Positions 1 through 64,000 of a DNA stretch of 64,000 nt are shown piece by piece (the first letter of the stretch is position 1; every line of letters starts with the position of its first letter). The stretch lies in assembly GCA_032595675.1 (NCBI GenBank), contig JAVQMD010000001.1, positions 1,334,640 through 1,398,639 of the forward strand, in the 5' to 3' direction. Below the pieces are notes generated by a model. That model did not search any database and was not told the DNA's origin. It saw nothing but the letters and a program-made list of their open reading frames with translations. Source of the stretch: Candidatus Electrothrix rattekaaiensis. GTDB lineage: Bacteria > Desulfobacterota > Desulfobulbia > Desulfobulbales > Desulfobulbaceae. The position numbers and the translations under genes were made by a program.

Positions 1-1
1 G

Positions 2-1363
2 ACCAAGCTGGCCCATGCCTTGGCTGAAAGTCTGGTTAATATCGCCAGCCAGCACGACCAGCAGCTCCTGCTTAAAACCCATAGCCATATTGATTTCCTG
101 GACAGCTATGGCGAACTCTGGGAGCAGCGGGACCAATACCGGCAGGTGTACAGCCGTTGGCAGAAGCACGCCCGCCAGTTGCGGGAATTACAGGAGCAGG
201 AACAGGATAAGGAGCAACGCCGCGATTTTCTCGGGTTTCAGCTCAAAGAGATCCGGGAAGTAGCCCCTTTGCCGGAGGAGGATGAGCAGCTGATCAAGGA
301 GCGAGACCTGTTCAAATCTTCAACCATCTTGGCCGAGCTGATCGGCAAGAGCCATTTTCAGCTTCAGGATAAAGTGACCTCCCTGCTCGTTGAGATTCGC
401 AAAAACATGGAACATGCTGCGGCCCTTGACCCGGCCCTCAAGGAGCTGGCGCAACAGAGCAGCTCTGTTTCCTTTGAAGTGGAAGATCTGGAAGGCAATC
501 TCCGCAACTACCTGGATTCCATTCCCTCGGATCAGGGCCGAATGGAGCAGATCGCCTCCCGGTTGGCTCAGCTCCGGCACTTGCAGCGCAAGTACGGCAC
601 CACGCTGGAAGAGGTGATTGCCTTTGCTGATCGGGTGGAAAAGGAACTGCATTCTTTAGATCATCTGGATGAACAGATTGCGGCCTTGGAAAAAGAACTG
701 GATCACATTGGGAAGGAATTGCGGCAAAAGGCTGAAGCACTTTCGCAGGATCGGTTTCGGGTTGCGGAGCAACTCACCGCAGCCATGCAGGCGGAGCTGG
801 CTTCGCTCAGTTTTCGTCAGGCCCTGTTTGAGGTTTCAGTAACAGCAGGAGATCTCGGGGATGCCTCTGCTGTCTCGACGGCTTCCGCTTTATCTCCAAC
901 TGGCTGCGATGACGTGACCTTTCTTTTTTCCGCCAATCCCGGTGAACCGCCCAAGCCCTTGTCTGATGTGGTGTCCGGCGGCGAGCTTTCCCGGCTCATG
1001 CTGGCCATGAAATGCCTGCTCGCCCGACGGGATAAGGTGGACACGGTGATCTTTGATGAGATTGATGCGGGCATCGGTGGTGAGGCTGCCGAGGCTGTGG
1101 CCCGCAAGATTGATGAGCTGGCTGGCCATCATCAGGTCTTCTGTATCACCCATCTGCCCCAGATTGCCGCCTATGCGGATGCCCATTTTCTGGTGGAAAA
1201 GCAAGTCGATGCCAATCGGACCTTTACCACGATCCGAGCACTTTCCCGTGACGAGCGCGTTCGGGAGCTGGCCCGGATGCTGGGCGGTGATAATCCCAGC
1301 GAGCAGACCCTGCTTTTTGCCAGGGAGCTGTTGCAAGGGCGAACAGAGAAAATAAAACTATAA
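2..1363 (+). CDS. recN: DNA repair protein RecN, 5'-truncated by window edge
   Basis: This is the C-terminal three quarters (about 453 residues) of RecN, the SMC-like ATPase of double-strand break repair. The reading frame is open from the first bases, so the true start lies left of the window. The visible part begins in the conserved SLVNIASQHDQQ stretch, passes through the long charged coiled coil, and ends in the C-terminal ATPase half. There the ABC signature VSGGELSRLMLAMK (about 970-1012), the Walker B segment VIFDEIDAGIGG (about 1048-1083) and the switch CITHLPQIAAYAD (about 1141-1180) are intact. RecN is known to act with RecA at broken ends. A palindromic repeat starts 11 bp after the stop codon. 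Confidence 0.95.
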   Translation, partial: TKLAHALAESLVNIASQHDQQLLLKTHSHIDFLDSYGELWEQRDQYRQVYSRWQKHARQLRELQEQEQDKEQRRDFLGFQLKEIREVAPLPEEDEQLIKERDLFKSSTILAELIGKSHFQLQDKVTSLLVEIRKNMEHAAALDPALKELAQQSSSVSFEVEDLEGNLRNYLDSIPSDQGRMEQIASRLAQLRHLQRKYGTTLEEVIAFADRVEKELHSLDHLDEQIAALEKELDHIGKELRQKAEALSQDRFRVAEQLTAAMQAELASLSFRQALFEVSVTAGDLGDASAVSTASALSPTGCDDVTFLFSANPGEPPKPLSDVVSGGELSRLMLAMKCLLARRDKVDTVIFDEIDAGIGGEAAEAVARKIDELAGHHQVFCITHLPQIAAYADAHFLVEKQVDANRTFTTIRALSRDERVRELARMLGGDNPSEQTLLFARELLQGRTEKIKL

Positions 1364-1373
1364 AGGATGGGGT

Positions 1374-1399
1374 TAGGGGCACGGCGTGCCGTGCCCCTA
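1374..1399. repeat. GC-rich palindrome of the TAGGGGCACGGC family
   Basis: Two perfect 12-bp arms, TAGGGGCACGGC and its complement, flank a 2-base GT centre, 11 bp after the recN stop. Near-identical copies occur at 20978-21001 and 48929-48956, with relatives elsewhere in the window. It would fold into a stable hairpin in recN mRNA but has no following U-tract. Confidence 0.85.
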
Positions 1400-1407
1400 C
1401 TTGTACT

Positions 1408-1509
1408 GGTGCCCAAGCTCTGCTTGGGCACCTTGAAGACAGAAGCTCCAGCTTCGAAGATGAAGCAGAGCTTCAGAAGAAAAGATTCCCAAGCTGGAGC
1501 TTGGGAATC
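1408..1509. repeat. Cluster of four palindromes sharing an AAGCT core
   Basis: Four palindromes lie head to tail between recN and the next gene. They are 1408-1432 (11-bp arms GGTGCCCAAGC around TCT), 1442-1455 (GAAGCT arms), 1461-1475 (TGAAGC arms around AGA) and 1484-1509 (12-bp arms GATTCCCAAGCT around GG). All share the AAGC/GCTT core, so they look like variants of one mobile or amplified palindromic unit. Nothing in the stretch looks coding. Confidence 0.8.
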
Positions 1510-1530
1510 AGATAACACCATATATTATTC

Positions 1531-2577
1531 ATGCAAGAAATCAAAGCCATCGGCCTTTTTTCCGGCGGTCTGGACTCCATTCTCGCCTGCCGGGTCATTG
1601 TTGAGCAGGGAATTCGGGTTCATGCCTTAAAATTCGTTACCCCGTTTTTTGATCATGACCTGCTTGCCCGGCAAGAGGCGTATCAACAGGAAGTACAGGA
1701 AAAATACGGTCTGGACGTGGAACTGGTCGATCTGAGTGAGGGCTATATTGAGCTGTTGCGCAATCCTTCGCACGGGTTTGGCAAAAATTTCAATCCCTGC
1801 ATTGACTGTAAAATCATGATGCTCAGCCGGGCTAAGGAACTGATGAAGGAATACGGTGCTTCCTTTCTCATCACCGGCGAGGTCCTTGGTCAACGGCCCA
1901 TGTCGCAACGACGCGATACCCTCAATCTCATTGAGCGTGATGCTGATTGCCGGGATATTCTTCTTCGCCCCCTATCTGCGCAGTTGATGAACCCCAGCCG
2001 AGCAGAGCAGGAAGGGTTGGTGGACCGTGAACGCCTCTATAGGTTCTCAGGACGCGGACGAAAACCGCAGATTGCTCTGGCCCGTGAACTGGGGATTACG
2101 GATTTTCCTGCTCCTGCTGGCGGTTGTGTGCTCACTGACCCCAATCTTGCCGCCCGAATCCGCCGTTTTTACGAGGGCCTTTTCCTGATCGGCAAGGATG
2201 AGATCACCCCGACTGATATCCAACTCCTTTTGCTGGGCCGTCAGTTTCGCCTGCCCGGAGGGCATTGGCTGATCCTGGGGCGGAATGAGCAGGAGAATGA
2301 TCGTCTTGCCGAGTTTTGTGAGCAGGACGATTGGCTGCTCTCCATGCCAGAGCGACCCGGTCCGACCGCTTTGCTCCGCCGAGGCCGTTCACTGCTCATC
2401 GGTACTGAAAAGCGAGAGGAGATTCTTGCGGTAGTTACAGGGCTGGTTATTCGGTATGGAAGAAAGGTGAAAGGCGCATATTCGCCCGGTGAGGTGTTTT
2501 TTCAGGAGGGCGGCGAACAAAAAATGTTATGGGCTGAGGTTCTTGCTGATGAGGTTTTTCAGGATTGGATTGTATGA
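1531..2577 (+). CDS. PP-loop ATP pyrophosphatase, ThiI/MnmA-like (putative tRNA thiolation)
   Basis: The 348-residue protein begins with the PP-loop motif SGGLDS at residues 11-16, which binds and adenylates in N-type ATP pyrophosphatases. A C-x2-C pair (about Cys90/Cys93, in NPCIDCK) and a later conserved Cys in PAPAGGCVLTDP (about residue 199) resemble the catalytic cysteines of tRNA 2-thiouridine and 4-thiouridine synthases. The C-terminal ~120 residues fit the NFACT-R-like RNA-binding domain found in this subfamily; that is a family recollection, not a search result. It is probably a tRNA sulfurtransferase, but the modified base cannot be told. The ATG at 1531 is the first Met and directly precedes the core fold. 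Confidence 0.75.
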   Translation: MQEIKAIGLFSGGLDSILACRVIVEQGIRVHALKFVTPFFDHDLLARQEAYQQEVQEKYGLDVELVDLSEGYIELLRNPSHGFGKNFNPCIDCKIMMLSRAKELMKEYGASFLITGEVLGQRPMSQRRDTLNLIERDADCRDILLRPLSAQLMNPSRAEQEGLVDRERLYRFSGRGRKPQIALARELGITDFPAPAGGCVLTDPNLAARIRRFYEGLFLIGKDEITPTDIQLLLLGRQFRLPGGHWLILGRNEQENDRLAEFCEQDDWLLSMPERPGPTALLRRGRSLLIGTEKREEILAVVTGLVIRYGRKVKGAYSPGEVFFQEGGEQKMLWAEVLADEVFQDWIV

Positions 2578-2610
2578 ATTCAGCGAAATGCAGGATGCTG
2601 AATCGACCGA

Positions 2611-3066
2611 TTACACCTTGTTTTTGTATTTTGTTATTATTCGGTCTAAACTATTTGCAAAGGCTTGTTTATCACGCACGTGTAAAGCAGACGGCCCACC
2701 TGTTTCTACCCCGCTTGCTCGCAGACTATCCAAAAAATCTCTCGTACTCAACCTTTCCTGTATATTTTCTTCTGTATATACTTCTCCTCTTGGATTGAGT
2801 GCAAGACCTCCTTTTTCCACAATTCGAGCAGCTAAAGGGATATCAGCTGTAATGACAAGATCGTCAGGCGCAACGTTGTCGGCTATTTCATCATCAGCTC
2901 TATCAGGGCCTTGGTGAACATGGATAAAAGTGATAAATGAGGATTGAGGTGCCTGAAAACGGGTATTAGCTACCAAAATCAATTGCAGCTCTGTCCGTTC
3001 TGCTGCTTTATACAAAATATCTTTAATAACTCCTGGACATGCATCCGCATCTACCCAAATTTTCAT
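2611..3066 (-). CDS. YaiI/YqxD (UPF0178, DUF188) family protein
   Basis: This 151-residue protein has the length and landmarks of the UPF0178 family: an N-terminal strand with WVDADACP (residues 4-11), [21 protein letters not shown] in the middle, and a C-terminal ETGGPSAL segment. Members have a PIN/NYN-like fold with a conserved aspartate cluster, so a nuclease role has been suggested, but the function is not established. The gene is convergent with the PP-loop gene to its left (33 bp between the stops). It follows a methyltransferase gene by 1 bp and is probably co-transcribed with it. Confidence 0.9.
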
Positions 3067-3067
3067 A

Positions 3068-3721
3068 TTACTTCACCCACTGAAAAAGATACAGCGAGGG
3101 AACAAAAAACTTTTTTGAAATCCGAAAGGTCTTCAGTTCCCCAAAGAGGGTGTCACCTAGCTCTGTCATTTGTTGCAAGGAACGATAAATAGCCTTTGAT
3201 GTAGCCAACGTGGTCAGCTTGAGGACAGTGGCATCGTACATATTGTTTGTACAGGCCTGAGAGAGGAGGAGCAGGCCTCCGGGTTTGAGCATGCTCGCCA
3301 TTTTTTGCAGTGCTGCTTCCCCGTCAGAAAAATACGGGAAAGAGTGGCTGCACACAATGACATCAAATGAGGCCTGATCAGGTATGACTTCCTTTACAGC
3401 ACTTTGGAAAAAGGATGCTTGGGGAAATTTTTCCACAGCCTGTTCCAGCATGGCCCCAGAGGGATCAATACCAAGGTATTGAAATTGTTCCTTCCCTAAG
3501 GCCTTGACCAGATCTCCGAATAATTGGCCAGTGCCGCAGCCCATGTCGAGGATCTCCAATGGGGGCGGTTCATCAGTGGGCTTGGCTTCATCTTTAATAT
3601 CCATGATTTTTTCACAGATTTTTTTACAGACTAAGGCACGGGTGGGCTGAAGTGAAATCCTTTGCAGCCAAAGTCGATCATAATATTTTGCCCAATAATC
3701 CCAAATATCTTGTCGAGTCAT
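3068..3721 (-). CDS. Class I SAM-dependent methyltransferase
   Basis: The 217-residue protein has the SAM-binding motif [13 protein letters not shown] (about residues 55-66) and an acidic post-I position in YLGIDPSG. A motif IV-like stretch ([13 protein letters not shown]) and [11 protein letters not shown] follow. This is the Methyltransf_11/25 type fold; the substrate cannot be inferred. It starts ATG at 3721 and runs into the UPF0178 gene with a 1-bp gap, suggesting a two-gene transcript. It lies downstream of the secretion operon on the same strand, with 72 bp between the gspE stop and this start. Confidence 0.85.
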
Positions 3722-3793
3722 GATGTTTTTAAAAATTTTAAGAGCGGGAATTAAATAACTGTTGCATTTTGAAAAACGTCGAGGAGCCAGTTA

Positions 3794-5482
3794 TCAGGTT
3801 ACTCGGAAGACCTCTTCCAGGGTGGTGACACCGTTCAATACCTTTTGCAGGCCGTCCAGACGCAGCGTCAGCATAGGATTTTCAGCATCAGCAATTGCCT
3901 CGCGTTTGATCTGGCCAGCATCTGAGGTGGTGAGGATGATACTTTTAATATGTTCGGAAAGCACCATGAGTTCGTAAATACCAACTCGACCTTGGTATCC
4001 GGTGTGGAGGCATTCCTCACAGCCCCTACCGAGATAAAGATCAGCATCATGGAATTCAAGAGGCAGATCAAGCTGTTCTAGATACTCTGGAGCCGGTTTA
4101 TAGGCTTCTCGGCAATGCGAACAGATTTTACGGACCAGCCGCTGGGCCATAATGGCATTCACCGAGGAAGAAACCAAAAAGGGCTCAACACCCATATCAA
4201 TCAGGCGGGTGACGGCACTGGCTGCATCGTTGGTATGCAGGGTTGAAAAAACAAGATGGCCGGTTAGGGCTGCCTGGATAGCCATCACTGCGGTTTCTAT
4301 ATCCCTGATCTCACCGACGAGAATGATATCAGGATCCTGACGAACAATGGTGCGCAGACCGTTGGCAAAGGTCAGATCAATTTTTGCATTAACCTGCACC
4401 TGACTGATCCCGTTGATCTGGTACTCAATGGGGTCTTCAACGGTAATGATATTAACATCGGGCTGGTTGAGTACAGAGAGCGCAGAGTAAAGACTGGTTG
4501 TTTTTCCGCTTCCAGTGGGGCCTGTCACAAGGATAATACCGTGGGGTGCCTTGATCAGCTGCATCAGAAGCTTCAGATCACGCGGTGACATACCAAGCTG
4601 CTTCAGGGACAGCAGGACATTGGATTTATCCAGCAGACGCATAACCACCCGTTCGCCAAAGGCCGTGGGCAGGGAGGATACACGCAGATCAATATTTTTA
4701 TCCGCAATGCGGATTTCAATACGCCCGTCCTGGGGGAGACGCTTTTCAGCAATATCCATTTTTGCCATGATCTTGATTCGGGAGATCAATTTTGCCTGAA
4801 CATGCTTTTGTGGGGCCAGCATATCATAAAGGATACCGTCAACACGTTTGCGGATTTTTACTTGATCTTTATACGGTTCAACGTGGATGTCACTGGCACC
4901 GTCCCGCACGGCCTGGGACAAAATCAGGTTGACCAGCTTAATGACCGGAGCATCACTGGTATCATCCAGCAGATCCGCTGTTTCTTCAATTTCTGAAAGA
5001 AGTGCCTCTGGATCATCTTCATCAATATCCTGAAGTACTTGATCCGCCGCCCCCTGACTAGATCGGTCATAGCTCGCATTGACTGCGGCTATAATTTCTT
5101 CTTCCGGCACCAAAATGGTATCGATTCCATCCCAGTTGAGGACGCGCTGAAGGTCATCCAGCTGTTGATAATAAGAAGGGTCTGCAAGAGCGATAAAGGC
5201 TTCATGTGGAGTAGCTACGGGCATCATTTTGAATTTTTTCAAAAAGCCTATGGAAACTTTTCCTGTAAAAAATGGGTCTAAGTCTGTAGGAAGCGAATCT
5301 CGCAATTCAAGGCCGGAATGAAGACTGAGTGCGTGTAGAAGTTCAAGTTCAGTGAGTTTTTTCTCCTGAACCAGGATTTTACCCAGCAATCCCCCTCTTT
5401 CTCTTTGTATTTCAAGGGCATAGTTAATATCTTCCTCCGCAATGTTGGAGGATTCCAAAAGAATTTGACCGAGAGGCTTCAT
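3794..5482 (-). CDS. gspE: Type II secretion assembly ATPase GspE
   Basis: This 562-residue cytoplasmic ATPase powers pseudopilus assembly. The N-terminal ~150 residues form the MshEN/N1E domain (ILVQEKKLTELELLHALS). The core has Walker A GPTGSGKTT (about residues 321-329), Walker B ILVGEIRD (about 385-392) and the tetracysteine zinc site CSHC...CEEC (about 452-490) typical of GspE. The length and all motifs are canonical. It is the last gene of the minus-strand operon and follows gspD by 9 bp. Known family role: hexameric motor at the inner membrane, docked on GspL. Confidence 0.96.
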   Translation of the reverse strand: MKPLGQILLESSNIAEEDINYALEIQRERGGLLGKILVQEKKLTELELLHALSLHSGLELRDSLPTDLDPFFTGKVSIGFLKKFKMMPVATPHEAFIALADPSYYQQLDDLQRVLNWDGIDTILVPEEEIIAAVNASYDRSSQGAADQVLQDIDEDDPEALLSEIEETADLLDDTSDAPVIKLVNLILSQAVRDGASDIHVEPYKDQVKIRKRVDGILYDMLAPQKHVQAKLISRIKIMAKMDIAEKRLPQDGRIEIRIADKNIDLRVSSLPTAFGERVVMRLLDKSNVLLSLKQLGMSPRDLKLLMQLIKAPHGIILVTGPTGSGKTTSLYSALSVLNQPDVNIITVEDPIEYQINGISQVQVNAKIDLTFANGLRTIVRQDPDIILVGEIRDIETAVMAIQAALTGHLVFSTLHTNDAASAVTRLIDMGVEPFLVSSSVNAIMAQRLVRKICSHCREAYKPAPEYLEQLDLPLEFHDADLYLGRGCEECLHTGYQGRVGIYELMVLSEHIKSIILTTSDAGQIKREAIADAENPMLTLRLDGLQKVLNGVTTLEEVFRVT

Positions 5483-5491
5483 GAGGACCGC

Positions 5492-7783
5492 CTATTTTTT
5501 TGATGCATGAGATGCATTCCGCTGGATTTTTCTCAGATTTTCACGGGCCGTATTGAGCAGAGCTTGATCCTCGGGCGTTTGGTTCGCCTCAGCCGAGTCC
5601 TGACGGCTATCAGCAAGGTCAAGCACCTGCTGATAGATTTCCTCAGCCTTTTTGAATTGCTTTTCATGCTCAGCGATTATACCCATATTGATCAGAGCGT
5701 AGGGGTTCTCCGGCTGAATCTTCAAGGCTTGGAGGAAGTATCCCTTTGCCTCTGTATATTTTTTCTGCTGGAGTTTGGCAAACCCCAAGTCAATAAAGGC
5801 GAAAACATGCTCTTGATTCGGTGTTACCTGAAGGACCTGTTCGGGAATATCTCCAGCACCTTCCAAAGCGTTCTCCATAATATCTTGTTTATGTTGGTAA
5901 ATATTGGCGAGCTCTGGAGAGCTTTCCACAATGCGGGGCATGATAAAAATAAACATGTTGGTTTTGTTATCTCGGTCTTCATGGGTCTTAAATAACCAGC
6001 CCAGGACCGGGATATCACCAAGCAAGGGTACTTTGTAATCGCCTGAAGTGATATCTTGACCGATCATGCCTCCGATAACCACGATTTCTTCATTATGGAC
6101 CACGACCGTGGTGTCAGCAGATCGTTTATAGGTGGTTGGGGTGGCCCCACCAGCTTCACTCTTTAATCGGGTTACCTCGACGCCAATTTCAAGGCGGAGT
6201 AGGTTGGCCTGATTAATCTGCGGGGTGATTTTCAGCGTCGTTCCGACATCTTTATATTCGTAGTTGGTGTAGTCCTGCGTGCTGCCGGTTTCCGAGGTGT
6301 TTTTACTGGTAATATAGGGAACATTCTGTCCAACCGTGATAGAGGCTTCTTTATTATCCGTGGTTAATACCTGCGGCGTTGCAATAATATTAATATCAGA
6401 ATCGGTTTTAAAGGCGTTCACCACTGCTCCGATATCCGGGAAATACACCCCGCCTATTTCAACACCTTTTTTTAATATACCCAGGGTTGCACCATTAGCC
6501 ATGCCAGCGACCCCTGAATCTATTCCCTGCAGCAGCCCGAAGTTGTTATTGGTAAAACCGCTGCCCAGAGTACCGGTTTCATCATGAAAGCTGCCTAAAC
6601 CACCCCATTCGACACCCAGTTGAAATTCTTTAGCAATGGACACCTCCATGATCAGGGCTTCCAGGTAGACCATTCTCCTTGGAATATCAAGCTTTTTGAT
6701 GATCTCTTCAAGAATTAGAAATTCTTCTTTTGGCGCAGTGATAATCAGGGAATTCGTTTCCGGATCTGCAGTGATTTGCAGATCCGTGGACAGAGGAGGT
6801 GCTTTTGCTGCTTCTGCCTTTGTGTTTTTTGAAGTCGTTGTTGTCTGCTTGGTCGGCAGGCTGGTCAGAACCTTGACCAGTTCTTCAGCATTGGCATGCT
6901 GGAGATAATAGACATGGATTTTCCCCCCACCCTTGGGAGCCTCAGTGTCCAGCTGCTCCAAAAGGCCACGAAGTTTTTTTATTTCCGCTGTTGGGGCAAA
7001 AACAATGAGAGAATTGGTGCGTTCGTAGGGGATAATTTTAATATTCGGTGAACTAGTGTTGCGCCTTCGAGTTCTCGTGGATTGAACAAAGAGTTGACTG
7101 ATGGATTTGCCCACATCAGCCACAGAGGCATATTGCAGCGGAATAATGACTAGTTCTTCGCCCACAGACGGTACATCAATTTCTTTAATGATCTCCAGCA
7201 ATCGTTTGATGTTGGACTGCACGTCAGTCAGAATCATCATCCCGGATTGGGAGTGAGGAATCACATTGCTGGTTTTCGAGAGCAGGGGGGTGAGTATCTT
7301 TTTCATCTCATCCGGGTCTGAGTGCTTCATCGGAATAATGCGCGTGACCACTTTATCTCCTGAAGAAGTTCTCTCGCCTTCTCGGATTGTGGGAATACTC
7401 TTAGATCTGGCTTGAACAGACGGAACAATTTTTATGACAGGACCGCTGGGTATCGTAGCGAATCCATGAACTTCCAGGACAGATTCAAAAACTCGGTAGG
7501 CATCTTCCACCGTCATCCGGGTCGGCGAGATAACAGTGACCATGCCTTTGACCGTACGATCAACAATGAAATTTTTTCCGGTCAGCTCACTGATGTATTT
7601 GACAAAAACATTAATATCAACATCATTGAAATCAATGGTCACATATTGCTGTCCGTTATCTTCGTTCTGATCAGCAGGCTCTGCAAAGCAGTTCGGCAGG
7701 GCGGTGAACAGAAAAAGTAATAAGGTGATGCAAACGGTGATGCATCTGCATCCTATAGGTAATAACGATAAAGAGATTTTCAT
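5492..7783 (-). CDS. gspD: Type II secretin GspD with C-terminal TPR extension
   Basis: This is the outer-membrane secretin. I place the start at the ATG ending at 7783: it has AGGAT upstream and opens a proper signal peptide (MKISLSLLPIG to about residue 34). An upstream ATG at 7867 would overlap gspC. Domains in order are the N0 domain (VTIDFNDVDINVFVKYIS), repeated N1-N3 modules, and the secretin core (RRMVYLEALIMEVS to VPLLGDIPVLGWLFK). An unusual C-terminal region of about 120 residues contains TPR-like helices (FIDLGFAKLQQKKYTEAKGYF, YALINMGIIAEHEKQFKKAEEIY). Classical GspD proteins end in an S-domain that binds a pilotin. The length is 763 residues. Confidence 0.95.
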   Translation of the reverse strand: MKISLSLLPIGCRCITVCITLLLFLFTALPNCFAEPADQNEDNGQQYVTIDFNDVDINVFVKYISELTGKNFIVDRTVKGMVTVISPTRMTVEDAYRVFESVLEVHGFATIPSGPVIKIVPSVQARSKSIPTIREGERTSSGDKVVTRIIPMKHSDPDEMKKILTPLLSKTSNVIPHSQSGMMILTDVQSNIKRLLEIIKEIDVPSVGEELVIIPLQYASVADVGKSISQLFVQSTRTRRRNTSSPNIKIIPYERTNSLIVFAPTAEIKKLRGLLEQLDTEAPKGGGKIHVYYLQHANAEELVKVLTSLPTKQTTTTSKNTKAEAAKAPPLSTDLQITADPETNSLIITAPKEEFLILEEIIKKLDIPRRMVYLEALIMEVSIAKEFQLGVEWGGLGSFHDETGTLGSGFTNNNFGLLQGIDSGVAGMANGATLGILKKGVEIGGVYFPDIGAVVNAFKTDSDINIIATPQVLTTDNKEASITVGQNVPYITSKNTSETGSTQDYTNYEYKDVGTTLKITPQINQANLLRLEIGVEVTRLKSEAGGATPTTYKRSADTTVVVHNEEIVVIGGMIGQDITSGDYKVPLLGDIPVLGWLFKTHEDRDNKTNMFIFIMPRIVESSPELANIYQHKQDIMENALEGAGDIPEQVLQVTPNQEHVFAFIDLGFAKLQQKKYTEAKGYFLQALKIQPENPYALINMGIIAEHEKQFKKAEEIYQQVLDLADSRQDSAEANQTPEDQALLNTARENLRKIQRNASHASKK

Positions 7784-7817
7784 AATATCCTGCGATTCAA
7801 AAAACGATTGACATATA

Positions 7818-8801
7818 TCAATCCAAAGGAGGTAATTCTTCTTCAGGAACGGGCATTTCTTCTTCAATAAAATCCTCTTCTTCCGCGTCCATTCCAGGTG
7901 TTTCAGGTGTGTTGCGGATCGGATTACGTCGAAAATTTATCCGGCGATGGGGCCGAATAGAAGGAGGCCTTCGGGTCGTCTGCACCTGCGTTTCTTCAAT
8001 AAGCTCATCTTCTTGAACTTCTTCAATATCATCCTGCACCGGATCAGGAACGGGCCGAGGTGTAGGCCTGGAAATACGGGGGGGCAGTCGAGGGGGACTG
8101 GGGCCGCCACCTTCTCGTTTTTTCATCATCAGGGTTTCCTTGGCCCCGAACACTTCAAGAATAACCTTGCCGCGCTCAATAGATTCAATAATGGCTCCCT
8201 GCACAGCATCACCGATCTGGTAGAGCTTTTGCTCTTTTTGTTTTTCCTCAATAATAATTGCTCTGGATGTTTGATCATCACCAAGTACTGTGCCCAAGAG
8301 GGTCAGATTCAATGTTGTGGGAACCTCTTCCTGTGCTGTTTGCGGTATAGTTGCAGGTAACTGTTCTTCAGGGATTGCAAGCTGTTCTTCCTGGACGAGC
8401 TGGAAAATATTGCGCTGGGCGATAACCTGAAAATCCGGGTTTTCATTATTAACCGGTTGTCCCTCTGCTGGTAACGGTGGTGGTGCGTCAGCCGGGCTTC
8501 TTTCCAGGGAGCCTGCATCTGTAGGTTCCTCAGAGTTCTCTTTTGTTTTTTGAACTTCAGGTTTGCTCGGAGTCGGAGCTTGCGGCATATTAGTGACAGG
8601 ACTCCCGGAAACCGGCTGATTTGATTTTACACCTTCCGCCTGATTTTCGTTCACAGGACTCGGCAGTTCTGTTATGGGCAGTTCTGTTATGCCGCAACAG
8701 CTGCGACCGAGTAATTCTTTTTCCAGCCTAGCGTACCCCAAGTGGACAGCTACGTATGCTACCAAAAAGATACCGGCAAGAATTGCGACGACTCGGACCA
8801 T
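7818..8801 (-). CDS. gspC: Type II secretion inner-membrane protein GspC
   Basis: The start is set at the ATG ending at 8801, which has AAAGGAGCCGG upstream and yields MVRVVAILAG; the upstream ATG lies inside gspN. The 327-residue protein has one N-terminal membrane span (about residues 3-22) and a low-complexity Pro/Glu linker. The homology-region domain follows (FQVIAQRNIFQL, then LTLLGTVLGDDQTSRAIIIEE and YQIGDAVQGAIIESI). In known systems this domain contacts the secretin N0 domain. No PDZ domain is present; the C-terminus is an acidic, proline-rich tail. The position directly before gspD and after gspN supports the call. Confidence 0.88.
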   Translation of the reverse strand: MVRVVAILAGIFLVAYVAVHLGYARLEKELLGRSCCGITELPITELPSPVNENQAEGVKSNQPVSGSPVTNMPQAPTPSKPEVQKTKENSEEPTDAGSLERSPADAPPPLPAEGQPVNNENPDFQVIAQRNIFQLVQEEQLAIPEEQLPATIPQTAQEEVPTTLNLTLLGTVLGDDQTSRAIIIEEKQKEQKLYQIGDAVQGAIIESIERGKVILEVFGAKETLMMKKREGGGPSPPRLPPRISRPTPRPVPDPVQDDIEEVQEDELIEETQVQTTRRPPSIRPHRRINFRRNPIRNTPETPGMDAEEEDFIEEEMPVPEEELPPLD

Positions 8802-8802
8802 A

Positions 8803-9756
8803 TTACCGGCTCCTTTCGGGCAATTGCCGTAGCTTTTTTTTGAGCAACTCCATTTGCTTGTTATAAGCAGTGAGGCTGGTAAAAACAATTCCCGGTTTTT
8901 TGAGCGGCCCGTTGACCGTAAAGGGGAGACTACCTTTTCGCATCTCTTTTTTCAGCATATTAACCAGTGACGGGCTGGCAACAGAAGTTGCAAATTCCGG
9001 TCTGGGCTGAAAAGAACCTGTTAATTGAATAGGGGAGAGGCGGCAGGGCACAGTTGTGTGCAGACTGCCTTGAAATTCCGCAGCAAACATGGGGGATGTT
9101 ATCTTGCCTTGCCTGAACGATACCGTTTCAGCAGCAAAATAGAGCTCGGTCTCAATGCTGTCAAAGTTCAGCTGCTCCATCCCCAGAACCGGCTCTTGCA
9201 GGCCGATTTCTCCTTGTGCAAAAATAAATTTTCCCTGCAAGGTAGGTGTGTTTTTTTTCAGCTTCCGTGCCCCGGAAAAATTTCCGGATAAGGTGCCGCG
9301 AACAGTTCTTTGATATTCTTGTTGGATAAAGGCCAACTCCTTATTGTCTATTTTGATCTCCTGTATTGCCCCGTCATACTCAAGAGCACTTCGGTCTTTT
9401 GCCAGACCTAAGCGGCCAGCTACTGTTCCGTCAAGGAGATTAAGTTTGTATTTTGCCGTAATGTTTCCTTTTTTCTTCCAGGTCATTAAATCGGGACGTA
9501 GATTCATCGTCTTGACAACAAGCAGTACTTTTTTTTCCTCTTTCCCGATAATGCTGATATTACGTAGCTGTACATTAAAAGGGGGAAGCAGGGCGATCTC
9601 TTCCACAACCCATTGTAGGGTCGGAGTCGTCCTGTTGAGATCTTTTTCAATCCTGGTCTTGAACGCATCAGCAGGAAATTTAGACCAGAGTAGGAAAAAT
9701 ACGACAACTATGGTATAGAGCAGGTATCCTAAAAATTTCAGCAGCTTCATAGCCAT
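8803..9756 (-). CDS. gspN: Type II secretion protein GspN
   Basis: The 317-residue protein has a short N-terminal membrane anchor (LLKFLGYLLYTIVVVFFLL) and a periplasmic beta-rich body, as in the deltaproteobacterial GspN family (an AsmA-like fold). Visible landmarks are LPPFNVQLRNISIIG near the start and repeated strand-forming segments. It sits between gspM and gspC with 3-bp and 1-bp junctions, so translation is probably coupled. Its exact role in secretion is not well defined; in some systems it is dispensable. Identification rests on position, topology and family resemblance. Confidence 0.8.
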   Translation of the reverse strand: MAMKLLKFLGYLLYTIVVVFFLLWSKFPADAFKTRIEKDLNRTTPTLQWVVEEIALLPPFNVQLRNISIIGKEEKKVLLVVKTMNLRPDLMTWKKKGNITAKYKLNLLDGTVAGRLGLAKDRSALEYDGAIQEIKIDNKELAFIQQEYQRTVRGTLSGNFSGARKLKKNTPTLQGKFIFAQGEIGLQEPVLGMEQLNFDSIETELYFAAETVSFRQGKITSPMFAAEFQGSLHTTVPCRLSPIQLTGSFQPRPEFATSVASPSLVNMLKKEMRKGSLPFTVNGPLKKPGIVFTSLTAYNKQMELLKKKLRQLPERSR

Positions 9757-9759
9757 AAC

Positions 9760-10299
9760 CTAGTCACTGATAATTTCGGTTTGGACCAGACTGATGACCT
9801 GCATAATGACATCCAGTGTACCACGGTCTTTCTTGTTTACCTGAATAGAGATACGTTTCAGGGCCACGATATGTTGTGTTGATTCGATCCGTTCCAGAAA
9901 GGCAATCAGGAAGTTGAGGCGAATAGCCTTTAGCTTCATCTCTACCATTATCTGCTGCACAGCACCATCCCCTGATGGATCAGAGGGTTTCATATAGGAT
10001 ATATTGTCCTTAACCAAGGTTTCCGCACATTTTTCTTCGAGAAAGGCAAAGAGACTGAAGTCTGCCGGACGTGCTGCGACCATTTGCTCTAGGCTATTAC
10101 TCCGGAGACTCAGTTGCTTGATTGCATTTTGCATTTCTTGCATTTCCTGCAACCCGCTTTTTTTACTTTTGATTTTCCTTTCCAACTGGTTGCGCTGAGC
10201 AATAAGGGGGGAAAAGGCGAACTGAATGACAACGAAAATACCAAGCACAATGCCCAGGAGCATCAGTGCCTTTTTATCTTTCTGACTTAACGAGGCCAT
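9760..10299 (-). CDS. gspM: Type II secretion protein GspM (PilO-like)
   Basis: The 179-residue bitopic protein has a membrane span at about residues 12-30 (LMLLGIVLGIFVVIQFAF). A coiled coil (QRNQLERKIKSKKSGLQEMQEM) and a small ferredoxin-like periplasmic domain follow. In T2SS the GspL-GspM heterodimer links the ATPase to the pseudopilus. The start codon overlaps the gspL stop by one base, which fits stoichiometric translation. Sequence conservation in this family is low, so the call leans on topology and operon position. Confidence 0.85.
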   Translation of the reverse strand: MASLSQKDKKALMLLGIVLGIFVVIQFAFSPLIAQRNQLERKIKSKKSGLQEMQEMQNAIKQLSLRSNSLEQMVAARPADFSLFAFLEEKCAETLVKDNISYMKPSDPSGDGAVQQIMVEMKLKAIRLNFLIAFLERIESTQHIVALKRISIQVNKKDRGTLDVIMQVISLVQTEIISD

Positions 10300-11834
10300 T
10301 AGGAATTTTCTCCTTCCGCACCAGCAAGCTGCAACTTGATTTCAAAACGAATGCCTTCGTCCGCATTACCCTTGGTTGCGGAAACGATATTTACTTCTGA
10401 ATAACGATCTGACTCGGCCAGGAGGTTTTTGATCGTATTGACATTATTAAAGGCATCTGTTGTTCCTGTTAGTTTTACCGAATCCTGATCAACAATCAAT
10501 CGGGTTACATGGAGGTCAAGAGAGGTCGGAAGACGGGCTGAGATATCATAGAGAACAAAAAGAACCCGCTTTTTTTGACTGAAGATAGGCATGGAAACAG
10601 AGACCGTGTCCATACCTTGCAGCTTGGAACGCATATGCAGCAGGGGATCACCACTTGGATTTATCCTGGGAAAACTTGCCTTGAAGACCTCGACCATTTG
10701 ATCTGAAAGATTATCATGTTTCTTTTCCAGTTGTCGAGCGTCGATAAAGAGGTATCCCAAGGAAAGCAGGAAGAGAGCTCCGACTGTCACAGCGGCCCCG
10801 ACAAGCTGTTTTTTCGAGCGCAGAAGATAATGCGGTGGAGCGAATTCGTTTTTGCGGAAGTTGAAAGCAGCTGTTTTTTTTCTGGATCCGGCCTGCAAGG
10901 CAAGGCTCAGGGGCCGATCAAAGATTTCTGGCTTCCACTGACCGGCAATATTTGCTGACAGGGTGGCGGTATCTGCCTGTATCAGATTAGATCTTTTGAC
11001 AGGTAGCCCGATTTCAACCTCAATTTTTTCCTGAAACCCTTGACCGAGCAGCATGGGGCCAGTCAGGAGGATATAATCCGGTTGCAGATTGAGCGCGAAC
11101 TGATACCTGAAGAGATCCATACTTTGCTCAACAGATTGACATACTCGGCTGACGACCTGCGCCGCTGTATCAGGATCGTCGGTATGAACTTCCCTGCCGT
11201 CAAAAGAAAAAAGGGCTTTGGTGAACACCTCGGCTGGATAGGCAAGGTGTCGCATGCAAATAACTGCACCCTGATGGATCACTGTCATTGTGGCTGCGGA
11301 GAGATCACAGGAAAGGAGCAGAAAATTTTCTGCTTCCCGATCACTTCCAGTTAACCTCTCTGCTAGGACGAAATCTGTCGGACTGATGCGGTCCGGTTCC
11401 AGCCCTTGTTCATGAAAGAGCGAGAGATACTGTGTCAGGGTTTCCTTTTCAAGGGCTGCTGTCATCAGTTGGGTCTTCTCTTCTTCAGAGTTAACCATTG
11501 TTGCACTGGTGGCAATAACCTGTTGGTCAACAGGAAGCAGAAGTTGCTCGTCCAATTCAAAGGGCAGGATCTGCTCGATTTTTTTATTATCGGCAAAGGG
11601 CAGAGTGATATTGCGCAGGCTCAGTTCGGAAAGGGAAAGCCCGATGTCGCAATGTCCCTTTTGCGGCCATTGCAGTTCTTCCAGCAGGAGTGGAAGTTGT
11701 TCAGCCAGCTTGTTTTCCCTATCAAGCCGACAAAAGGCGCAGGAAACCGCTTTTGCCTCTTTTCCGTTTCCGGCAAGAGCAACACCGCTCAGCAGATCAT
11801 CGCTGATATCTATACCGAAAGTGAGTCGAGCCAT
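10299..11834 (-). CDS. gspL: Type II secretion protein GspL (PilM-like)
   Basis: I choose the ATG ending at 11834 (MARLTFGIDISDD); the frame is open to a TTG at 11876 but that start looks worse. The 511-residue protein has a cytoplasmic actin-like domain (GIDISDDLLSGVAL, then PFELDEQLLLP, typical of PilM/GspL). A single membrane span (about residues 340-362) and a periplasmic ferredoxin-like domain follow. GspL recruits GspE to the inner membrane. No strong Shine-Dalgarno is visible. The 155 bp between this start and the gspK stop is the longest gap in the gspH-E stretch, so an internal promoter is possible. Confidence 0.88.
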   Translation of the reverse strand: MARLTFGIDISDDLLSGVALAGNGKEAKAVSCAFCRLDRENKLAEQLPLLLEELQWPQKGHCDIGLSLSELSLRNITLPFADNKKIEQILPFELDEQLLLPVDQQVIATSATMVNSEEEKTQLMTAALEKETLTQYLSLFHEQGLEPDRISPTDFVLAERLTGSDREAENFLLLSCDLSAATMTVIHQGAVICMRHLAYPAEVFTKALFSFDGREVHTDDPDTAAQVVSRVCQSVEQSMDLFRYQFALNLQPDYILLTGPMLLGQGFQEKIEVEIGLPVKRSNLIQADTATLSANIAGQWKPEIFDRPLSLALQAGSRKKTAAFNFRKNEFAPPHYLLRSKKQLVGAAVTVGALFLLSLGYLFIDARQLEKKHDNLSDQMVEVFKASFPRINPSGDPLLHMRSKLQGMDTVSVSMPIFSQKKRVLFVLYDISARLPTSLDLHVTRLIVDQDSVKLTGTTDAFNNVNTIKNLLAESDRYSEVNIVSATKGNADEGIRFEIKLQLAGAEGENS

Positions 11835-11988
11835 TACTACATGTAGCTTTTCAGGAAAGAGTATCCCTGTTCGCAAGACGGGTGCCCATACCTATAATGC
11901 GGGGAAGGGGGGAGAAGGCTGATATAGAGCTGCACAGCTGCGCAACAGGGACGTGCAGGAGATGTTAAGCTGTTTATTGCGCTGTTAT

Positions 11989-13059
11989 TCATTGTATTTT
12001 CCAGTAAAGTAGAGCCTGCTCCTGATTTTCTTTGCGTTGGACAACGCCCTCACCGGTTCGTTGGAGGCCCTTGTCCGTAGCGATGACAGTTATCTTGAAT
12101 AAATTACTTTTTGTAGTTATCAGACTTTCGTCAAAAGTAATGTTTCCTGGAAAACCTGGAACATTTCGGTACCAACTGGCCTCTTTGAGCAGTTCTTTAT
12201 TGTCTTCATCTTCTCTGAAGACCACCAGATCGGCAGCAAGCTCTTCGGTCATATCGTCGTGGAGGGCTTGCAGAACCGGTACGGGAGCAGTATTGATATT
12301 GACCATACCCGGTTGCTCTCCATTGGTCAAACAGGCAATGAGGGTTGAAGAGATATTGTCCTTGTTTTTCAATTCGCTGTAAAGAATTTTTCGGTCCCAT
12401 CCTTTGACGAGCACCAAGTCCTCTATCAGCGATACAGGACCGTTGGTCGGGACATAGGAAGGATCAAGGCTGCTGTAATAGCTTTTTTCCGCCCCGTTTT
12501 CCTCCTGTTCATCATCCGGGTCCAGCCAATCCACCAAGCTGTCCAGCATGATTGCGACTTGGTCTTCATCAATGTCTTCAAGGCCCAGGTTCTCAAGGAG
12601 CAGGAACCGTTTCCAGAGGCTCCGCTGGAGCTTTTCTATATCCTTTTTTTTGTTCTTGCCCTTTTGTTTTTTTTTCCATTCTTTTTTTTCTTTCTCTGTC
12701 CAAAACAAGGCATTGGCCTGTAACCGACCGGATAGGTCGGTGACGGTGATATCCAGCGTACCGGAAAAGAATTGGCTGAGCAAGGCAGAATCAATGGTCC
12801 CCCAGCTGTCGAATTCAGAGTCGGAATCGGAATCCTCTTCGTCCTGCTGCTGATCCGCCAGCAGGGCGGCCCGAGCAATATTCAGCCCGGACAGCAGCAT
12901 AGCGTCCAGACGTACCGCCGTGCTCTGGTTGGCGGCGGCCTGCATCTGCTGATTCACCGAAGTGCTGAGGCGCACCGTAATTGCGACAAGAAAACTGACA
13001 GCCAGCAAGGTCAGGATCAAGGCCATGCCGGAACGATCACGGAGAAGAGACGGAGGCAT
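11989..13059 (-). CDS. gspK: Minor pseudopilin GspK
   Basis: The 356-residue protein starts with a short leader and the class III signal MALILTLLAVSFLVAITVRLS. GspK is the one pseudopilin that lacks Glu at +5 and carries a large alpha-helical insertion. The body contains LSGRLQANALFW, a Lys-rich insert at about residues 120-140, and the GspK landmark VNINTAPVPVLQAL, which belongs to the helical insertion domain. It caps the pseudopilus tip with GspI and GspJ. Its ATG overlaps the last base of gspJ. Confidence 0.93.
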   Translation of the reverse strand: MPPSLLRDRSGMALILTLLAVSFLVAITVRLSTSVNQQMQAAANQSTAVRLDAMLLSGLNIARAALLADQQQDEEDSDSDSEFDSWGTIDSALLSQFFSGTLDITVTDLSGRLQANALFWTEKEKKEWKKKQKGKNKKKDIEKLQRSLWKRFLLLENLGLEDIDEDQVAIMLDSLVDWLDPDDEQEENGAEKSYYSSLDPSYVPTNGPVSLIEDLVLVKGWDRKILYSELKNKDNISSTLIACLTNGEQPGMVNINTAPVPVLQALHDDMTEELAADLVVFREDEDNKELLKEASWYRNVPGFPGNITFDESLITTKSNLFKITVIATDKGLQRTGEGVVQRKENQEQALLYWKIQ

Positions 13060-13757
13060 CAGCTTTCCTCCGGTTTTGCCTGAATCAGACCGGCAGGCAG
13101 GAGGACGGTGGTCTGAAAGGTTATGGTCCGTTCATTTTCTACATCAATCCAGAATTCCAGATGACAGGTCACGGCGGCAGGCAGCCGCCGTTTTGCTTTT
13201 GCCTCTTCGTCATCCTTTTGGACCGTGGTGTCCCAGCTTACCTGTTCTTCACCCAGGTAATCAAAAAAGGTAAAGGTGACAGAGCGTAGCTGATCCGCAA
13301 GAATATAGGCTTCAATTTCGCCGGTTTTTTTGCTGTCTTCTGTCGGTCTCTGCAGAACATCGCTGCGCAGAAGAAGGAGGTGGCCGTTATGGTCTTGATC
13401 GGCTTGTACGACATAGCTGATCCTTCCCAAGCCCGGCTCGTCATTTTCCGGATCAAGGACAAGATGGGCCATAGAGGAAAAGGAGAGCAGAGCGGATTGA
13501 TCGCCGCTCCCGTTCCCTTGTTCACCGATGAATTCCATATCGTTTGTGAGCAGGGCCGAGGTCAGATCCTCGCTGATCCTTTCCATTGCCACCTGGGCCC
13601 GATAGTAGAGCTCACCCTGTTTCAGGGTGACATCAATAGCATTGATGGACCCGGACAGAGAGACCGTAATCATAGACACCACTAGGCCAAGGATCAGCAC
13701 TGCCACCATGATCTCCAGCAAGGTGAAACCGGATTCTTTTGAGCCGGGAGAACTCAT
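13059..13757 (-). CDS. gspJ: Minor pseudopilin GspJ
   Basis: The 232-residue pseudopilin has a leader cut after Gly and the methylated-pilin motif GFTLLEIMVAVLILGLVVSM (about residues 10-29), with Glu at +5. The globular part contains YYRAQVAMERISEDL, typical of GspJ. It overlaps gspI by 4 bp and gspK by 1 bp. Its place between I and K in the H-I-J-K tip complex set supports the subunit assignment. Confidence 0.93.
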   Translation of the reverse strand: MSSPGSKESGFTLLEIMVAVLILGLVVSMITVSLSGSINAIDVTLKQGELYYRAQVAMERISEDLTSALLTNDMEFIGEQGNGSGDQSALLSFSSMAHLVLDPENDEPGLGRISYVVQADQDHNGHLLLLRSDVLQRPTEDSKKTGEIEAYILADQLRSVTFTFFDYLGEEQVSWDTTVQKDDEEAKAKRRLPAAVTCHLEFWIDVENERTITFQTTVLLPAGLIQAKPEES

Positions 13758-14197
13758 TCCGCCTCGGCAGGCTCAATATCCGTCATGATGACCGAACGAA
13801 CTGTGAAGATCTGGTTTTCATCCTCACCGCGACTGACCTCAAGGGTGACAAGCTTGAGCATACCGTCCGTGCCTGCTATGCCGGTTTCATCCTCGCTTAA
13901 CTCCCTGACGTCTGCCTGCCAAGAATAATCTGTGAACTCATCTTCAAATTGGCCTGCGCTATTACTTGCCTGCTCAAATCCGGTAAGTTGCAGTTCGGAA
14001 AGCTTTTCTCGGGCCAGCATAGCAGCGATTGTTTCAAAACGGGAGATTCCAGCGATGGAAATACTCTGTGACTGGGAACCCAGCAGAGAAACAAAGGACA
14101 TGGCGATGATCGCCACGGCAACCATGACTTCGAGCAGGGTGAACCCTGTCTGTGGCGATTTTTTTCGAGGGAAAAATTTTTGAGAAAAAAAGTGCAT
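13754..14197 (-). CDS. gspI: Minor pseudopilin GspI
   Basis: The 147-residue protein has a basic leader (FFPRKKSPQTG) followed by FTLLEVMVAVAIIAMSFVSLL, with the +5 Glu. The globular part includes AAMLAREKLSEL, a recognisable GspI feature. Its size and position between gspH and gspJ are as expected. The start codon lies 10 bp after the gspH stop. Confidence 0.92.
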   Translation of the reverse strand: MHFFSQKFFPRKKSPQTGFTLLEVMVAVAIIAMSFVSLLGSQSQSISIAGISRFETIAAMLAREKLSELQLTGFEQASNSAGQFEDEFTDYSWQADVRELSEDETGIAGTDGMLKLVTLEVSRGEDENQIFTVRSVIMTDIEPAEAE

Positions 14198-14207
14198 TTT
14201 TTGATGA

Positions 14208-14750
14208 CTATCTGCTCACGGTTATCCGGTCATTTTCAAGCGAGACATGACCTTCCAAAATCCTGGCCACACCGAGAAAGGGCGAAAGAATGACGCTGAC
14301 TTGATCTCCGTTGTCGGCTTCAAAATGAATGACCGCTTTTCTGGTATACCCCTTTGTTGTAAAGAGAATCCCTGTATCATCCGTGTCTGCGGATGTTTTG
14401 TCGCCTTGGGTCTCTATTCCTGCCAGGGTGACAGAGTCATCAAGCTTTGCCCGCAAATAGGCCTTGTTTTTCTCTTCTTCCTCTGTCTCAGGCCCAGAAG
14501 TGACAGGCACCGCAAGGAAGGCATTTGCTTCGGCATCAAAGCGAAGGGTAAAAGCAACATGCTGGGCCCGGGCCTCTTGGCCTGCTTGGGTAACCAAGCC
14601 GACAAAGCGCTGGGCTGTTGCGCTGAGTTCGTTGGTATAGAGATTAGCCTGGATTTTAGGAAGAGCAAAAGAGGCTGTCAGGGAGATCAGTACCATGACG
14701 ATGGTCAGTTCAATAAGCGTAAAACCCTCTTTGTTGGTCCTAATGCACAT
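14208..14750 (-). CDS. gspH: Minor pseudopilin GspH
   Basis: The 180-residue pseudopilin has a short leader (MCIRTNKEG) and FTLIELTIVMVLISLTASFALP with Glu at +5. The rest is a beta-rich globular domain (VGLVTQAGQEARAQHVAFTLRFD) matching the GspH/FimT type. Position after gspG and before gspI supports the subunit call. A GC-rich palindromic repeat region separates it from gspG, so the GspG:GspH ratio may be set by the intervening hairpin. Confidence 0.9.
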   Translation of the reverse strand: MCIRTNKEGFTLIELTIVMVLISLTASFALPKIQANLYTNELSATAQRFVGLVTQAGQEARAQHVAFTLRFDAEANAFLAVPVTSGPETEEEEKNKAYLRAKLDDSVTLAGIETQGDKTSADTDDTGILFTTKGYTRKAVIHFEADNGDQVSVILSPFLGVARILEGHVSLENDRITVSR

Positions 14751-14795
14751 CCCGTCTATAATACTCGTCCCATATATTTGTTTCCATGCAGGGTC

Positions 14796-14856
14796 GTAGG
14801 GGCAGGCCCCGTGCCTGCCCGGTACAAAAGCGAACCCAAGGGGGGCACCCCCCTAC
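14796..14856. repeat. Two GC-rich palindromes between gspG and gspH
   Basis: Within the 151-bp gap of the secretion operon, 14796-14822 holds GTAGGGGCAGGC with a complementary GCCTGCCC arm. Further on, 14839-14854 holds AGGGGGG-CA-CCCCCCT, followed by TAC. Both belong to the family of short palindromes seen after other genes here. In the transcript (minus strand) they form hairpins just after gspG and may stabilise or attenuate the mRNA. Confidence 0.75.
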
Positions 14857-14901
14857 ATCGCCTGCCGCAAAAGCATGCCAACGAATTTCCTGTTGAATCC
14901 C

Positions 14902-15372
14902 TTACAGCTCCCAGCTATTGATGTCCGCATCCATTTCTTCGCCACCAGGTTCGTTATCCGGTCCGTAGGACATAAGATCGAAAGGGCCGTGGAGACCTGG
15001 GCTGATGTAGATAAAGTCATTGTCCCAAGGATCTTTTGGGACAGTGGGCTTGTCCAGGTAGCCGCCGTTGCGCCATTTCTTGGCCAGCTGGCCAGATGAA
15101 GGAGGTTCAATTAAGGCCTGTAATCCTTGATCAGTAGTCGGGTATTTGCCATTATCCAATTTGTACATTTTGAGGGCCTGACTCAGTGCTCCGATATCGA
15201 TGCTAGCCTTGGTGCGTCGGGCTTCCTCGGGTCGGTCCATGATCTTGGGTACGATCATCCCTGCAAGAATACCAAGAATGACGATAACCACCATGAGCTC
15301 TATCAGGGTGAAGCCTTTTTCGTTTCGTACCGTTAGTCTATTTTCTTTCTGTTTTCTGATCTTTTTCTTCAA
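14902..15372 (-). CDS. gspG: Major pseudopilin GspG
   Basis: GspG is the main pseudopilus subunit. The signal GFTLIELMVVIVILGILAGM has Glu at +5. The globular domain shows the hallmark KMYKLDNGKYPTTDQGLQAL, PKDPWDNDFIYISPG and YGPDNEPGG, the calcium-binding GspG loop. I choose the TTG ending at 15372, which has AAAAAAGGTGG upstream and gives a 20-residue basic leader and 156 residues in all. The frame stays open to 15429, but no better start is seen. It is the first gene of the secretion operon, so its promoter should lie in the gap to the right. Confidence 0.95.
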   Translation of the reverse strand: MKKKIRKQKENRLTVRNEKGFTLIELMVVIVILGILAGMIVPKIMDRPEEARRTKASIDIGALSQALKMYKLDNGKYPTTDQGLQALIEPPSSGQLAKKWRNGGYLDKPTVPKDPWDNDFIYISPGLHGPFDLMSYGPDNEPGGEEMDADINSWEL

Positions 15373-15815
15373 AGTACCACCTTTTTTCGTCCATCTCACT
15401 GAGATAAAATAGAGACTTTCTGTCTGCACAGCAGAAGAGGAGCGTTATGCGCCTGAGTATAAATGTTGAGAAAAAATATACAGGAAAAAGAACTCGAATG
15501 CCATTCAAATATTTTTTTATGTAGCGGGGGAGGGGAGTTGGGAAATGAATATTTTTCTGTGGTTACATAAATTCTCAGGGAGATTTATCAGGTTATTAGG
15601 GTTTGGATTTATCTTTTGGGGGATTTTTTTTGGTGTATCTGGTAATGCGTCAAAAAAAGAACGGCAAAATGGGGCTGAAAGTTGATAGAGCCCCAGTCCC
15701 GTGAGAATCATCTAGAAGAGCTGTGGCAGGTTGCTCGGAAAGGCGAAACAGAACCAAGCTGGATTGATTTGGGGTTATGAGGAAAGCAAGAATAGTGCGT
15801 GGTTTGGCTCTTTTT
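15373..15815. other. Intergenic region upstream of gspG
   Basis: About 440 bp lie between the gspG start and the exchanger stop. The stretch must hold the promoter of the secretion operon, but I see no convincing -35/-10 pair or operator. The part near 15460-15540 is AT-rich. Two short minus-strand frames in this stretch have low-complexity translations and no family features, and I do not regard them as genes. Confidence 0.5.
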
Positions 15816-16925
15816 TCATCCCCCAAACCAAATCCACAGCACATAGATGACATAAAGGAAAATCAAAATTCCTCCTTCAATCCGACTGAGGGTGCGCTTG
15901 GTATATAATAAAATAAAAAGGATAAAGACTGTTCCCAGCAGGACCAAGGTGGAATTGAACAGATCAGCAGTGCCGACTTCGACAAAGGTTGGGCCGCCGG
16001 TCATCATTCCGATGCCCATGACAATGAGCCACGGCAGTCCCAGACCCACCAAGATATCAAAGATATTGGAACCCACCGCGTTGGCTACCGCCATATCCCC
16101 TCGCCCTTGTCGGGCAACCACAACTGAGGAAATCATATCCGGGGCCGAGGTTCCAGCAGCCAGCAAAGTCAGGGCGACAATAACCGGAGGGATCGCAGTG
16201 GCATCGCCGAAGATAATAACGCTTTTTACCAAAATCCAGCTGATCCCGACAATGACGGCAATGGAGACAAAGAAAACCCGCAAATAGGATTGCTCCACGT
16301 CCCCGGCAAAGATGCCCAGTCCTTTGGTTATCCAGTCATTCATGACGTCCATTATGGAGCGTCGATCTTTCTTTTTACCCTCTTGTTCTTCGCTGATATG
16401 AGGTTTTGGTTTTTCGCTTTTTTCGACTTCGTTCATGGTCTCTTCAGGAAACCAGGAATTCCATTTATAGAGGATAAGCAGGTAGCTTGCGTATAAAATA
16501 AGAAAGGACAGGGCTTCAAACGGATGAATCTGTCCGTCGTAAAAGGTAAAGAGAAGTAAACCAATAGACATCACATAGATCAAGCAATCACGGATGACGA
16601 CAGAAAGGGTGATTTTGGCCGGGCGGGCTAAGGCTGAAGCCCCGGTGATCACCAGGATATTAAAAACCGCAGAACCGACAATGGTGCCGACCCCCACGTC
16701 ACTATGCTCGCCACTCCCTTGAAAAAGGGCGGTCAGGGCAATGGCCAGTTCCGGTGCTGACGATCCCATAGCCATGAGCGAGGCTCCGGCCACATTGTGA
16801 GGGAGGTTGAGCTGGTGGGAGATATGATCAAGGCTGGGGATAAAGTACTCGTCGGTCATGATCGCCAAGATGTAGATGGCGATCAGCATAATCAGGAGGC
16901 AGCCTCCTGCGGTAATGAGGTCCAT
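15816..16925 (-). CDS. CaCA family calcium/cation exchanger
   Basis: The start is set at ATG 16925 (MDLITAGGCL), giving 369 residues; a longer frame exists to 16973 via TTG. The protein has about ten membrane spans in two halves. Each half carries the alpha-repeat of Na+/Ca2+ exchangers: MAMGSSAPELAIALTA in the first and LAAGTSAPDMISSVV with VGSNIFDILVGLG in the second. A charged cytoplasmic loop of about 40 residues (EVEKSEKPKPHISEEQEGKK) separates the halves. It resembles the K+-dependent/YrbG-like branch. Export of Ca2+ against Na+ or H+ is the likely role; ion specificity is not readable from sequence. Confidence 0.88.
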   Translation of the reverse strand: MDLITAGGCLLIMLIAIYILAIMTDEYFIPSLDHISHQLNLPHNVAGASLMAMGSSAPELAIALTALFQGSGEHSDVGVGTIVGSAVFNILVITGASALARPAKITLSVVIRDCLIYVMSIGLLLFTFYDGQIHPFEALSFLILYASYLLILYKWNSWFPEETMNEVEKSEKPKPHISEEQEGKKKDRRSIMDVMNDWITKGLGIFAGDVEQSYLRVFFVSIAVIVGISWILVKSVIIFGDATAIPPVIVALTLLAAGTSAPDMISSVVVARQGRGDMAVANAVGSNIFDILVGLGLPWLIVMGIGMMTGGPTFVEVGTADLFNSTLVLLGTVFILFILLYTKRTLSRIEGGILIFLYVIYVLWIWFGG

Positions 16926-16984
16926 AACTTTCTTCTTTTTTGCAAATAGATCCCCTTTGTCAGGGCGAATCAAGAGGTATATAA

Positions 16985-17012
16985 ACGGGCAGGCACAGGG
17001 GGCCGCTCCTAC
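16985..17012. repeat. GC-rich palindrome (degenerate copy)
   Basis: Read on the minus strand this is GTAGGAGCGGCC followed by a CCTGTGCCTGCCC arm. It closely resembles the copy at 14796-14822. It lies between the glucokinase stop and the exchanger start on the same strand. Confidence 0.55.
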
Positions 17013-17086
17013 GATAAGGAGATAGAAAATTCCTTATTGGAACCATTGTACTTGGAAGGGGAAGGAAAGGTCAACTGCGAAGCTTG

Positions 17087-18157
17087 TTAATTTTCGGTCT
17101 TCATAGCCAGCTGGCGAGCACCGAGTAAGGCGGTTTTCGGCTCCGTAATAATATGTACCGGAATATCAGCCAGCATGTCCCGGTAGACTCCGCGACAGAA
17201 AGTTTCCATAAAACGTTCTTGGTCGATGTGGGTTAGAAGCCTTGGTAACATGCCCCCGCCGAGAAATATACCGCCTGTGGCCAGAACCTTGAGGGTGAAA
17301 TTTGCTGTCTCAGCTGCGAGGATATCAAGCAGGAGTTGCACCGCTCGAACCGCAGGCTCACAGGGGAGGCCTTCTGCACCGCTTACGGCTGCATTGGCAG
17401 ACGCAACAATCAGGGGCGAGAGTGCATCGGGCTCAATGGCCAGTCGTTTTTTTCGCATCCATTCCGGTTCTGAGCAGCGGGTGAGCTGAAAGGTGTACAG
17501 GTCTGGGAGAGCCATGCCCGAGCAGACCTGTTCCACACTCACATGCGGATTCACATATGGGCTTTGACAAGGGGACAGTTCCTGCTGCTCTCGTTGCTGC
17601 TCCAAACGACGCAGCATGAACTGCAAGATCTCAATCTGTTCCTGATTGCGAGGGGCAAAGGAGACATGCCCGCCTTCTGTGGGGAAGGGTTGGAACTGGT
17701 TGTTGCCCAGTTTGTCCAGTAGAGGTACAGCAAAGGATTGGCCAAGACCTGTTCCAACAGCAAGAACCCCAATATTCCCCCCAACCTCTGGTCGCCCTTG
17801 ATTCAGGGTAACCAAGCTGCTTTTGGGAAGAAGAACTGCTCCGGCAGTCGTCGCCACCAGATCGTTGACCAACAGCACCTCTTCCATGCCGAGTTGTGCT
17901 GCCAAGGCGGAACCGTCCAGATCCCAGTCTAGGTTGGTCATGCGTACCCTGTTTTCACGGACTGGACCGGCTACGCCGAAACAGGCCCGTTTCGGTCGCT
18001 TTTCCTGTGCGTCAAGAAAGGAGGCTATGATATCCGACAGACCGGAAAAATCTTTATTACGAAAGGTTTTCTCAGTCAATAAGCTGTTGTTGGTATCGTA
18101 CAGGGCTAAGACCGTCTTGGTCGCCCCGATATCACCGGCAAGAAGAAGAGAGCTCAT
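17087..18157 (-). CDS. glk: Glucokinase
   Basis: The protein, 356 residues from the ATG ending at 18157 (MSSLLLAGDIGATK), belongs to the bacterial Glk (hexokinase-fold) family. It phosphorylates glucose with ATP at the entry to glycolysis. Landmarks are the phosphate-1 loop AGDIGATKTVLALYD, ACFGVAGPV, LVNDLVATTAGA, the catalytic-region GTGLGQ, and PTEGGHVSFAPR, all in the family order. An upstream in-frame ATG at 18220 would overlap the ferredoxin gene and is rejected. It starts 13 bp after the ferredoxin stop and is probably co-transcribed with it. Confidence 0.9.
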   Translation of the reverse strand: MSSLLLAGDIGATKTVLALYDTNNSLLTEKTFRNKDFSGLSDIIASFLDAQEKRPKRACFGVAGPVRENRVRMTNLDWDLDGSALAAQLGMEEVLLVNDLVATTAGAVLLPKSSLVTLNQGRPEVGGNIGVLAVGTGLGQSFAVPLLDKLGNNQFQPFPTEGGHVSFAPRNQEQIEILQFMLRRLEQQREQQELSPCQSPYVNPHVSVEQVCSGMALPDLYTFQLTRCSEPEWMRKKRLAIEPDALSPLIVASANAAVSGAEGLPCEPAVRAVQLLLDILAAETANFTLKVLATGGIFLGGGMLPRLLTHIDQERFMETFCRGVYRDMLADIPVHIITEPKTALLGARQLAMKTEN

Positions 18158-18170
18158 GGGCTGCTTTGAC

Positions 18171-18359
18171 CTATTCCTCTTCCACGATATGACAGGCATC
18201 CTGTTCGCAAACTTCTTCACAGGTATGACAATGATGGCAGGCAGCTGGATTCACAACCACAGCCTTACCCTTTCTCAGTTTGTAAACGTCTCCGGGACAT
18301 GCCTCCACACAGGCACCGCAACCGTTGCATTTGTTTTCGTCTATAATAATTTCGGCCAT
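18171..18359 (-). CDS. 2[4Fe-4S] ferredoxin
   Basis: The 62-residue protein has two cysteine clusters, CNGCGACVEACP (residues 11-22) and CHHCHTCEEVC (about 41-51). The second lacks the usual proline after the last Cys. The first cluster is standard, and the short acidic C-terminus is typical of small cytosolic ferredoxins. A strong Shine-Dalgarno (GGGAGG) lies 9 bp upstream of the ATG. It is an electron carrier of unknown partner. Coupling with glucokinase is unusual and may only reflect shared transcription. Confidence 0.9.
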   Translation of the reverse strand: MAEIIIDENKCNGCGACVEACPGDVYKLRKGKAVVVNPAACHHCHTCEEVCEQDACHIVEEE

Positions 18360-18429
18360 CTGCCCTTACCTCCCTTTACATCCTATGCCGTGTGCCCCTA
18401 CTGAACGCATGGTTTTTACTTCGGCGTTT

Positions 18430-19206
18430 TTACGGCTCTTTAACAAGCCGTATATCCCATGCCTCGGAACGTCCTTCTCCGGAAGGATTTTCAACAACCC
18501 TGAATTCAAAAATGCGGGTTGTATCCTGGAAATAATAATCTCCCTCCAGTGTAGATTTGGAGAGATGGAAGAAAACCGTGTCCGACTTCAGCTGGTTATC
18601 TTCCATACGGAAGAAACGAAAAAAACCAAAGCCTCTGTCAGCATTGAAATTGGCTACGGTTCCCCGTTGCCATTCTCCTTCGCCGCTGATATTTTCTTCC
18701 TGAATGGGGAGCAGTCCCGGGATGAGAAAACCGGAAAGATAGGAGTCTGCCACCTCGCGCAGTTCCCGGCTGACATTATGAAAGCCGATCACATCCACCC
18801 GGCAACCCATATTCTGCATCGCTGTGACCAGACGAATAAAATCTCCATCCCCTGTGAGGAGGATAATCCGGTCTAAGTTGCGGGCCTGCAAGAGGGCATC
18901 AATGGCCAAATCCATATCTGCATTGGCCTTGGTCGTGACATTGCCGTCCTCATCTTCATAGCGACGCACATATTTTTTAATGACTTTAAAGCCGCATTGG
19001 CGAAGAATATCGTGGTAATAATAAACTTTTTGTCGGTATTCAGCATCTCTACTGGTTCGCTCCCGGTCTTCAGCCAGGTAGCAATTGGCACGAAGCAAGG
19101 CGGAGGGTTCTGTATTGGCGATATCGACCAAGACATCATAACGCATGCCGTATCCGCCGCTCATTTTTATATTTTCCGCATCTACGTAAATTCCTGTTTT
19201 AAACAT
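18430..19206 (-). CDS. NYN-domain (LabA/DUF88) nuclease fused to a cold-shock-like domain
   Basis: The N-terminal ~165 residues form a NYN/PIN-like RNase domain. They contain VDAENIK (residues 8-14), ADMDLAIDALL, and LLTGDGDFIRLVTAMQNMGCRVDVIG, which supply the conserved acidic residues of the metal-dependent site. After a short linker, residues ~182-255 read as a cold-shock/S1-type OB fold: GTVANFNADRGFGFFRF, then TVFFHLSKS, then EFRVVENPSGE and AWDIRLV. This matches the RNP1-like GFGFF pattern of CspA. An RNA-processing or decay role is inferred. It lies between the ferredoxin-glk pair and guaA, with a 177-bp gap upstream. Confidence 0.82.
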   Translation of the reverse strand: MFKTGIYVDAENIKMSGGYGMRYDVLVDIANTEPSALLRANCYLAEDRERTSRDAEYRQKVYYYHDILRQCGFKVIKKYVRRYEDEDGNVTTKANADMDLAIDALLQARNLDRIILLTGDGDFIRLVTAMQNMGCRVDVIGFHNVSRELREVADSYLSGFLIPGLLPIQEENISGEGEWQRGTVANFNADRGFGFFRFFRMEDNQLKSDTVFFHLSKSTLEGDYYFQDTTRIFEFRVVENPSGEGRSEAWDIRLVKEP

Positions 19207-19344
19207 AAAATAATCTAGTGTAAGTGAGGTTGTGCTGTTCCGGGCCGTGCATGCACGACAGGATAATGAAAATGATTGTTACAGTGAAAAAATCTTCCCT
19301 ATATTATATATCACACAACAGCTGTTTTGTTTTTGAAAAGGAAG

Positions 19345-19370
19345 CCCTCTCCCAAGTAAATCGGAGAGGG
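19345..19370 (-). terminator. Probable terminator after guaA
   Basis: An 8-bp stem (CCCTCTCC/GGAGAGGG, 10-nt loop) begins 14 bp past the guaA stop and is followed on the minus strand by CTTCCTTTTC. The stem is strong but the T-run is interrupted. Confidence 0.6.
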
Positions 19371-19383
19371 GATGAAAAATGTC

Positions 19384-20937
19384 TTACTCCCATTCGATAG
19401 TGGAAGGTGGTTTGGAGGAGATATCGTAAACAACCCGATTGACCCCGCGAACTTCGTTGATTATACGGGTGGAGATGCGTCCTAAAATCTCATAGGGCAG
19501 CTGGGACCAATCAGCGGTCATAGCATCACGGCTGTCCACTGAGCGGATGGCAATAACATGTTCGTAGGTCCGACCATCGCCCATAACCCCGACAGTCTGG
19601 ATAGGCAGCAGCACAGCAAAGGACTGCCAGACCTTGCGATACCAGCCTGACTTTTTCATCTCCTCCAGCACAATCACATCAGCCTGACGCACGATCTGCA
19701 AGCGTTCCTTATCAACAGCACCCATGATCCGGATACCTAAGCCCGGTCCTGGAAAGGGTTGACGAAAAATGGCCTCTTCAGGCAGGCCCAGCTCAAGGCC
19801 CAATTCACGGACCTCATCTTTAAAAAGTTCTCTGAGCGGTTCAATGAGCTTCAACTGCATGCGCTCGGGTAATCCACCCACATTATGATGGGATTTAATA
19901 GGGGCCTTGCCCCGAAAGACAACAGACTCAATAACATCAGGATACAGGGTTCCCTGAGCCAGATATTTCACATCGCCGATTTTGTTTGCTTCTTCCTCAA
20001 AGATCTCAATAAAGCCGTATCCGATGCGCTTTCGCTTTTCTTCTGGATCAGCAATACCGTCAAGGCGATCAAGGAAGTATTTCTCCGCATCAATATCAAT
20101 AACTTTAAGGTCAGTTTTTTCGCGAAAAAAGCGAAGCACGCTTTCGCTTTCATTAATGCGCATCAGGCCGTTGTTGACGTGAATACAGGTCAACTGACTG
20201 CCGATAGCCTTGTGGACCATAGCCGCAACCACGGTGGAATCAACCCCGCCGGACAGGGCACAGAGCACCTGATCCCTGCCTACGCTCTCCCTGATCTCGG
20301 CAATTGTGGACTCAATAAAGGAATGCATGGTCCAGCTGGCCTCACATCCGCAGATGCCAAAGATGAAGTTACGCAGCACATCGGTACCGATCAGGGTGTG
20401 GGCCACTTCAGGGTGGAACTGGACAGCGACAAAAGGTTTTTCCTCATGGCGCAGGGCGGCAAACGGTGAATGTTCGCTGCCTGCGCTGGCAGTAAAGCCG
20501 GGAGCAGCCTCTTCCACGCGATCAGCATGGCTCATCCAGACCTGATGCTGTCCCGGAGCAGGCTCTAAACCGGCGAACAGCCCTGCCGTATAATGTATCT
20601 CCAGGGCTGCTTTACCAAATTCACGATTGTCTGCCTTTTCCACACGTCCGCCCAGTTGTTGCATCATAAGCTGGGCACCGTAGCAGATACCGAGAACCGG
20701 TACACCCAGCTCGAAAACACCGGCATCGGAGATAGGCGCATCCTCATCATACACAGAGGCCGGACCGCCGGAAAGAATAATGCCAGAGGGTTGCATGGCC
20801 TTGAGCTGTTCAAGGGGCAGGGTATAGGGATGTATTTCAGAGTAGACCTTTTGCTCACGAATACGGCGGGCAATGAGCTGGGTGGTCTGGGAACCGAAAT
20901 CAAGAATAATTATTTTATCGTTATTATCGTTCTGCAT
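19384..20937 (-). CDS. guaA: GMP synthase (glutamine-hydrolysing)
   Basis: The 517-residue enzyme converts XMP to GMP using ATP and glutamine. The N-terminal class I amidotransferase has [15 protein letters not shown] and the nucleophile motif GICYGAQ (Cys near residue 83), with the His/Glu pair in QFHPEVAHT. The ATP-pyrophosphatase domain has the P-loop [10 protein letters not shown]. The C-terminal dimerisation domain has [13 protein letters not shown] and ends in the invariant [13 protein letters not shown]. Length and motifs are complete. It follows guaB on the same strand, forming the classical guaBA arrangement for de novo GMP synthesis. Confidence 0.98.
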
Positions 20938-20977
20938 GGAAACGTTGTTTCCTTATGTACATTTTTCAGGAGGGGGC

Positions 20978-21001
20978 AGGGGCACGGCATGCCGTGCCCC
21001 T
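20978..21001. repeat. GC-rich palindrome of the AGGGGCACGGC family
   Basis: Perfect 11-bp arms AGGGGCACGGC and complement flank an AT centre, between guaB and guaA. It is nearly identical to the copies at 1374-1399 and 48929-48956. In guaBA mRNA it forms a stable intercistronic hairpin. Confidence 0.85.
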
Positions 21002-21013
21002 ACGTTACGTTGC

Positions 21014-21037
21014 CGGTTATACGGTTATACGGTTACA
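21014..21037. repeat. Three 8-bp tandem units over the guaB stop
   Basis: CGGTTATA occurs twice and CGGTTACA once in tandem; the guaB stop codon lies in the third unit. It sits next to the intercistronic palindrome. Confidence 0.6.
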
Positions 21038-22502
21038 GTCCTTCTGTCCGGTAGTTCGGTGCCTCGCGGGTGATAATAACATCATGAACATGGGATTCCC
21101 GCAGGCCTGCCGGAGAGATCCGGACAAATTTCGCCTTGGTATGCAGCTCGCCAATGGTGGCGGCCCCGCTGTACCCCATACCGGAGCGTAACCCGCCCAA
21201 TAATTGATAGACCATTTCGGAAATAGGTCCGCGATAGGGAACCTTTCCTTCAATGCCCTCGGGCACGAGTTTGGAGGGCTCGCTTTCCCTTTTCTGGAAA
21301 TAGCGATCACTGGAGCCTTCTTTCATAGCTCCCAAGGAGCCCATACCCCGATAGCCTTTGTACTTGCGCCCTTGATAGAGGAAAGTCTCGCCCGGTGTCT
21401 CGTCTGTCCCAGCAAAGAGGGAGCCGATCATCACACAATCCGCCCCGATACCGATAGCCTTGCAGATATCCCCGGAAAATTTAATACCACCGTCAGCAAT
21501 AATTGGTATACCTTTTTTCCTGGCGACTTCAGTGGCATTTTTCAGGGCTGTCAGTTGAGGCACGCCAACACCGGCAACAATCCGGGTTGTGCAGATGGAA
21601 CCGGGGCCGACACCCACTTTGACGGCATTGGCTCCGGCATCAATTAGGGCTGCTGTGCCCTCAGCAGTAGCAACATTACCGGCAATGACAGAAAGATCAG
21701 GCCAGCCAGCCCGAACTTCTCGGACTGCCTGTAAAACGCCAGCTGAATGACCGTGGGCTGAATCGAGAACAATAACATCAACACCCGCAGCCACAAGGGC
21801 TTCAGTCCGATCAGGCATGTCTGGGCCGACGCCGATTGCAGCACCAACCAGCAAACGACCGCTGGTGTCCTTTGCCGATTGCGGATATCTCTTTATTTTT
21901 TCGATATCCTTGATGGTGATCAGGCCTTTGAGTTTCTTCGCCTCATCAACCACCAACAGTTTTTCAATGCGGTGCTCATGCAACAGGGCCTTGCAATGCT
22001 CAAGGCTGATGCCCTCGTGGACAGTGACCAAGTTTTTGTTGGTCATGACCTCTTTGACCCGCATTTCGTTATTAGAAACAAAACGGAGGTCTCGGTTGGT
22101 CACAATACCCACCAGTTTTCCGTTGCGTAAGACAGGCAGCCCGGAAATTTTATACATGGCCATGATCTCTTCCACTTCAGCAACGCTCTGCTCCTCAGTC
22201 ACCGTGACAGGATCAATAATCATGCCGGACTCGGATTTTTTGACCCGGACCACCTCTCTGGCCTGATCGGCAATCGACATGTTTTTATGAATAATACCGA
22301 TACCTCCTGCTCTGGCCATAGCAATAGCTGTACGATGTTCGGTTACAGTATCCATGGCTGCTGAAACCAGCGGGGCATTCAAGTAGACCGTATCTGTAAG
22401 TCGGGTAGCCAGAGAGACCTCTGACGGCAACACTTCCGAACCTGACGGAACGAGCAGGACGTCATCAAAGGTATATGCCGGGGGGATGTCCTGGTCGAAC
22501 AT
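21033..22502 (-). CDS. guaB: IMP dehydrogenase
   Basis: The 489-residue enzyme oxidises IMP to XMP with NAD+. The TIM barrel starts with [21 protein letters not shown] pair (about residues 95-205) is inserted with [12 protein letters not shown] and [10 protein letters not shown]. The catalytic loop [10 protein letters not shown] carries the active Cys, and the flap has [11 protein letters not shown]. All key residues are present and the length is standard. AAGGAG sits 7 nt before the ATG. A near-perfect 12-bp direct repeat lies just upstream (22520-22543) and could be a regulatory site. It is the first gene of guaBA. Confidence 0.98.
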
Positions 22503-22519
22503 AGGGTAACTCCTTATAT

Positions 22520-22543
22520 AGTTTCTGAAATAGTATCTGAAAT
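22520..22543. repeat. 12-bp direct repeat in the guaB leader
   Basis: AGTTTCTGAAAT and AGTATCTGAAAT lie back to back (11 of 12 bases equal), starting 18 bp upstream of the guaB ATG. They could be an operator, but no known regulator motif is recognised. Confidence 0.4.
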
Positions 22544-22701
22544 ATTGTCCAGAGCAGGTGCTCCAGAATAATCTATCGGATAAAGAATATTGGGATGCAT
22601 AGTATCACTGATACACCGGAAAAGCAAACACAGGCGGAGAAAAAAGGCTCATTTTTTCTTTCCCAGATGCTGGAACGTAACGTTGGAATGCAAACCAAGA
22701 A

Positions 22702-22728
22702 GGGCAGGGCACCTGATGACCCTGCCCC
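22702..22728 (-). terminator. Probable terminator after the HU/Ig-like gene
   Basis: An 8-bp stem (GGGCAGGG/CCCTGCCC, 10-nt loop) lies 23 bp past the stop of the gene to its right. The tract after it on the minus strand is TTCTTGGTTT, so termination strength is uncertain. Confidence 0.5.
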
Positions 22729-22750
22729 GAAGGGGGAAGAAGCGGATTTT

Positions 22751-23821
22751 CTATGCCGCTGTTACATCCAGCACATCCACCAGCCTGTCGTTGTAGTCAT
22801 TGCGGATCATACTCCATAAGTCGAGATAATGATCCACCCTGATCTCCAGGCTGCTGACTGCTGAACCGGCAAAGCCCGGAAGACTGTATGTCCCGTTCGC
22901 GGTCACCGCCACTGCGTCGCCTGATGCCCCTTGTTCTTCCATATCAAGCAGCGAGAACAGCAGCCGCTCCCTGGTCAGATCCTGAATGACCTGAATGCGC
23001 AGGGTCTCGTCCGCCGTGAACGTACCGCCGGTGATGACAGCATTGGGCACAGCCTCCTTACTGCTCAGGATACCGGTCTCATGGCCGAGAGATATTCCTG
23101 TGACCGCCAGCGGGGTGCGTAACATCTGACCATAGGTGCCGGTGCGCAGGGTGCCGTGCTCGGTGTAATGGGTGCTGACGGAGACCGTGTACTCGTTGTT
23201 CCAGGGGTTGCTCTGGGCGGGGATGTCTGGCATAACGATGATTTCGCTGTCCGAGATCGGCCCGAAGCGGCTCTGGGTCGTGCTGCCGCTCTCGGTGCCC
23301 GCGATCACGCAGTTGCCGGTATCCTGTTTCAGGTCAAAGTAGAGGTTTTCACCGGTGAGCTGAAGCAGGCCCTGCGGATTAAGGACATCGGTGAGATCCA
23401 GGACCGTGTCCCGGGCCGTGGTGACCAGAGGCTGCTTCTGCTGCATGGGCAGGCGTTCAAAGCGGGCGTCCCGGCACAACCGCTCAAGAAAGTGAGGATT
23501 GACCCGGCTGTTGATATGCAGGGATTCATCCAGAGGGGGCAGCGGGTCTTCCGGGCTGTTCAGTCGGCCAGTACAGGAGAGGGACCAGCTGAAACTGCCC
23601 GTCTTGGTCACCTGCTCGCCGTTGATGAGCCGGATCAGGGCAACCTCGTCCTCGGCATTCAGGATGGTCAGGATATCGGCCTTGTTGAAATTGGGATGAC
23701 GCAGGGCGATATCCGCAGCCAGGTCTTCAGTGTCTGCCGAGTTGCGGGGCGTGATCAGAACGCGGTAGGACCGGGGTGTGGTGAGGGCGTTGGGCACCAC
23801 CCGCCAGAGTACAGTTGCCAT
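22751..23821 (-). CDS. Putative HU-like DNA-binding protein with Ig-like DUF4469 domain
   Basis: I do not recognise this 356-residue protein with certainty. The N-terminal ~110 residues (WRVVPNALTTPRSYRVLIT, DIALRHPNFNKADILTILN, KTGSFSWSLSCTGRLN) resemble the HU-like domain of PF14848. These proteins are often paired with a C-terminal Ig-like DUF4469 domain, which the strand-rich tail (VIQDLTRERLLFSL, YSLPGFAGSAVSSLEIRVDHY) could be. That is a family recollection, not a search. There is no signal peptide or membrane span. A 23-bp near-palindromic tandem array lies upstream and may be its binding site or promoter context. A nucleoid or repeat-binding role is only an inference. Confidence 0.5.
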   Translation of the reverse strand: MATVLWRVVPNALTTPRSYRVLITPRNSADTEDLAADIALRHPNFNKADILTILNAEDEVALIRLINGEQVTKTGSFSWSLSCTGRLNSPEDPLPPLDESLHINSRVNPHFLERLCRDARFERLPMQQKQPLVTTARDTVLDLTDVLNPQGLLQLTGENLYFDLKQDTGNCVIAGTESGSTTQSRFGPISDSEIIVMPDIPAQSNPWNNEYTVSVSTHYTEHGTLRTGTYGQMLRTPLAVTGISLGHETGILSSKEAVPNAVITGGTFTADETLRIQVIQDLTRERLLFSLLDMEEQGASGDAVAVTANGTYSLPGFAGSAVSSLEIRVDHYLDLWSMIRNDYNDRLVDVLDVTAA

Positions 23822-23948
23822 AATACACCTCCTGTTCCATTTAAGGATTTGAGATAATTGAATGAACCGTCTTCAACGCATCCTAAAACGCTGGCAGGAG
23901 ACTGTCAAGCCTTTTCCGCATCTTTTCTCAATAAACTGCGCCCCTTGG

Positions 23949-24134
23949 TTGCATGAGAATGCAACTCCTGCGTCGCATGCGTATGGAACTGTCCGTTGCA
24001 TACGCATGGAACGACCTGTTGCATGGGAATGGAACTCCCGGTCGCATTAGAATGGAACAAAGCGTTGCATGGGAATGGAACAAAGCGTTGCATGGGAATG
24101 GAACAAAGCGTTGCATGAGCATGCAACCGGGAGG
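23949..24134. repeat. Tandem array of eight ~23-bp near-palindromic units
   Basis: Eight units of 23-24 bp start at 23949, 23973, 23996, 24019, 24042, 24065, 24088 and 24111. The consensus is close to TTGCATGGGAATGGAAC plus a variable 6-bp tail; units 6 and 7 are identical. The outer units (23949 and 24111) are nearly perfect palindromes (TTGCATG...CATGCAA). The period is not a multiple of three, so it is not a coding repeat. It lies between the TPR gene stop and the HU/Ig-like gene start, within about 130-310 bp of the latter's ATG. Confidence 0.9.
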
Positions 24135-24196
24135 CGGTGCGGGCAAAGCCACCCGGCGGGTTGCACCGGGCTGGTGAATAGTGCTGTCTGCTGTCT

Positions 24197-24284
24197 GTAG
24201 GGGGAGACCCCTGTGTCTCCCCGGAAACCAGCACGGGCAGGCACGGGGATTTCAGCACGGGCAAACACGGGGATTTGCCCCTAC
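24197..24284. repeat. Composite of GC-rich palindromic repeats overlapping the TPR gene stop
   Basis: 24197-24223 is GTAGGGGGAGACC with a GTGTCTCCCC arm. 24232-24250 is a partial unit (CACGGGCAGGCACGGGG). 24253-24284 read on the minus strand is GTAGGGGCAAATCCCC followed by GTGTTTGCCCGTGCTG. The TAG stop codon of the TPR gene is part of the last unit. These are relatives of the palindromes at 1374, 14796, 20978 and 48929. Confidence 0.75.
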
Positions 24285-25279
24285 CGGCCCTTGATCTCCG
24301 CCCGCAGCTCTGCCAATCCCTCGCGCCATTCCTTCAAGGAAGGATGATCAATGGCCTTGGCAAGCTCCACCGCCCGGCTGATGTACTGCTCCGCCTTGGC
24401 AAGGTCGCCCTGATCCTTGTAGATCCAGCCGATGTTCCAGCTCGTCACCGCTTCTCCGTATCTATTGCCTATTTCCTGCTGGATTGCCAAACTCTGCTTG
24501 TAATACTGTAACGCCTTGGCATTATCACCTCGTGCCTGGTAAATCATGCCGATGTTGTTCAGAGAATTATCTTCCCCTGCCTTATCACCGATCTCTTGCC
24601 TGATCTCCAGACTCTGCTCCAGATACTTGAGGGCCGTGTCGTAGTCGCCCCGTGCATCGTAAATCCCGGCGATGTTGTTCAGGGTGGTGCCTTCCTGGGA
24701 CTTATCCCCGATCTCTTGGCTGATGTCCAGGCTCTGGTCCAGATACTTGAGGGCCGTGTCATACTCGCCCCGTGCATGGTAAATCAGGCCGATGTTGTTC
24801 AGGGTCATGCCTTCCCCGGCTCGGTCATTGATCTCCTGGTATAGAGCAAGGCTCTGCTCATACAGGGGCAGTGCTTCACTGTAACGGGAGATGCGGTACA
24901 GATTATAGCCTGCCTCATGCAGATAGTAGGCCCGATCCTTCTTCTCCCCCTCCGGCAGCAGGGCAGCCGCCTTTTGCCAATACTCTGCCGCCTTGGCATA
25001 GCGCAACTGTACTTCCTGCAACTTGGCCTGATCAGCATTGGTTGCCGCCGCACTGCCGCCTGTGGTGGATGCGCTGTTCTGCTCCGGCGGCAGGCTTGCC
25101 TCGGGCCAGAAATACCATGAGGCAAGAGCAATCGCGGCTGCAACGATCAGTGAAAGCGCATAAACTCCCGCACCACTCCACGTCACCTCTGGGTGGCTCC
25201 GTAACCACCGCAGCTTCTGCTTGACCTTTTCCTGTTTACCCGCAGCTTCCTCGTCCTTGTTGTCGCATTGCTCGTTCAT
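24281..25279 (-). CDS. Membrane-anchored TPR-repeat protein
   Basis: The 332-residue protein has a charged N-terminal cytoplasmic segment and one membrane span at about residues 38-60 (AGVYALSLIVAAAIALASWYF). A low-complexity Ser/Ala linker and then five to six TPR units (about residues 90-325) follow. The units are of the TPR_12/kinesin-light-chain type: LNNIGLIYHARGEYDTALKY and LDQSLDISQEIGDK recur with a 40-residue period. The matching 120-bp DNA repeats at about 24600-24840 are strongly conserved, indicating recent tandem duplication. The function is a protein-protein scaffold in the periplasm or cytoplasm; the partner is unknown. Its stop codon lies inside a palindromic repeat. Confidence 0.8.
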   Translation of the reverse strand: MNEQCDNKDEEAAGKQEKVKQKLRWLRSHPEVTWSGAGVYALSLIVAAAIALASWYFWPEASLPPEQNSASTTGGSAAATNADQAKLQEVQLRYAKAAEYWQKAAALLPEGEKKDRAYYLHEAGYNLYRISRYSEALPLYEQSLALYQEINDRAGEGMTLNNIGLIYHARGEYDTALKYLDQSLDISQEIGDKSQEGTTLNNIAGIYDARGDYDTALKYLEQSLEIRQEIGDKAGEDNSLNNIGMIYQARGDNAKALQYYKQSLAIQQEIGNRYGEAVTSWNIGWIYKDQGDLAKAEQYISRAVELAKAIDHPSLKEWREGLAELRAEIKGR

Positions 25280-25300
25280 GCTTTCACCTTTGTATGTAAG

Positions 25301-25324
25301 GTCACGACGCGCCGTGTCCCTACG
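25301..25324. repeat. GC-rich palindrome (degenerate)
   Basis: Read on the minus strand this is GTAGGGACACGGCGCG followed by TCGTGACC, an eroded member of the TAGGGGCACGGC family. It lies between the MFS gene stop and the TPR gene start. Confidence 0.5.
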
Positions 25325-25367
25325 TAATCACCATCCCCTGTCTTGCCTCCACAAGATGTACCGGCAA

Positions 25368-26690
25368 TCAGTCCGAACTGCCGCCTGTTTTGCGCAGAGT
25401 ACGGAGATAGAAAAACCAACCTGTTCCAGGCAGAAGAAAGAGCAGGGCCAGTGCCATAGCTATGGTGCGGGGATCTATTCCCATATCCAAAGCCGCTCCG
25501 GTACACCAAGTGGACACACTCAGCATCAGGGTCATGAGGGTCATCTCTGTGGAAAAAAGGCGTCCGCGAAATCGGTCCTCAACCCGGCGGTGGAGCAGGG
25601 TTGTGCTGAAGACCCATTGCACGGACCCGCCGAAATGGCCGCAGAAGACCCAGAGGGCAGCGAACCACATATTGGGTGCTTGACTAAAGAGCAAATAGGC
25701 GGCACAGGAGAGGAAAAAGGCTCCACCAATGGCCTTGCGCATGGCCTGAATGCCGTCCCCGAAAAAGCGCCAAGCAATAATAGGGCCGAGAGCCGCGCCG
25801 AGGCCGCGCATGGAAAAGAGGATTCCGCTCAGACCGCCTTGACCACCTCCGCTCTCTTGGGCAAAGACCTGCTCGCCGAACACGGCTAGCATGACCAGGA
25901 TTCCGCCTGAAAGTGCCCAACCACTTTTCACGGTGAGTAGGGCCATGACTTTGGGACGGGCCTTGATATAGGAAAACCCTTCCTGAAGGTCATGCCAACC
26001 TGTGACACGGGCGAGGGAGAATTCTGCTGAATCCGCTGTCGCTCTTTTCTCCCTCTGAGGAATCAGCACGGTCAGCATAATAGAGGCTGAGAGAAGAAAA
26101 CTGCAACAATCAGCCAGGATAGCTGCCTGCCAGCCAAAATGAGCTGTAAAGAAACCGCCCAAGGCCGCACCAAAGGCGAGCATAACTGACCAAGAGGCAC
26201 CGGACAGGCCGTTAACAATACTCAGCTCTTCGCGGGAGCAGAGATTGGGCACAGCGGCTTGGCGGGCAGGGTGGTAAAAGGTCCAGATGGATTCCTGGAT
26301 AAAGGCCAGCACATAGACCAGCCAGACATATTCGCTTTCCCGGATCAGGAGATAACCGAGCACCAGAACGGCCCGCATCAGGTCGCAGGTGACGAGGATC
26401 TTTTTGCGGCTGAATTTATCCGCAATCACCCCGGCCACTGGGCCGAGCACTGCCGGAGGCAAGTATTTGGCAATCAGGAACCAGCTCACGGCCTGTCCAG
26501 AACCGGTCAGCTTGCTGAGCAGGACAAAGATGGCAATATAATTGAACCAGTCCCCTATCTGGCTGATGCAGCCGGAGAGCCAGTAGCGTCGGTAGTTGCG
26601 GTTCTGACGGAGCAGGCGCAGATATGAGGAGAAATGCCCTGCTGAGTAAGAGGGCGATCCCGAAGGTTCGGGATCTTTTTTCGTTTGCAT
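25368..26690 (-). CDS. MFS transporter (MFS_3/EntS-like)
   Basis: The 440-residue protein has about twelve hydrophobic spans. The MFS loop 2-3 signature is present as GVIADKFSRKKILV (about residues 88-101). It starts with the MFS_3 pattern LRQNRNYRRYWLSGCISQIGDWFN, as in the enterobactin exporter EntS and related drug/siderophore exporters. Mid-protein FYHPARQAAVPNL is also typical. The substrate cannot be inferred. Neighbours are purF (40 bp upstream, same strand) and the TPR gene; no siderophore genes are nearby. Confidence 0.85.
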   Translation of the reverse strand: MQTKKDPEPSGSPSYSAGHFSSYLRLLRQNRNYRRYWLSGCISQIGDWFNYIAIFVLLSKLTGSGQAVSWFLIAKYLPPAVLGPVAGVIADKFSRKKILVTCDLMRAVLVLGYLLIRESEYVWLVYVLAFIQESIWTFYHPARQAAVPNLCSREELSIVNGLSGASWSVMLAFGAALGGFFTAHFGWQAAILADCCSFLLSASIMLTVLIPQREKRATADSAEFSLARVTGWHDLQEGFSYIKARPKVMALLTVKSGWALSGGILVMLAVFGEQVFAQESGGGQGGLSGILFSMRGLGAALGPIIAWRFFGDGIQAMRKAIGGAFFLSCAAYLLFSQAPNMWFAALWVFCGHFGGSVQWVFSTTLLHRRVEDRFRGRLFSTEMTLMTLMLSVSTWCTGAALDMGIDPRTIAMALALLFLLPGTGWFFYLRTLRKTGGSSD

Positions 26691-26730
26691 ATATTGGGTG
26701 TGTTAGACCAAGGGGAGTTAGGCTAGAGGA

Positions 26731-28176
26731 TCAAACGCAACCACAGCCGCTTAGAGCGTCCTTGGTAAAGGAGAGATCGGGTGTTACCGGATAGTTGCCG
26801 TCAAAGCAGGCGAGACAAAAATCCTCTTTGGGCAGGCCGGTAGCTTCGACCAGACCGTCAAGGCTCAGGTAGGTCAGGGAGTCCAGTCCCAGATATTCCG
26901 CAATCTCCTCCAAATTTTTGGTCGAGGCGATGAGCTGGGAAGAGGTAGGAAAGTCAATACCATAATAACAGGCATGTCGGGTCGGTGGACAGGAGACCAG
27001 CATATGGATTTCTTTTGCACCCACGTCCCGCAGGGCCTTTACTCTGCTTCTCCCGGTTGTGCCCCGGATAATGGAGTCTTCAACAATAATCACCCGCTTT
27101 CCTTTGAGTAACGAGCCAACCGGGTTGAGCTTTACCCGGACAGAGAAGTCACGCATGGCCTGGGAGGGCTGAATAAAGGTTCGCCCCACGTAATGGTTAC
27201 GGATCATGCCCATCTCCAGGGGGATGCCCGAGGCCTGAGAATAGCCGATGGCTGCGTAATTGCCCGAGTCTGGAAAAGGCATGACAAAATCAGCATCAAT
27301 CTTGGCTTCGCGTCCCAGAATTTCACCCATTCGTTTGCGGACTGCATAGACATTGGTGCCAAAGATGTCGCTGTCCGGGCGAGCAAAATAGACCTGCTCA
27401 AAGATGCAATAGCTCTTGCGTTGGGGTGACCAAGGAAAGATTGATTCCAGGCCGTCTTTATTGATAATCACCACTTCGCCCGGTTCAATGTCACGGATAT
27501 ATTCTGCCGTGATCAGATCCAAGGCGCAGGTTTCTGAAGCAACGACATAAGCACCATCGGCCAAGCGCCCGAGGCAGAGCGGACGAAAGCCATTAGGATC
27601 ACGTATCGCTATCATGGTATCTGGAGTCATGAGCAGCAGAGAATAGGCTCCGCGAATGCAGGCAAAGGTCTCCTTAATCGCTCTGGTCAGGCCCATATGC
27701 ATGGTTCGAGCCATCAGATGAATAACAACCTCACTGTCCATAGTGGTCTGGAAAATGGACCCCTTTTTCTCCAGATGATTGCGCAAGTCAAGGGAGTTCA
27801 CGAGGTTGCCGTTATGAGCCACAGCAAGAGGGACTCCCTGGTGTGTAACCATAAAGGGTTGGGTGTTTATAATGGAGGATTCTCCGGTTGTGGAGTAACG
27901 TACATGACCCACAGCCAGATGTCCGGTCAGTCGTTGTAAATTTGTCTCTGTAAAGACCTCCGGTACTAGCCCCATATCTTTATGGAGATACATCTTTTTT
28001 CCGTTTCCAGAAACAATGCCAGCACTTTCCTGACCTCTATGTTGAAGCGCATAGAGACCGAAATAGGTGAGTTTTGCTGCGTCTTCATGACCGTATATTC
28101 CGCATATTCCGCATTCATGGGTTGGTCGTGATGTTGGTTGTGATTGTGGCTCGCGGGATGGAAATACATGTTCCAT
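26731..28176 (-). CDS. purF: Amidophosphoribosyltransferase
   Basis: This 481-residue Ntn amidotransferase makes 5-phosphoribosylamine, the first step of purine synthesis. A propeptide of about 21 residues precedes CGICGIYGHEDAA; the Cys after the propeptide is the nucleophile. ALQHRGQESAGI follows. The PRPP-binding loop is VIIVEDSIIRGTTGRSRV. Cysteines in QRKSYCIFEQVYFARPDS, RHACYYGID and DFCLACFDG match the [4Fe-4S] ligands of the Bacillus-type enzyme, so this is the oxygen-sensitive cluster form. With guaBA nearby it completes part of purine synthesis in the window. Confidence 0.97.
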   Translation of the reverse strand: MEHVFPSREPQSQPTSRPTHECGICGIYGHEDAAKLTYFGLYALQHRGQESAGIVSGNGKKMYLHKDMGLVPEVFTETNLQRLTGHLAVGHVRYSTTGESSIINTQPFMVTHQGVPLAVAHNGNLVNSLDLRNHLEKKGSIFQTTMDSEVVIHLMARTMHMGLTRAIKETFACIRGAYSLLLMTPDTMIAIRDPNGFRPLCLGRLADGAYVVASETCALDLITAEYIRDIEPGEVVIINKDGLESIFPWSPQRKSYCIFEQVYFARPDSDIFGTNVYAVRKRMGEILGREAKIDADFVMPFPDSGNYAAIGYSQASGIPLEMGMIRNHYVGRTFIQPSQAMRDFSVRVKLNPVGSLLKGKRVIIVEDSIIRGTTGRSRVKALRDVGAKEIHMLVSCPPTRHACYYGIDFPTSSQLIASTKNLEEIAEYLGLDSLTYLSLDGLVEATGLPKEDFCLACFDGNYPVTPDLSFTKDALSGCGCV

Positions 28177-28375
28177 AACAGATTAATGACTCTCTTGTTG
28201 TATGTCCGTCAGGCTGTCATCGCCTGAAAATAACAGGGCACAGAAGAAAAAGAATATTCACTGTGCCTCGAAAAATAGTACATGAGGTTTAATGATTCAT
28301 ACCTTCAAAACAGATAACAATTTTTTTTTCAAGCAAATATGATGGAATTGAGAAGAAAATTCGAAAATGTACTTT

Positions 28376-31300
28376 TTATTCTTCTTGTTCTTGCGATGGT
28401 GCTTGAGTTGTTTCGGGAGGTTGCTGCCAAATTGCTTCTATCAGGAGGTCAACTCTGGGGCCACCTGGGATTGGCTCTGCAAGGGTGATTTTTTCTGCAG
28501 GCAGCTTGAGCGTGTCAATAAGGTACTCTTCAACAACCAAGGCTCGCTGACGGGCGAGCTCAGGCAGGATCTCTTTGGGGAGTTCAATCTGTTGACGAGG
28601 CAGAGGTTGCAGATCTTTCCGTGCCTTGATTACCGGAAGAAGGTCTTCACCGATAGACATATCTGTGTTCACCAGCTCCACTTGACGAAGTTCTTCTTCA
28701 GCAAGCAAACGGGCCATTTCTTCCTGCCTGCGAACGTTTTCGAGACCAACCCGATAGTCCTCCTCTTCCTGGAGCAGGCGGAGCAGGTATTCCCGATCAG
28801 CTCTATCATCGTAGCAACCTCGAAGTCGGAGGCTGAGATGCGGACGACGGGTAAACAGAGATGCAAAATTCTCCAGGTTATCCATGAAGTCCGGGAGGCT
28901 GTCACCGACAATGCAAGGAACTCGGTTGGGCAGGGTCAGATCAGGGAGATTTTTCTCCAGAACAGCCTGCGGGGAGACAACTGCCTGAAGATGAAGCCGG
29001 TGCAGTTTTTTGAGAGCTGCTTTGCTGATTTCGGCGGGAGAAGCTGTTGCCGGAAGCGAGAGAGGGAGGCTGAATTCCCCGTCATTATCAGTGAGCAGGG
29101 CCAGAAGCAGCGAGAATTCTGCATTTGGAGGAGGGGTGAAGCCGCTGAAATGAACACTACCTCCATCTTTTTGTTCAGCTGAGGGAACCCAGCGGATTTC
29201 ACCTTTTCCCTCCAGACCAAGTTGCTGTGCAAATTCCTTGGCCGCATTATCTAAAGAAAGTTCTGCCACAGAGAAGTTGTCAAACTCTGCATGGCCCTGT
29301 TCCAGTCGCCCTTGGGCGGTGAATTCTCTTTGATTAGCCTTACCGGAGAAGGTAAAGGAGGTCGGTGTCTCTGCGGCCAAAGGCGCAAGGTTGCCGTTGA
29401 TAGCGGTAAATCCAAGACGAGTGCCAGTACTAGGCATGCTTCCTTCCTGGATACTGCATTGTTTAATGGTAAACGGCGGAAGCACCGGCTTCTTGTCCTG
29501 TATACGGAGAAGAGAAAGCAGGGCAGCAGGTAGCTTACTCTCTGGCGAGTTTAATTTCAGCTCCGGTGCCTGAAGAAGAAGATCGCCTATATGTATGTAA
29601 AATGGATGTATTCCAGCCAATACCTGACGAGCTTCTCCGTTCTTCCAGCGAAGAGCTGTCCCCTGACTGTTTTCCGCAATCAGATCCTTCAGTCGAGCAT
29701 CACCCTCAAAATTAAGTCCCGGCAGTCCAAGCTTTCCTTGCAAAGAAAGAAGCCCCTGATGCAGGGTCGGAGCAAGTTCTTTTTGAAACAGTTGTGCAAA
29801 AGTCTGGTTCAGCAATTTGATGTCAAGATTTTCAACAGCCAGCTGGAGGTTGCCCTTTCCTTGGCGGAAAGAGCCGTCTGCCGTAAGCTTTCCATCTGCA
29901 CCGACTTCTGCCTGGACATGCAGATTATCTTTTTTCGACTGTGCTTTCTGGAGATTTTTGATCTCCAGATTCAGGGCAGTCAACGGGATAGTTAGGCCGC
30001 TCTGGCCATTCTTCTTGCTGCCTAGCGGCAGGCTGGCTTTGGAGTCGGTTACCTTGAGAGCATCAATTGACAAGCCAATAGGGAAAACAGGGGAAATAGG
30101 GGAGCCTGCCTTTTCCGGAAAAAGAAAAAAGGAGGGGGCATCAGGCGAAAAAATGGCCTTTTGGAGCAGTAGGTCGGTACAGGCAATGCTTGGTGATGCA
30201 AGATCAAGGTCTATGGAGCACCCCTTGCTTTCAGCCATTTGAGCGGTGAGCAGGACCTTGTCTTCCCCTTGTTTTTTTCGTTTCAGGCGGATATCACGCA
30301 ATGTGATTGTGCCCTTATCTAGCAGTATTTTTTTCTTTTCACCTTCTTTGGCCTGTACTGTCCGCAGAAGACCGCTCACTTGAGCTTGTCCGCTGGCAAG
30401 CTGAACATCCTCTCTCGCATTCAGATAAGGTTGAAGTACATTCGGGTCTAGGTTGTTCAGGGAAATCTTTCCTGTCAGACTCAGATCAGGCGCAGTGACT
30501 CCTTCAAACTGCACTGTTTTTTCTCCTTGCTGGGCGGAAAAAGACAGGGCTGTTGCTTTTTCTCCCTGTGCCTTCTCCTCAGAAGCTATGTCTCGATTGC
30601 GGTACCCTGTCATTTCTAGTTGCAGATCATTCCAGAGCAGTCCCTTCTCCTTCTGTAGCGTTCCCTTATTGATGGTCAGGTGATGGATGATCAGGTCAAA
30701 GGGAAGGGATGCAGGATCAAACAACTGGCCGGGCCAGACAGAGAGGGGAATACGGTTCGGATTACTTTTTTCTTTGCTGGCAGCCAGAATAAAGCGGGGG
30801 TGATTCAGGGTCAGTTCATCAACCTTGTACTGTTTGAGCAGGGGATTGACCTGCATGACCAGTCGGGCTTTTCCTTCGGACAGCTGAACAGTCTTGTTCT
30901 TGCCGAGATACGGCTGGAGTATACTCGAATTCAGGTTGTTCAGAGAAATTTTACCGACCAGACGCAGATCTGGAGCAGCGGTTCCTTGGAATTGCACCGT
31001 TGTTTCCCCTTGGCGAGCAGAAAAAGACAGGGTTGCATCTTCTTCCTGTCCCTCTTTCTCATCATCAGAAAGAGCTTTGTCTTGATTGCGATACCCTGTC
31101 ATTTCTAGTTGTAGATCATTCCAGAGCGGTCCTTTCTCCTTCTGTAACGTCCCCTTGTTGATGGTCAGGTGATGGATCATCAGGTCAAAGGGAAGCGAGG
31201 CAGGATCAAGTAGCTGCCCAGGCCAGAGTGATAAAGGTTGTTGGGGCAGGACACTTTTATCGTTGTTCTCAGGAAGGACCAACTGGGGACTATCCAAGGT

Positions 31301-32473
31301 CAGTTCTTCAACCGTGTATTGCTTGCGAAAAGGATTTGCTCGGATAACCAGTTGTGCGCTTGGGGCTATGCATTGAAGTTTTCCAGATCGCTCAACTTTG
31401 TTTTCCTTGCTGTGGGTTAAGATATCAAGATGCAGTCCGGTTGAATGTACGGTGCCGGACAGAACAGGGCCGCTATCCCCCTGAAGATTATCTGGAAGGA
31501 GAAGCTCAAGTTCAGCCTTGGTCTTGTCCGTGCTGATACGGAAAGAATCGTTTATGCCGGGCAGCCAAGCTAAAATCTGCTGAGGATCAATATCATCAAG
31601 TTGGAGAACCAGTCGGGTTGCGGAGCTACCGTCTGGACTGACCTGTCGTTGCCCCCGAATCTCCATCGGATTACCGTTGACTAAGGCATGGAGAGCAGGC
31701 TCTGTTTCGCCATTTTTTAATGCTGCGGATGCTGCTGAGGGCAGTGAAAAGGTTATCTCATCAAGAAGGTATTTGTGACCACTGGTTGCATCTCGAATAA
31801 CGAACATGCTGTCAGTCAGGCTCAGTCCGTCAATCTGCATCCATGTTGGCAGGATGGCCTGATTGGTCATCTCGGCTTTACCTTTTTTTATCAAACCAAG
31901 GTCAGTAAAACTGCCGTCAGCACGGCGAACCATCTCTGCCTGCATACCCTTGATCTGTACATCCTCAAGCACGACTCGCCGCTGCAGCAGTTCTTGGGGG
32001 CGCAACCGGGTATCGAGAGTGGCAATACGGCATAATGCCGGTTCATCTCCATCCTGACGGTCGAATTCCGGTCCGATATGAATGCCAGCGAGGTGAAGAT
32101 CAAAGGTGAACGGTGCAAAATCCACCTGCGTCACCGTCACCGATCGATGCAGCTGCTGACTGTACTGCTCTGCCAGCTCTTGGATATAGTAGGGGATGAG
32201 GAAACGTGCTGCTGCTAGGTAGGTGAGCAAAAGCACCGTAGGCAGCAAGATAAGTATAAGGCTGCAACGTAGGACTTTTTTCTTGGAAAGGCCTTTGTTT
32301 TCTGTGCTCTTTTTCCGTTGCTTGGGCGGCTTCTTGAGCTGAGTTTTTTTGGGTTCAGGAGGTGGGGCGGTTTTTTTTTCCTCGTTATCCGATTTTCCGG
32401 CATGAGGATTGATCATGATTTCACCGAATGCGGGTGGGGATTCGGTTTTTGGGTTCTGCTGCTCGCCAGTCAT
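28376..32473 (-). CDS. Giant DUF748 (AsmA/YdbH-like) envelope protein
   Basis: The 1365-residue protein has a Lys/Pro-rich cytoplasmic N-terminus and one membrane span at about residues 68-92 (LRCSLILILLPTVLLLTYLAAARFLIP). A long periplasmic body of beta-strand repeats follows. VTQVDFAPFTFDLHLAGIHI after the span is the DUF748 signature. The C-terminus (KARKDLQPLPRQQIEL, LARQRALVVEEYLI) resembles an OmpA-like end. About residues 374-700 contain a tandem duplication of ~163 residues (LSLWPGQLLDPASLPFDL versus LSVWPGQLFDPASLPFDL). AsmA-like proteins are implicated in lipid traffic between membranes; the role here is inferred. Confidence 0.82.
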   Translation of the reverse strand: MTGEQQNPKTESPPAFGEIMINPHAGKSDNEEKKTAPPPEPKKTQLKKPPKQRKKSTENKGLSKKKVLRCSLILILLPTVLLLTYLAAARFLIPYYIQELAEQYSQQLHRSVTVTQVDFAPFTFDLHLAGIHIGPEFDRQDGDEPALCRIATLDTRLRPQELLQRRVVLEDVQIKGMQAEMVRRADGSFTDLGLIKKGKAEMTNQAILPTWMQIDGLSLTDSMFVIRDATSGHKYLLDEITFSLPSAASAALKNGETEPALHALVNGNPMEIRGQRQVSPDGSSATRLVLQLDDIDPQQILAWLPGINDSFRISTDKTKAELELLLPDNLQGDSGPVLSGTVHSTGLHLDILTHSKENKVERSGKLQCIAPSAQLVIRANPFRKQYTVEELTLDSPQLVLPENNDKSVLPQQPLSLWPGQLLDPASLPFDLMIHHLTINKGTLQKEKGPLWNDLQLEMTGYRNQDKALSDDEKEGQEEDATLSFSARQGETTVQFQGTAAPDLRLVGKISLNNLNSSILQPYLGKNKTVQLSEGKARLVMQVNPLLKQYKVDELTLNHPRFILAASKEKSNPNRIPLSVWPGQLFDPASLPFDLIIHHLTINKGTLQKEKGLLWNDLQLEMTGYRNRDIASEEKAQGEKATALSFSAQQGEKTVQFEGVTAPDLSLTGKISLNNLDPNVLQPYLNAREDVQLASGQAQVSGLLRTVQAKEGEKKKILLDKGTITLRDIRLKRKKQGEDKVLLTAQMAESKGCSIDLDLASPSIACTDLLLQKAIFSPDAPSFFLFPEKAGSPISPVFPIGLSIDALKVTDSKASLPLGSKKNGQSGLTIPLTALNLEIKNLQKAQSKKDNLHVQAEVGADGKLTADGSFRQGKGNLQLAVENLDIKLLNQTFAQLFQKELAPTLHQGLLSLQGKLGLPGLNFEGDARLKDLIAENSQGTALRWKNGEARQVLAGIHPFYIHIGDLLLQAPELKLNSPESKLPAALLSLLRIQDKKPVLPPFTIKQCSIQEGSMPSTGTRLGFTAINGNLAPLAAETPTSFTFSGKANQREFTAQGRLEQGHAEFDNFSVAELSLDNAAKEFAQQLGLEGKGEIRWVPSAEQKDGGSVHFSGFTPPPNAEFSLLLALLTDNDGEFSLPLSLPATASPAEISKAALKKLHRLHLQAVVSPQAVLEKNLPDLTLPNRVPCIVGDSLPDFMDNLENFASLFTRRPHLSLRLRGCYDDRADREYLLRLLQEEEDYRVGLENVRRQEEMARLLAEEELRQVELVNTDMSIGEDLLPVIKARKDLQPLPRQQIELPKEILPELARQRALVVEEYLIDTLKLPAEKITLAEPIPGGPRVDLLIEAIWQQPPETTQAPSQEQEE
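30375..31351. repeat. Tandem ~490-bp intragenic duplication in the DUF748 gene
   Basis: Two adjacent segments, about 31351-30863 and 30862-30375 on the minus strand, encode parallel runs: NPFRKQYTVEELTL/NPLLKQYKVDELTL, HHLTINKGTLQKEKG in both, and GKISLNNLN/GKISLNNLD. DNA identity is high in the HHLTINKGTLQKEKG part and lower at the edges. Boundaries are approximate. Confidence 0.8.
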
Positions 32474-32653
32474 GTTTTTGGATCTCTTTTACACTTCTGC
32501 TCTTGATTACCAGAGCGTCAACAGCATTGGGTCTGCATGACATCTGATTGCCTTGACGTACTTTGGTGAGCATACCCTGGACAAAGTTTTTTTACAAGAG
32601 ATTGCACTAGGATCTTGGGCGAGAAAAGCAGCCTGTAGGAAAGCAGGCCCAAT

Positions 32654-32690
32654 TAAAAAAGGGTGTGCAATAATGCACACCCTTTTAAAA
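32654..32690 (-). terminator. Rho-independent terminator of the nuo operon
   Basis: A perfect 9-bp stem (GGGTGTGCA/TGCACACCC, 4-nt loop) has A-runs before and T-runs after it on both strands. On the minus strand it starts 27 bp after the nuoN stop and is followed by six Ts. It is bidirectional in form. Confidence 0.9.
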
Positions 32691-32716
32691 ATTACGACCT
32701 AACTCTCAGGTTGATT

Positions 32717-34144
32717 TTATCCCGCTATCGCCAATACGTTACTGCTCAGAGCAGGCAAGATCCCTGCCATGAGCATCATTACTGTCAGAACAAGAAGACT
32801 CATCTTTTGCATCCTGTCCATAATAAAGGGCGTGGTCTCACCAACAGGCTGAACAATATAGGCTTCTTTTACCAGCAGGAGGTAATAATAGAGGGATATG
32901 GTTGAGTTCAGGGCTGCAAAAACAACTATAAAATAATAGCCCTGTTCTGCTGCGGAGGCGAACAAAAAGAATTTCCCCATAAAGCCAGCCAGCGGCGGAA
33001 TACCTGCCAAGGAAAAGGCACTCAGCATCAGGATAGCTGCCAACATGGGATTGCTTTTTCCCAGTCCTTGCAGTCCGCTGCGATTTTCTTCGCCGTTGCG
33101 CCCGATGATGGAGATGATAAAGAAGACAGCATAGTTTCCTGCCGCATAGACAAAGAGGTAGAAGATGATGGAGGAGCGTGCAGCACCGGCATCACCTATC
33201 ATCGCCATAATGATGTAACCTGCTTGGGCAATGGAAGAATACGCCATAAAGCGTCGTAGGCGTGTTTGTTTCAGAGCACCGAGGTTACCGGCAGTCATGG
33301 TTGCCGCTGCCAGAATCAGGAGAATCGGCTGTAAAGAACTGTGCATAGCAGCCAGCGGCCCGTATACCAGAATGAGGAGAAATGCAATGGCAACAGCCTT
33401 GGAGGAAACTGAAATAAAAGCGGTTACCGGGCTGGGTGCGCCGTCGTAGACATCCGGTGCCCACATATGAAACGGAAAGAGGGTCAGTTTGAAACCGATG
33501 GCGGCCAAGGTAAAGAGCATACCGAGGCGGAGCAAGGGTTCCTGAGGATTGGCGGTGCAGGCTTGGGCCAAGGCCTCAAAGGTCAAAGAACCCGCAGCAC
33601 CGTAGAAAAAGGAGTAGCCGAACAGGAGCAGGCCGGTGGAAGCGGATCCCATGATGATGTACTTGGTGGAGGCCTCCACGGACAGGTCATCTTTTTTATA
33701 AAAGCCGCTCAAAATGTACAGCGGAATTGTGGCCAGCTCCATACCGATGAACAGGGTCAGCAGGTCGGTTGACGAAACCACTGTAAACATACCGAAGGTA
33801 CAGAGCAGGAGGATAAAGAGAAATTCGCTCCGGTATTTCAGCACCCCTCTCTCGTTGCCCCCCGGTGTGAAGTAAGGACGTGAAAGCAACACGGAAAAAA
33901 GAGCAGACAGCACAAAAACCTGCTTGAAGAGGAGCGAGGTACCGGTGACTTGGTAGCCGCCCAGATAGAGAACGGTCTGGTCATATGGCAGGCAGAGCAA
34001 CAGCACTAAAATACCGCATAAGCCGACCCAAGAAAGAGTAAAGGGCACGGTGGAAACGAGATCGCTTTTTCCCTTGTATAGGTCATAGCCCATGACCAAG
34101 GCCGCAAGGACGACAAGAAGAATATCAGGCAACAGGAGTGTCAT
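32717..34144 (-). CDS. nuoN: NADH-quinone oxidoreductase subunit N
   Basis: The 475-residue membrane protein is an antiporter-like proton-channel subunit of complex I with about fourteen spans. Landmarks are LLTLFIGMELATIPLYILSGF with the conserved Glu in the fifth helix, GFKLTLFPFHMWAPDVYDGAP, and RRFMAYSSIAQAGYIIMA. It is the last gene of the nuo operon and starts 8 bp after the nuoM stop. A strong terminator follows. Confidence 0.95.
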   Translation of the reverse strand: MTLLLPDILLVVLAALVMGYDLYKGKSDLVSTVPFTLSWVGLCGILVLLLCLPYDQTVLYLGGYQVTGTSLLFKQVFVLSALFSVLLSRPYFTPGGNERGVLKYRSEFLFILLLCTFGMFTVVSSTDLLTLFIGMELATIPLYILSGFYKKDDLSVEASTKYIIMGSASTGLLLFGYSFFYGAAGSLTFEALAQACTANPQEPLLRLGMLFTLAAIGFKLTLFPFHMWAPDVYDGAPSPVTAFISVSSKAVAIAFLLILVYGPLAAMHSSLQPILLILAAATMTAGNLGALKQTRLRRFMAYSSIAQAGYIIMAMIGDAGAARSSIIFYLFVYAAGNYAVFFIISIIGRNGEENRSGLQGLGKSNPMLAAILMLSAFSLAGIPPLAGFMGKFFLFASAAEQGYYFIVVFAALNSTISLYYYLLLVKEAYIVQPVGETTPFIMDRMQKMSLLVLTVMMLMAGILPALSSNVLAIAG

Positions 34145-34152
34145 CGGAGTTT

Positions 34153-35664
34153 TTATCGCATCAGGTTATTGTAAATGGGATGAACCGCGTTATTAACCAG
34201 TTCAACAATCCAACCGGGCAGAATTCCCATAGCAAAGAGACAGAACAGCAGGATGGTCACCGGCACTTTTTCCAGCAGGGATGCGTCTGTCAGGGTGGCG
34301 AACTGTTCTTTTATCGGGCCGTTGACCAGTCCGTTGACCGCACGCAGAACATACACGGCTGTCACCACAATGGAGAGGACAGCCAGCACCGTGCAGACTC
34401 GGTTGATGGTATTCGGGTTGGCAAAGGAACCGACAAAGACATTGGCCTCAGCCACAAAACCGGAGAGTCCGGGCAAACCAAGTCCGGCCAGCCCGACAAT
34501 CACATAGGCCACCGAGAGAAAAGGCATCACCTTCATCAGACCACCCATCTCGCTGACTGTTCGCGTATGGGTTCTGCCGTAAATCATACCGATGAGACAG
34601 AAGAACAGGGCTGTCATCAGGCCGTGGGAAATCATCTGGAGCACGCCGCCCTTGATGCCGGTAAAGGTCAGAGCGGTGAAGCCGAACAGAACCAGTCCGC
34701 AGTGAGAGACTGAGGAGTAGGCTGTAATGTATTTTAGATCGGTCTGACGGATGGCTCCAAAGGCACCGTAGAGTACGTTGATGGTGACCAGAATAAGGAA
34801 GAAGCCCATCCACATCTGCGCTCCCTCCGGCAGGAGGTACATTCCCACCCGCAGGCAACCGTAACCACCCAATTTCATGAGTACTCCGGCGTGAAGCATA
34901 GAGACCGCTGTTGGAGCAGAGGCATGACCGTCCGGTGACCAAGTGTGGAAGGGAAATATCGCACCCAATACCCCGAACCCGAGGAAAATCAACGGAAAAA
35001 CCCAGTGCTGAAAGGCATCGGAAAAACGAACCTGAGAAAGCAGCTGGAGGTCAAAGGTATTCAGGCCGGATTCAAAATACAGGGCCAAAATGCCCGCCAG
35101 GATAAAGGCTGATCCGGCCACGAGCATCAGGGTTAGCTTCATGGATGCGTACTCTTTTTTACCCGTTCCCCAAAGGCCGATAAGCAGATACATGGGCAGG
35201 ACTGCAATCTCGTAGAAGAGAAAGAAGGTAAACAGATCAATGGAAACAAAGACCCCGTAAACCCCAGCCACCAGCACATTCAGGAGGACGAAGAACTCCT
35301 TGGCCTGCTTATCGACATTCCAACTGGCCAGCACGCCGCAGAAGATGACTATGGCGGTGAGCAGCATCATGAGCACGGATATGGCATCAACCCCGATATT
35401 GTACTCAATATTCATCATCTTGAACCAGCCGACCTTGTAGGTAAAATGAAACAGGCTGGATGCTGCGCCGTCCGCAACCGGATTGGCCGCTGAAACACCT
35501 ATGAACTTAAAGGTCAAAACGGTGACCAACAGCAGATTGATCAGGTTCCCGACCAAAGAAATTATTTTAATGCTCCGATGGTCATCAACCCGGACCGGCA
35601 GGCAGGCCAAGGCGGTAATAAAAGGGACGACCCAAATCATGGTGAGCAGAAATGGTCCGTTCAT
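34153..35664 (-). CDS. nuoM: NADH-quinone oxidoreductase subunit M
   Basis: The 503-residue antiporter-like subunit has about fourteen spans. LFTFFLFYEIAVLPMYLLIGLWG carries the essential Glu of helix 5. AIFPFHTWSPDGHASAPTAVSMLHAGVLMKLGGYG is the canonical NuoM segment with the conserved Lys, and LKYITAYSSVSHCGLVLFG follows. It starts ATG (MNGPFLLTMIWVVPFITALA). A Uma2-family gene is inserted between it and nuoL, with a 55-bp gap to this start. Confidence 0.95.
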   Translation of the reverse strand: MNGPFLLTMIWVVPFITALACLPVRVDDHRSIKIISLVGNLINLLLVTVLTFKFIGVSAANPVADGAASSLFHFTYKVGWFKMMNIEYNIGVDAISVLMMLLTAIVIFCGVLASWNVDKQAKEFFVLLNVLVAGVYGVFVSIDLFTFFLFYEIAVLPMYLLIGLWGTGKKEYASMKLTLMLVAGSAFILAGILALYFESGLNTFDLQLLSQVRFSDAFQHWVFPLIFLGFGVLGAIFPFHTWSPDGHASAPTAVSMLHAGVLMKLGGYGCLRVGMYLLPEGAQMWMGFFLILVTINVLYGAFGAIRQTDLKYITAYSSVSHCGLVLFGFTALTFTGIKGGVLQMISHGLMTALFFCLIGMIYGRTHTRTVSEMGGLMKVMPFLSVAYVIVGLAGLGLPGLSGFVAEANVFVGSFANPNTINRVCTVLAVLSIVVTAVYVLRAVNGLVNGPIKEQFATLTDASLLEKVPVTILLFCLFAMGILPGWIVELVNNAVHPIYNNLMR

Positions 35665-35719
35665 ATATGTACTCCGTTACTGTTTTTGCCGTTGCGGCTG
35701 AGTGTGTTCATTTTTCTGA

Positions 35720-36175
35720 TTAATCTTTAATTTGTCTGCTGTCAGAGAGTTGCCCCTCATGTGTATAATACGCTGTTTTTCCGTCTTCATTCACCACCCA
35801 GACTTCATGGGCCCCCTTTGCCAGATAGAGTTGCACCTTTTCTTCTATCTCTCCTTTTGAGTTGGAAGGAGAGGTTATTTCAACGCAGATTTCAGGAGCT
35901 TTAATGTACGGTGTACTATAGCCGAACTCCTCAATAAATGCATCCGAAGCCCAAGCTACATCTGCAACCTTGACACCGTCATTGGTTTGTATGGAGCATT
36001 CCATAATAATTTTACCTGTGCCTTTATGCTGGTCAATACGTCTGCCCACCTCATACTGAAGGCGACCATGATTATTGCTCGCCGGACTCATGAGGATCTT
36101 TCCCCATTTGTTCAGCTCAATTTTGAACGGCAAATTATTCAGCAGAGGATTATTGATGACGTTGGCCCATTCCAT
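35720..36175 (-). CDS. Uma2-family (DUF820) putative endonuclease inside the nuo operon
   Basis: The 151-residue protein matches the Uma2 PD-(D/E)XK-like fold: KILMSPASNNHGRLQYEVGRRI, KVADVAWAS with the conserved Asp, and APEICVEITSPSNSKGEIEEKVQLYLAKGAHEVWVVN with the conserved Glu and downstream Lys. Typical Uma2 proteins are near 180-190 residues, so this is a short form but all active-site segments are present. It lies on the operon strand between nuoL (81-bp gap) and nuoM (55-bp gap), where no complex I gene belongs. Uma2 genes are abundant in cyanobacteria and some filamentous bacteria; their function is not settled. Confidence 0.85.
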   Translation of the reverse strand: MEWANVINNPLLNNLPFKIELNKWGKILMSPASNNHGRLQYEVGRRIDQHKGTGKIIMECSIQTNDGVKVADVAWASDAFIEEFGYSTPYIKAPEICVEITSPSNSKGEIEEKVQLYLAKGAHEVWVVNEDGKTAYYTHEGQLSDSRQIKD

Positions 36176-36256
36176 AGGTATCTCTTTTTTTAGCGGTCCT
36201 GTAGAGAGAATATATCTGGCTGCGTTGTACGCATGACAAAATGAACCGACTTATCA

Positions 36257-38206
36257 CTACCCCAGAAACAGCAACATAATAAATCCGATCACAGTAGCAC
36301 CAAGATAAAACTGCAATTGTCCAGACTGAGCAAGTCGTATCCCTTTACCGCCGACTTGCAGAAGCCATCCAGTGAAATCCATGCTCCCGTCAACAACCTT
36401 GCGATCAAACCACTTGATTGGAGCAGCAATACGATCAAAGACAATTTTATGGGTGATAAAAAGCCATACCTCATCCATGTAAAATTTGTTAGAGACAAGC
36501 GTATATACAGGCCCGAATATATTTTTCAGGCGTTCGGCAGCCTCTGTCTTGCCTTTGCCGTAGAGCAGCCATGCCCCGCCTATGCCGAGGAAAGCAGCTA
36601 GAGTGGCGAGCCAAGGCAACCAGCCAGGGTGCGCAAAATGACTTGCCTCTTCGAGATGAGGCGGAACAACATTGGTGACAAAGAAATGTTCCAGCAAACC
36701 AGCAAAAATGGTCGGTACTGTCAGGACCATAATCGGCCAAGTCATCCAGGGATCTTCATGAACATCATGCAGCTCAGAGCGAGCTTCGCCATGAAAAATC
36801 AGGAAGAAGAAGCGGAACATGTAAAAGGCTGTCAGAGCACCGGTCACCAACCCGACGAGAAAGGTGATATAATGGCCGGATTGGAAGGATGCCAACAGAA
36901 TGGCATCTTTGGACCAAAAACCACTGAGGGGAAACACCCCGGCAATGGCCAAACAGGCTGCAAATAATGACCAGTAGGTTTTCGGCATCAACGATTTGAG
37001 GCCACCCATTTTCATGATATCGTTACTGTGGACAGCATGAATAATGGCACCGGCACCGAGGAAGAGCATGCATTTAAAAAAGGCATGGGTAAAAACATGA
37101 TACATGGCTGCTGAGTAACCCAGCGGATTAACATCAGGGCCGTGATGACCGCCCTCTGCACAGATCTTGGCTGCACCGAGCGAAAAAATCATATACCCCA
37201 GCTGAGACAGGGTGGAAAAGGCCAGGATACGTTTGATATCCATCTGGGTAATGGCAATGACTGCTGCAAACAAGGCTGTGAAGGCACCGATACATTGAAT
37301 CACGAATAAGGTGCTTTCAGAAGCGGCAAACAGGGGAAACATCCGGGCAGTCAGGTAGACACCAGCTACAACCATGGTTGCCGAGTGGATGATGGAGGAA
37401 ACCGGGGTCGGTCCTTCCATAGCATCAGGTAACCAGACATGGAGCGGAAACATGGCTGATTTCCCCCAGCCGCCGCAGAATATCAGCAGGGTGCCCAAGG
37501 TCAGCATATTGATGGACATGCCTGCAAAAAGAAAGTTTTTATTGAGCAGGGCTGCTGTTTCGGGGCTGTTGAGCGTTTGAAAGCTGAAGCTCCCGCTCTG
37601 GAAGCTGACCAGCAGAATACCCAGCAGAAAAAAGGCATCAGCAAAGCGAGTCATGATAAAGGCTTTTTTTGATGCTGCCACAGCTGATGGTTTTTCGTAC
37701 CAGAAACCGATCAGCGAGTATGATGACACACCGACTAGCTCCCAGAACACGAACATCTGGAGGATATTGCTAGAAACAACCAAGCCGAGCATGGAAAAGG
37801 AAAAGAGGGCCAGCAGGGCAAAAAAGCGGTTAAAACTTGGGTCACCCTTCATATACCCTACTGAATATATATTAACCAGTAGGGAAATCACAGTGACCAC
37901 CACCAGCATCATTACCGAGATCGGGTCTAGGTAGATACCCATGTTTGCGGTCAGACCCGGTGCAAAGTTGAGCCACGCACCGTCAAGGGCCATTTTCTCC
38001 GGGTACGGTTGCCCGTTGCCCATGACCGAAATGAGATAGGTCAAGGCCGTGAGCAGGGCATAGCCAAGCGAAATACCGGACAGGGTGATGGCAAGCTTAC
38101 TGACAAACTTATTCTCTGAATTGAGGTGCCCCAGTCCGATCAACACAAAGCTGAGCAGGGGACAGAATAGAATCAGATAACTGTGGGAAAATATACAATC
38201 AGCCAT
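36257..38206 (-). CDS. nuoL: NADH-quinone oxidoreductase subunit L
   Basis: The true start is the ATG ending at 38206 (MADCIFSHSYLILFCP), with GGAGGAACTCA directly upstream and an 8-bp overlap (ATGGCTGA) with the nuoK stop. A longer frame to 38371 only reads through nuoK. The 649-residue protein has about sixteen spans, including FVFWELVGVSSYSLIGFWYEKPSA (Glu of helix 5) and AMFPLHVWLPDAMEGPTPVSSIIHSATMVVAGVYL. KRILAFSTLSQLGYM follows, and the C-terminal lateral amphipathic helix region is present. It couples quinone reduction to proton pumping. Confidence 0.96.
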   Translation of the reverse strand: MADCIFSHSYLILFCPLLSFVLIGLGHLNSENKFVSKLAITLSGISLGYALLTALTYLISVMGNGQPYPEKMALDGAWLNFAPGLTANMGIYLDPISVMMLVVVTVISLLVNIYSVGYMKGDPSFNRFFALLALFSFSMLGLVVSSNILQMFVFWELVGVSSYSLIGFWYEKPSAVAASKKAFIMTRFADAFFLLGILLVSFQSGSFSFQTLNSPETAALLNKNFLFAGMSINMLTLGTLLIFCGGWGKSAMFPLHVWLPDAMEGPTPVSSIIHSATMVVAGVYLTARMFPLFAASESTLFVIQCIGAFTALFAAVIAITQMDIKRILAFSTLSQLGYMIFSLGAAKICAEGGHHGPDVNPLGYSAAMYHVFTHAFFKCMLFLGAGAIIHAVHSNDIMKMGGLKSLMPKTYWSLFAACLAIAGVFPLSGFWSKDAILLASFQSGHYITFLVGLVTGALTAFYMFRFFFLIFHGEARSELHDVHEDPWMTWPIMVLTVPTIFAGLLEHFFVTNVVPPHLEEASHFAHPGWLPWLATLAAFLGIGGAWLLYGKGKTEAAERLKNIFGPVYTLVSNKFYMDEVWLFITHKIVFDRIAAPIKWFDRKVVDGSMDFTGWLLQVGGKGIRLAQSGQLQFYLGATVIGFIMLLFLG

Positions 38207-38504
38207 TGAGTTCCTCCAGCCGATACACATCAAGCTGTTTTTTACGACGGTACATGGAAAGGATAATTGCCAAGGCCACAGCGATTTCACAGGCGGAAAC
38301 CGCCATGACAAAGATAGGGAACACAGCACCTGCAACAGGGTCTGCGGCCTTAAAATGGGCAAATGCGGCAAAGTTGATATTGGCCCCGTTCAGGATAACT
38401 TCCACCGAAAGCAGGATTCCCAACAGGTTCCGTCGGGTCAACATACCGAATATTCCGATTCCGCAGAGGATTAACGAAAGAGCAATACAATGGGAAAGGG
38501 TCAT
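38199..38504 (-). CDS. nuoK: NADH-quinone oxidoreductase subunit K
   Basis: The 101-residue, three-span subunit has the canonical GILLSVEVILNGANINFAAFA with the conserved Glu of helix 2 and SACEIAVALAIILSMYR with the Glu of helix 3. Both acidic residues are part of the proton path. It overlaps nuoJ by 4 bp and nuoL by 8 bp, so translation is coupled along J-K-L. Confidence 0.96.
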   Translation of the reverse strand: MTLSHCIALSLILCGIGIFGMLTRRNLLGILLSVEVILNGANINFAAFAHFKAADPVAGAVFPIFVMAVSACEIAVALAIILSMYRRKKQLDVYRLEELNG

Positions 38505-39031
38505 GATCGGTCCTCCTTGTCAGCATCTTTTCTGGCGATGACCACAGCACCGACCAGTGCGGTCAGCAGCAGCAACGAGACCACTTCAAACGGCACGATA
38601 AAGCCGTTTGTTGTTGAAAGCAGGCGGATACCTATTTGATCAATGGTGATCAATGCCGTCTTTGAGGCTGCTGCGTCCGGCAGGTTTGAGCTGTTTTCTG
38701 TGAAAAAATACAGCAGGCCGGTGAACAGGGCTCCGGTTATTAAACCGTTGCCGAGCCATTTACCTATGTTTACTTTGCTCAGTTTGTTATCGACTCCAAG
38801 CCCGGTGGTCAGGAGAATGATGAGTAGCATAAAAACAACTATTCCGCCGATGTACAGCATTATTTGTGCCAGGGCAAGCAGTTCGATTTGCAGCATGATA
38901 TACAGTGCCGCAGTGATAATAAATGACCCGATCAGTGCCAGAGCACTGTGTAAAATATTGGGCAGGCTTACCGCGCAACATGACAGCGTGACAAGGACGG
39001 TCGCCAGTATATAAAAGAGAATATCACTCAT
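38501..39031 (-). CDS. nuoJ: NADH-quinone oxidoreductase subunit J
   Basis: I set the start at the ATG ending at 39031 (MSDILFYILATVLV), which overlaps the nuoI stop by one base and has AGGAG upstream. A longer frame to 39085 lies inside nuoI. The 176-residue protein has five spans and the NuoJ landmark ALAQIMLYIGGIVVFMLLIILL, whose pi-bulge helix switches during turnover. The position I-J-K is standard. Confidence 0.94.
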   Translation of the reverse strand: MSDILFYILATVLVTLSCCAVSLPNILHSALALIGSFIITAALYIMLQIELLALAQIMLYIGGIVVFMLLIILLTTGLGVDNKLSKVNIGKWLGNGLITGALFTGLLYFFTENSSNLPDAAASKTALITIDQIGIRLLSTTNGFIVPFEVVSLLLLTALVGAVVIARKDADKEDRS

Positions 39032-39534
39032 CAGCATTCTCCTTGTGTTGTGTCTGATGTATTTTGAGGCTTGTTGAGCACCCAAGTCAGTTCATTTCGG
39101 TCGTAAACGGTCAGTTCAAAGTCTCTTGTCATTGCAATGGCACCAAAGGGACAGGCTTCCACGCAGAGTCCGCAAAAGGCACACTGAGAAATTCGGTAGA
39201 CATATTTTCCGAGCACCTTACGCCCGCTGAGATCCTTGGTCGACAGGACTGAGATTGAACCGTTTGGACAGGCTTTTTCACAAATCCCGCAGGCTGTACA
39301 GGCGTTTTCATTGTTTTCATCGTGCGGCATGGACAGAGGTCCGCGAAAGCGTTCGAACATCTTCAGAGTATCCCGATTTTCCGGGTACTGCTGGGTGATG
39401 ACGGTCTTAGGGTTAAGAAAATATTTTATGGTGATGTCCATTCCCTGAATCAGAGAAGAGAATCCCGTAAAAACTTTACGCAGGTAGCGGCTGCTGTATT
39501 CCAGCAGGTTTTCTTTGGGGACGGTTTCTTTCAT
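39031..39534 (-). CDS. nuoI: NADH-quinone oxidoreductase subunit I (2[4Fe-4S])
   Basis: The 167-residue subunit carries clusters N6a and N6b. The two ligand motifs are CTACGICEKACPNG (about residues 81-94) and CAFCGLCVEACPFGAIAMT (about 120-138). The N-terminal basic and amphipathic helices (SRYLRKVFTGFSSLIQGMDIT) dock it to the membrane arm, and YPENRDTLKMFERFRGPLSM is conserved before the first cluster. Clusters of this subunit pass electrons to NuoB and quinone. It starts 61 bp after the nuoH stop. Confidence 0.96.
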   Translation of the reverse strand: MKETVPKENLLEYSSRYLRKVFTGFSSLIQGMDITIKYFLNPKTVITQQYPENRDTLKMFERFRGPLSMPHDENNENACTACGICEKACPNGSISVLSTKDLSGRKVLGKYVYRISQCAFCGLCVEACPFGAIAMTRDFELTVYDRNELTWVLNKPQNTSDTTQGEC

Positions 39535-39595
39535 AGTTATTGATAGATACAGTTTACAGGCTCACTGAGTTGTGACGTAGATGTACGGCAGATTA

Positions 39596-40684
39596 TCAAG
39601 CCCATCCCAGCACCATAAAAACAGCCCCCAGTATGAGCAGAAGCAGATTGGCGGGCAGCATCATCTTCCATTCCAGCGACATAAGCTGATCAATTCTGAC
39701 CCGTGGAAAGGTCCAGCGGAACCACATATAGACGAAGACAATAAAAAATGTTTTACCGAAGAACCAGAGAAAACCCGGTATGATATTTAGCAGCCCGTCA
39801 ACAGCGGAAATGCCGATGAGAGGGGGGTGAAAACCGCCGAGGAAGAAAGTGGTTGCCAGTCCTGCCGAAATGAACATATTGACAAATTCGGCAAAGAAAA
39901 ACATGGCAAAACCCATGCCGGAATATTCGGTATGATATCCTGCTGTCAGTTCCGATTCCGCTTCAGCAAGGTCAAAGGGCGTTCGGTTGAGTTCAGCTGT
40001 TGAGGCGACGAGATACATGATAAAGGAAAGGATACCGAGAAAAGGCAGCTTAAATATCCACCAGTCAAAAATTAGGCCCTGCTGAGAAAGGACAATTCCA
40101 CGCAATGAGGCTGTCCCGGAAAGCATGACAATGAGCAGCATGATCAGGGCCAGGGATATCTCGAAGGAAATCATCTGGGCTCCTGAACGCATGGCTCCAA
40201 GAAGGGAAAGTTTGTTATTGGATGACCAGCCTCCCAAAAGAATACCCAGTACGGTCAGGCCGGAAATGCCAAGGACATAGAGCACGCCGCCTGCCGGATC
40301 AACCAGTTGTAGGTGGTGATCAAAGGGCATGATAACCATGATAAGGAAGGTGGCCGTCAAAGGAAGCATCGGGGCGAGGAAAAAAGTAAAGGAGTCCGCC
40401 CCCTTGGGTTTGAGAATTTCTTTAAAGAGTAGCTTGATTCCATCGGCCAAGGGCTGAAGAATACCATGGTATCCTACTCGCATGGGACCGAGTCTGACCT
40501 GGAAATGGGCTACGACCTTACGCTCCAACAGGATAAGGAACGCAGCCAAGATGGAAACCAAAATCACCACGCTGATTAGGCCCAAGGCCGGGTTGATAAT
40601 AAAGGCAGTTTCCGGGAAAAGGCTACGCACCATATTGCCGATGCCATTCTGGAGCGGATACAGTGTTTCTGCTGACATGTTCAT
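39596..40684 (-). CDS. nuoH: NADH-quinone oxidoreductase subunit H
   Basis: The 362-residue membrane subunit has eight spans and helps form the quinone chamber. Conserved segments are LLERKVVAHFQVRLGPMRVG and GILQPLADGIKLLFKE near the N-terminus. RTPFDLAEAESELTAGYHTEYSGMGFAMFFFAEF, with its conserved acidic cluster, follows. The length fits. It begins 18 bp after the nuoD stop and so forms the junction between the peripheral and membrane arms in this operon. Confidence 0.96.
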   Translation of the reverse strand: MNMSAETLYPLQNGIGNMVRSLFPETAFIINPALGLISVVILVSILAAFLILLERKVVAHFQVRLGPMRVGYHGILQPLADGIKLLFKEILKPKGADSFTFFLAPMLPLTATFLIMVIMPFDHHLQLVDPAGGVLYVLGISGLTVLGILLGGWSSNNKLSLLGAMRSGAQMISFEISLALIMLLIVMLSGTASLRGIVLSQQGLIFDWWIFKLPFLGILSFIMYLVASTAELNRTPFDLAEAESELTAGYHTEYSGMGFAMFFFAEFVNMFISAGLATTFFLGGFHPPLIGISAVDGLLNIIPGFLWFFGKTFFIVFVYMWFRWTFPRVRIDQLMSLEWKMMLPANLLLLILGAVFMVLGWA

Positions 40685-40702
40685 TTCTCTTTGTTTTGCT
40701 CT

Positions 40703-41878
40703 CTACTTGTCCATATCCGGGATAACAAAATCCATACTGGACATAATTGTTACCAAGTCTGCAAGCTTAAGGCCTTTTGCCGCATGGTTGAGGGCACTGA
40801 GGTTAGAAAAATTCGGTGAACGATATTTCACACGGTAGGGTTTGGGGCCACCGTCGGAGACAATATAGGTTCCAAAAAGACCTCTCGGGGTTTCAACCTG
40901 ACTGTAATAGCTCCCTTGGGGAAGCTTGTACACTGCCTTTGGCTGGCTACGATACGGTCCTTCCGGGAATTTTTCCACTGCCTGTTCCAGAATACGCAAA
41001 GACTGGACAATTTCTTCCATTTTAATCTGATAGCGAGCAAGGCTATCGCCCTCTGTGCAGCTCGGGATATCAAAATCAAACTGATCGTAAATGGAGTATG
41101 CATCGTTTTTGCGTATATCATAAGAGACATCGGAGGCTCGCAAAACCGCACCTGAGCAGCCGTAGGACAATACGTCTTCTCGGGAAAGGACACCCACACC
41201 GCGAGTCCTTTCCTGAAAGATAATGTTTCCGGTGAGCAGCGTATGATATTCATCAAGGGCCTTGTACATAATCTTGATGAATTTTTTAATCCTGGGAACA
41301 AAGGTATCCGGGGCATCAAAGGAAGAACCGCCGGGACGAAAGAAGTTCATGGTCAAGCGGGCCCCACACATTTCTTCAAAGATATCCGTGATCATTTCAC
41401 GTTCTCTGAAGCCGTACAGAAATGGCGTAAAGCCGCCGAGGTCCATGCCCATAACGCCCCACCAGAGGAGGTGCGACTGGATTCTTTGAAGCTCGCAGAC
41501 CATGACCCGGAGGTATTCACCGCGCTCGGGCACCCCGATATCCATAGCCTGTTCAACAGCCATGCAAAAACAGAGATTGTTGAAAAAGGCGGAAAGGTAG
41601 TCCAGTCGATCCGTGAGATGGATATTCTGAATATAGGTCTGGTTCTCGGCCATCTTTTCGATACCACGGTGGATATAGCCGAGATGGGGGACCGCTTCTA
41701 CGATGGTTTCGCCGCTCAAACGGGCAACAATCCTGAGCACCCCATGGGTGCTGGGATGTTGGGGGCCGATGTTGACGAAAAACTCATCTGCGTCCTCAGT
41801 ATCCGATTGCGGGAGCCTGAATCCCTCAGGCAGGGTATCTCCGTCAAGACGGTATTTTTTAGCGGATTGTGTGGTCAT
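40703..41878 (-). CDS. nuoD: NADH-quinone oxidoreductase subunit D
   Basis: The 391-residue 49-kDa-type subunit lines the quinone site. It has NIGPQHPSTHGVLRIVARLSGE (about residues 36-57) with the conserved quinone-pocket His, and PHLGYIHRGIEKMAENQTYIQNI. GCSGAVLRASDVSYDIRKNDAY follows, and the protein ends with FVIPDMDK. As in most bacteria outside the enterics it is not fused to NuoC. It is the first gene of this operon in the window. NuoA, B, C and the NADH module E, F, G are not beside it, so they must be encoded elsewhere if present. Confidence 0.96.
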   Translation of the reverse strand: MTTQSAKKYRLDGDTLPEGFRLPQSDTEDADEFFVNIGPQHPSTHGVLRIVARLSGETIVEAVPHLGYIHRGIEKMAENQTYIQNIHLTDRLDYLSAFFNNLCFCMAVEQAMDIGVPERGEYLRVMVCELQRIQSHLLWWGVMGMDLGGFTPFLYGFREREMITDIFEEMCGARLTMNFFRPGGSSFDAPDTFVPRIKKFIKIMYKALDEYHTLLTGNIIFQERTRGVGVLSREDVLSYGCSGAVLRASDVSYDIRKNDAYSIYDQFDFDIPSCTEGDSLARYQIKMEEIVQSLRILEQAVEKFPEGPYRSQPKAVYKLPQGSYYSQVETPRGLFGTYIVSDGGPKPYRVKYRSPNFSNLSALNHAAKGLKLADLVTIMSSMDFVIPDMDK

Positions 41879-41927
41879 CTTTCAGTAGGAATTTTCACTC
41901 CGGTTTATATTTTTTTTCTGCCTCTCT

Positions 41928-41956
41928 AATGAAGATCAATTTTGATAAATTGTCAA
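41928..41956 (-). promoter_or_regulatory. Candidate sigma70 promoter for nuoD
   Basis: A perfect TTGACA on the minus strand (41951-41956) is followed after 17 nt by TTCATT, a poor -10. It lies about 50-75 bp upstream of nuoD. The position is plausible; the -10 is weak. Confidence 0.35.
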
Positions 41957-42074
41957 GAGAAAAAATGCTTCGAAATTGTAAGGTTATGGGTTACTATTTA
42001 GTAACAGTTCGGACTGTTTTGGAAGCCTGTTCAGGATGGCAATTACTGACAAAATTGTGAGTACTCTGTTGTGA

Positions 42075-42145
42075 ACAATCGACACTTCTGAAACTGTTGG
42101 AATGCCGCAAGGTCGGTTTTTCGGTCGAGATGAGGTGTCGATTGT
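42075..42145. repeat. Perfect 11-bp inverted repeat with a 49-bp spacer
   Basis: ACAATCGACAC at 42075-42085 is the exact complement of GTGTCGATTGT at 42135-42145. The spacer holds a weaker inner repeat (GGTCGG/CGGTCG). It could be a small hairpin RNA, a MITE-like remnant or a regulator site. Confidence 0.6.
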
Positions 42146-42213
42146 ACTGAAACAGCTCCTTGAAAAATCAATATATAATGGTTGCGATCAATGTGAGATG
42201 AGCTCCCGCTCTG

Positions 42214-42675
42214 TCATGACTGTGAAGGGTCTGTATTTTGAGTTTGCATTTCTATAATATCCCCGGCCTTGGCCTCGCCTCCTTGAAGAACTTTGGCAAA
42301 AATGCCTTCACGGGGCATGATGCAGTCACCTGTGGCTTTTTTAATCGCGCAGCCATCATCGTGACATTTTTTCCCGATTTGGGTGATTTCCAGGACGATT
42401 TTCGAGCCGATACGCAAGGTGTCGCCTACAGCAACTGAGCCGAGATCAACGCCCCTGGTAATAATATTTTCCGCAAAGGCACCTTGGGTGAGCTGGGGCA
42501 GTTTTTCTTTGACTCTGTCTATGCTTTCGCCCGCAAGCAAGGAGACTTGCCGATGCCAGTCACCGCCATGCGCATCTTTGAGGATGCCGAAGCCGACTTG
42601 GAAAGTTGCTTCTTTGATGGGGCTTTTAGGGATACCTTTTTTTTTGCTGATGCAAATTGCTTCAATTGCCGACAT
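42214..42675 (-). CDS. MOSC domain protein
   Basis: The 153-residue protein is a single MOSC (molybdenum cofactor sulfurase C-terminal) domain. Landmarks are HGGDWHRQVSLLAGESIDR near residue 40, GAFAENIITRGVDLGSVAVGDTLRIG, and EITQIGKKCHDDGCAIKKATGDCIMPREGIFAKVL. The conserved Cys of GDCIMPREG is the expected sulfur-handling residue. Such short stand-alone MOSC proteins often accompany molybdenum or tungsten cofactor genes, but none are adjacent here. The ATG ends at 42675 and a cofactor maturation role is inferred from the family. Confidence 0.9.
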   Translation of the reverse strand: MSAIEAICISKKKGIPKSPIKEATFQVGFGILKDAHGGDWHRQVSLLAGESIDRVKEKLPQLTQGAFAENIITRGVDLGSVAVGDTLRIGSKIVLEITQIGKKCHDDGCAIKKATGDCIMPREGIFAKVLQGGEAKAGDIIEMQTQNTDPSQS

Positions 42676-43072
42676 GTTGGCTCCTTTTTATGATGCAGCG
42701 GAAACAAGAATAAACGATTGCGAACTCTATGAACTCACGGAACTCCTTATTCAGTTTTTTATTCCGATGCTGTGAAAGATGAAAGTGTAACTTCATAAAT
42801 AGATGTAGTTTCTTTTTTCAGGCTAACTTGTATTCTGGTTATTCATTTTTAAAAAAGTAGGTTGGCTCAAAAAAAAGAAAAGAACAAGCAGTTACTCTTT
42901 ATTATTAACATTGACTTTTCTCTCTGTCGATATTAATTATTGGTAACCTGTCAGAGTAATTTTTATATTTGTTAAACTATAAACTATAAACTATAAACTA
43001 TAAACTATGGGGCCGGTAAACTTTACTTGCGTTTTTTACCTGCCGGTACCGCAATAAGAGTCGGAGGAAATA
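42676..43072. other. Intergenic region upstream of the CZB gene
   Basis: The 397-bp AT-rich gap separates divergent genes. It contains TTGACT at 42911 with TATTAA-type hexamers downstream (a weak promoter candidate) and a heptamer tandem repeat at 42974-43008. Just after the repeat is an imperfect hairpin (GCCGGTAAA and TTTACC-TGCCGGT). A GGAGG sits before the CZB ATG. Confidence 0.5.
42974..43008. repeat. Five tandem copies of AAACTAT
   Basis: Five perfect 7-bp units lie 65-99 bp upstream of the CZB protein start. Each unit contains a TATAAA-like step (CTATAAAC), so copy number could alter promoter spacing. Such perfect short arrays are prone to slipped-strand changes. Confidence 0.9.
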
Positions 43073-43432
43073 ATGGACGTTACTAATTTACAGGTTGGCA
43101 TGATAGCACATTTACAATGGAAGGCAAAGTTATCTGATTTCTTTTATGGTGTTGAAGAGTTAACGCTTGCAGATGTTCCCGATCATACGAATTGCGATTT
43201 CGGCAAGTTGTTATACGGCTCTGTTATGCAGGAGTTCAGTGATTTTAGTGAAATGTCTGCGCTGGAAAAGTTGCATAAAAACGTGCATGAAGATATCAAA
43301 CAGCTTATTCAAATGCCGCAGGAAGAGCGAAAGAGTGCAACGGGAAAGCAGGCTCTGGAAGATTTTAAAAAGAAATGTGACGAGCTTATCCAAATGATGG
43401 AACGCTTGGAAGCTCAGGCTAGGTTGAAATAG
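43073..43432 (+). CDS. Stand-alone chemoreceptor zinc-binding (CZB) domain protein
   Basis: The 119-residue protein is essentially a free CZB domain. The four zinc ligands of the family are present in order: His13 in IAHLQWKAKL, Cys41 in CDFGKLLYG, and His68 and His72 in EKLHKNVHEDI. CZB domains usually sit at the C-terminus of chemoreceptors or diguanylate cyclases, where zinc or oxidation of the Cys changes signalling. Here there is no attached output domain, so it may act in trans. GGAGG precedes the ATG by 6 nt. A heptamer array lies upstream and a terminator hairpin lies downstream. There are no signalling genes beside it. Confidence 0.88.
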   Translation: MDVTNLQVGMIAHLQWKAKLSDFFYGVEELTLADVPDHTNCDFGKLLYGSVMQEFSDFSEMSALEKLHKNVHEDIKQLIQMPQEERKSATGKQALEDFKKKCDELIQMMERLEAQARLK

Positions 43433-43472
43433 GCCGATCAGCTGTAGTAGCTTTACCCACTTCTTTTGATAT

Positions 43473-43500
43473 CCCGCCTTCTAATGGCGGGGTGTTTCCT
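43473..43500 (+). terminator. Terminator after the CZB gene
   Basis: A 6-bp GC stem (CCCGCC/GGCGGG, 7-nt loop) is followed by GTGTTTCCTTT. It lies 40 bp after the CZB stop and just before the convergent ilvY stop. Confidence 0.65.
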
Positions 43501-44406
43501 TTATCCTTTCTTACCATCTTTCTCTGTTGATGTTGCAATCTCCCAAAACGCTTGAACCTGCGGAGAACGATTTTTTTTCTTCATAGTACACATTGCAATG
43601 GAGAACGGGGCCAACCGAGGGGCGGGTTCCAGATGTTTTACCTGTTCCCGTGCTGGGCTCTTTTCCAGAACGAGCAACGGCACAACTCCCACCCCGCAGC
43701 CAAGGCCGACCATTGCGATAATCGCTTCATTTCCGGCAACCTCAGCGTATATATCAGGAGTTATTTTGTTTTCAGTAAACCATTGGTCAACTCGCCGTCG
43801 GCTGAGTCCTGTATCCGGCATGATAAACGGGGTGCGCCCCCAGTCAATCGTTTGCGCATTATGGGTGTTGCGACAAACAGTGTCCGGGTAATCAGTCGGT
43901 TCAATAAACACCAACGGGGTTTCCATTATTTCCAAAAAGTCGATCCGGTCCAGTAAATTATCCGGCAGGGCCGCAATTGCAATATCCGTTTCCCTGTTTT
44001 GCAGACGGGTCAGCGCATCAGCGGCATCACCGGTCTGGAGTTTAAGATGGACCTGCGGGTACACTTTTCTGAAACGCTGAAAGATATCCGGGAGCACAGA
44101 ATATGCCGCAGTCACTGAGCAGTACAAAGAAACAGAGCCTTTCAGTTCCTGATTACTGGCAAGCTGAAGCTGGAGCTGTTCCCGTCGTTTGAGCACATCT
44201 TTTGCGTATTCCCGAAAGTATTCACCTGCTCGGGTCAGAGACACGGAGCGGTTATCACGGAGAAACAGCTGTTCTCCCAATTCCGTTTCCAGGCGTTGCA
44301 CTGTCCTGGTCAGGGCTGACGGAGAAATATTGCAGGCCCGGCTGGTTCTGCCGAAATGGAGGCTTTGGGCAAGATGCTGAAAAATATGTAACGTTTCAAT
44401 ATTCAT
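43501..44406 (-). CDS. ilvY: LysR-type regulator IlvY
   Basis: The start is the ATG ending at 44406 (MNIETLHIFQHLAQSLHFGR), with AGGGAT upstream; the longer frame to 44463 runs into the operator region. The 301-residue protein has the LysR helix-turn-helix (TSRACNISPSALTRTVQRLETELGEQLFLRD, about residues 20-50) and an effector-binding domain. It is divergent from ilvC with a 179-bp gap, the arrangement of enteric ilvY-ilvC. There IlvY activates ilvC in response to acetohydroxy acids. The intergenic region holds TTGC-N-GCAA sites that fit IlvY operators. Confidence 0.9.
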   Translation of the reverse strand: MNIETLHIFQHLAQSLHFGRTSRACNISPSALTRTVQRLETELGEQLFLRDNRSVSLTRAGEYFREYAKDVLKRREQLQLQLASNQELKGSVSLYCSVTAAYSVLPDIFQRFRKVYPQVHLKLQTGDAADALTRLQNRETDIAIAALPDNLLDRIDFLEIMETPLVFIEPTDYPDTVCRNTHNAQTIDWGRTPFIMPDTGLSRRRVDQWFTENKITPDIYAEVAGNEAIIAMVGLGCGVGVVPLLVLEKSPAREQVKHLEPAPRLAPFSIAMCTMKKKNRSPQVQAFWEIATSTEKDGKKG

Positions 44407-44585
44407 AAATCCCTGTATTGCGAATTTTGCAAGAGTATATCGCAAACAAATCACTTTACGCAACGATATAACATGTTAGGATGTGCTCGAATATAAAACT
44501 GATCTCACAGGCTCTTTTTTATCGCTGCGTTGCAGGCGAGAAAGAGTTTATCTCACAGAGTACACCAACACAAGGAGAAGGACTG
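44407..44585. promoter_or_regulatory. ilvY-ilvC divergent control region with LysR-type sites
   Basis: Near the ilvY start lie two overlapping dyads, 44418-44432 (TTGC-N7-GCAA) and 44427-44445 (TTGC-N11-GCAA). A further GCAA follows at about 44461. This fits the dyad pattern of LysR regulators and the autoregulated ilvYC design. GGAGAAGG precedes the ilvC ATG by 4 nt. Confidence 0.65.
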
Positions 44586-46055
44586 ATGGCGAATTATTTT
44601 AATACCCTGCCCCTGCGCCTCCAGCTCGAAGAGCTGGGTCAATGCCGTTTCATGGATGCCTCGGAGTTCAACGGAGTGGAAGCCCTGAAAGGCAAGAAGA
44701 TTGTTATTGTCGGCTGTGGTGCCCAGGGCCTGAACCAGGGCCTGAACCTGCGTGATTCTGGTCTGGACGTTTCCTACACCCTGCGTGAGGCGGCCATTAA
44801 GGAGCAGCGCCAGTCCTGGAAAAACGCCACAGAGAACGACTTCAAGGTGGGCAGCTACGAGGAAATGCTCCCGGATGCTGATCTGGTCATTAACCTGACC
44901 CCGGACAAGCAGCACTCCAACGTCATTGAGACGGTTATGCCTTTCATGAAAAAGAATTCCTGCCTGTCCTACTCGCACGGTTTTAATATCGTTGAAGAGG
45001 GGATGCAGATCCGCGAGGATATCACGGTTGTTATGGTGGCACCGAAATCTCCCGGAACCGAAGTCCGCGAGGAGTACAAACGCGGTTTTGGTGTTCCGAC
45101 CCTGTTGGCTGTTCATCGCGAAAACGATCCCCAGGGTATCGGCTGGGATGTTGCCAAAGCCTATGCCTGCGGTACTGGCGGTGATCGGGCTGGTTGCCTG
45201 GAATCCTCCTTTGTTGCAGAGGTCAAGTCTGACCTGATGGGGGAGCAGACCATTCTTTGCGGAATGCTGCAAACCGGTTCTTTGCTTTGCTTTGAAAAGA
45301 TGGTTGAGCAGGGCATTGATGCAGCCTACGCAGTGAAATTTATCCAGAACGGCTGGGAGACCATTACCGAGGCCCTCAAACACGGCGGTATCACCAATAT
45401 GATGGATCGGCTCTCCAACCCAGCAAAAATTCGCGCCAATGAGCTGGCTGAAGAATTGAGCCAAATCATGGCACCACTTTTTCATAAGCATATGGATGAC
45501 ATCATGTCCGGACATTTTTCCACAACCATGATGGAAGACTGGGCCAAGGATGATGCTGATTTGTTGAACTGGCGCAAAGAAACCGGTGAGACTGATTTCG
45601 AGAAGATTGAAGCAGCTGATGTTGCCATTGCTGAGCAGGAGTACTTTGACAAGGGCATCCTGATGGTGGCTATGGTCAAGGCGGGTGTGGAACTGGCCTT
45701 TGACACGATGGTTTTCGCAGGTATTAAGGAGGAGTCAGCGTATTACGAGTCCTTGCATGAGCTGCCGTTGATCGCCAACCTGATCACTCGGAAGAAGCTC
45801 TACGAGATGAACGTGGTTATCTCCGATACTGCGGAGTACGGCTGCTATCTGTTCAATCATGCGGCCTATCCGCTGTTGCAGGATTTTATGAAGACCGTGA
45901 ACACTGATGTTATCGGCAAGGGGCTGGATGTGAAGGATAACGGGGTCAGCAATGTGGAGCTGATTGAGGTCAATGAGTCTATCCGTTACACTGGCGTGGA
46001 GATCATTGGTGAGGAATTGCGCTCATACATGGGTGCTATGAAGCCGATTATCTAA
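44586..46055 (+). CDS. ilvC: Ketol-acid reductoisomerase, class II (long form)
   Basis: The start is the ATG at 44586 ([22 protein letters not shown]), with GGAGAAGG upstream; the longer frame to 44481 is only the leader. The 489-residue enzyme reduces and isomerises acetohydroxy acids in valine and isoleucine synthesis. It has [27 protein letters not shown] (NADPH fold), [39 protein letters not shown] and a duplicated C-terminal knotted domain ([23 protein letters not shown]). This is the long class II type, very like the enterobacterial enzyme throughout, whereas most deltaproteobacteria are expected to carry the short class I form. Transfer is likely, together with ilvY. Confidence 0.97.
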
Positions 46056-46076
46056 GCTTGATCATCGGATGACCGG

Positions 46077-46096
46077 GGAGCAGGCGTTCCTGCTCC
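46077..46096 (+). terminator. Probable ilvC terminator
   Basis: An 8-bp stem GGAGCAGG/CCTGCTCC with a CGTT loop lies 22 bp after the ilvC stop, followed by TCTCTCATGTTTT. It sits between the convergent ilvC and ptuB genes. Confidence 0.6.
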
Positions 46097-46107
46097 TCTC
46101 TCATGTT

Positions 46108-46728
46108 TTATTGCGGAATCGGGATTTCATGCAATTCTGCTAGAAATAAGAGGACGGTGTAAAACCCAAACGGCCAAGCCCTTTCCCTCTTCAAAATTTC
46201 TGCGGCAACTGTTTGCAGATATTTTGGCTCCGGGCCGTTTCCTCCATTGTCTAAGGCCAAGATGATACTTTTTCGTTGGTCTTTCAGTTTGGGACAGTTT
46301 AAACCCAGTTGCTTGATGGTCTCCGAGGCCGAGGTATCTTCTTTATCCGAGGGCATTATCCGACCGTCAAGGGTATAGGTGAAACGTTTTTCACAATCTT
46401 CATCCAGCGGTGAGACCATATCAGAGCTATACCATTTTCCCTTTTTATGTCCACAGCTCTCTTTCCGACTGCAGGAAGCCAAAAGATTCTCGTAAGCAAA
46501 CATTTTCTGCGGATAAATACTTTTGGGTTGCAGATGTTCAATGTGGCAATCATGCTCCGTCAGCATCACTTCACAATAGCAGCATATCCCAAGCTGTTCA
46601 GCTGTTAGCTGCTCTTTAATTTCTCTGTATTCTGAACCGCCTGTAAAATCGCTCCAGCCCGCTCTCTTATTCCGTTTTTTCCATCGGCTAAAATCATCGA
46701 GCTCCTTGCTTTTCTTGATGACCCTCAT
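46108..46728 (-). CDS. ptuB: PtuB-like HNH endonuclease of a Septu-type defence pair
   Basis: The 206-residue protein matches the HNH family (TIGR02646-type) that forms the effector of Septu and some retron systems. It has a C-x2-C pair (Cys49/Cys52 in GICCYCE), the HNH core HIEHLQPKS (residues 62-70), Asn81 in YENLLASC, and further Cys at about 86 and 92 that would complete a zinc site. Its ATG overlaps the ptuA stop by 4 bp (ATGA), so the two are translationally coupled. The known role of PtuB is nuclease attack after PtuA senses infection. No reverse transcriptase or msr-msd lies nearby, so this is a two-gene Septu rather than a retron. Confidence 0.85.
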   Translation of the reverse strand: MRVIKKSKELDDFSRWKKRNKRAGWSDFTGGSEYREIKEQLTAEQLGICCYCEVMLTEHDCHIEHLQPKSIYPQKMFAYENLLASCSRKESCGHKKGKWYSSDMVSPLDEDCEKRFTYTLDGRIMPSDKEDTSASETIKQLGLNCPKLKDQRKSIILALDNGGNGPEPKYLQTVAAEILKRERAWPFGFYTVLLFLAELHEIPIPQ

Positions 46729-47984
46729 AAAGACAGTCCCTTCCTGTGAAGCAGCATTTCAGCCCGTATCACATCGGGGTCAGTGGGGATGTCCTGTTTC
46801 AGGGTATTGATCAGGTCAGAAGCCTTGTCGAACTCCTCTCTGCTGATATGCTCAAAAAGGCTCTCAATCTCTTCTCGGACTTTCCGGTTTGGGCGGGACT
46901 CCTCATCCATGACCAATTCCAGCACCCGATCCATTGTCATCCCGTAGCTTTCATCTGGTTGTTCACAGATAATCTCATCATCCTCCCGTTTCAGGAGGAA
47001 AATTGACTCTGGCTTGATATTGCCAAGTACCTGCGGTGAGTGGGTTGTCATGATAAACTGGCAGTTCGGAAAGGAGTGCAGAAGCTTAGGGATAATCTCT
47101 CGTTGCCAGGAAGGATGCAGATGGAGTTCGATAGCATCTATTAGAAAAACAGCTTCCCCGTGTAGTGGATTCTCAGCTTCAGGAAAAGAACGTGCGAGAG
47201 AAACTGCAAGTGCGACTACAAAAGCAATTAAGTGTTTTTCACCTGAAGAGAGTTGATAAAAAAGGAGCGTTTTTTCTTCTGCACCAAAATTTTTTCGGAG
47301 GGTAAACTCATAGAGTTCTCTGTCATGAAACAACCCGGCAAAACCTGTAATTTCCTCAATGGCTGTTTTCACATGCTGGAGGATATTATCCCGTTCAAAA
47401 TCATCTCTGCCGAATACTTTCCCGCTATCAAGAAATCTCCTGAGCTTATTGTTTTCTAATGCTTCCCGTTCTGAAATCCAATTGAAATAATGGCTATATT
47501 GAGTCGCATCATCAACGATAGCCCCTATCCATGGATCTATTTCTGCAATACTGTTTCTTGTTTTTTCAGTCGGAGACCAAATTCCGGCAATTGTGGTCCG
47601 ATCTTCTGCGAATGCTTTGTAAGGAAGATTAACATCCGCCTCAGGAAAGTAGGTGAAAAGATCCGAAGTAATTTTTTCTGGGTTGCTGCTTACGCTTGTT
47701 GAAACAGTTTTTTCTCTGAAAGATAATTGCAGGCGGATGTTAGCTTGTTTTTTATTGATTTGAATATGGTTTTGATAGATGATCGCATTGCTTTCCAAAT
47801 TATGACGTTCGTTGCCTGTAACGTGATGCAGACGGGCAACACCAAGTGCTTTGCTCAATGCTTCCAAAACGGTTGTTTTACCGACCCCGTTTTTTCCAGC
47901 AAACACATTCAACCGGGGGTGAAAATCAATCAGCATCTCTCGGATGCCCCGAAAGTTTTCAATTTCAAGTCGTTGTATTTTCAT
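46725..47984 (-). CDS. ptuA: PtuA-like ATPase of a Septu-type defence pair
   Basis: The 419-residue AAA/ABC-type ATPase has Walker A GKNGVGKTT (residues 30-38) in an N-terminal ENFRGI context. An ABC-like signature QLSSGEKHLIAFVVALA (about 245-260) follows, then Walker B VFLIDAIELHLHPSWQ and the switch MTTHSPQVLG (near 315). The position after Walker B Asp283 is Ala284 (codon GCT), where related ATPases carry the catalytic Glu (LIDE); Glu286 remains two residues on. This suggests weak or absent hydrolysis. The C-terminal ~80 residues are the helical segment typical of PtuA. It is co-translated with ptuB. The 330 bp upstream hold only the pyrE-operon zinc-ribbon gene and a hairpin. Confidence 0.85.
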   Translation of the reverse strand: MKIQRLEIENFRGIREMLIDFHPRLNVFAGKNGVGKTTVLEALSKALGVARLHHVTGNERHNLESNAIIYQNHIQINKKQANIRLQLSFREKTVSTSVSSNPEKITSDLFTYFPEADVNLPYKAFAEDRTTIAGIWSPTEKTRNSIAEIDPWIGAIVDDATQYSHYFNWISEREALENNKLRRFLDSGKVFGRDDFERDNILQHVKTAIEEITGFAGLFHDRELYEFTLRKNFGAEEKTLLFYQLSSGEKHLIAFVVALAVSLARSFPEAENPLHGEAVFLIDAIELHLHPSWQREIIPKLLHSFPNCQFIMTTHSPQVLGNIKPESIFLLKREDDEIICEQPDESYGMTMDRVLELVMDEESRPNRKVREEIESLFEHISREEFDKASDLINTLKQDIPTDPDVIRAEMLLHRKGLSL

Positions 47985-48090
47985 TTAATGGTGCTCGGAT
48001 TGTATGAAGTGGATAGGATAACTACTCTGTAGTTACAGTACCACTCCAGCTTGGGGGGAAAGAGATATCTTCGGGGAAAATTGTCATCCG

Positions 48091-48115
48091 GGGGAGCAGC
48101 AGGATGCTGCTCCCC
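48091..48115 (-). terminator. Hairpin terminator after the pyrE/zinc-ribbon operon
   Basis: Perfect 11-bp arms (GGGGAGCAGCA and complement) surround GGA, 12 bp past the small gene's stop. The T-tract is poor, so it may act as a stabiliser or insulator ahead of ptuA rather than a classic terminator. Confidence 0.6.
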
Positions 48116-48127
48116 TTGAGGTTTTGC

Positions 48128-48298
48128 TCAGTCGTAAATAATGCAGGTATACCGTTCAAGCAGCTCCTCGGTTTCCGTATCCAGATCCGCTGCCACCTCG
48201 TGGATCTGGTATTCCCGCTGACATTTTCGGCATTTCAATCGTACCCGACGACATTGCCGGTGTACTTCCAGTTTACCGTCACATTTTTTGCATTGCAT
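48128..48298 (-). CDS. Small zinc-ribbon protein downstream of pyrE
   Basis: A 56-residue frame starts ATG at 48298, 18 bp after the pyrE stop, with AAGG upstream. It reads MQCKKCDGKLEVHRQCRR, then VRLKCRKCQREYQIHEVAAD and an acidic end RYTCIIYD. Two C-x2-C pairs (Cys3/Cys6 and Cys23/Cys26) form a zinc ribbon, with a further Cys16. I do not recognise a named family. The close spacing suggests co-transcription with pyrE. An RNA- or protein-binding role is possible but not shown. Confidence 0.7.
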   Translation of the reverse strand: MQCKKCDGKLEVHRQCRRVRLKCRKCQREYQIHEVAADLDTETEELLERYTCIIYD

Positions 48299-48316
48299 AA
48301 AGGAACCCTTGATCGT

Positions 48317-48877
48317 TTAACCGATAAGCTCTGTTCTGGTGAAAACGGATTGTAAGGGATAACCGGCCTGAGCAAGAACCTCGGCACCGCCTTCCTCACG
48401 ATCAACCACCGTCACGACCAGACCGACTTTAAAACCTTCGTTTTCCACCCGCTCAATCACCTTGATCAGAGTGCCGCCCGTGGTCACCACATCCTCAACC
48501 AGCGCAACATAGCTTCCCGGCTCCAGGTTGTTTTTTCCTTCGATGTAATTGCCCGTGCCATGCCCCTTGGCCTCTTTGCGGACAATAAAGGCGGGAATGG
48601 GATTGCCATCCAGATAACTGACAACCGAGACTGCGGTCACCAAGGGATCTGCTCCCAAGGTCATGCCGCCGACACTGCTAATTTTCGCAGGTGCATCTTT
48701 GATCAGCTCAAAGAGGAGCCGCCCGCAGAGATAGCCACCCTCGGCATCCAGAGTGGTTTGCTTACCGTCAATGTAAAAATCTGACGTTTTGCCTGATGTC
48801 AGGGTGAAGGTTCCCTGACGATATGATTTCTCAAGGAGCAGTTCTTTTAGTCGTTTTCGTTCGTCCGCTGTATTCAT
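48317..48877 (-). CDS. pyrE: Orotate phosphoribosyltransferase
   Basis: The 186-residue enzyme transfers phosphoribosyl from PRPP to orotate in pyrimidine synthesis. The PRPP-binding motif is VALVEDVVTTGGTLIKVI (about residues 122-139). GTFTLTSGKTSDFYIDGK near the start and FIVRKEAKGHGTGNYIEG in the catalytic loop are standard. The length is slightly short, as in many bacterial PyrE. The gene is followed 18 bp later by a small zinc-ribbon gene. It lies 75 bp downstream of the NUDIX gene on the same strand, with a palindromic repeat between. Confidence 0.96.
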   Translation of the reverse strand: MNTADERKRLKELLLEKSYRQGTFTLTSGKTSDFYIDGKQTTLDAEGGYLCGRLLFELIKDAPAKISSVGGMTLGADPLVTAVSVVSYLDGNPIPAFIVRKEAKGHGTGNYIEGKNNLEPGSYVALVEDVVTTGGTLIKVIERVENEGFKVGLVVTVVDREEGGAEVLAQAGYPLQSVFTRTELIG

Positions 48878-48928
48878 CTGTATAATATCCTTAATTAATT
48901 ATTTTTGCTAGAGGTTTGACGGGATGGG

Positions 48929-48956
48929 GTAAGGGCACGGCGTGCCGTGCCCTTAC
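48929..48956. repeat. GC-rich palindrome overlapping the NUDIX gene stop
   Basis: Perfect 13-bp arms GTAAGGGCACGGC and complement flank a GT centre. The stop codon TAA of the NUDIX gene is provided by this repeat. It belongs to the same family as 1374-1399 and 20978-21001. Confidence 0.85.
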
Positions 48957-49435
48957 TGCGCTGCAAGACAGCGGGCCGCTTCTTCCGCCACGCTGTGAAA
49001 AGAGGAGGGCAGTCGGTCTTTGGCTTGAGAAAGAGGTACCCATTCCCTGCTTCTGTCGGTTTCCCAGGTCTTTTTTTCTCCCGATACCGTGGCCAGAAAG
49101 AAAGTGAAACGGGCTGGTTGTTTGCCGCCGCATGATTCGCACGATTCTATCGGGGGCAGCTTTTTACCGATCTCGACACAGTAGCCGGATTCCTCTTTGC
49201 ATTCCCGGGCGGCGGCAATTTCCGGGGTTTCTCCGGGATCAATGCCGCCGACCGGAAACACCCATGAACCTTTTACTTTGCGGGCCGAGACGAGCAGCAC
49301 CAACGGCTCCTGATGGTTGTCCGTCTTGTTGTCGGTCTCGTTGTCAGTATATTTATAGGCAACAACGCCCGCCTTTTCCCGCACGTTTTTCGTGCTGTCG
49401 CACCCTGTCGTTTTCTTCTCTGTATTACTCATCAT
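48953..49435 (-). CDS. NUDIX hydrolase
   Basis: The 160-residue protein has a complete Nudix box, GGIDPGETPEIAAARECKEESGY (about residues 63-85), with the REC-x-EES-G catalytic glutamates. The preceding strand VLLVSARKVKGSWVFPVGG is typical of DIPP/ADP-ribose type hydrolases; VKGSWVFPVGG resembles diadenosine or diphosphoinositol polyphosphate hydrolases. The N-terminus is polar and low in complexity (TDNETDNKTDNH). The substrate cannot be fixed. It is divergent from glmS. Its stop codon lies within a GC-rich palindrome. Confidence 0.88.
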   Translation of the reverse strand: MMSNTEKKTTGCDSTKNVREKAGVVAYKYTDNETDNKTDNHQEPLVLLVSARKVKGSWVFPVGGIDPGETPEIAAARECKEESGYCVEIGKKLPPIESCESCGGKQPARFTFFLATVSGEKKTWETDRSREWVPLSQAKDRLPSSFHSVAEEAARCLAAQ

Positions 49436-49729
49436 GGCACATTATGCTGTAGTTCTTACAGGACGGGGTTGATCGGCTGCTGCATAAACAATCCGCCCCG
49501 GAGGAAAGGGATTTTTCCGACAAAAGAAGATACCGCCTTTGCCGATCCCTGTAAATATTTTCCCGGTTATTCAGCGGTATTTTTTCTGTGTCCTTTATCG
49601 GGTGGATATGATATTCTTTTTTATCTTTGCCTGATACATCCTGTTTTCTCCGGGACAGTTCGAGCAGAGGAACAGGGTGAAAAGTATCAGGACATTTCCT
49701 TTATTTATTACAATTCTGTTGGAGTCGCT

Positions 49730-51568
49730 ATGTGTGGAATAGTCGGTTATACCGGAAATCGAAAAGTCATCCCGGTTTTGCTGGAAGGGTTGCGTCGTCT
49801 GGAGTATCGGGGATACGACTCAGCCGGTCTTGTGTATCAATATCAGGATGCCTTGGTCAAATTCCGGGCTGCGGGAAAACTGATCAATCTGGAAAAAGTG
49901 GTTGATGAACATATCGGGGCTGATGCTCATACCGGTCTGGGGCATACTCGCTGGGCCACCCACGGCGCACCCACGGAAGATAATGCCCATCCTCATTCCG
50001 ACTGCACCGGCGAATTAGTGGTGGTGCATAACGGGATTATTGAAAATTACGGTCAGCTCAAGCAGGAGCTTGTCGCGGACGGGCATCGCTTTTCCTCGGA
50101 AACGGACACCGAGGTGTTGGCTCATCTGATTGAAAAATATCTTGAAGATGATCTGGTGGCTGCCGTGCGCACAGCTTTGGCGCGGGTCGAGGGTTCCTAT
50201 GCGCTCGGTGTGATGTGGTTGAAAGATCCGGGCAGACTCGTTGCGGCCCGTAACCAAAGTCCCCTGGTCATGGGCGTTGACGCTGATGCCTGCTATCTGG
50301 CTTCGGATATTCCGGCCCTGCTGCCCTATACCAAGGATGTTATCTTTCTTGATGATCATGAATTGGCTGTGCTGGAAAAAGGTTCCTACACCATCATGGG
50401 GATTGAGAGCGGCCAGGAGATAACCAAGGAAGTTAAAACGATTAATTGGAATGCGGCTATGGCCGAGAAAGCCGGTTATAAGCATTTCATGCTCAAAGAG
50501 ATCTATGAGCAGCCCCAGGCGATTCTCAATACGGTGAGCGGCAGAATTATCCCGGATACAGGAAGAATTGATATCCCGGAGATCGGTCTTTCTGACGAGG
50601 AATTACGAAAAATCGAGCGGATTGCCTTGGTGGCCTGCGGAACGTCCTGGCATGCGGCCCTGGTGGCCAAGTATTGGATTGAACGATGGGCAGGCATTCC
50701 TGTGGATGTGGATATCGCCTCGGAATTCCGTTACCGCCGCCTCCTGCTTAATGAACGGGTTCTGACTGTTTCCATTTCCCAATCAGGGGAAACAGCAGAC
50801 ACTCTGGCAGGTATTCGCTTGGCGGCCTCGCTGGGTTCCAGGGTGGTGACTATCTGTAATGTGGTCGGCTCCACCATGACTCGGGAGGCAGACGGGGTGA
50901 TCTACACCCATGCCGGTCCTGAGATCGGGGTGGCTTCCACCAAGGCATTTACCAGTCAGCTATCCGCTCTGTTCCTGTTTACCCTGTATCTCGGGCAGGT
51001 GCGACAGACCATTGATCAGGACAAGCTCAAAGAGCTGGGAGCCGCTCTCATTGATGTTGCCGCAGTTATTGACGCAACCCTGCCGGTCATGCAGGAGCAG
51101 ATCCGGGAGATGATTGAGGGCTATTATGATGCCAAGGATTTCCTCTTTGTCGGGCGGGGACTGAACTTTCCCATTGCCCTGGAAGGTGCTCTGAAATTAA
51201 AGGAGATTTCCTATATCCATGCGGAAGGCTATGCTGCCGGTGAACTGAAACACGGCCCTATCGCTTTGATTGACAAGGATATGCCGGTCATGGCTCTGGT
51301 CCCGCAGGACGCAGTGTATCAGAAAACTATCTCCAATGTGGAAGAAATTCGGGCACGCCAAGGGCGATTGCTGCTGATCGGTACCGAGGGTGATGAACAT
51401 CTTGCGGAACTGACCGATGATGTTCTCTATCTGCCCAGGGTGCATGAGGAACTGAATCCTCTGCTCTATACTATCCCGGCCCAGCTCCTCGCTTATGAAG
51501 TCGCCAATCGGCGCGGTTGCGATGTTGATCAGCCGAGAAATTTGGCTAAGAGTGTGACTGTGGAGTAG
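49730..51568 (+). CDS. glmS: Glutamine-fructose-6-phosphate aminotransferase (isomerising)
   Basis: The start is the ATG at 49730 giving MCGIVGYTGNRK, whose Cys2 is the catalytic nucleophile after Met removal; GGAG lies 6 nt upstream. A frame to 49313 is a read-through of the divergent region. The 612-residue enzyme makes glucosamine-6-phosphate for peptidoglycan, lipopolysaccharide and, via UDP-GlcNAc, pseudaminic acid. It has LRRLEYRGYDSAGL and GHTRWATHG in the glutaminase half, then SIS domains with CGTSWHAAL and SQSGETADT. The C-terminus is QPRNLAKSVTVE as expected. No glmS ribozyme is seen upstream. Confidence 0.97.
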   Translation: MCGIVGYTGNRKVIPVLLEGLRRLEYRGYDSAGLVYQYQDALVKFRAAGKLINLEKVVDEHIGADAHTGLGHTRWATHGAPTEDNAHPHSDCTGELVVVHNGIIENYGQLKQELVADGHRFSSETDTEVLAHLIEKYLEDDLVAAVRTALARVEGSYALGVMWLKDPGRLVAARNQSPLVMGVDADACYLASDIPALLPYTKDVIFLDDHELAVLEKGSYTIMGIESGQEITKEVKTINWNAAMAEKAGYKHFMLKEIYEQPQAILNTVSGRIIPDTGRIDIPEIGLSDEELRKIERIALVACGTSWHAALVAKYWIERWAGIPVDVDIASEFRYRRLLLNERVLTVSISQSGETADTLAGIRLAASLGSRVVTICNVVGSTMTREADGVIYTHAGPEIGVASTKAFTSQLSALFLFTLYLGQVRQTIDQDKLKELGAALIDVAAVIDATLPVMQEQIREMIEGYYDAKDFLFVGRGLNFPIALEGALKLKEISYIHAEGYAAGELKHGPIALIDKDMPVMALVPQDAVYQKTISNVEEIRARQGRLLLIGTEGDEHLAELTDDVLYLPRVHEELNPLLYTIPAQLLAYEVANRRGCDVDQPRNLAKSVTVE

Positions 51569-51586
51569 AAGAGACGGGTCAGCGGC

Positions 51587-51614
51587 CTGCCGGAGCGAGC
51601 ACCGTGTCCGGCAG
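51587..51614 (+). terminator. Hairpin after glmS, possible terminator
   Basis: An 8-bp stem (CTGCCGGA/TCCGGCAG, 12-nt loop) begins 19 bp after the glmS stop, followed by a second small dyad (TCGAC/GTCGA). No T-tract follows, so termination would be weak or Rho-dependent. It marks the sharp change to the AT-rich cassette. Confidence 0.45.
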
Positions 51615-51664
51615 TCGACGTTCTGTCGAGAGTATAGTTATTTAAAATTACTTGGTGTTGTGAT

Positions 51665-51865
51665 ATGGACTTTTGGGGGAAATTATTTGATGGAGATTAT
51701 AATACTTATATCGGCATTGCAAGTTTTTTGCTTGGACTTGTAGCTCTGTTTTTTTCTAAGAAAAATTTAACTCCTAAGCTCTCAACTAAAGGGAAAAATA
51801 GTCCTAATATAGTGAACGGAAATTACACCCTTAATGAGGGAAAGGGGGAGGGCGATGAGAAGTAA
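51665..51865 (+). CDS. Small membrane protein with C-terminal NSPNIVNGNY motif
   Basis: The 66-residue protein is unrecognised. It has a short amphipathic N-terminus, one membrane span at about residues 15-30 (YIGIASFLLGLVALFF), then KKNLTPKL and the motif TKGKNSPNIVNGNYT at residues 41-55. A charged tail (NEGKGEGDEK) ends it. The same motif opens the next protein. Its stop overlaps the next start by 11 bp, so the pair is coupled. The stretch is clearly AT-richer than glmS and recJ around it, suggesting acquisition. Its Shine-Dalgarno is poor (GGTGTTGTG), unlike that of the next gene. Effector, anchor or toxin roles are speculation. Confidence 0.65.
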   Translation: MDFWGKLFDGDYNTYIGIASFLLGLVALFFSKKNLTPKLSTKGKNSPNIVNGNYTLNEGKGEGDEK

Positions 51866-51920
51866 TCGCTATTTAACCAAGGGGGAAAATAGCCCTAATA
51901 TAGTTAATGGGAACTATAAC
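51785..51920 (+). repeat. Diverged direct repeat encoding the shared NSPNIVNGNY motif
   Basis: 51785-51829 and 51876-51920 encode TKGKNSPNIVNGNYT and TKGENSPNIVNGNYN. The 91-bp offset places them in different reading frames of two overlapping genes. Of ten codons that differ between the copies, eight are synonymous. Confidence 0.85.
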
Positions 51921-53132
51921 AACACAGAAATATATATAAATAATAAAAGTAATATTGAGTGGTTCACAGCTTTCCGTCGTTTATCAAATAAAATCAAGAG
52001 TCTTAAAGGAAAATATTTTGATACTATCACGGCGGATTTAACTGTATTACCTGACAAGTGTTTTCATGATGAGTTGACTATAGGGCAGCGTATTACTGTT
52101 GAAGGATTTCTTTCTAAATATATTTTAACACATCGCGAGAAATTTCATACTCCATTTACACGGAAAGCAGGTAAAACAATTGTTGAAAACAATCATGTTA
52201 AAATGGAAGTTGGAGGTATTCCAACTCCTCTACCTATACAATCCTTTCCGCCATTTCTGAATATTGATGGAAAAAAATATGTGTATTTTTTATACCCTTT
52301 CGATTTTTCAAATTTTTTAGTTTGCCCCGGACCTAAAGATGATATAGAGCAGGAGGCAAAGCCTTTGCTGCTGATATCTCCTGATGATTTATCTCAGTTT
52401 ACAGAAAAAAATATTAGATTAACTGGTGTGTTATCTGAGTTTGAAGATGGAATTCTTAATCCCCAAAATAATGTTTTCACAAGAGTTCAACAAAATATTT
52501 TTGGGAATATAATGAGGCCATACAATGAGTCTATCAAGTCATTGTGTATAAGTATTTTTGATCGTTCAAAAAGTTCTATTGAGGTGATAGGGGAAAAAGA
52601 ATCTTTGAACGCTCTGATATATGTAGAGTCTCATTTTGAGAATACACGCCTTATTCATCATCGTTTAGTGGATAATAATAAGGATAGTCCTTTTTACGAA
52701 ACATTTATTGGTGATATGCTTCCTGGTTCCTATCCTGGTATGCATTGGTTCGGAAATTTACCTGTTGATAAAAAAAGTAGCTCAGCAGAGGATGTCAGTA
52801 TACCGTCTGGACTTTGCGACTCTGATGTATTTCTGAAGACAACAAATTTTAGAGAATTTGCATATTTCATCGAAACAGATATTGTGAATCATTCAGTGAA
52901 TAAAAACAAGCTGTTTAAGATGAAAGAATTTGTCGATGAATTTAGAAGAAATGTGAGGAGGTTTTATAAAAAACACACCGGGGTGGAAATAATTAATGTG
53001 TATGATTTTTTATATGATTTTAATAAATCAAAATTCTTTCACCCGAAAGGGATAATGTCATCGGCTGCCACACATGGGAAACCTGTAGGTGATGAGGAAA
53101 GAAAAACTATAACTTGGCTTAAGAATAGCTGA
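51855..53132 (+). CDS. Protein of unknown function with N-terminal NSPNIVNGNY motif
   Basis: The start is set at the ATG at 51855, preceded by a strong GGGGGAGGG; an upstream ATG at 51834 adds seven residues. The 425-residue protein opens with the motif TKGENSPNIVNGNYN (residues 8-22) also found at the end of the preceding small membrane protein. An Asn-rich link (NTEIYINNKSN) follows. The rest is soluble, with no membrane span, and includes DELTIGQRITVEGFLSKYIL, LINIDGKKYVYFLYPFDF-like hydrophobic strands (here FLNIDGKKYVYFLYP), KPLLLISPDDLSQF and a basic helix near residue 370 (FVDEFRRNVRRFYKKHTG). I recognise no family. Its AT-rich composition and position between housekeeping genes fit an acquired cassette. 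Confidence 0.7.
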   Translation: MRSNRYLTKGENSPNIVNGNYNNTEIYINNKSNIEWFTAFRRLSNKIKSLKGKYFDTITADLTVLPDKCFHDELTIGQRITVEGFLSKYILTHREKFHTPFTRKAGKTIVENNHVKMEVGGIPTPLPIQSFPPFLNIDGKKYVYFLYPFDFSNFLVCPGPKDDIEQEAKPLLLISPDDLSQFTEKNIRLTGVLSEFEDGILNPQNNVFTRVQQNIFGNIMRPYNESIKSLCISIFDRSKSSIEVIGEKESLNALIYVESHFENTRLIHHRLVDNNKDSPFYETFIGDMLPGSYPGMHWFGNLPVDKKSSSAEDVSIPSGLCDSDVFLKTTNFREFAYFIETDIVNHSVNKNKLFKMKEFVDEFRRNVRRFYKKHTGVEIINVYDFLYDFNKSKFFHPKGIMSSAATHGKPVGDEERKTITWLKNS

Positions 53133-53176
53133 AAAAATAAAGAGCGTCATCCGCTCCTGTTACTGAATAGACAGCC

Positions 53177-54964
53177 TTGAATACCACCGCCCCCCCCTAC
53201 ATCCTGCCCCAGCCCATGACGCCTTCCGAGGCCGCATGCAGCCGTAAGCTGGCCAAGGATCTCCGCCTGCCTGATGTCGTTGCCGACCTTCTCTGCCGAC
53301 GCGGGCTGACAAACCCGGAGGAAGCAGCTCCCTTTCTCTCGCCTCAGCTGGCTGAGCTGCCCTCACCCGCAGCCCTCAAAGGACTGGATGTCGCTGTTGA
53401 TATTCTGGCCGAGACCATCCAGGCTGGGCAGCCGGTGGTTATCCACGGGGATTACGATGTGGACGGCATCACCGCCACCGTATTGCTGACCGATTTTCTG
53501 GCCAAGCTTGACGTCAAGGCAATCTGGCATTTGCCCAACCGGTTGACCGATGATTACGGCCTGACCATGAAATCCGTGGCAGCCTTGGCGGAAAAGGTGC
53601 GCATGCCTGCCCTCCTGATCACTGTGGATTGCGGTATCACCAGTGCGGACGAGGTGGCTTATGCCCAGAAACTGGGTTTCCGGGTGATTATCACGGATCA
53701 CCATCAGCCGCCCAGCGATTCAGCCAGAATGCCCCAAGCCGACGCTGTCATCAATCCTCGCCAGCAAGATTGTGAGTTCTCCTATAAGGGTTTATCCGGG
53801 GTTGGAGTGGCCTTTTTTTTGATTATGGCCCTGCGACGTAGGTTGGTGGAAGAAGGCGTGTGGACTCAGGAGACCATGCCCAATCTGCGTGATTTTCTGG
53901 ATCTGGTGGCCCTAGGTACGGTTGCCGACGTGATGCAGCTGACCGGGGTGAATCGTATTCTGGTCAGGGCCGGGTTGGAGGTTATCGGCGAGCGCGGCAG
54001 GCCCGGTATCCGAGCCTTGTGCAAAGCCACCGGAACAGGGCAGGGCATGATCACAGCGGAAAATATTGCTTTTCAGTTGGCCCCGAGAATCAATGCGGCA
54101 GGTCGATTAGGCAATCCTGCGTTGGCTGCGGATCTCCTCCTGAGCACAGGAAATACTGCGACCGAGCTGGCAAAAGAACTGGAGCAGGCCAATTTGCTCC
54201 GGCGAGAGCTTGAAGCGGCTGTGCTGGACGAGGCGGTGCGTCAGGCTGAGCAGCAGCTTGAGCAGGGCATGGAAAGTCTGGTGCTGTACGGCAGGAATTG
54301 GCATTTAGGAGTCATCGGTATTATTGCCTCCCGGATGGTGGATCGCTTTCAGCTACCGTCTTTGGTTTTTACCGGCGAGACTCCGCTGTATCCCGCAGAG
54401 GAGGGCGAGGTGGCGGTGGTTAAGGGATCAGGTCGTTCCGTGCCCGGACTGGATCTCCACCGGGCTCTTGAGCTTTGCCAAGAGCAGATTCTCCGTTTTG
54501 GTGGCCATGCTATGGCAGCCGGACTCACGGTACGACAGGATACCTTTGCCGCCTTTCGTGCCCTATTTGACCAGCAAATTCAGCAAATGGAGCGTGATGA
54601 GCAGCAACAGGGCATGTTGGTTGATGCCCTGCTGGATGATGGGCAGAATTGTCGAGAACTCCTGCGGGGATTGCAGCTCATGGAGCCTTTTGGTGAGGGC
54701 AACCCGGAGCCGGTTTTTCTTGCACAGAATGTTCAGCTGGAGGACGTCCATTGCCTGCGCGAACATCTCAAGTTTTCGCTCCGCCTCAACGGCACTCGGC
54801 TCAGCGGAATTGGTTTTTTTATGGCAGAGCAGCATGCTCCAGCTGTTGCAGGAAAAGTGGATTTGGGTTTTCGTCTGAAGGAATCCTGCTTTCGGGGGAA
54901 AAAACGGCTTGATGTACATGCTGTTGCTGTCAGACCAGCGGGTGAGAGTGGCGATTCTCGTTGA
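53177..54964 (+). CDS. recJ: Single-stranded-DNA-specific exonuclease RecJ
   Basis: The 595-residue 5'-3' exonuclease has the DHH-family motif I HGDYDVDGITATVLL (about residues 90-104), motif II with TVDCGITSADE, and the DHH-type TDHHQPP (near 173-179). The DHHA1 region has GGHAMAAGLTV (about 441). The C-terminal OB-fold includes GEGNPEPVFL. The start is uncertain: TTG at 53177 opens the frame and an ATG at 53216 is the first Met codon, neither with a clear Shine-Dalgarno. It acts in RecF-pathway and mismatch repair. The AT-rich cassette to its left ends 44 bp before. Confidence 0.94.
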   Translation: MNTTAPPYILPQPMTPSEAACSRKLAKDLRLPDVVADLLCRRGLTNPEEAAPFLSPQLAELPSPAALKGLDVAVDILAETIQAGQPVVIHGDYDVDGITATVLLTDFLAKLDVKAIWHLPNRLTDDYGLTMKSVAALAEKVRMPALLITVDCGITSADEVAYAQKLGFRVIITDHHQPPSDSARMPQADAVINPRQQDCEFSYKGLSGVGVAFFLIMALRRRLVEEGVWTQETMPNLRDFLDLVALGTVADVMQLTGVNRILVRAGLEVIGERGRPGIRALCKATGTGQGMITAENIAFQLAPRINAAGRLGNPALAADLLLSTGNTATELAKELEQANLLRRELEAAVLDEAVRQAEQQLEQGMESLVLYGRNWHLGVIGIIASRMVDRFQLPSLVFTGETPLYPAEEGEVAVVKGSGRSVPGLDLHRALELCQEQILRFGGHAMAAGLTVRQDTFAAFRALFDQQIQQMERDEQQQGMLVDALLDDGQNCRELLRGLQLMEPFGEGNPEPVFLAQNVQLEDVHCLREHLKFSLRLNGTRLSGIGFFMAEQHAPAVAGKVDLGFRLKESCFRGKKRLDVHAVAVRPAGESGDSR

Positions 54965-54993
54965 CCAAGTGAATGTGTACAAAGAGGAGAACT

Positions 54994-55935
54994 ATGAAGA
55001 AGCAGGGCAGGGTGGTTAGGCCGGGCTGTCACAAGGAGATCTCACCGGTCAGGCAACAAAAAACTTTTTTGGTCGAAAATCCGACACGATGCCTTGTCGA
55101 ACTGAACAGGGATATCGGCAAGCTGCACCACTCTTTTTGCGGTGATCAATATGATTATATAATTCCCTATTATAAAACTGCCCTTACGGGAACTCTGAAA
55201 GCAAAATACACCGCAAAAATTATTGTGAAGATTCTCCTTGTTTCTCTCCTCGCAGCCGGGGTACTGATCCTTCCCTGCATTTTTTACACCTACCTGAAGG
55301 TGGACCTAATCGTCCCCTGTGCGGCTGTTCTGATCCTGCTCCTGTATCTCAACCTGCCGAGCGTCCTGAGATTATTTGCCAAGATGAGAGGGAAGGGCGA
55401 AAAAGATCGGCAGCAAGGCCCGGTGCAATGGCGGATTCTTTCCCAAAAAGAGGTTGAGCAGCTCAAGCAGAAGATCACGGAAGAATTTCAGGCTCTGTTC
55501 ACCGCTTGTGCCAGGAGTAAAGAAAATTGGCTCCGCTTCAGAGAGAGGATTCTTGAAGTACAGCGTAAACAGATGCTCTATTCTGCGCAATCCATGCATG
55601 ATATCCGTAGCACTGATCTCTTGTACTACCGCTTCCTTTCGCTTTTCTTGACCCTGTATAAAATTTGCCTCACTGGAGTCGCTTTGCTCCTCTATGCATA
55701 TATCCTTGTCTATCTCCTCATAACCGGCACTCATATTCTGCCGGTATATCGTTTGAAAAATATTGTGGATTGCCTTCTGTTTGCCGGGGTGATATCTTTT
55801 TTTCTTTGCCTCTTTCAATTGATCATCAGGTCTCAGTTTCTCCAGAATTTTAAGCAACAGCTCGCATTTTTTCACGAGTCTGCCCAAGAGACTGAAAATC
55901 GGATCAAGGCTCTGATGAAGCGACATCAGGTGTAA
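54994..55935 (+). CDS. Putative membrane protein, coiled-coil, unknown
   Basis: I do not recognise a family. The start at ATG 54994 has AGAGGAGAACT just before it; an upstream frame to 54973 is less likely. The 313-residue protein has two N-terminal membrane spans (about residues 78-98 and 105-125, IVKILLVSLLAAGVLILPCIF and LIVPCAAVLILLLYLNLP). A charged helical segment (SQKEVEQLKQKITEEFQAL, about 150-215) follows, then two more spans (about 215-240 and 255-280). The C-terminus is helical (LAFFHESAQETENRIKALMKR). Its TAA stop overlaps the next ATG by one base, so it is co-translated with a glutaminyl cyclase gene. Confidence 0.65.
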   Translation: MKKQGRVVRPGCHKEISPVRQQKTFLVENPTRCLVELNRDIGKLHHSFCGDQYDYIIPYYKTALTGTLKAKYTAKIIVKILLVSLLAAGVLILPCIFYTYLKVDLIVPCAAVLILLLYLNLPSVLRLFAKMRGKGEKDRQQGPVQWRILSQKEVEQLKQKITEEFQALFTACARSKENWLRFRERILEVQRKQMLYSAQSMHDIRSTDLLYYRFLSLFLTLYKICLTGVALLLYAYILVYLLITGTHILPVYRLKNIVDCLLFAGVISFFLCLFQLIIRSQFLQNFKQQLAFFHESAQETENRIKALMKRHQV

Positions 55936-56744
55936 TGAGTATGCGGATTTTTTTAAGTTTTCTAACTTGTCTAAGTTGTCTTCCGTTGTTGTTCGGAGCA
56001 AGCTCAGTCAGCGGCGAAACGCAGATTTCTCGTCCAGAGCAATACACCTATACTCTGATTCAGCAATACCCGCATGATTCCAAGGCGTTTACCCAGGGGC
56101 TGGTCTGGGATGAGGGGGAAATGTACGAGGGAACCGGGCTCTATGGACGCTCCTCTTTGCGGTCAGTGGATCTGAAAACTGGGCTGGTGAATAGGGAGCG
56201 GAGGTACAGGCGGAAATATTTTGCAGAAGGGATAACGGTTTTTCAAGGGCGGATTTATCAGCTGACCTGGAAAAGCAGACGAGTCTTCCTGTTTGATAAA
56301 GACAAATTTTCTGTGATCAGATCTTGGCCGTACCCTCGTGAAGGCTGGGGGATCACCCATAACGGCAAAGAGCTCATTGTCAGCGACGGCACAGCCTCAC
56401 TGTATTTTCTTGATCCAGAAACCCTAGAGGAAAAGCGGCGCATCCTCGTCCAGGATGATCAGGGAGAGGTTGCTAGGTTGAATGAGCTGGAATATGTCCG
56501 AGGAGCCATCTATGCCAATGTCTGGCAGACAGATCGGATTGCGATTATTCGCCCGGAGGACGGCGTAGTCTCTGGTTGGCTTGATCTGAGTGAGCTTTCA
56601 GCTCGGGTGCAGAGTATTTGGAAAGGAAAAACCGATGTGCTTAACGGGATTATGTATGATTCGGTGAATGATCGTCTTTTTGTGACCGGGAAATTATGGC
56701 CCTCATTGTTTGAGATTCAGGTGGTGCCCAAGGAGGGGCCTTGA
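55935..56744 (+). CDS. Glutaminyl-peptide cyclotransferase (secreted)
   Basis: The 269-residue protein has a signal peptide (residues 1 to about 27, IFLSFLTCLSCLPLLFGASSVSG) and then the plant/bacterial type glutamine cyclotransferase fold, a five-bladed beta-propeller. Landmarks are YPHDSKAFTQGLVWDEGEMYEGTGLYGRSSLRSV, ITVFQGRIYQLTW, LNELEYVRGAIYANVWQTD and VLNGIMYDSVNDRLFVTGKLWP. The enzyme forms pyroglutamate at the N-terminus of exported proteins. It starts at the stop of the preceding membrane protein gene. Substrates here are unknown. Confidence 0.92.
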   Translation: MSMRIFLSFLTCLSCLPLLFGASSVSGETQISRPEQYTYTLIQQYPHDSKAFTQGLVWDEGEMYEGTGLYGRSSLRSVDLKTGLVNRERRYRRKYFAEGITVFQGRIYQLTWKSRRVFLFDKDKFSVIRSWPYPREGWGITHNGKELIVSDGTASLYFLDPETLEEKRRILVQDDQGEVARLNELEYVRGAIYANVWQTDRIAIIRPEDGVVSGWLDLSELSARVQSIWKGKTDVLNGIMYDSVNDRLFVTGKLWPSLFEIQVVPKEGP

Positions 56745-56793
56745 AAAAAAAGTGTCCAAGGGGTGCCCCTATGTTGAGCCGTGGATTTTAGCA

Positions 56794-56883
56794 TCAATGA
56801 TGCTCGCCTTCTTTCTCAGGCGGAATAATCGGCTTGAGAATTTCGTAGAGCTGCTGCGGTGATTGATTATTCTTTTGAGCCAT
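56794..56883 (-). CDS. Possible small protein (29 aa)
   Basis: A short frame starts ATG at 56883 with GAGAG upstream and reads MAQKNNQSPQQLYEILKP to the C-terminal PPEKEGEHH. It is polar, with no membrane span. It is divergent from the 25-residue frame at 56914. No family is recognised, and chance is a real alternative. Confidence 0.3.
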   Translation of the reverse strand: MAQKNNQSPQQLYEILKPIIPPEKEGEHH

Positions 56884-56913
56884 GTTAATCTCTCATCAAA
56901 AAAGGAGGTTTTC

Positions 56914-56991
56914 ATGAGCTTTGTTTATATTGTCGAATACCTCTGGAAGGCGGCTCATCTATTTTATTTTTCCCGAAAGAAGTGTGAGTAA
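56914..56991 (+). CDS. Possible small protein or leader peptide (25 aa)
   Basis: A 25-residue frame, opening MSFVYIVEYLWKAAHLFYF and ending in RKKCE, is preceded by a near-ideal AAAAGGAGG Shine-Dalgarno 5 nt before the ATG. It ends 14 bp before the ABC transporter start. The aromatic, amphipathic sequence with a basic tail could insert in the membrane. It may be a leader peptide for the flippase gene or an independent small protein. Confidence 0.45.
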   Translation: MSFVYIVEYLWKAAHLFYFSRKKCE

Positions 56992-57005
56992 AGTATTTTC
57001 ATAGT

Positions 57006-58808
57006 ATGTTACGAAACTCTAGTCTGATTAATAATATAATTACCCTATGGAGGTATCTAGGAAAAAAACGCCGAAATCAATTTCTCGTACTTTTTTTCCT
57101 TATGCTTGTTTCGGTTTTTGCCGAAGTCATAACCATTGGTGCTGTTATCCCTTTTCTCGGTATCTTGACCTCTCCTGAACAGCTTTTTAAGCTTTCCTGG
57201 ATAAAACCGCTTATACATATCTTAGAAGCGGAGACCGCTGGCGAACTCCTCTTACCGCTTACCCTTGCCTTTATTCTTATCGCTGTCTTCTCGTCGGCAA
57301 TACGGATTGCACAGCTCTGGTATAACAGCAGATTAACGGCAGCGATGGGCACGCAGTTACGCCATGATATCTACGTAATGGCCCTGAACAAACCCTATGA
57401 GTTTCATCTCGCCCATAATAGTAGCGATTTGATCAGTCTGACAACCGAGAAGGTCGGAGCTGCCATTAGCGTAGGCATTATGCAGGTTCTTTCTTTGCTG
57501 ACAGCTTTAGTTATGAGTCTTGCTATTGTCACCACGCTTATTTACATCAATCCTTTTGTTGCGTTGATTGCCTTTGTCAGCTGGGGTGGTGGATATATCG
57601 TTATCGCCCGTCTTGTTCGAAAAAAAGTCAGAAAGAACAGCGATATTTTACGTGAAAATCAGCCTCAAGCAGTCAAATGTATGCAGGAAGGCCTTGGGGG
57701 AATTCGAGATGTTATTCTGGATAATACTCAGGAGGTTTTCAGTCAGGGCTATGCCAAGACGGTGAGAAGAATTCAATATGCCGCTGTCCAAAATTCCTTT
57801 TTAAGTATGGTGCCAAAAAATTTACTTGAAGTTTTGGGTATTACTCTGATAGCCTTGATGGCCTATGCAATGCAAACCGGTCCCTCATCCGGTCAGAACG
57901 CCTTACCCTTACTGGGTGCCTTTGCTTTGGGTGCCCAGCGTCTTTTACCGGGACTTCAGCAAATTTATTATTCCTGGTCCCTTATTAACGGTAATCATGC
58001 CGTGTTGGAGGATGTCACCGCTTGGCTGACTGTTGCAAACAAGGCCGTAAAGACAGGGGATCCTCTTATCTCGTCATTGGACTTCAGAAAAAAAATTGAA
58101 CTTCAAGATATCAGTTTTCAGTATGCAGGTACGGAGAAGAAGGTTCTGTCTAATGTTCGACTGACCATACCGAAAGGTTCCAGAGTAGGATTTATTGGAG
58201 AGACGGGTAGCGGCAAGAGCACCTTGCTGGATGTCATTATGGGCCTGTTAACCCCGGCAGAGGGACAGCTGCAAGTGGATGGAAGGAAAGTTGATTGCGA
58301 TAACGTGAAAGCTTGGCAACAGAACATAGCCCATGTTTCACAGACCATTTTTTTGTCTGACGGATCAATGCTGGAAAATATTGCCTTTGGGGTGCCGATT
58401 GAGAATATTGATAAAAAACAGGTTGAGAAAGCGGCACGACTGGCTCAGATCCATGATTTCATAGAGGACTTGCCAGACGGGTATCAAACCTTGGTCGGTG
58501 AACGGGGAGTGCGGCTTTCCGGCGGCCAGAGACAGCGTATCGGCATAGCCCGTGCCTTGTATAAGGAGGCAAAAGTCCTTGTGTTGGATGAGGCGACAAG
58601 TGCCCTTGATGATGCAACGGAAAAGGCAGTGATGGCGGCGATTGATAGCTTAGATGATAACTTGACTGTATTGATGATCGCTCATCGCCTTTCCACTTTG
58701 GAAGGATGTGATACTGTTATAGAGTTGTCACAGGGGAAAGTTTTACGCACAGGAGATTATGCCGTCATGATTGAGCAACCGGCACAAGCACAGGACAACG
58801 TATGCTGA
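57006..58808 (+). CDS. ABC exporter, PglK-like lipid-linked glycan flippase
   Basis: The 600-residue half-transporter has an N-terminal six-span domain (residues ~20-320; QFLVLFFLMLVSVFAEVITIGAVIPFL). The nucleotide-binding domain has Walker A IGETGSGKSTLLDVIMGLL, Q-loop VSQTIFLSDGSMLENI, signature VRLSGGQRQRIGIARALY, Walker B VLVLDEATSALD and the H-loop IAHRL. The family is that of Campylobacter PglK, which flips lipid-linked oligosaccharides. Its stop overlaps pseB by 7 bp, tying it to the pseudaminic acid genes. Flipping of Pse-containing glycans is inferred from this context. Confidence 0.88.
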   Translation: MLRNSSLINNIITLWRYLGKKRRNQFLVLFFLMLVSVFAEVITIGAVIPFLGILTSPEQLFKLSWIKPLIHILEAETAGELLLPLTLAFILIAVFSSAIRIAQLWYNSRLTAAMGTQLRHDIYVMALNKPYEFHLAHNSSDLISLTTEKVGAAISVGIMQVLSLLTALVMSLAIVTTLIYINPFVALIAFVSWGGGYIVIARLVRKKVRKNSDILRENQPQAVKCMQEGLGGIRDVILDNTQEVFSQGYAKTVRRIQYAAVQNSFLSMVPKNLLEVLGITLIALMAYAMQTGPSSGQNALPLLGAFALGAQRLLPGLQQIYYSWSLINGNHAVLEDVTAWLTVANKAVKTGDPLISSLDFRKKIELQDISFQYAGTEKKVLSNVRLTIPKGSRVGFIGETGSGKSTLLDVIMGLLTPAEGQLQVDGRKVDCDNVKAWQQNIAHVSQTIFLSDGSMLENIAFGVPIENIDKKQVEKAARLAQIHDFIEDLPDGYQTLVGERGVRLSGGQRQRIGIARALYKEAKVLVLDEATSALDDATEKAVMAAIDSLDDNLTVLMIAHRLSTLEGCDTVIELSQGKVLRTGDYAVMIEQPAQAQDNVC

Positions 58809-59800
58809 AGAATTCATCGATTCTCATTACAGGTGGCACCGGCTCATTCGGCCAAACCTTTGTGCCCATGACTCTGAAGAAATATAATCCACGTAAGCTG
58901 ATTATTTTATCACGGGATGAGATGAAACAGTGGGAGATGGCCAAAGGGTATGCTGATGACCCTCGTGTTCGTTTCTTTATAGGAGATGTCCGAGATAAAG
59001 AACGTCTTTATCGAGCATTGGACGGGGTTGATTATGTTGTGCATGCAGCAGCAACCAAGATTGTGCCGACAGCGGAATATAATCCGTTTGAGTGTGTAAA
59101 AACAAATATTAACGGAGCAATGAACCTTATTGATGCCTGTATTGACAAGAGGGTGAAACGTGTTGTTGCTCTTTCCACGGATAAGGCAAGCAGCCCTGTC
59201 AATCTTTACGGGGCTACCAAACTGGCTTCAGATAAATTATTTGTTGCAAGTAACTCCTATTCAGGTGAGCATGGAACCCGCTTCGGCGTTGTGCGTTACG
59301 GTAATGTTATGGGCTCGCGCGGCTCGGTTATTCCTTTTTTCCTTTCGCAGAAAGAAAAAGGTGAGCTTACGATCACAGATAAGCGGATGACCCGCTTTAT
59401 GATTACCCTTGAGCAGGGGGTGGAGCTTGTCTGGCACGCATTTGATGATATGGTTGGTGGCGAGATCTATGTGAAAAAAATTCCATCAATGAAAGTCGTT
59501 GACCTCGCACGTGCAGTAGCGCCTGAGGCTGAGCAGACATTCATCGGTATACGTCCTGGTGAAAAACTGCATGAGCAGATGATCGGGGAGGAAGATTCAT
59601 TGTATACATTTGAATATGAAGAGTATTATAAGATTTTGCCCGCTATCAATAATTGGGCAAGGTGCGAAAAACGAATACAGGGTGGCAAAAAGGTTGAAGA
59701 AGGATTTCGGTACACCAGTGATAATAACACGGAATGGATGAGTATTGAGGACTTGCAGACCTGGATTGATGTCAACATAGATAAGATCGGGAAGATTTAG
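58802..59800 (+). CDS. pseB: UDP-GlcNAc 4,6-dehydratase (inverting)
   Basis: The 332-residue SDR-type enzyme starts pseudaminic acid synthesis by dehydrating and epimerising UDP-GlcNAc. It has the Rossmann loop ILITGGTGSFGQTF (residues 7-20) and HAAATKIVPTAEYNPFECVKTNI. Its catalytic part has LSTDKASSPVNLYGATKLASDKL, with the modified YxxxK (Tyr140 and Lys144 region). RPGEKLHEQMI near the C-terminus is a PseB hallmark. It overlaps the ABC gene by 7 bp and is followed directly by pseC. Confidence 0.95.
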   Translation: MLKNSSILITGGTGSFGQTFVPMTLKKYNPRKLIILSRDEMKQWEMAKGYADDPRVRFFIGDVRDKERLYRALDGVDYVVHAAATKIVPTAEYNPFECVKTNINGAMNLIDACIDKRVKRVVALSTDKASSPVNLYGATKLASDKLFVASNSYSGEHGTRFGVVRYGNVMGSRGSVIPFFLSQKEKGELTITDKRMTRFMITLEQGVELVWHAFDDMVGGEIYVKKIPSMKVVDLARAVAPEAEQTFIGIRPGEKLHEQMIGEEDSLYTFEYEEYYKILPAINNWARCEKRIQGGKKVEEGFRYTSDNNTEWMSIEDLQTWIDVNIDKIGKI

Positions 59801-59801
59801 A

Positions 59802-60956
59802 ATGATTCCGTACGGCTGGCAGGATATCAATCAACAGGATATTGATGAGGTTGTCGCCGTGTTGCGCTCGGATTGGTTGACCCAGGGACCGAAGGTGCCC
59901 GAGTTCGAGCAAGCTGTGGCAATGTATTGCAGTGCAAAATATGCCGTTGCTGTCAACAGTGCCACCTCAGCTCTGCACATTGCCTGTTTGGCGTTAGGGC
60001 TGAGCGAAGGTGATTATCTCTGGACATCACCGAATACCTTTATTGCCTCGGCGAATTGCGCTTTGTATTGCGGAGCATCTGTAGATTTTGTTGATATTGA
60101 TCCGCGTACCTACAACATGAGTGTCGCGGCGTTAGAAGAAAAACTAATCTCTGCCGAGAAACAGGGCAAACTACCTAAAGTTGTTGTTCCTGTCCATTTT
60201 GCTGGGCAATCGTGCGAGATGGCGACGATTAAAAAGCTTGGGGGGAAATACGGTTTTTCGATTCTGGAGGATGCTTCCCATGCCATCGGTGGTAAATATA
60301 GAGATGAGCCTATCGGAAATTGCCGTTTTAGTGATATCACCGTGTTTAGTTTTCACCCGGTAAAAATCATCACCACCGGTGAAGGTGGCATGGCCTTGAC
60401 AAATAATTCCGAGTTGGCGCAGCGCATGGCTCGTTTACGCACACATGGAATCACCCGCGACGCTGATTTGATGACGGAAGAACCGCACGGTCCTTGGTAT
60501 TATCAGCAAATCGAATTGGGCTTTAATTATCGAATAACGGATATTCAAGCGGCACTGGGTGTCAGTCAGTTACAACGGCTTGACGAATTTATCCTGCGTC
60601 GGCATGAAATTGCGGAGCGATACAATGCCGCATTTGAACACTTACAGCTGATTCGCCCATGGCAACATTCAGACTGTTTTTCTGCTTATCATTTGTATGT
60701 TGTTCGCTTACAAAGCCAAATAAACAAATTACGTTTAAATGTATTTAATCAGTTACGCGCCAGTGAAATAGGCGTGAATATTCACTATATTCCGATTCAC
60801 ACTCAGCCTTTTTACCGAAAATTAGGATTTAAAGTGACCGATTTTCCTGAGGCTGAAGGTTATTACCAAGAAGCCATTTCTTTGCCGATGTACCCTACAT
60901 TATCGGCAAATCAGCAAACACAAGTTATCGAAACACTCCAGGCGATTTTGTCATGA
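59802..60956 (+). CDS. pseC: UDP-4-amino-4,6-dideoxy-N-acetyl-beta-L-altrosamine transaminase
   Basis: The 384-residue PLP-dependent DegT/AryC1 aminotransferase performs the second step of the pathway. MIPYGWQDINQQDIDEVVAVLRSDWLTQGPKVPEFE at the start is typical. The PLP-phosphate loop is NSATSALH, and the Schiff-base Lys is in FSFHPVKIITTGEGG (near residue 189). EDASHAIGGKY carries the Asp that pairs with the pyridine. It starts 1 bp after the pseB stop and overlaps pseF by 4 bp. The 3' part is more AT-rich than the 5' part. Confidence 0.95.
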   Translation: MIPYGWQDINQQDIDEVVAVLRSDWLTQGPKVPEFEQAVAMYCSAKYAVAVNSATSALHIACLALGLSEGDYLWTSPNTFIASANCALYCGASVDFVDIDPRTYNMSVAALEEKLISAEKQGKLPKVVVPVHFAGQSCEMATIKKLGGKYGFSILEDASHAIGGKYRDEPIGNCRFSDITVFSFHPVKIITTGEGGMALTNNSELAQRMARLRTHGITRDADLMTEEPHGPWYYQQIELGFNYRITDIQAALGVSQLQRLDEFILRRHEIAERYNAAFEHLQLIRPWQHSDCFSAYHLYVVRLQSQINKLRLNVFNQLRASEIGVNIHYIPIHTQPFYRKLGFKVTDFPEAEGYYQEAISLPMYPTLSANQQTQVIETLQAILS

Positions 60957-61654
60957 ATTTAGCGGTTATTCCCGCGCGCGGTGGCAGTAAGCGTATTCCG
61001 CGCAAAAACATCAAAGCATTTGCCGGTAAGCCAATAATTGCGTATTCAATCGAGGCCGCTTTACGTTCAGAATTGTTCCAAGATGTTGTTGTGTCTACCG
61101 ATGATTCCGAAATAGCGGATATTGCCAAGCAGTTCGGTGCAAGTGTGCCATTCATGCGCCCACCGGAATTGGCGGACGATTATGCCGGTACGCTTGAGGT
61201 GATTGCTCATGCTATTACAGAAATTAGCCGCTTATGGCGTACGCAGCCAGACTATACTTGTTGTATTTACGCAACTGCCCCGCTGATTCAAGTGCAGGAT
61301 ATTGTGCAAGGCTATAATTTGCTCAAAACCAAAAATAAATATTACGCTTTTCCCGTTACCAGCTTTAGTTTTCCAGTTCAGCGGGCAATAAAATTTACTG
61401 ATGATGGTGCAATTGAACCGTTTTATCCTGAATATCAAAATACTCGTTCCCAGGATTTAGAACCTGCTTATCATGATGCAGGGCAATTTTATTGGGGTAA
61501 AAGTGATGCATTTTTATCCATGCACTCCATGGATAACGACCACGCTATTCCTATCCCCATACCGCGTTACCGAGTGCAAGATATCGATACGGAAGAAGAT
61601 TGGAAACAGGCTGAAATTTTATACACATGTTTGAAACCTACTTTTAGGAAATAA
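60953..61654 (+). CDS. pseF: Pseudaminic acid cytidylyltransferase
   Basis: The 233-residue enzyme activates pseudaminic acid with CTP. The nucleotide-binding N-terminus LAVIPARGGSKRIPRKNIKAFAGKPII (residues 3-29) is that of CMP-sugar synthetases. VVVSTDDSEIADIAKQFGA, ATAPLIQVQDI and QDIDTEEDWKQAEIL follow as in PseF and NeuA. The ATGA overlap with pseC suggests coupling. The activated sugar would be used by glycosyltransferases, none of which is recognised in this window. Confidence 0.94.
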   Translation: MNLAVIPARGGSKRIPRKNIKAFAGKPIIAYSIEAALRSELFQDVVVSTDDSEIADIAKQFGASVPFMRPPELADDYAGTLEVIAHAITEISRLWRTQPDYTCCIYATAPLIQVQDIVQGYNLLKTKNKYYAFPVTSFSFPVQRAIKFTDDGAIEPFYPEYQNTRSQDLEPAYHDAGQFYWGKSDAFLSMHSMDNDHAIPIPIPRYRVQDIDTEEDWKQAEILYTCLKPTFRK

Positions 61655-61656
61655 TT

Positions 61657-62280
61657 ATGGATTATAAAACAGAACAAGAAAGTTTTTGGGCAGGTTCTTT
61701 TGGTGATGAGTATATCCAGAGAAATAAAACTGATAAATTGGAGAAAAGTAATGCAGTATTTTTCTCCAAAGTATTGCAGCGAACTACTGGTATCACAACA
61801 TCACTTGAATTTGGCTCTAACATAGGGCTTAATCTAAAAGCGTTACACTATTTAGATCCAAGTATTAAGTTATCAGCTATAGAAATTAATGCTGATGCCA
61901 TCAAAGAACTTTCTGAATTAGAGTATCTTGATAAAATCCATCATCATTCTATATTAGACTTTGAACCAAAAGACTGCATCTGGGATATGGTGTTTATCAA
62001 AGGCGTTTTGATACATATAAACCCTGAATATTTGCCTGTAGTATATGAAAAATTGTACAACTGCTCAAGTCGTTATGTCTTAGTTGCAGAATATTACAAC
62101 CCTACTCCTATGGAGATTAATTATCGAGGTCACGCGGGGAAACTTTTCAAGCGTGATTTTGCCGGTGAACTCCTAGATAAGTATTCCGATTTAACTATAG
62201 TGGACTATGGTTTTGTGTGGCGGCGTGATCCTAACTTTCCTCAAGATGATATGACATGGTTCTTGCTGGAAAAGAAGTGA
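61657..62280 (+). CDS. Pseudaminic acid biosynthesis-associated methylase
   Basis: The 207-residue SAM-dependent methyltransferase fits the family found beside pseudaminic acid genes (TIGR03587-type). The opening TEQESFWAGSFGDEYIQRN is characteristic. SAM motif I reads SLEFGSNIGLNLKALHYL, with Ser-Asn in place of Cys-Gly-Thr. HHSILDFEPKD and WDMVFIKGVLIHINPEYLP follow. It probably O- or N-methylates the nonulosonate or an intermediate; the position is unknown. It starts 2 bp after the pseF stop and is AT-rich. Confidence 0.88.
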   Translation: MDYKTEQESFWAGSFGDEYIQRNKTDKLEKSNAVFFSKVLQRTTGITTSLEFGSNIGLNLKALHYLDPSIKLSAIEINADAIKELSELEYLDKIHHHSILDFEPKDCIWDMVFIKGVLIHINPEYLPVVYEKLYNCSSRYVLVAEYYNPTPMEINYRGHAGKLFKRDFAGELLDKYSDLTIVDYGFVWRRDPNFPQDDMTWFLLEKK

Positions 62281-63362
62281 AATCAGTCGCTATCCGCACA
62301 GATGCATCCTTTCGCATCGGCAGCGGACATTTTATGCGTTGCCGCACATTGGCGGAAGAACTCCAACGACATGGTGCGGAGGTGGAGTTTATTTGTCACC
62401 GCCACAGCGGCAACTTAATCGACATGTTGCGAGGTACTTTTCCAGTCCGCGAACTGCCGCCGCCAATGAATACTCAAACGGCACCGGATGAAGATTTTGT
62501 TGCTTGGCTTGGTGTTAGTCAGGAAAAAGATGCTGCTGATACGATTGCTGCATTACAAGGCTGGCGACCTGATTGGCTGATAGTTGACCACTACAGTTTG
62601 GATAAAACCTGGGAAATGGCTCTGCGTCCCCATATCGAGCGTATTATGGTGATTGACGACTTGGCGAACCGCCCCCACGATTGTGATCTGTTTCTGGATC
62701 AAAATCTCCACCCTAGTGTAAATATCTATAATTTAGGTCTAGCACCTCCATATTGCAAATTGTTTCTTGGATGCAACTATTTAATCTTTCGCCCAGAGTT
62801 TCGTGAAGCACGTAGCAAACAGTCACGACATTCAAATAGTGATGTAAAGCGTATTTTGGTGTCTTTTGGTGGTGCTGATTTAGCAAATACAACTATCAAA
62901 GTAATCCAGATGTTGAAAAAACTTACAATAACATGTGTTGTTGATGTAGTTGTTGGCACTCTTCACCCCCACAAAAAACTAATTAAGAAAGAGTGCTCTG
63001 CTTTAAATAATTTTAATTTTCATGAGCAAACAAACAAAATGGCTGAATTAATGTCCAAAGCAGATTTAGCAATATCTGCTGGTGGTTTCACAAGTTACGA
63101 GCTTGCATTTTTAGGTGTTCCAGCTTTGTTGTTGCCTGCGACTCAAAGTCAATCACTATTTACAGCGGAACTCGAAGAATGTGGTGCGGCCATTAGTTTC
63201 GATTTTATGGAAGATTTTCCTGATGCTCTTTTGCAAAATAAACTTGGAGTTTTACTTAGCTCCCAGTTCTCTCGTGAAAAAATGACAAATGCAGGATATA
63301 AGTTGTTCGATGGTCAGGGGATAGAGCGGGTCTGCGAAGCTCTTCTCTATTTCTCAGAATAA
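62277..63362 (+). CDS. pseG: UDP-2,4-diacetamido-2,4,6-trideoxy-beta-L-altropyranose hydrolase
   Basis: The 361-residue GT28-like hydrolase removes UDP before PseI acts. I prefer the GTG at 62277, which overlaps the previous TGA (GTGA) and gives VKSVAIRTDASFRIGSGHFMRC, the usual PseG start; an ATG at 62256 adds seven residues. Landmarks are TDASFRIGSGHFMRCRTLA (catalytic His), DWLIVDHYSLDKTWE and VIDDLANRPHDCDLFLDQNL. ILVSFGGADLANTT and AISAGGFTSYELAFLGVPALLLP follow. It is AT-rich in its second half. Confidence 0.94.
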   Translation: MKSVAIRTDASFRIGSGHFMRCRTLAEELQRHGAEVEFICHRHSGNLIDMLRGTFPVRELPPPMNTQTAPDEDFVAWLGVSQEKDAADTIAALQGWRPDWLIVDHYSLDKTWEMALRPHIERIMVIDDLANRPHDCDLFLDQNLHPSVNIYNLGLAPPYCKLFLGCNYLIFRPEFREARSKQSRHSNSDVKRILVSFGGADLANTTIKVIQMLKKLTITCVVDVVVGTLHPHKKLIKKECSALNNFNFHEQTNKMAELMSKADLAISAGGFTSYELAFLGVPALLLPATQSQSLFTAELEECGAAISFDFMEDFPDALLQNKLGVLLSSQFSREKMTNAGYKLFDGQGIERVCEALLYFSE

Positions 63363-63378
63363 CCGAGATAAAAGTTTT

Positions 63379-63996
63379 ATGAGTAGCACTACTCCTATTG
63401 TAAATCATTACCGCAAATTACTACAAGAGCATGGAGATACTGCGGAGTCAGCCCAGTGGTCTTCTCGTCAGTCACAAGAACAGCGATTTAAATATCTGAC
63501 TCAAATTGGCTCGTTGGAAGGTATGAGAGTATTAGATTTTGGTTGTGGCACCGGGCATCTTGCTACCTATCTCAAGTCGCAGGAAATTAACGTAACTTAC
63601 ACCGGAATCGATATTGTAGATGAGTTTTTCCCTGTGTGTCGTGCCAAGCACCCGGGGCATCGGTTTAGTCGAATTGAAGATATTAAAGGTGAACGATTTG
63701 ATTATGTGTTTGTAAGTGGCGTATTCAACAATAAACAAAAAAATAACCGTAAATTTTATCAAGATTCTGTTTGTATGCTATTTGGATTATGTGATATAGG
63801 ACTGGCTTTTAACATGATGAGTACATATGTGGATTATCAGGACAAGAATTTATTTTATGAGGACCCAGGCAGAGCTTTTAAGTTTGTAAAACAAGAAATC
63901 ACTCCATTTGTTGTATTGCGTCATGACTATGAGGTAAAAGAGGGCGTTATTCCATTTGAATTTATTATTTATGCCTATCGAGGAGCGACTTCGTGA
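63379..63996 (+). CDS. SAM-dependent methyltransferase in the pse locus
   Basis: The 205-residue protein has a clear SAM-binding motif MRVLDFGCGTGHLATYL (about residues 49-65) and the acidic post-I VTYTGIDIVDEF. HRFSRIEDIKGERFDYVFVSGVFNN follows. It starts 16 bp after the pseG stop and is AT-rich like the preceding genes. It is probably part of the same glycan locus, perhaps for sugar methylation; the substrate is unknown. The remaining bases to the window end could open a further gene, but too little is visible to call it. Confidence 0.82.
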   Translation: MSSTTPIVNHYRKLLQEHGDTAESAQWSSRQSQEQRFKYLTQIGSLEGMRVLDFGCGTGHLATYLKSQEINVTYTGIDIVDEFFPVCRAKHPGHRFSRIEDIKGERFDYVFVSGVFNNKQKNNRKFYQDSVCMLFGLCDIGLAFNMMSTYVDYQDKNLFYEDPGRAFKFVKQEITPFVVLRHDYEVKEGVIPFEFIIYAYRGATS

Positions 63997-64000
63997 GGTG

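Follow-up and report, generated by a model that had tools for sequence, protein, structure and literature searches.

The window, by which we mean the whole 64,000-nucleotide stretch of DNA analysed here, lies in a 4.48-Mb genome and carries, on its minus strand, a gene for an HU-like protein with a tandem array of near-palindromes directly upstream. The features of the locus, and the domains of the encoded protein, are as follows:

22751-23821, minus strand: HU-like gene, 356 aa, a member of a multi-copy family
Residues ~28-116 of its product: HU domain
Residues ~128-237 of its product: putative Ig-like domain, with further beta strands after it
23826-23833, minus strand: ribosome-binding site AGGAGGTG, read from the sequence
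23880-23885, minus strand: -10 element TAGGAT, at a 17-bp spacer from the -35 element
23903-23908, minus strand: -35 element TTGACA belonging to the HU-like gene; the array begins 39 bp away (17+23, to within 1 bp)
23948-24127, no strand assigned: array of eight 18-bp near-palindromes, GTTGCAT-NNNN-ATGGAAC on the plus strand, with spacers of 5-6 nt
24281-25279, minus strand: TPR gene beyond the array, codirectional with the HU-like gene

The neighbours at this locus are guaB, the TPR gene and an MFS gene (guaB and the MFS gene were named by reading). An earlier, sequence-only reading had delimited an array beside an HU-like gene at 22751-24134; that interval stands as gene plus array, but the array alone occupies only 23948-24127. 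Its eight units start at 23948, 23972, 23995, 24018, 24041, 24064, 24087 and 24110 and are 18 bp each, giving one step of 24 bp and then six of 23 bp. At up to three mismatches GTTGCATGGGAATGGAAC has eight matches in the window, all inside the array, against 0.14 expected, and none of 100 shuffled windows reached eight, which bears out the eight units of about 23 bp previously proposed upstream of the gene. Units 6 and 7, said to be identical, are so with their 5-nt tail included (units 4, 6 and 7 share one core sequence), and the end units (23948-23965 and 24110-24127), described as near-perfect palindromes, pair at all seven arm positions; arm position 4 is mismatched in all six interior units, and position 3 as well in those two of them that start GTCGCAT. 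The suggestion that 23 bp is close to two helical turns, with bound proteins facing the same side, does not survive the arithmetic: at 10.5 bp per turn 23 bp makes 2.19 turns, so that successive sites are rotated by ~69 degrees and do not lie strictly on one face.

The 4-nt centres of the units come in reverse-complement pairs (TCTA/TAGA, ACTC/GAGT, TCTC/GAGA and GCGT/ACGC) in the window array and at loci L014, L015, L016 and L029-L032, and the mismatch at arm position 4 mostly keeps the same orientation while the centres flip, as if centres had been inverted within their arms. Across 46 units (31 distinct), 82.0% of cells were paired as RNA, compared with 79.8% after shuffling (a level reached by one shuffle in 500), and seven cells were doubly changed, against 3.2 in shuffles (1 of 500), a slight arm covariation expected of any palindromic site; arm position 4 was unpaired in 23 of the 31 distinct units. 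A role as RNA hairpin is unlikely because the array sits upstream of the promoter; a search of the window against Rfam at gathering thresholds returned no match. Spacers of 5-6 nt, where ~20 bases or more are required, rule out a CRISPR array. Elsewhere in the window, a sliding scan likewise gave a score of 26 to a chance stretch at 39416 (period 25, with unlike units), and a perfect array of the heptamer TAAACTA (5.1 copies) lies at 42973-43008. Between the array and the TPR gene, stretches of 24195-24300 recur as dispersed repeats: a query of 471 bases that includes them finds matches in each of the eight genomes of the genus, with 17 in the window's own genome.

The HU-like protein and its distribution

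The N-terminus of the window protein scores 26.8 bits against Pfam HU-DNA_bdg, under the cut-off of 30. Among 53 aligned family members (E<=0.01), HU-DNA_bdg is found in 35, DUF4469 in 32 and HU-HIG in 17, the window protein having no DUF4469 match of its own. The family profile retrieves structure 4fmr at E 6e-5, whereas plain HU/IHF chains reach no better than E 0.015. In an AlphaFold model of the window protein (mean pLDDT 91.1, pTM 0.62) the top structure match is again 4fmr (Foldseek E 2e-11), which is a putative DNA-binding protein from Bacteroides vulgatus; superposition on 4fmr gives Z 12.3 but an rmsd of 17.0 over 218 aligned residues, and model residues 28-116 superpose on HU 5lvt with Z 9.5 and an rmsd of 4.2 over 84. 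The 35 members with a Pfam match and the alignment with 5lvt point to a predicted HU-type DNA-binding domain at the N-terminus. Its helices (residues 27-68) are the most variable of six segments of the family (mean entropy 1.99), residues 106-127 coming second (1.88); the value for residues 128-242 is 1.41. No transposase domain was found among the aligned members.

Of 242 genomes in the order, 12 gave a match to the family profile (E<=1e-20), seven of them from the window's genus and five from g10, another genus of the same taxonomic family; no other genus gave a match, and the copies in a genome are usually many. Matches to the window protein, fragments included, number 14 in its own genome, 24 in G004, 20 in G007, 19 in G001, 14 in G002, 7 in G003, 2 in G006 and 1 in G005 (69% complete). 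One contig of G002 equals QYLO01000092.1 over the 8,000 bases compared, identifying that genome as Candidatus Electrothrix gigas AU1_5; as a genus-mate, it places the window's genome in the genus of that cable bacterium, and we infer that g10 also consists of cable bacteria. Among the 73 genomes of the taxonomic family, 12 gave arrays of the window's motif class: five belong to the window's genus and five to g10, while the other two, from elsewhere, have a weak single match each. Save for those two, the protein family (searched order-wide) and the arrays (searched family-wide) are found in one and the same pair of genera. The profile search scored no more than 8 places per genome and the array search no more than 89, which makes the numbers of copies and arrays minimum values. 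Outside the genus, six genomes contain exact units, each isolated and probably due to chance; a backwards control also matches single places. The window protein had no match among the plasmids and phages searched, 13 stretches of viral contigs fitted a pattern with none confirmed, and DUF4469 was found in none of 14 control genomes.

Upstream repeats and promoter register

Fetched loci yielded 74 distinct HU-like genes, 71 with enough upstream DNA for analysis; the set omits start-less fragments, genes under 140 aa and unfetched genes, counts orthologues of different genomes separately, and represents g10 only by loci returned by the array and family-profile searches. In 60 of the 71, a lag of 23 was the strongest of all lags from 14 to 40 upstream of the gene; downstream this held for none of 68. 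The mean best self-match upstream was 46.6 of 69 positions at lag 23 and 21.9-24.3 at every other lag. Upstream stretches, for which alone significance was computed, were significant for lags of 22-24 at p<=0.01, the smallest p possible in this test, in 64 of 71 genes, and the prospect raised in the sequence-only reading that homologous genes might always lack arrays does not hold. Palindromic arrays were detected upstream in 41 of 71 genes and downstream in 2 of 68 at p<=0.01 (50 of 71 and 7 of 68 at p<=0.05); the lag test is the cleaner of the two, as the palindrome score was devised after several arrays had been seen. Five of the 71 genes (L059, L066, L139, L163 and L194) gave neither signal at 0.05.

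An exact-motif search had returned only one HU-like gene with an array in the window's genome, a result overturned by a double-unit covariance model and a motif-free search, in which the arrays of other HU-like genes proved to be different palindromes. Those at HU-like genes of the same genome include GTATGCCCCTGCGCATA, GAAAGGATCGTTCCTACC, CCCGATAGCACTATCGAG, GTTCATAGCACTATAAAC and TTTCCACTATAGTGCAAC, and in one genome ten different motifs precede ten HU-like genes (p 0.01 each). The number of tandem sites per array ranges from four to ten.

These arrays stand in register with a strong promoter of sigma70 type. Exact TTGACA-N17-TA occurs at -80 to -95 from the ATG in 64 of 73 HU-like genes (65 allowing one mismatch), and the gap between the -35 element and the nearest unit clusters at 17, 40, 63, 86 and 109. 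A gap of 17+23k, within 2 bp, was found for 37 of 46 genes, and for 19 of 28 motif clusters against 6.1 expected, the value of 17 having been picked after the data were seen; a Rayleigh test without preset gap gave p=1.6e-4 over the 28 clusters at period 23, with period 22 about as good. The sites, as in an operator array, are at fixed positions relative to the HU-gene promoter. A unit at gap 17 would be centred near -62 if transcription starts ~7 bp after the -10 element, which we take to be the place of classical class I activator sites.

Arrays at other loci and the matching of motif to protein

Ten cable-bacterial genomes hold at least 32 array loci of the window's motif class (as grouped by us), of which eight precede an HU-like gene: those of the window, L103-L107, L119 and L124. 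All eight, among 33 array loci examined, have the promoter at a gap of 17, 39 or 63 (L119 in the form TTGATA); exact TTGACA-N17-TA was found at none of the other 25 within 260 bp on either side, and L029, L115, L122 and L127 have weaker promoter-like matches at 130-224 bp. Correspondingly, 22 examined of the 24 non-HU arrays of this class in cable genomes are without an intact promoter of HU type. At gap 40 the mrp locus (L014, L015) carries GTGACA-N18-TGTAAT and, alone among the loci compared, it shares the flank GATGCGGAAAAGGCNTGACAGT with the window; the promoter-like sequence may be the trace of a lost HU-like gene, GATGCGGAAAAGGCNTGACAGT representing the promoter region left behind. In the mrp locus of the window's own genome (L015 3464-5562), transposase-like reading frames, judged by eye, replace the TPR gene found in G002 (L014).

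Arrays of one motif occur at two to four places in the window's genome. That genome has at least four array loci of the window's motif class in its 4.48 Mb, and among the matches listed 17 of 20 places with no or one mismatch lie inside arrays, leaving few solitary units. Units of GTATGCC type form an HU-linked array in the same genome (G000:C1:957558) and arrays at C1:886420 and C1:1250877, with a few single one-mismatch places (backwards control, no places); those of AAASTAC type form an HU-linked array and one at C2:611866, with a few single places (backwards control, 10 places against 12). Array neighbours include NB-ARC/TPR genes (L104, L122), TPR genes (L014, L108, L110) and a caspase-WD40 gene (L031). 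In two genomes a GTTSCAY-class array stands 67 or 73 bp from the start of an LRR-Roc-COR gene (L016 5229-5385 and L112 3239-3348), with no HU-type promoter found within 260 bp. At L118 (3260-3346) an array occupies the short gap between codirectional kdpB-like and kdpC-like genes, named by reading.

The surroundings of HU-like genes were scanned for neighbours of at least 100 aa, covering 58 of 65 on the upstream side and 61 of 67 on the downstream side; 73 families in total matched among the 5' neighbours and 65 among the 3' neighbours. TPR repeats occur in the 5' neighbour at 12 of 58 loci and in the 3' neighbour at 1 of 61. Among the 25 commonest neighbour families the only recurring regulator is RNPP_C, a TPR-containing regulator class (3 of 58). 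The region upstream of guaB (1,518 bp; 772 bp in G003) lacks both HU-like gene and array in all five readable relatives, where the gene directly upstream, judged by eye, is the MFS gene in G006 and G002, a TPR gene in G003 and another gene in G004 and G007; the contig of G001 ends 313 bp upstream of guaB, and G005 has no guaB match.

The 47 array-bearing HU-like genes fall into 29 motif groups, with motifs that differ between paralogues and are common to close orthologues. Where HU domains are at least 0.9 identical, 94% of the pairs (18 in number) have a motif in common; the share is 30% of 10 pairs at 0.8-0.9, 11% of 28 at 0.7-0.8, 5% of 100 at 0.6-0.7 and 7% of 55 at 0.5-0.6, and below 0.5 not one of 870 pairs has a common motif. 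Sharing extends across genera (L132 with L183; L187 with the L055 group). Overall, protein and motif correlate only weakly (Mantel 0.13, p=0.003), and the HU domain is not singled out, since the C-terminal part correlates about equally (0.11, p=0.008). G001 and G002 have GTTCCAT-type arrays, with exactly that motif at none of their examined HU-like genes; an HU-like protein of GTTCCAC type may serve these arrays.

Proposed function and known systems

We consider it probable that the array is a cis-regulatory operator array of the adjacent HU-like gene, bound by the HU-like protein itself. An operator for the adjacent protein had been proposed from the window alone, and the comparative data lend that idea support, with a repeat upstream of 64 of 71 HU-like genes and in register with the promoter, with gene family and arrays in one pair of genera (two weak single array matches apart), and with gene and array alike missing upstream of guaB in the five readable relatives. 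The HU-like protein, probably as a dimer, would bind its own palindromes in a lock-and-key pair, and a row of bound, bent sites would feed back on the protein's own promoter; positive feedback seems slightly likelier than repression, given that the nearest unit position lies near -62. The few arrays of the same motif elsewhere in the genome would be either further targets or remnants of lost HU-like genes. As the motif changes with the protein subfamily and no other partner regulator was seen to recur, the HU-like protein is the simplest candidate for the binder, and the pattern suggests a private binding code by which each such protein regulates the gene that encodes it. Weighing on the other side are the 24 of 32 motif-class arrays found in cable genomes away from HU-like genes, the five genes with neither repeat signal, the weak correlation of motif with protein, the GTTCCAT-type arrays of G001 and G002, the six Bacteroidota-type genes at which no array was detected, and the usually weak sequence specificity of HU proteins, which are known mainly as benders of DNA. 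Position and register could also simply be inherited, the genes being paralogues; the change of motif at constant register argues against plain inheritance, although orthologues are not independent.

Alternatively, some other regulator, encoded elsewhere, could act on the HU-like gene through the array, with the HU-like protein as mere output, and indeed the register and promoter data indicate regulation without pointing to either binder; ten motifs before ten HU-like genes of one genome would, however, call for about as many regulators, the motif follows the HU subfamily even across both genera, and apart from RNPP_C the commonest neighbour families offer no recurrent candidate, all of which makes this account unlikely. 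Mobile palindromic repeats of REP/BIME type, spread between genes and present here by chance, would explain why so many loci of the motif class are away from HU-like genes, many of them between convergent genes, why unit number differs between loci and why HU-like gene and array were apparently gained or lost at guaB. The promoter register and the family-wide occurrence of upstream repeats argue against a passive repeat, as do the many different motifs involved, and REP, BIME or REPIN elements would be expected as many dispersed, often single or paired copies, where the motif-class loci found in the window's 4.48-Mb genome number at least four, with few solitary units; we regard such an origin as improbable. 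Still less credible, and very doubtful in our judgement, is that the HU-like protein occupies the array chiefly as a centromere-like site, or as one that organises the nucleoid, and regulates genes only secondarily; the centromere-like site, the other idea of the sequence-only reading, finds no support in these data. One-motif arrays at two to four genomic places together with an HU-type protein would suit it, but the arrays at HU-like genes are tied to the promoter at fixed steps, and about ten motifs per genome would be odd for partition.

The operator reading, in which the HU-like protein binds its own array, also permits a broader and far more tentative proposal, which we think rather unlikely as a whole: that many cable-bacterial genomes contain some ten or more mutually orthogonal pairs of HU-like protein and array, a private DNA address system arisen by duplication, acting as self-activating switches with conflict genes among those included. 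Protein and 23-bp palindrome would evolve in step, with period and promoter register held constant. If so, each pair, given self-activating feedback, could act as an on/off switch, and the arrays beside NB-ARC/TPR, LRR-Roc-COR and caspase-WD40 genes would put conflict genes under such switches, so that the cells of one filament could differ. From one HU-type fold there have seemingly arisen many subfamilies that differ in site sequence; with their 29 motif groups they would be ready-made protein/site pairs for reading a recognition code and would give cable bacteria a range of candidate gene switches.

Literature searches of an open-licence library returned no paper describing arrays of this kind, and a term search of PMC7159879 gave no match. 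In overall layout the closest known proteins are the HU-DUF4469 and HU-HIG proteins of Bacteroidota (PF14848, PF14734, PF18291; 4fmr, BVU_2165), which place an HU domain before an Ig-like domain, as the window protein may do too. The cable-bacterial proteins, at ~355 aa, have an extra C-terminal beta part, whereas four Parabacteroides HU-DUF4469 genes encode ~254 aa; and the cable-bacterial genes come with 23-bp arrays, whereas six Bacteroidota-type genes tested had no palindromic array upstream (p>=0.16, by palindrome score only and with two phage starts guessed). Two gut phage scaffolds encode a 4fmr-type protein, as do four plasmid records that all come from a single Parabacteroides distasonis strain.

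Burroughs and colleagues are said to have described, in 2017, a lineage-specific expansion of HU-DUF4469 and HU-HIG proteins in Bacteroidetes. In the RAYT/REPIN system, protein paralogues are each tied to their own palindromic repeat, and the HU-like paralogues of cable bacteria are also each associated with their own; they differ from that system in having no transposase domain found, tandem 23-bp arrays in promoter register and few copies. Autoregulated transcription factors with class I upstream sites follow the geometry of CRP. They resemble the present case in their palindromic sites upstream of the -35 element and fixed steps from the promoter, the nearest possible centre here lying at about -62; unlike them, the arrays of cable bacteria comprise four to ten tandem sites, involve an HU-type protein and have a site sequence specific to each subfamily.
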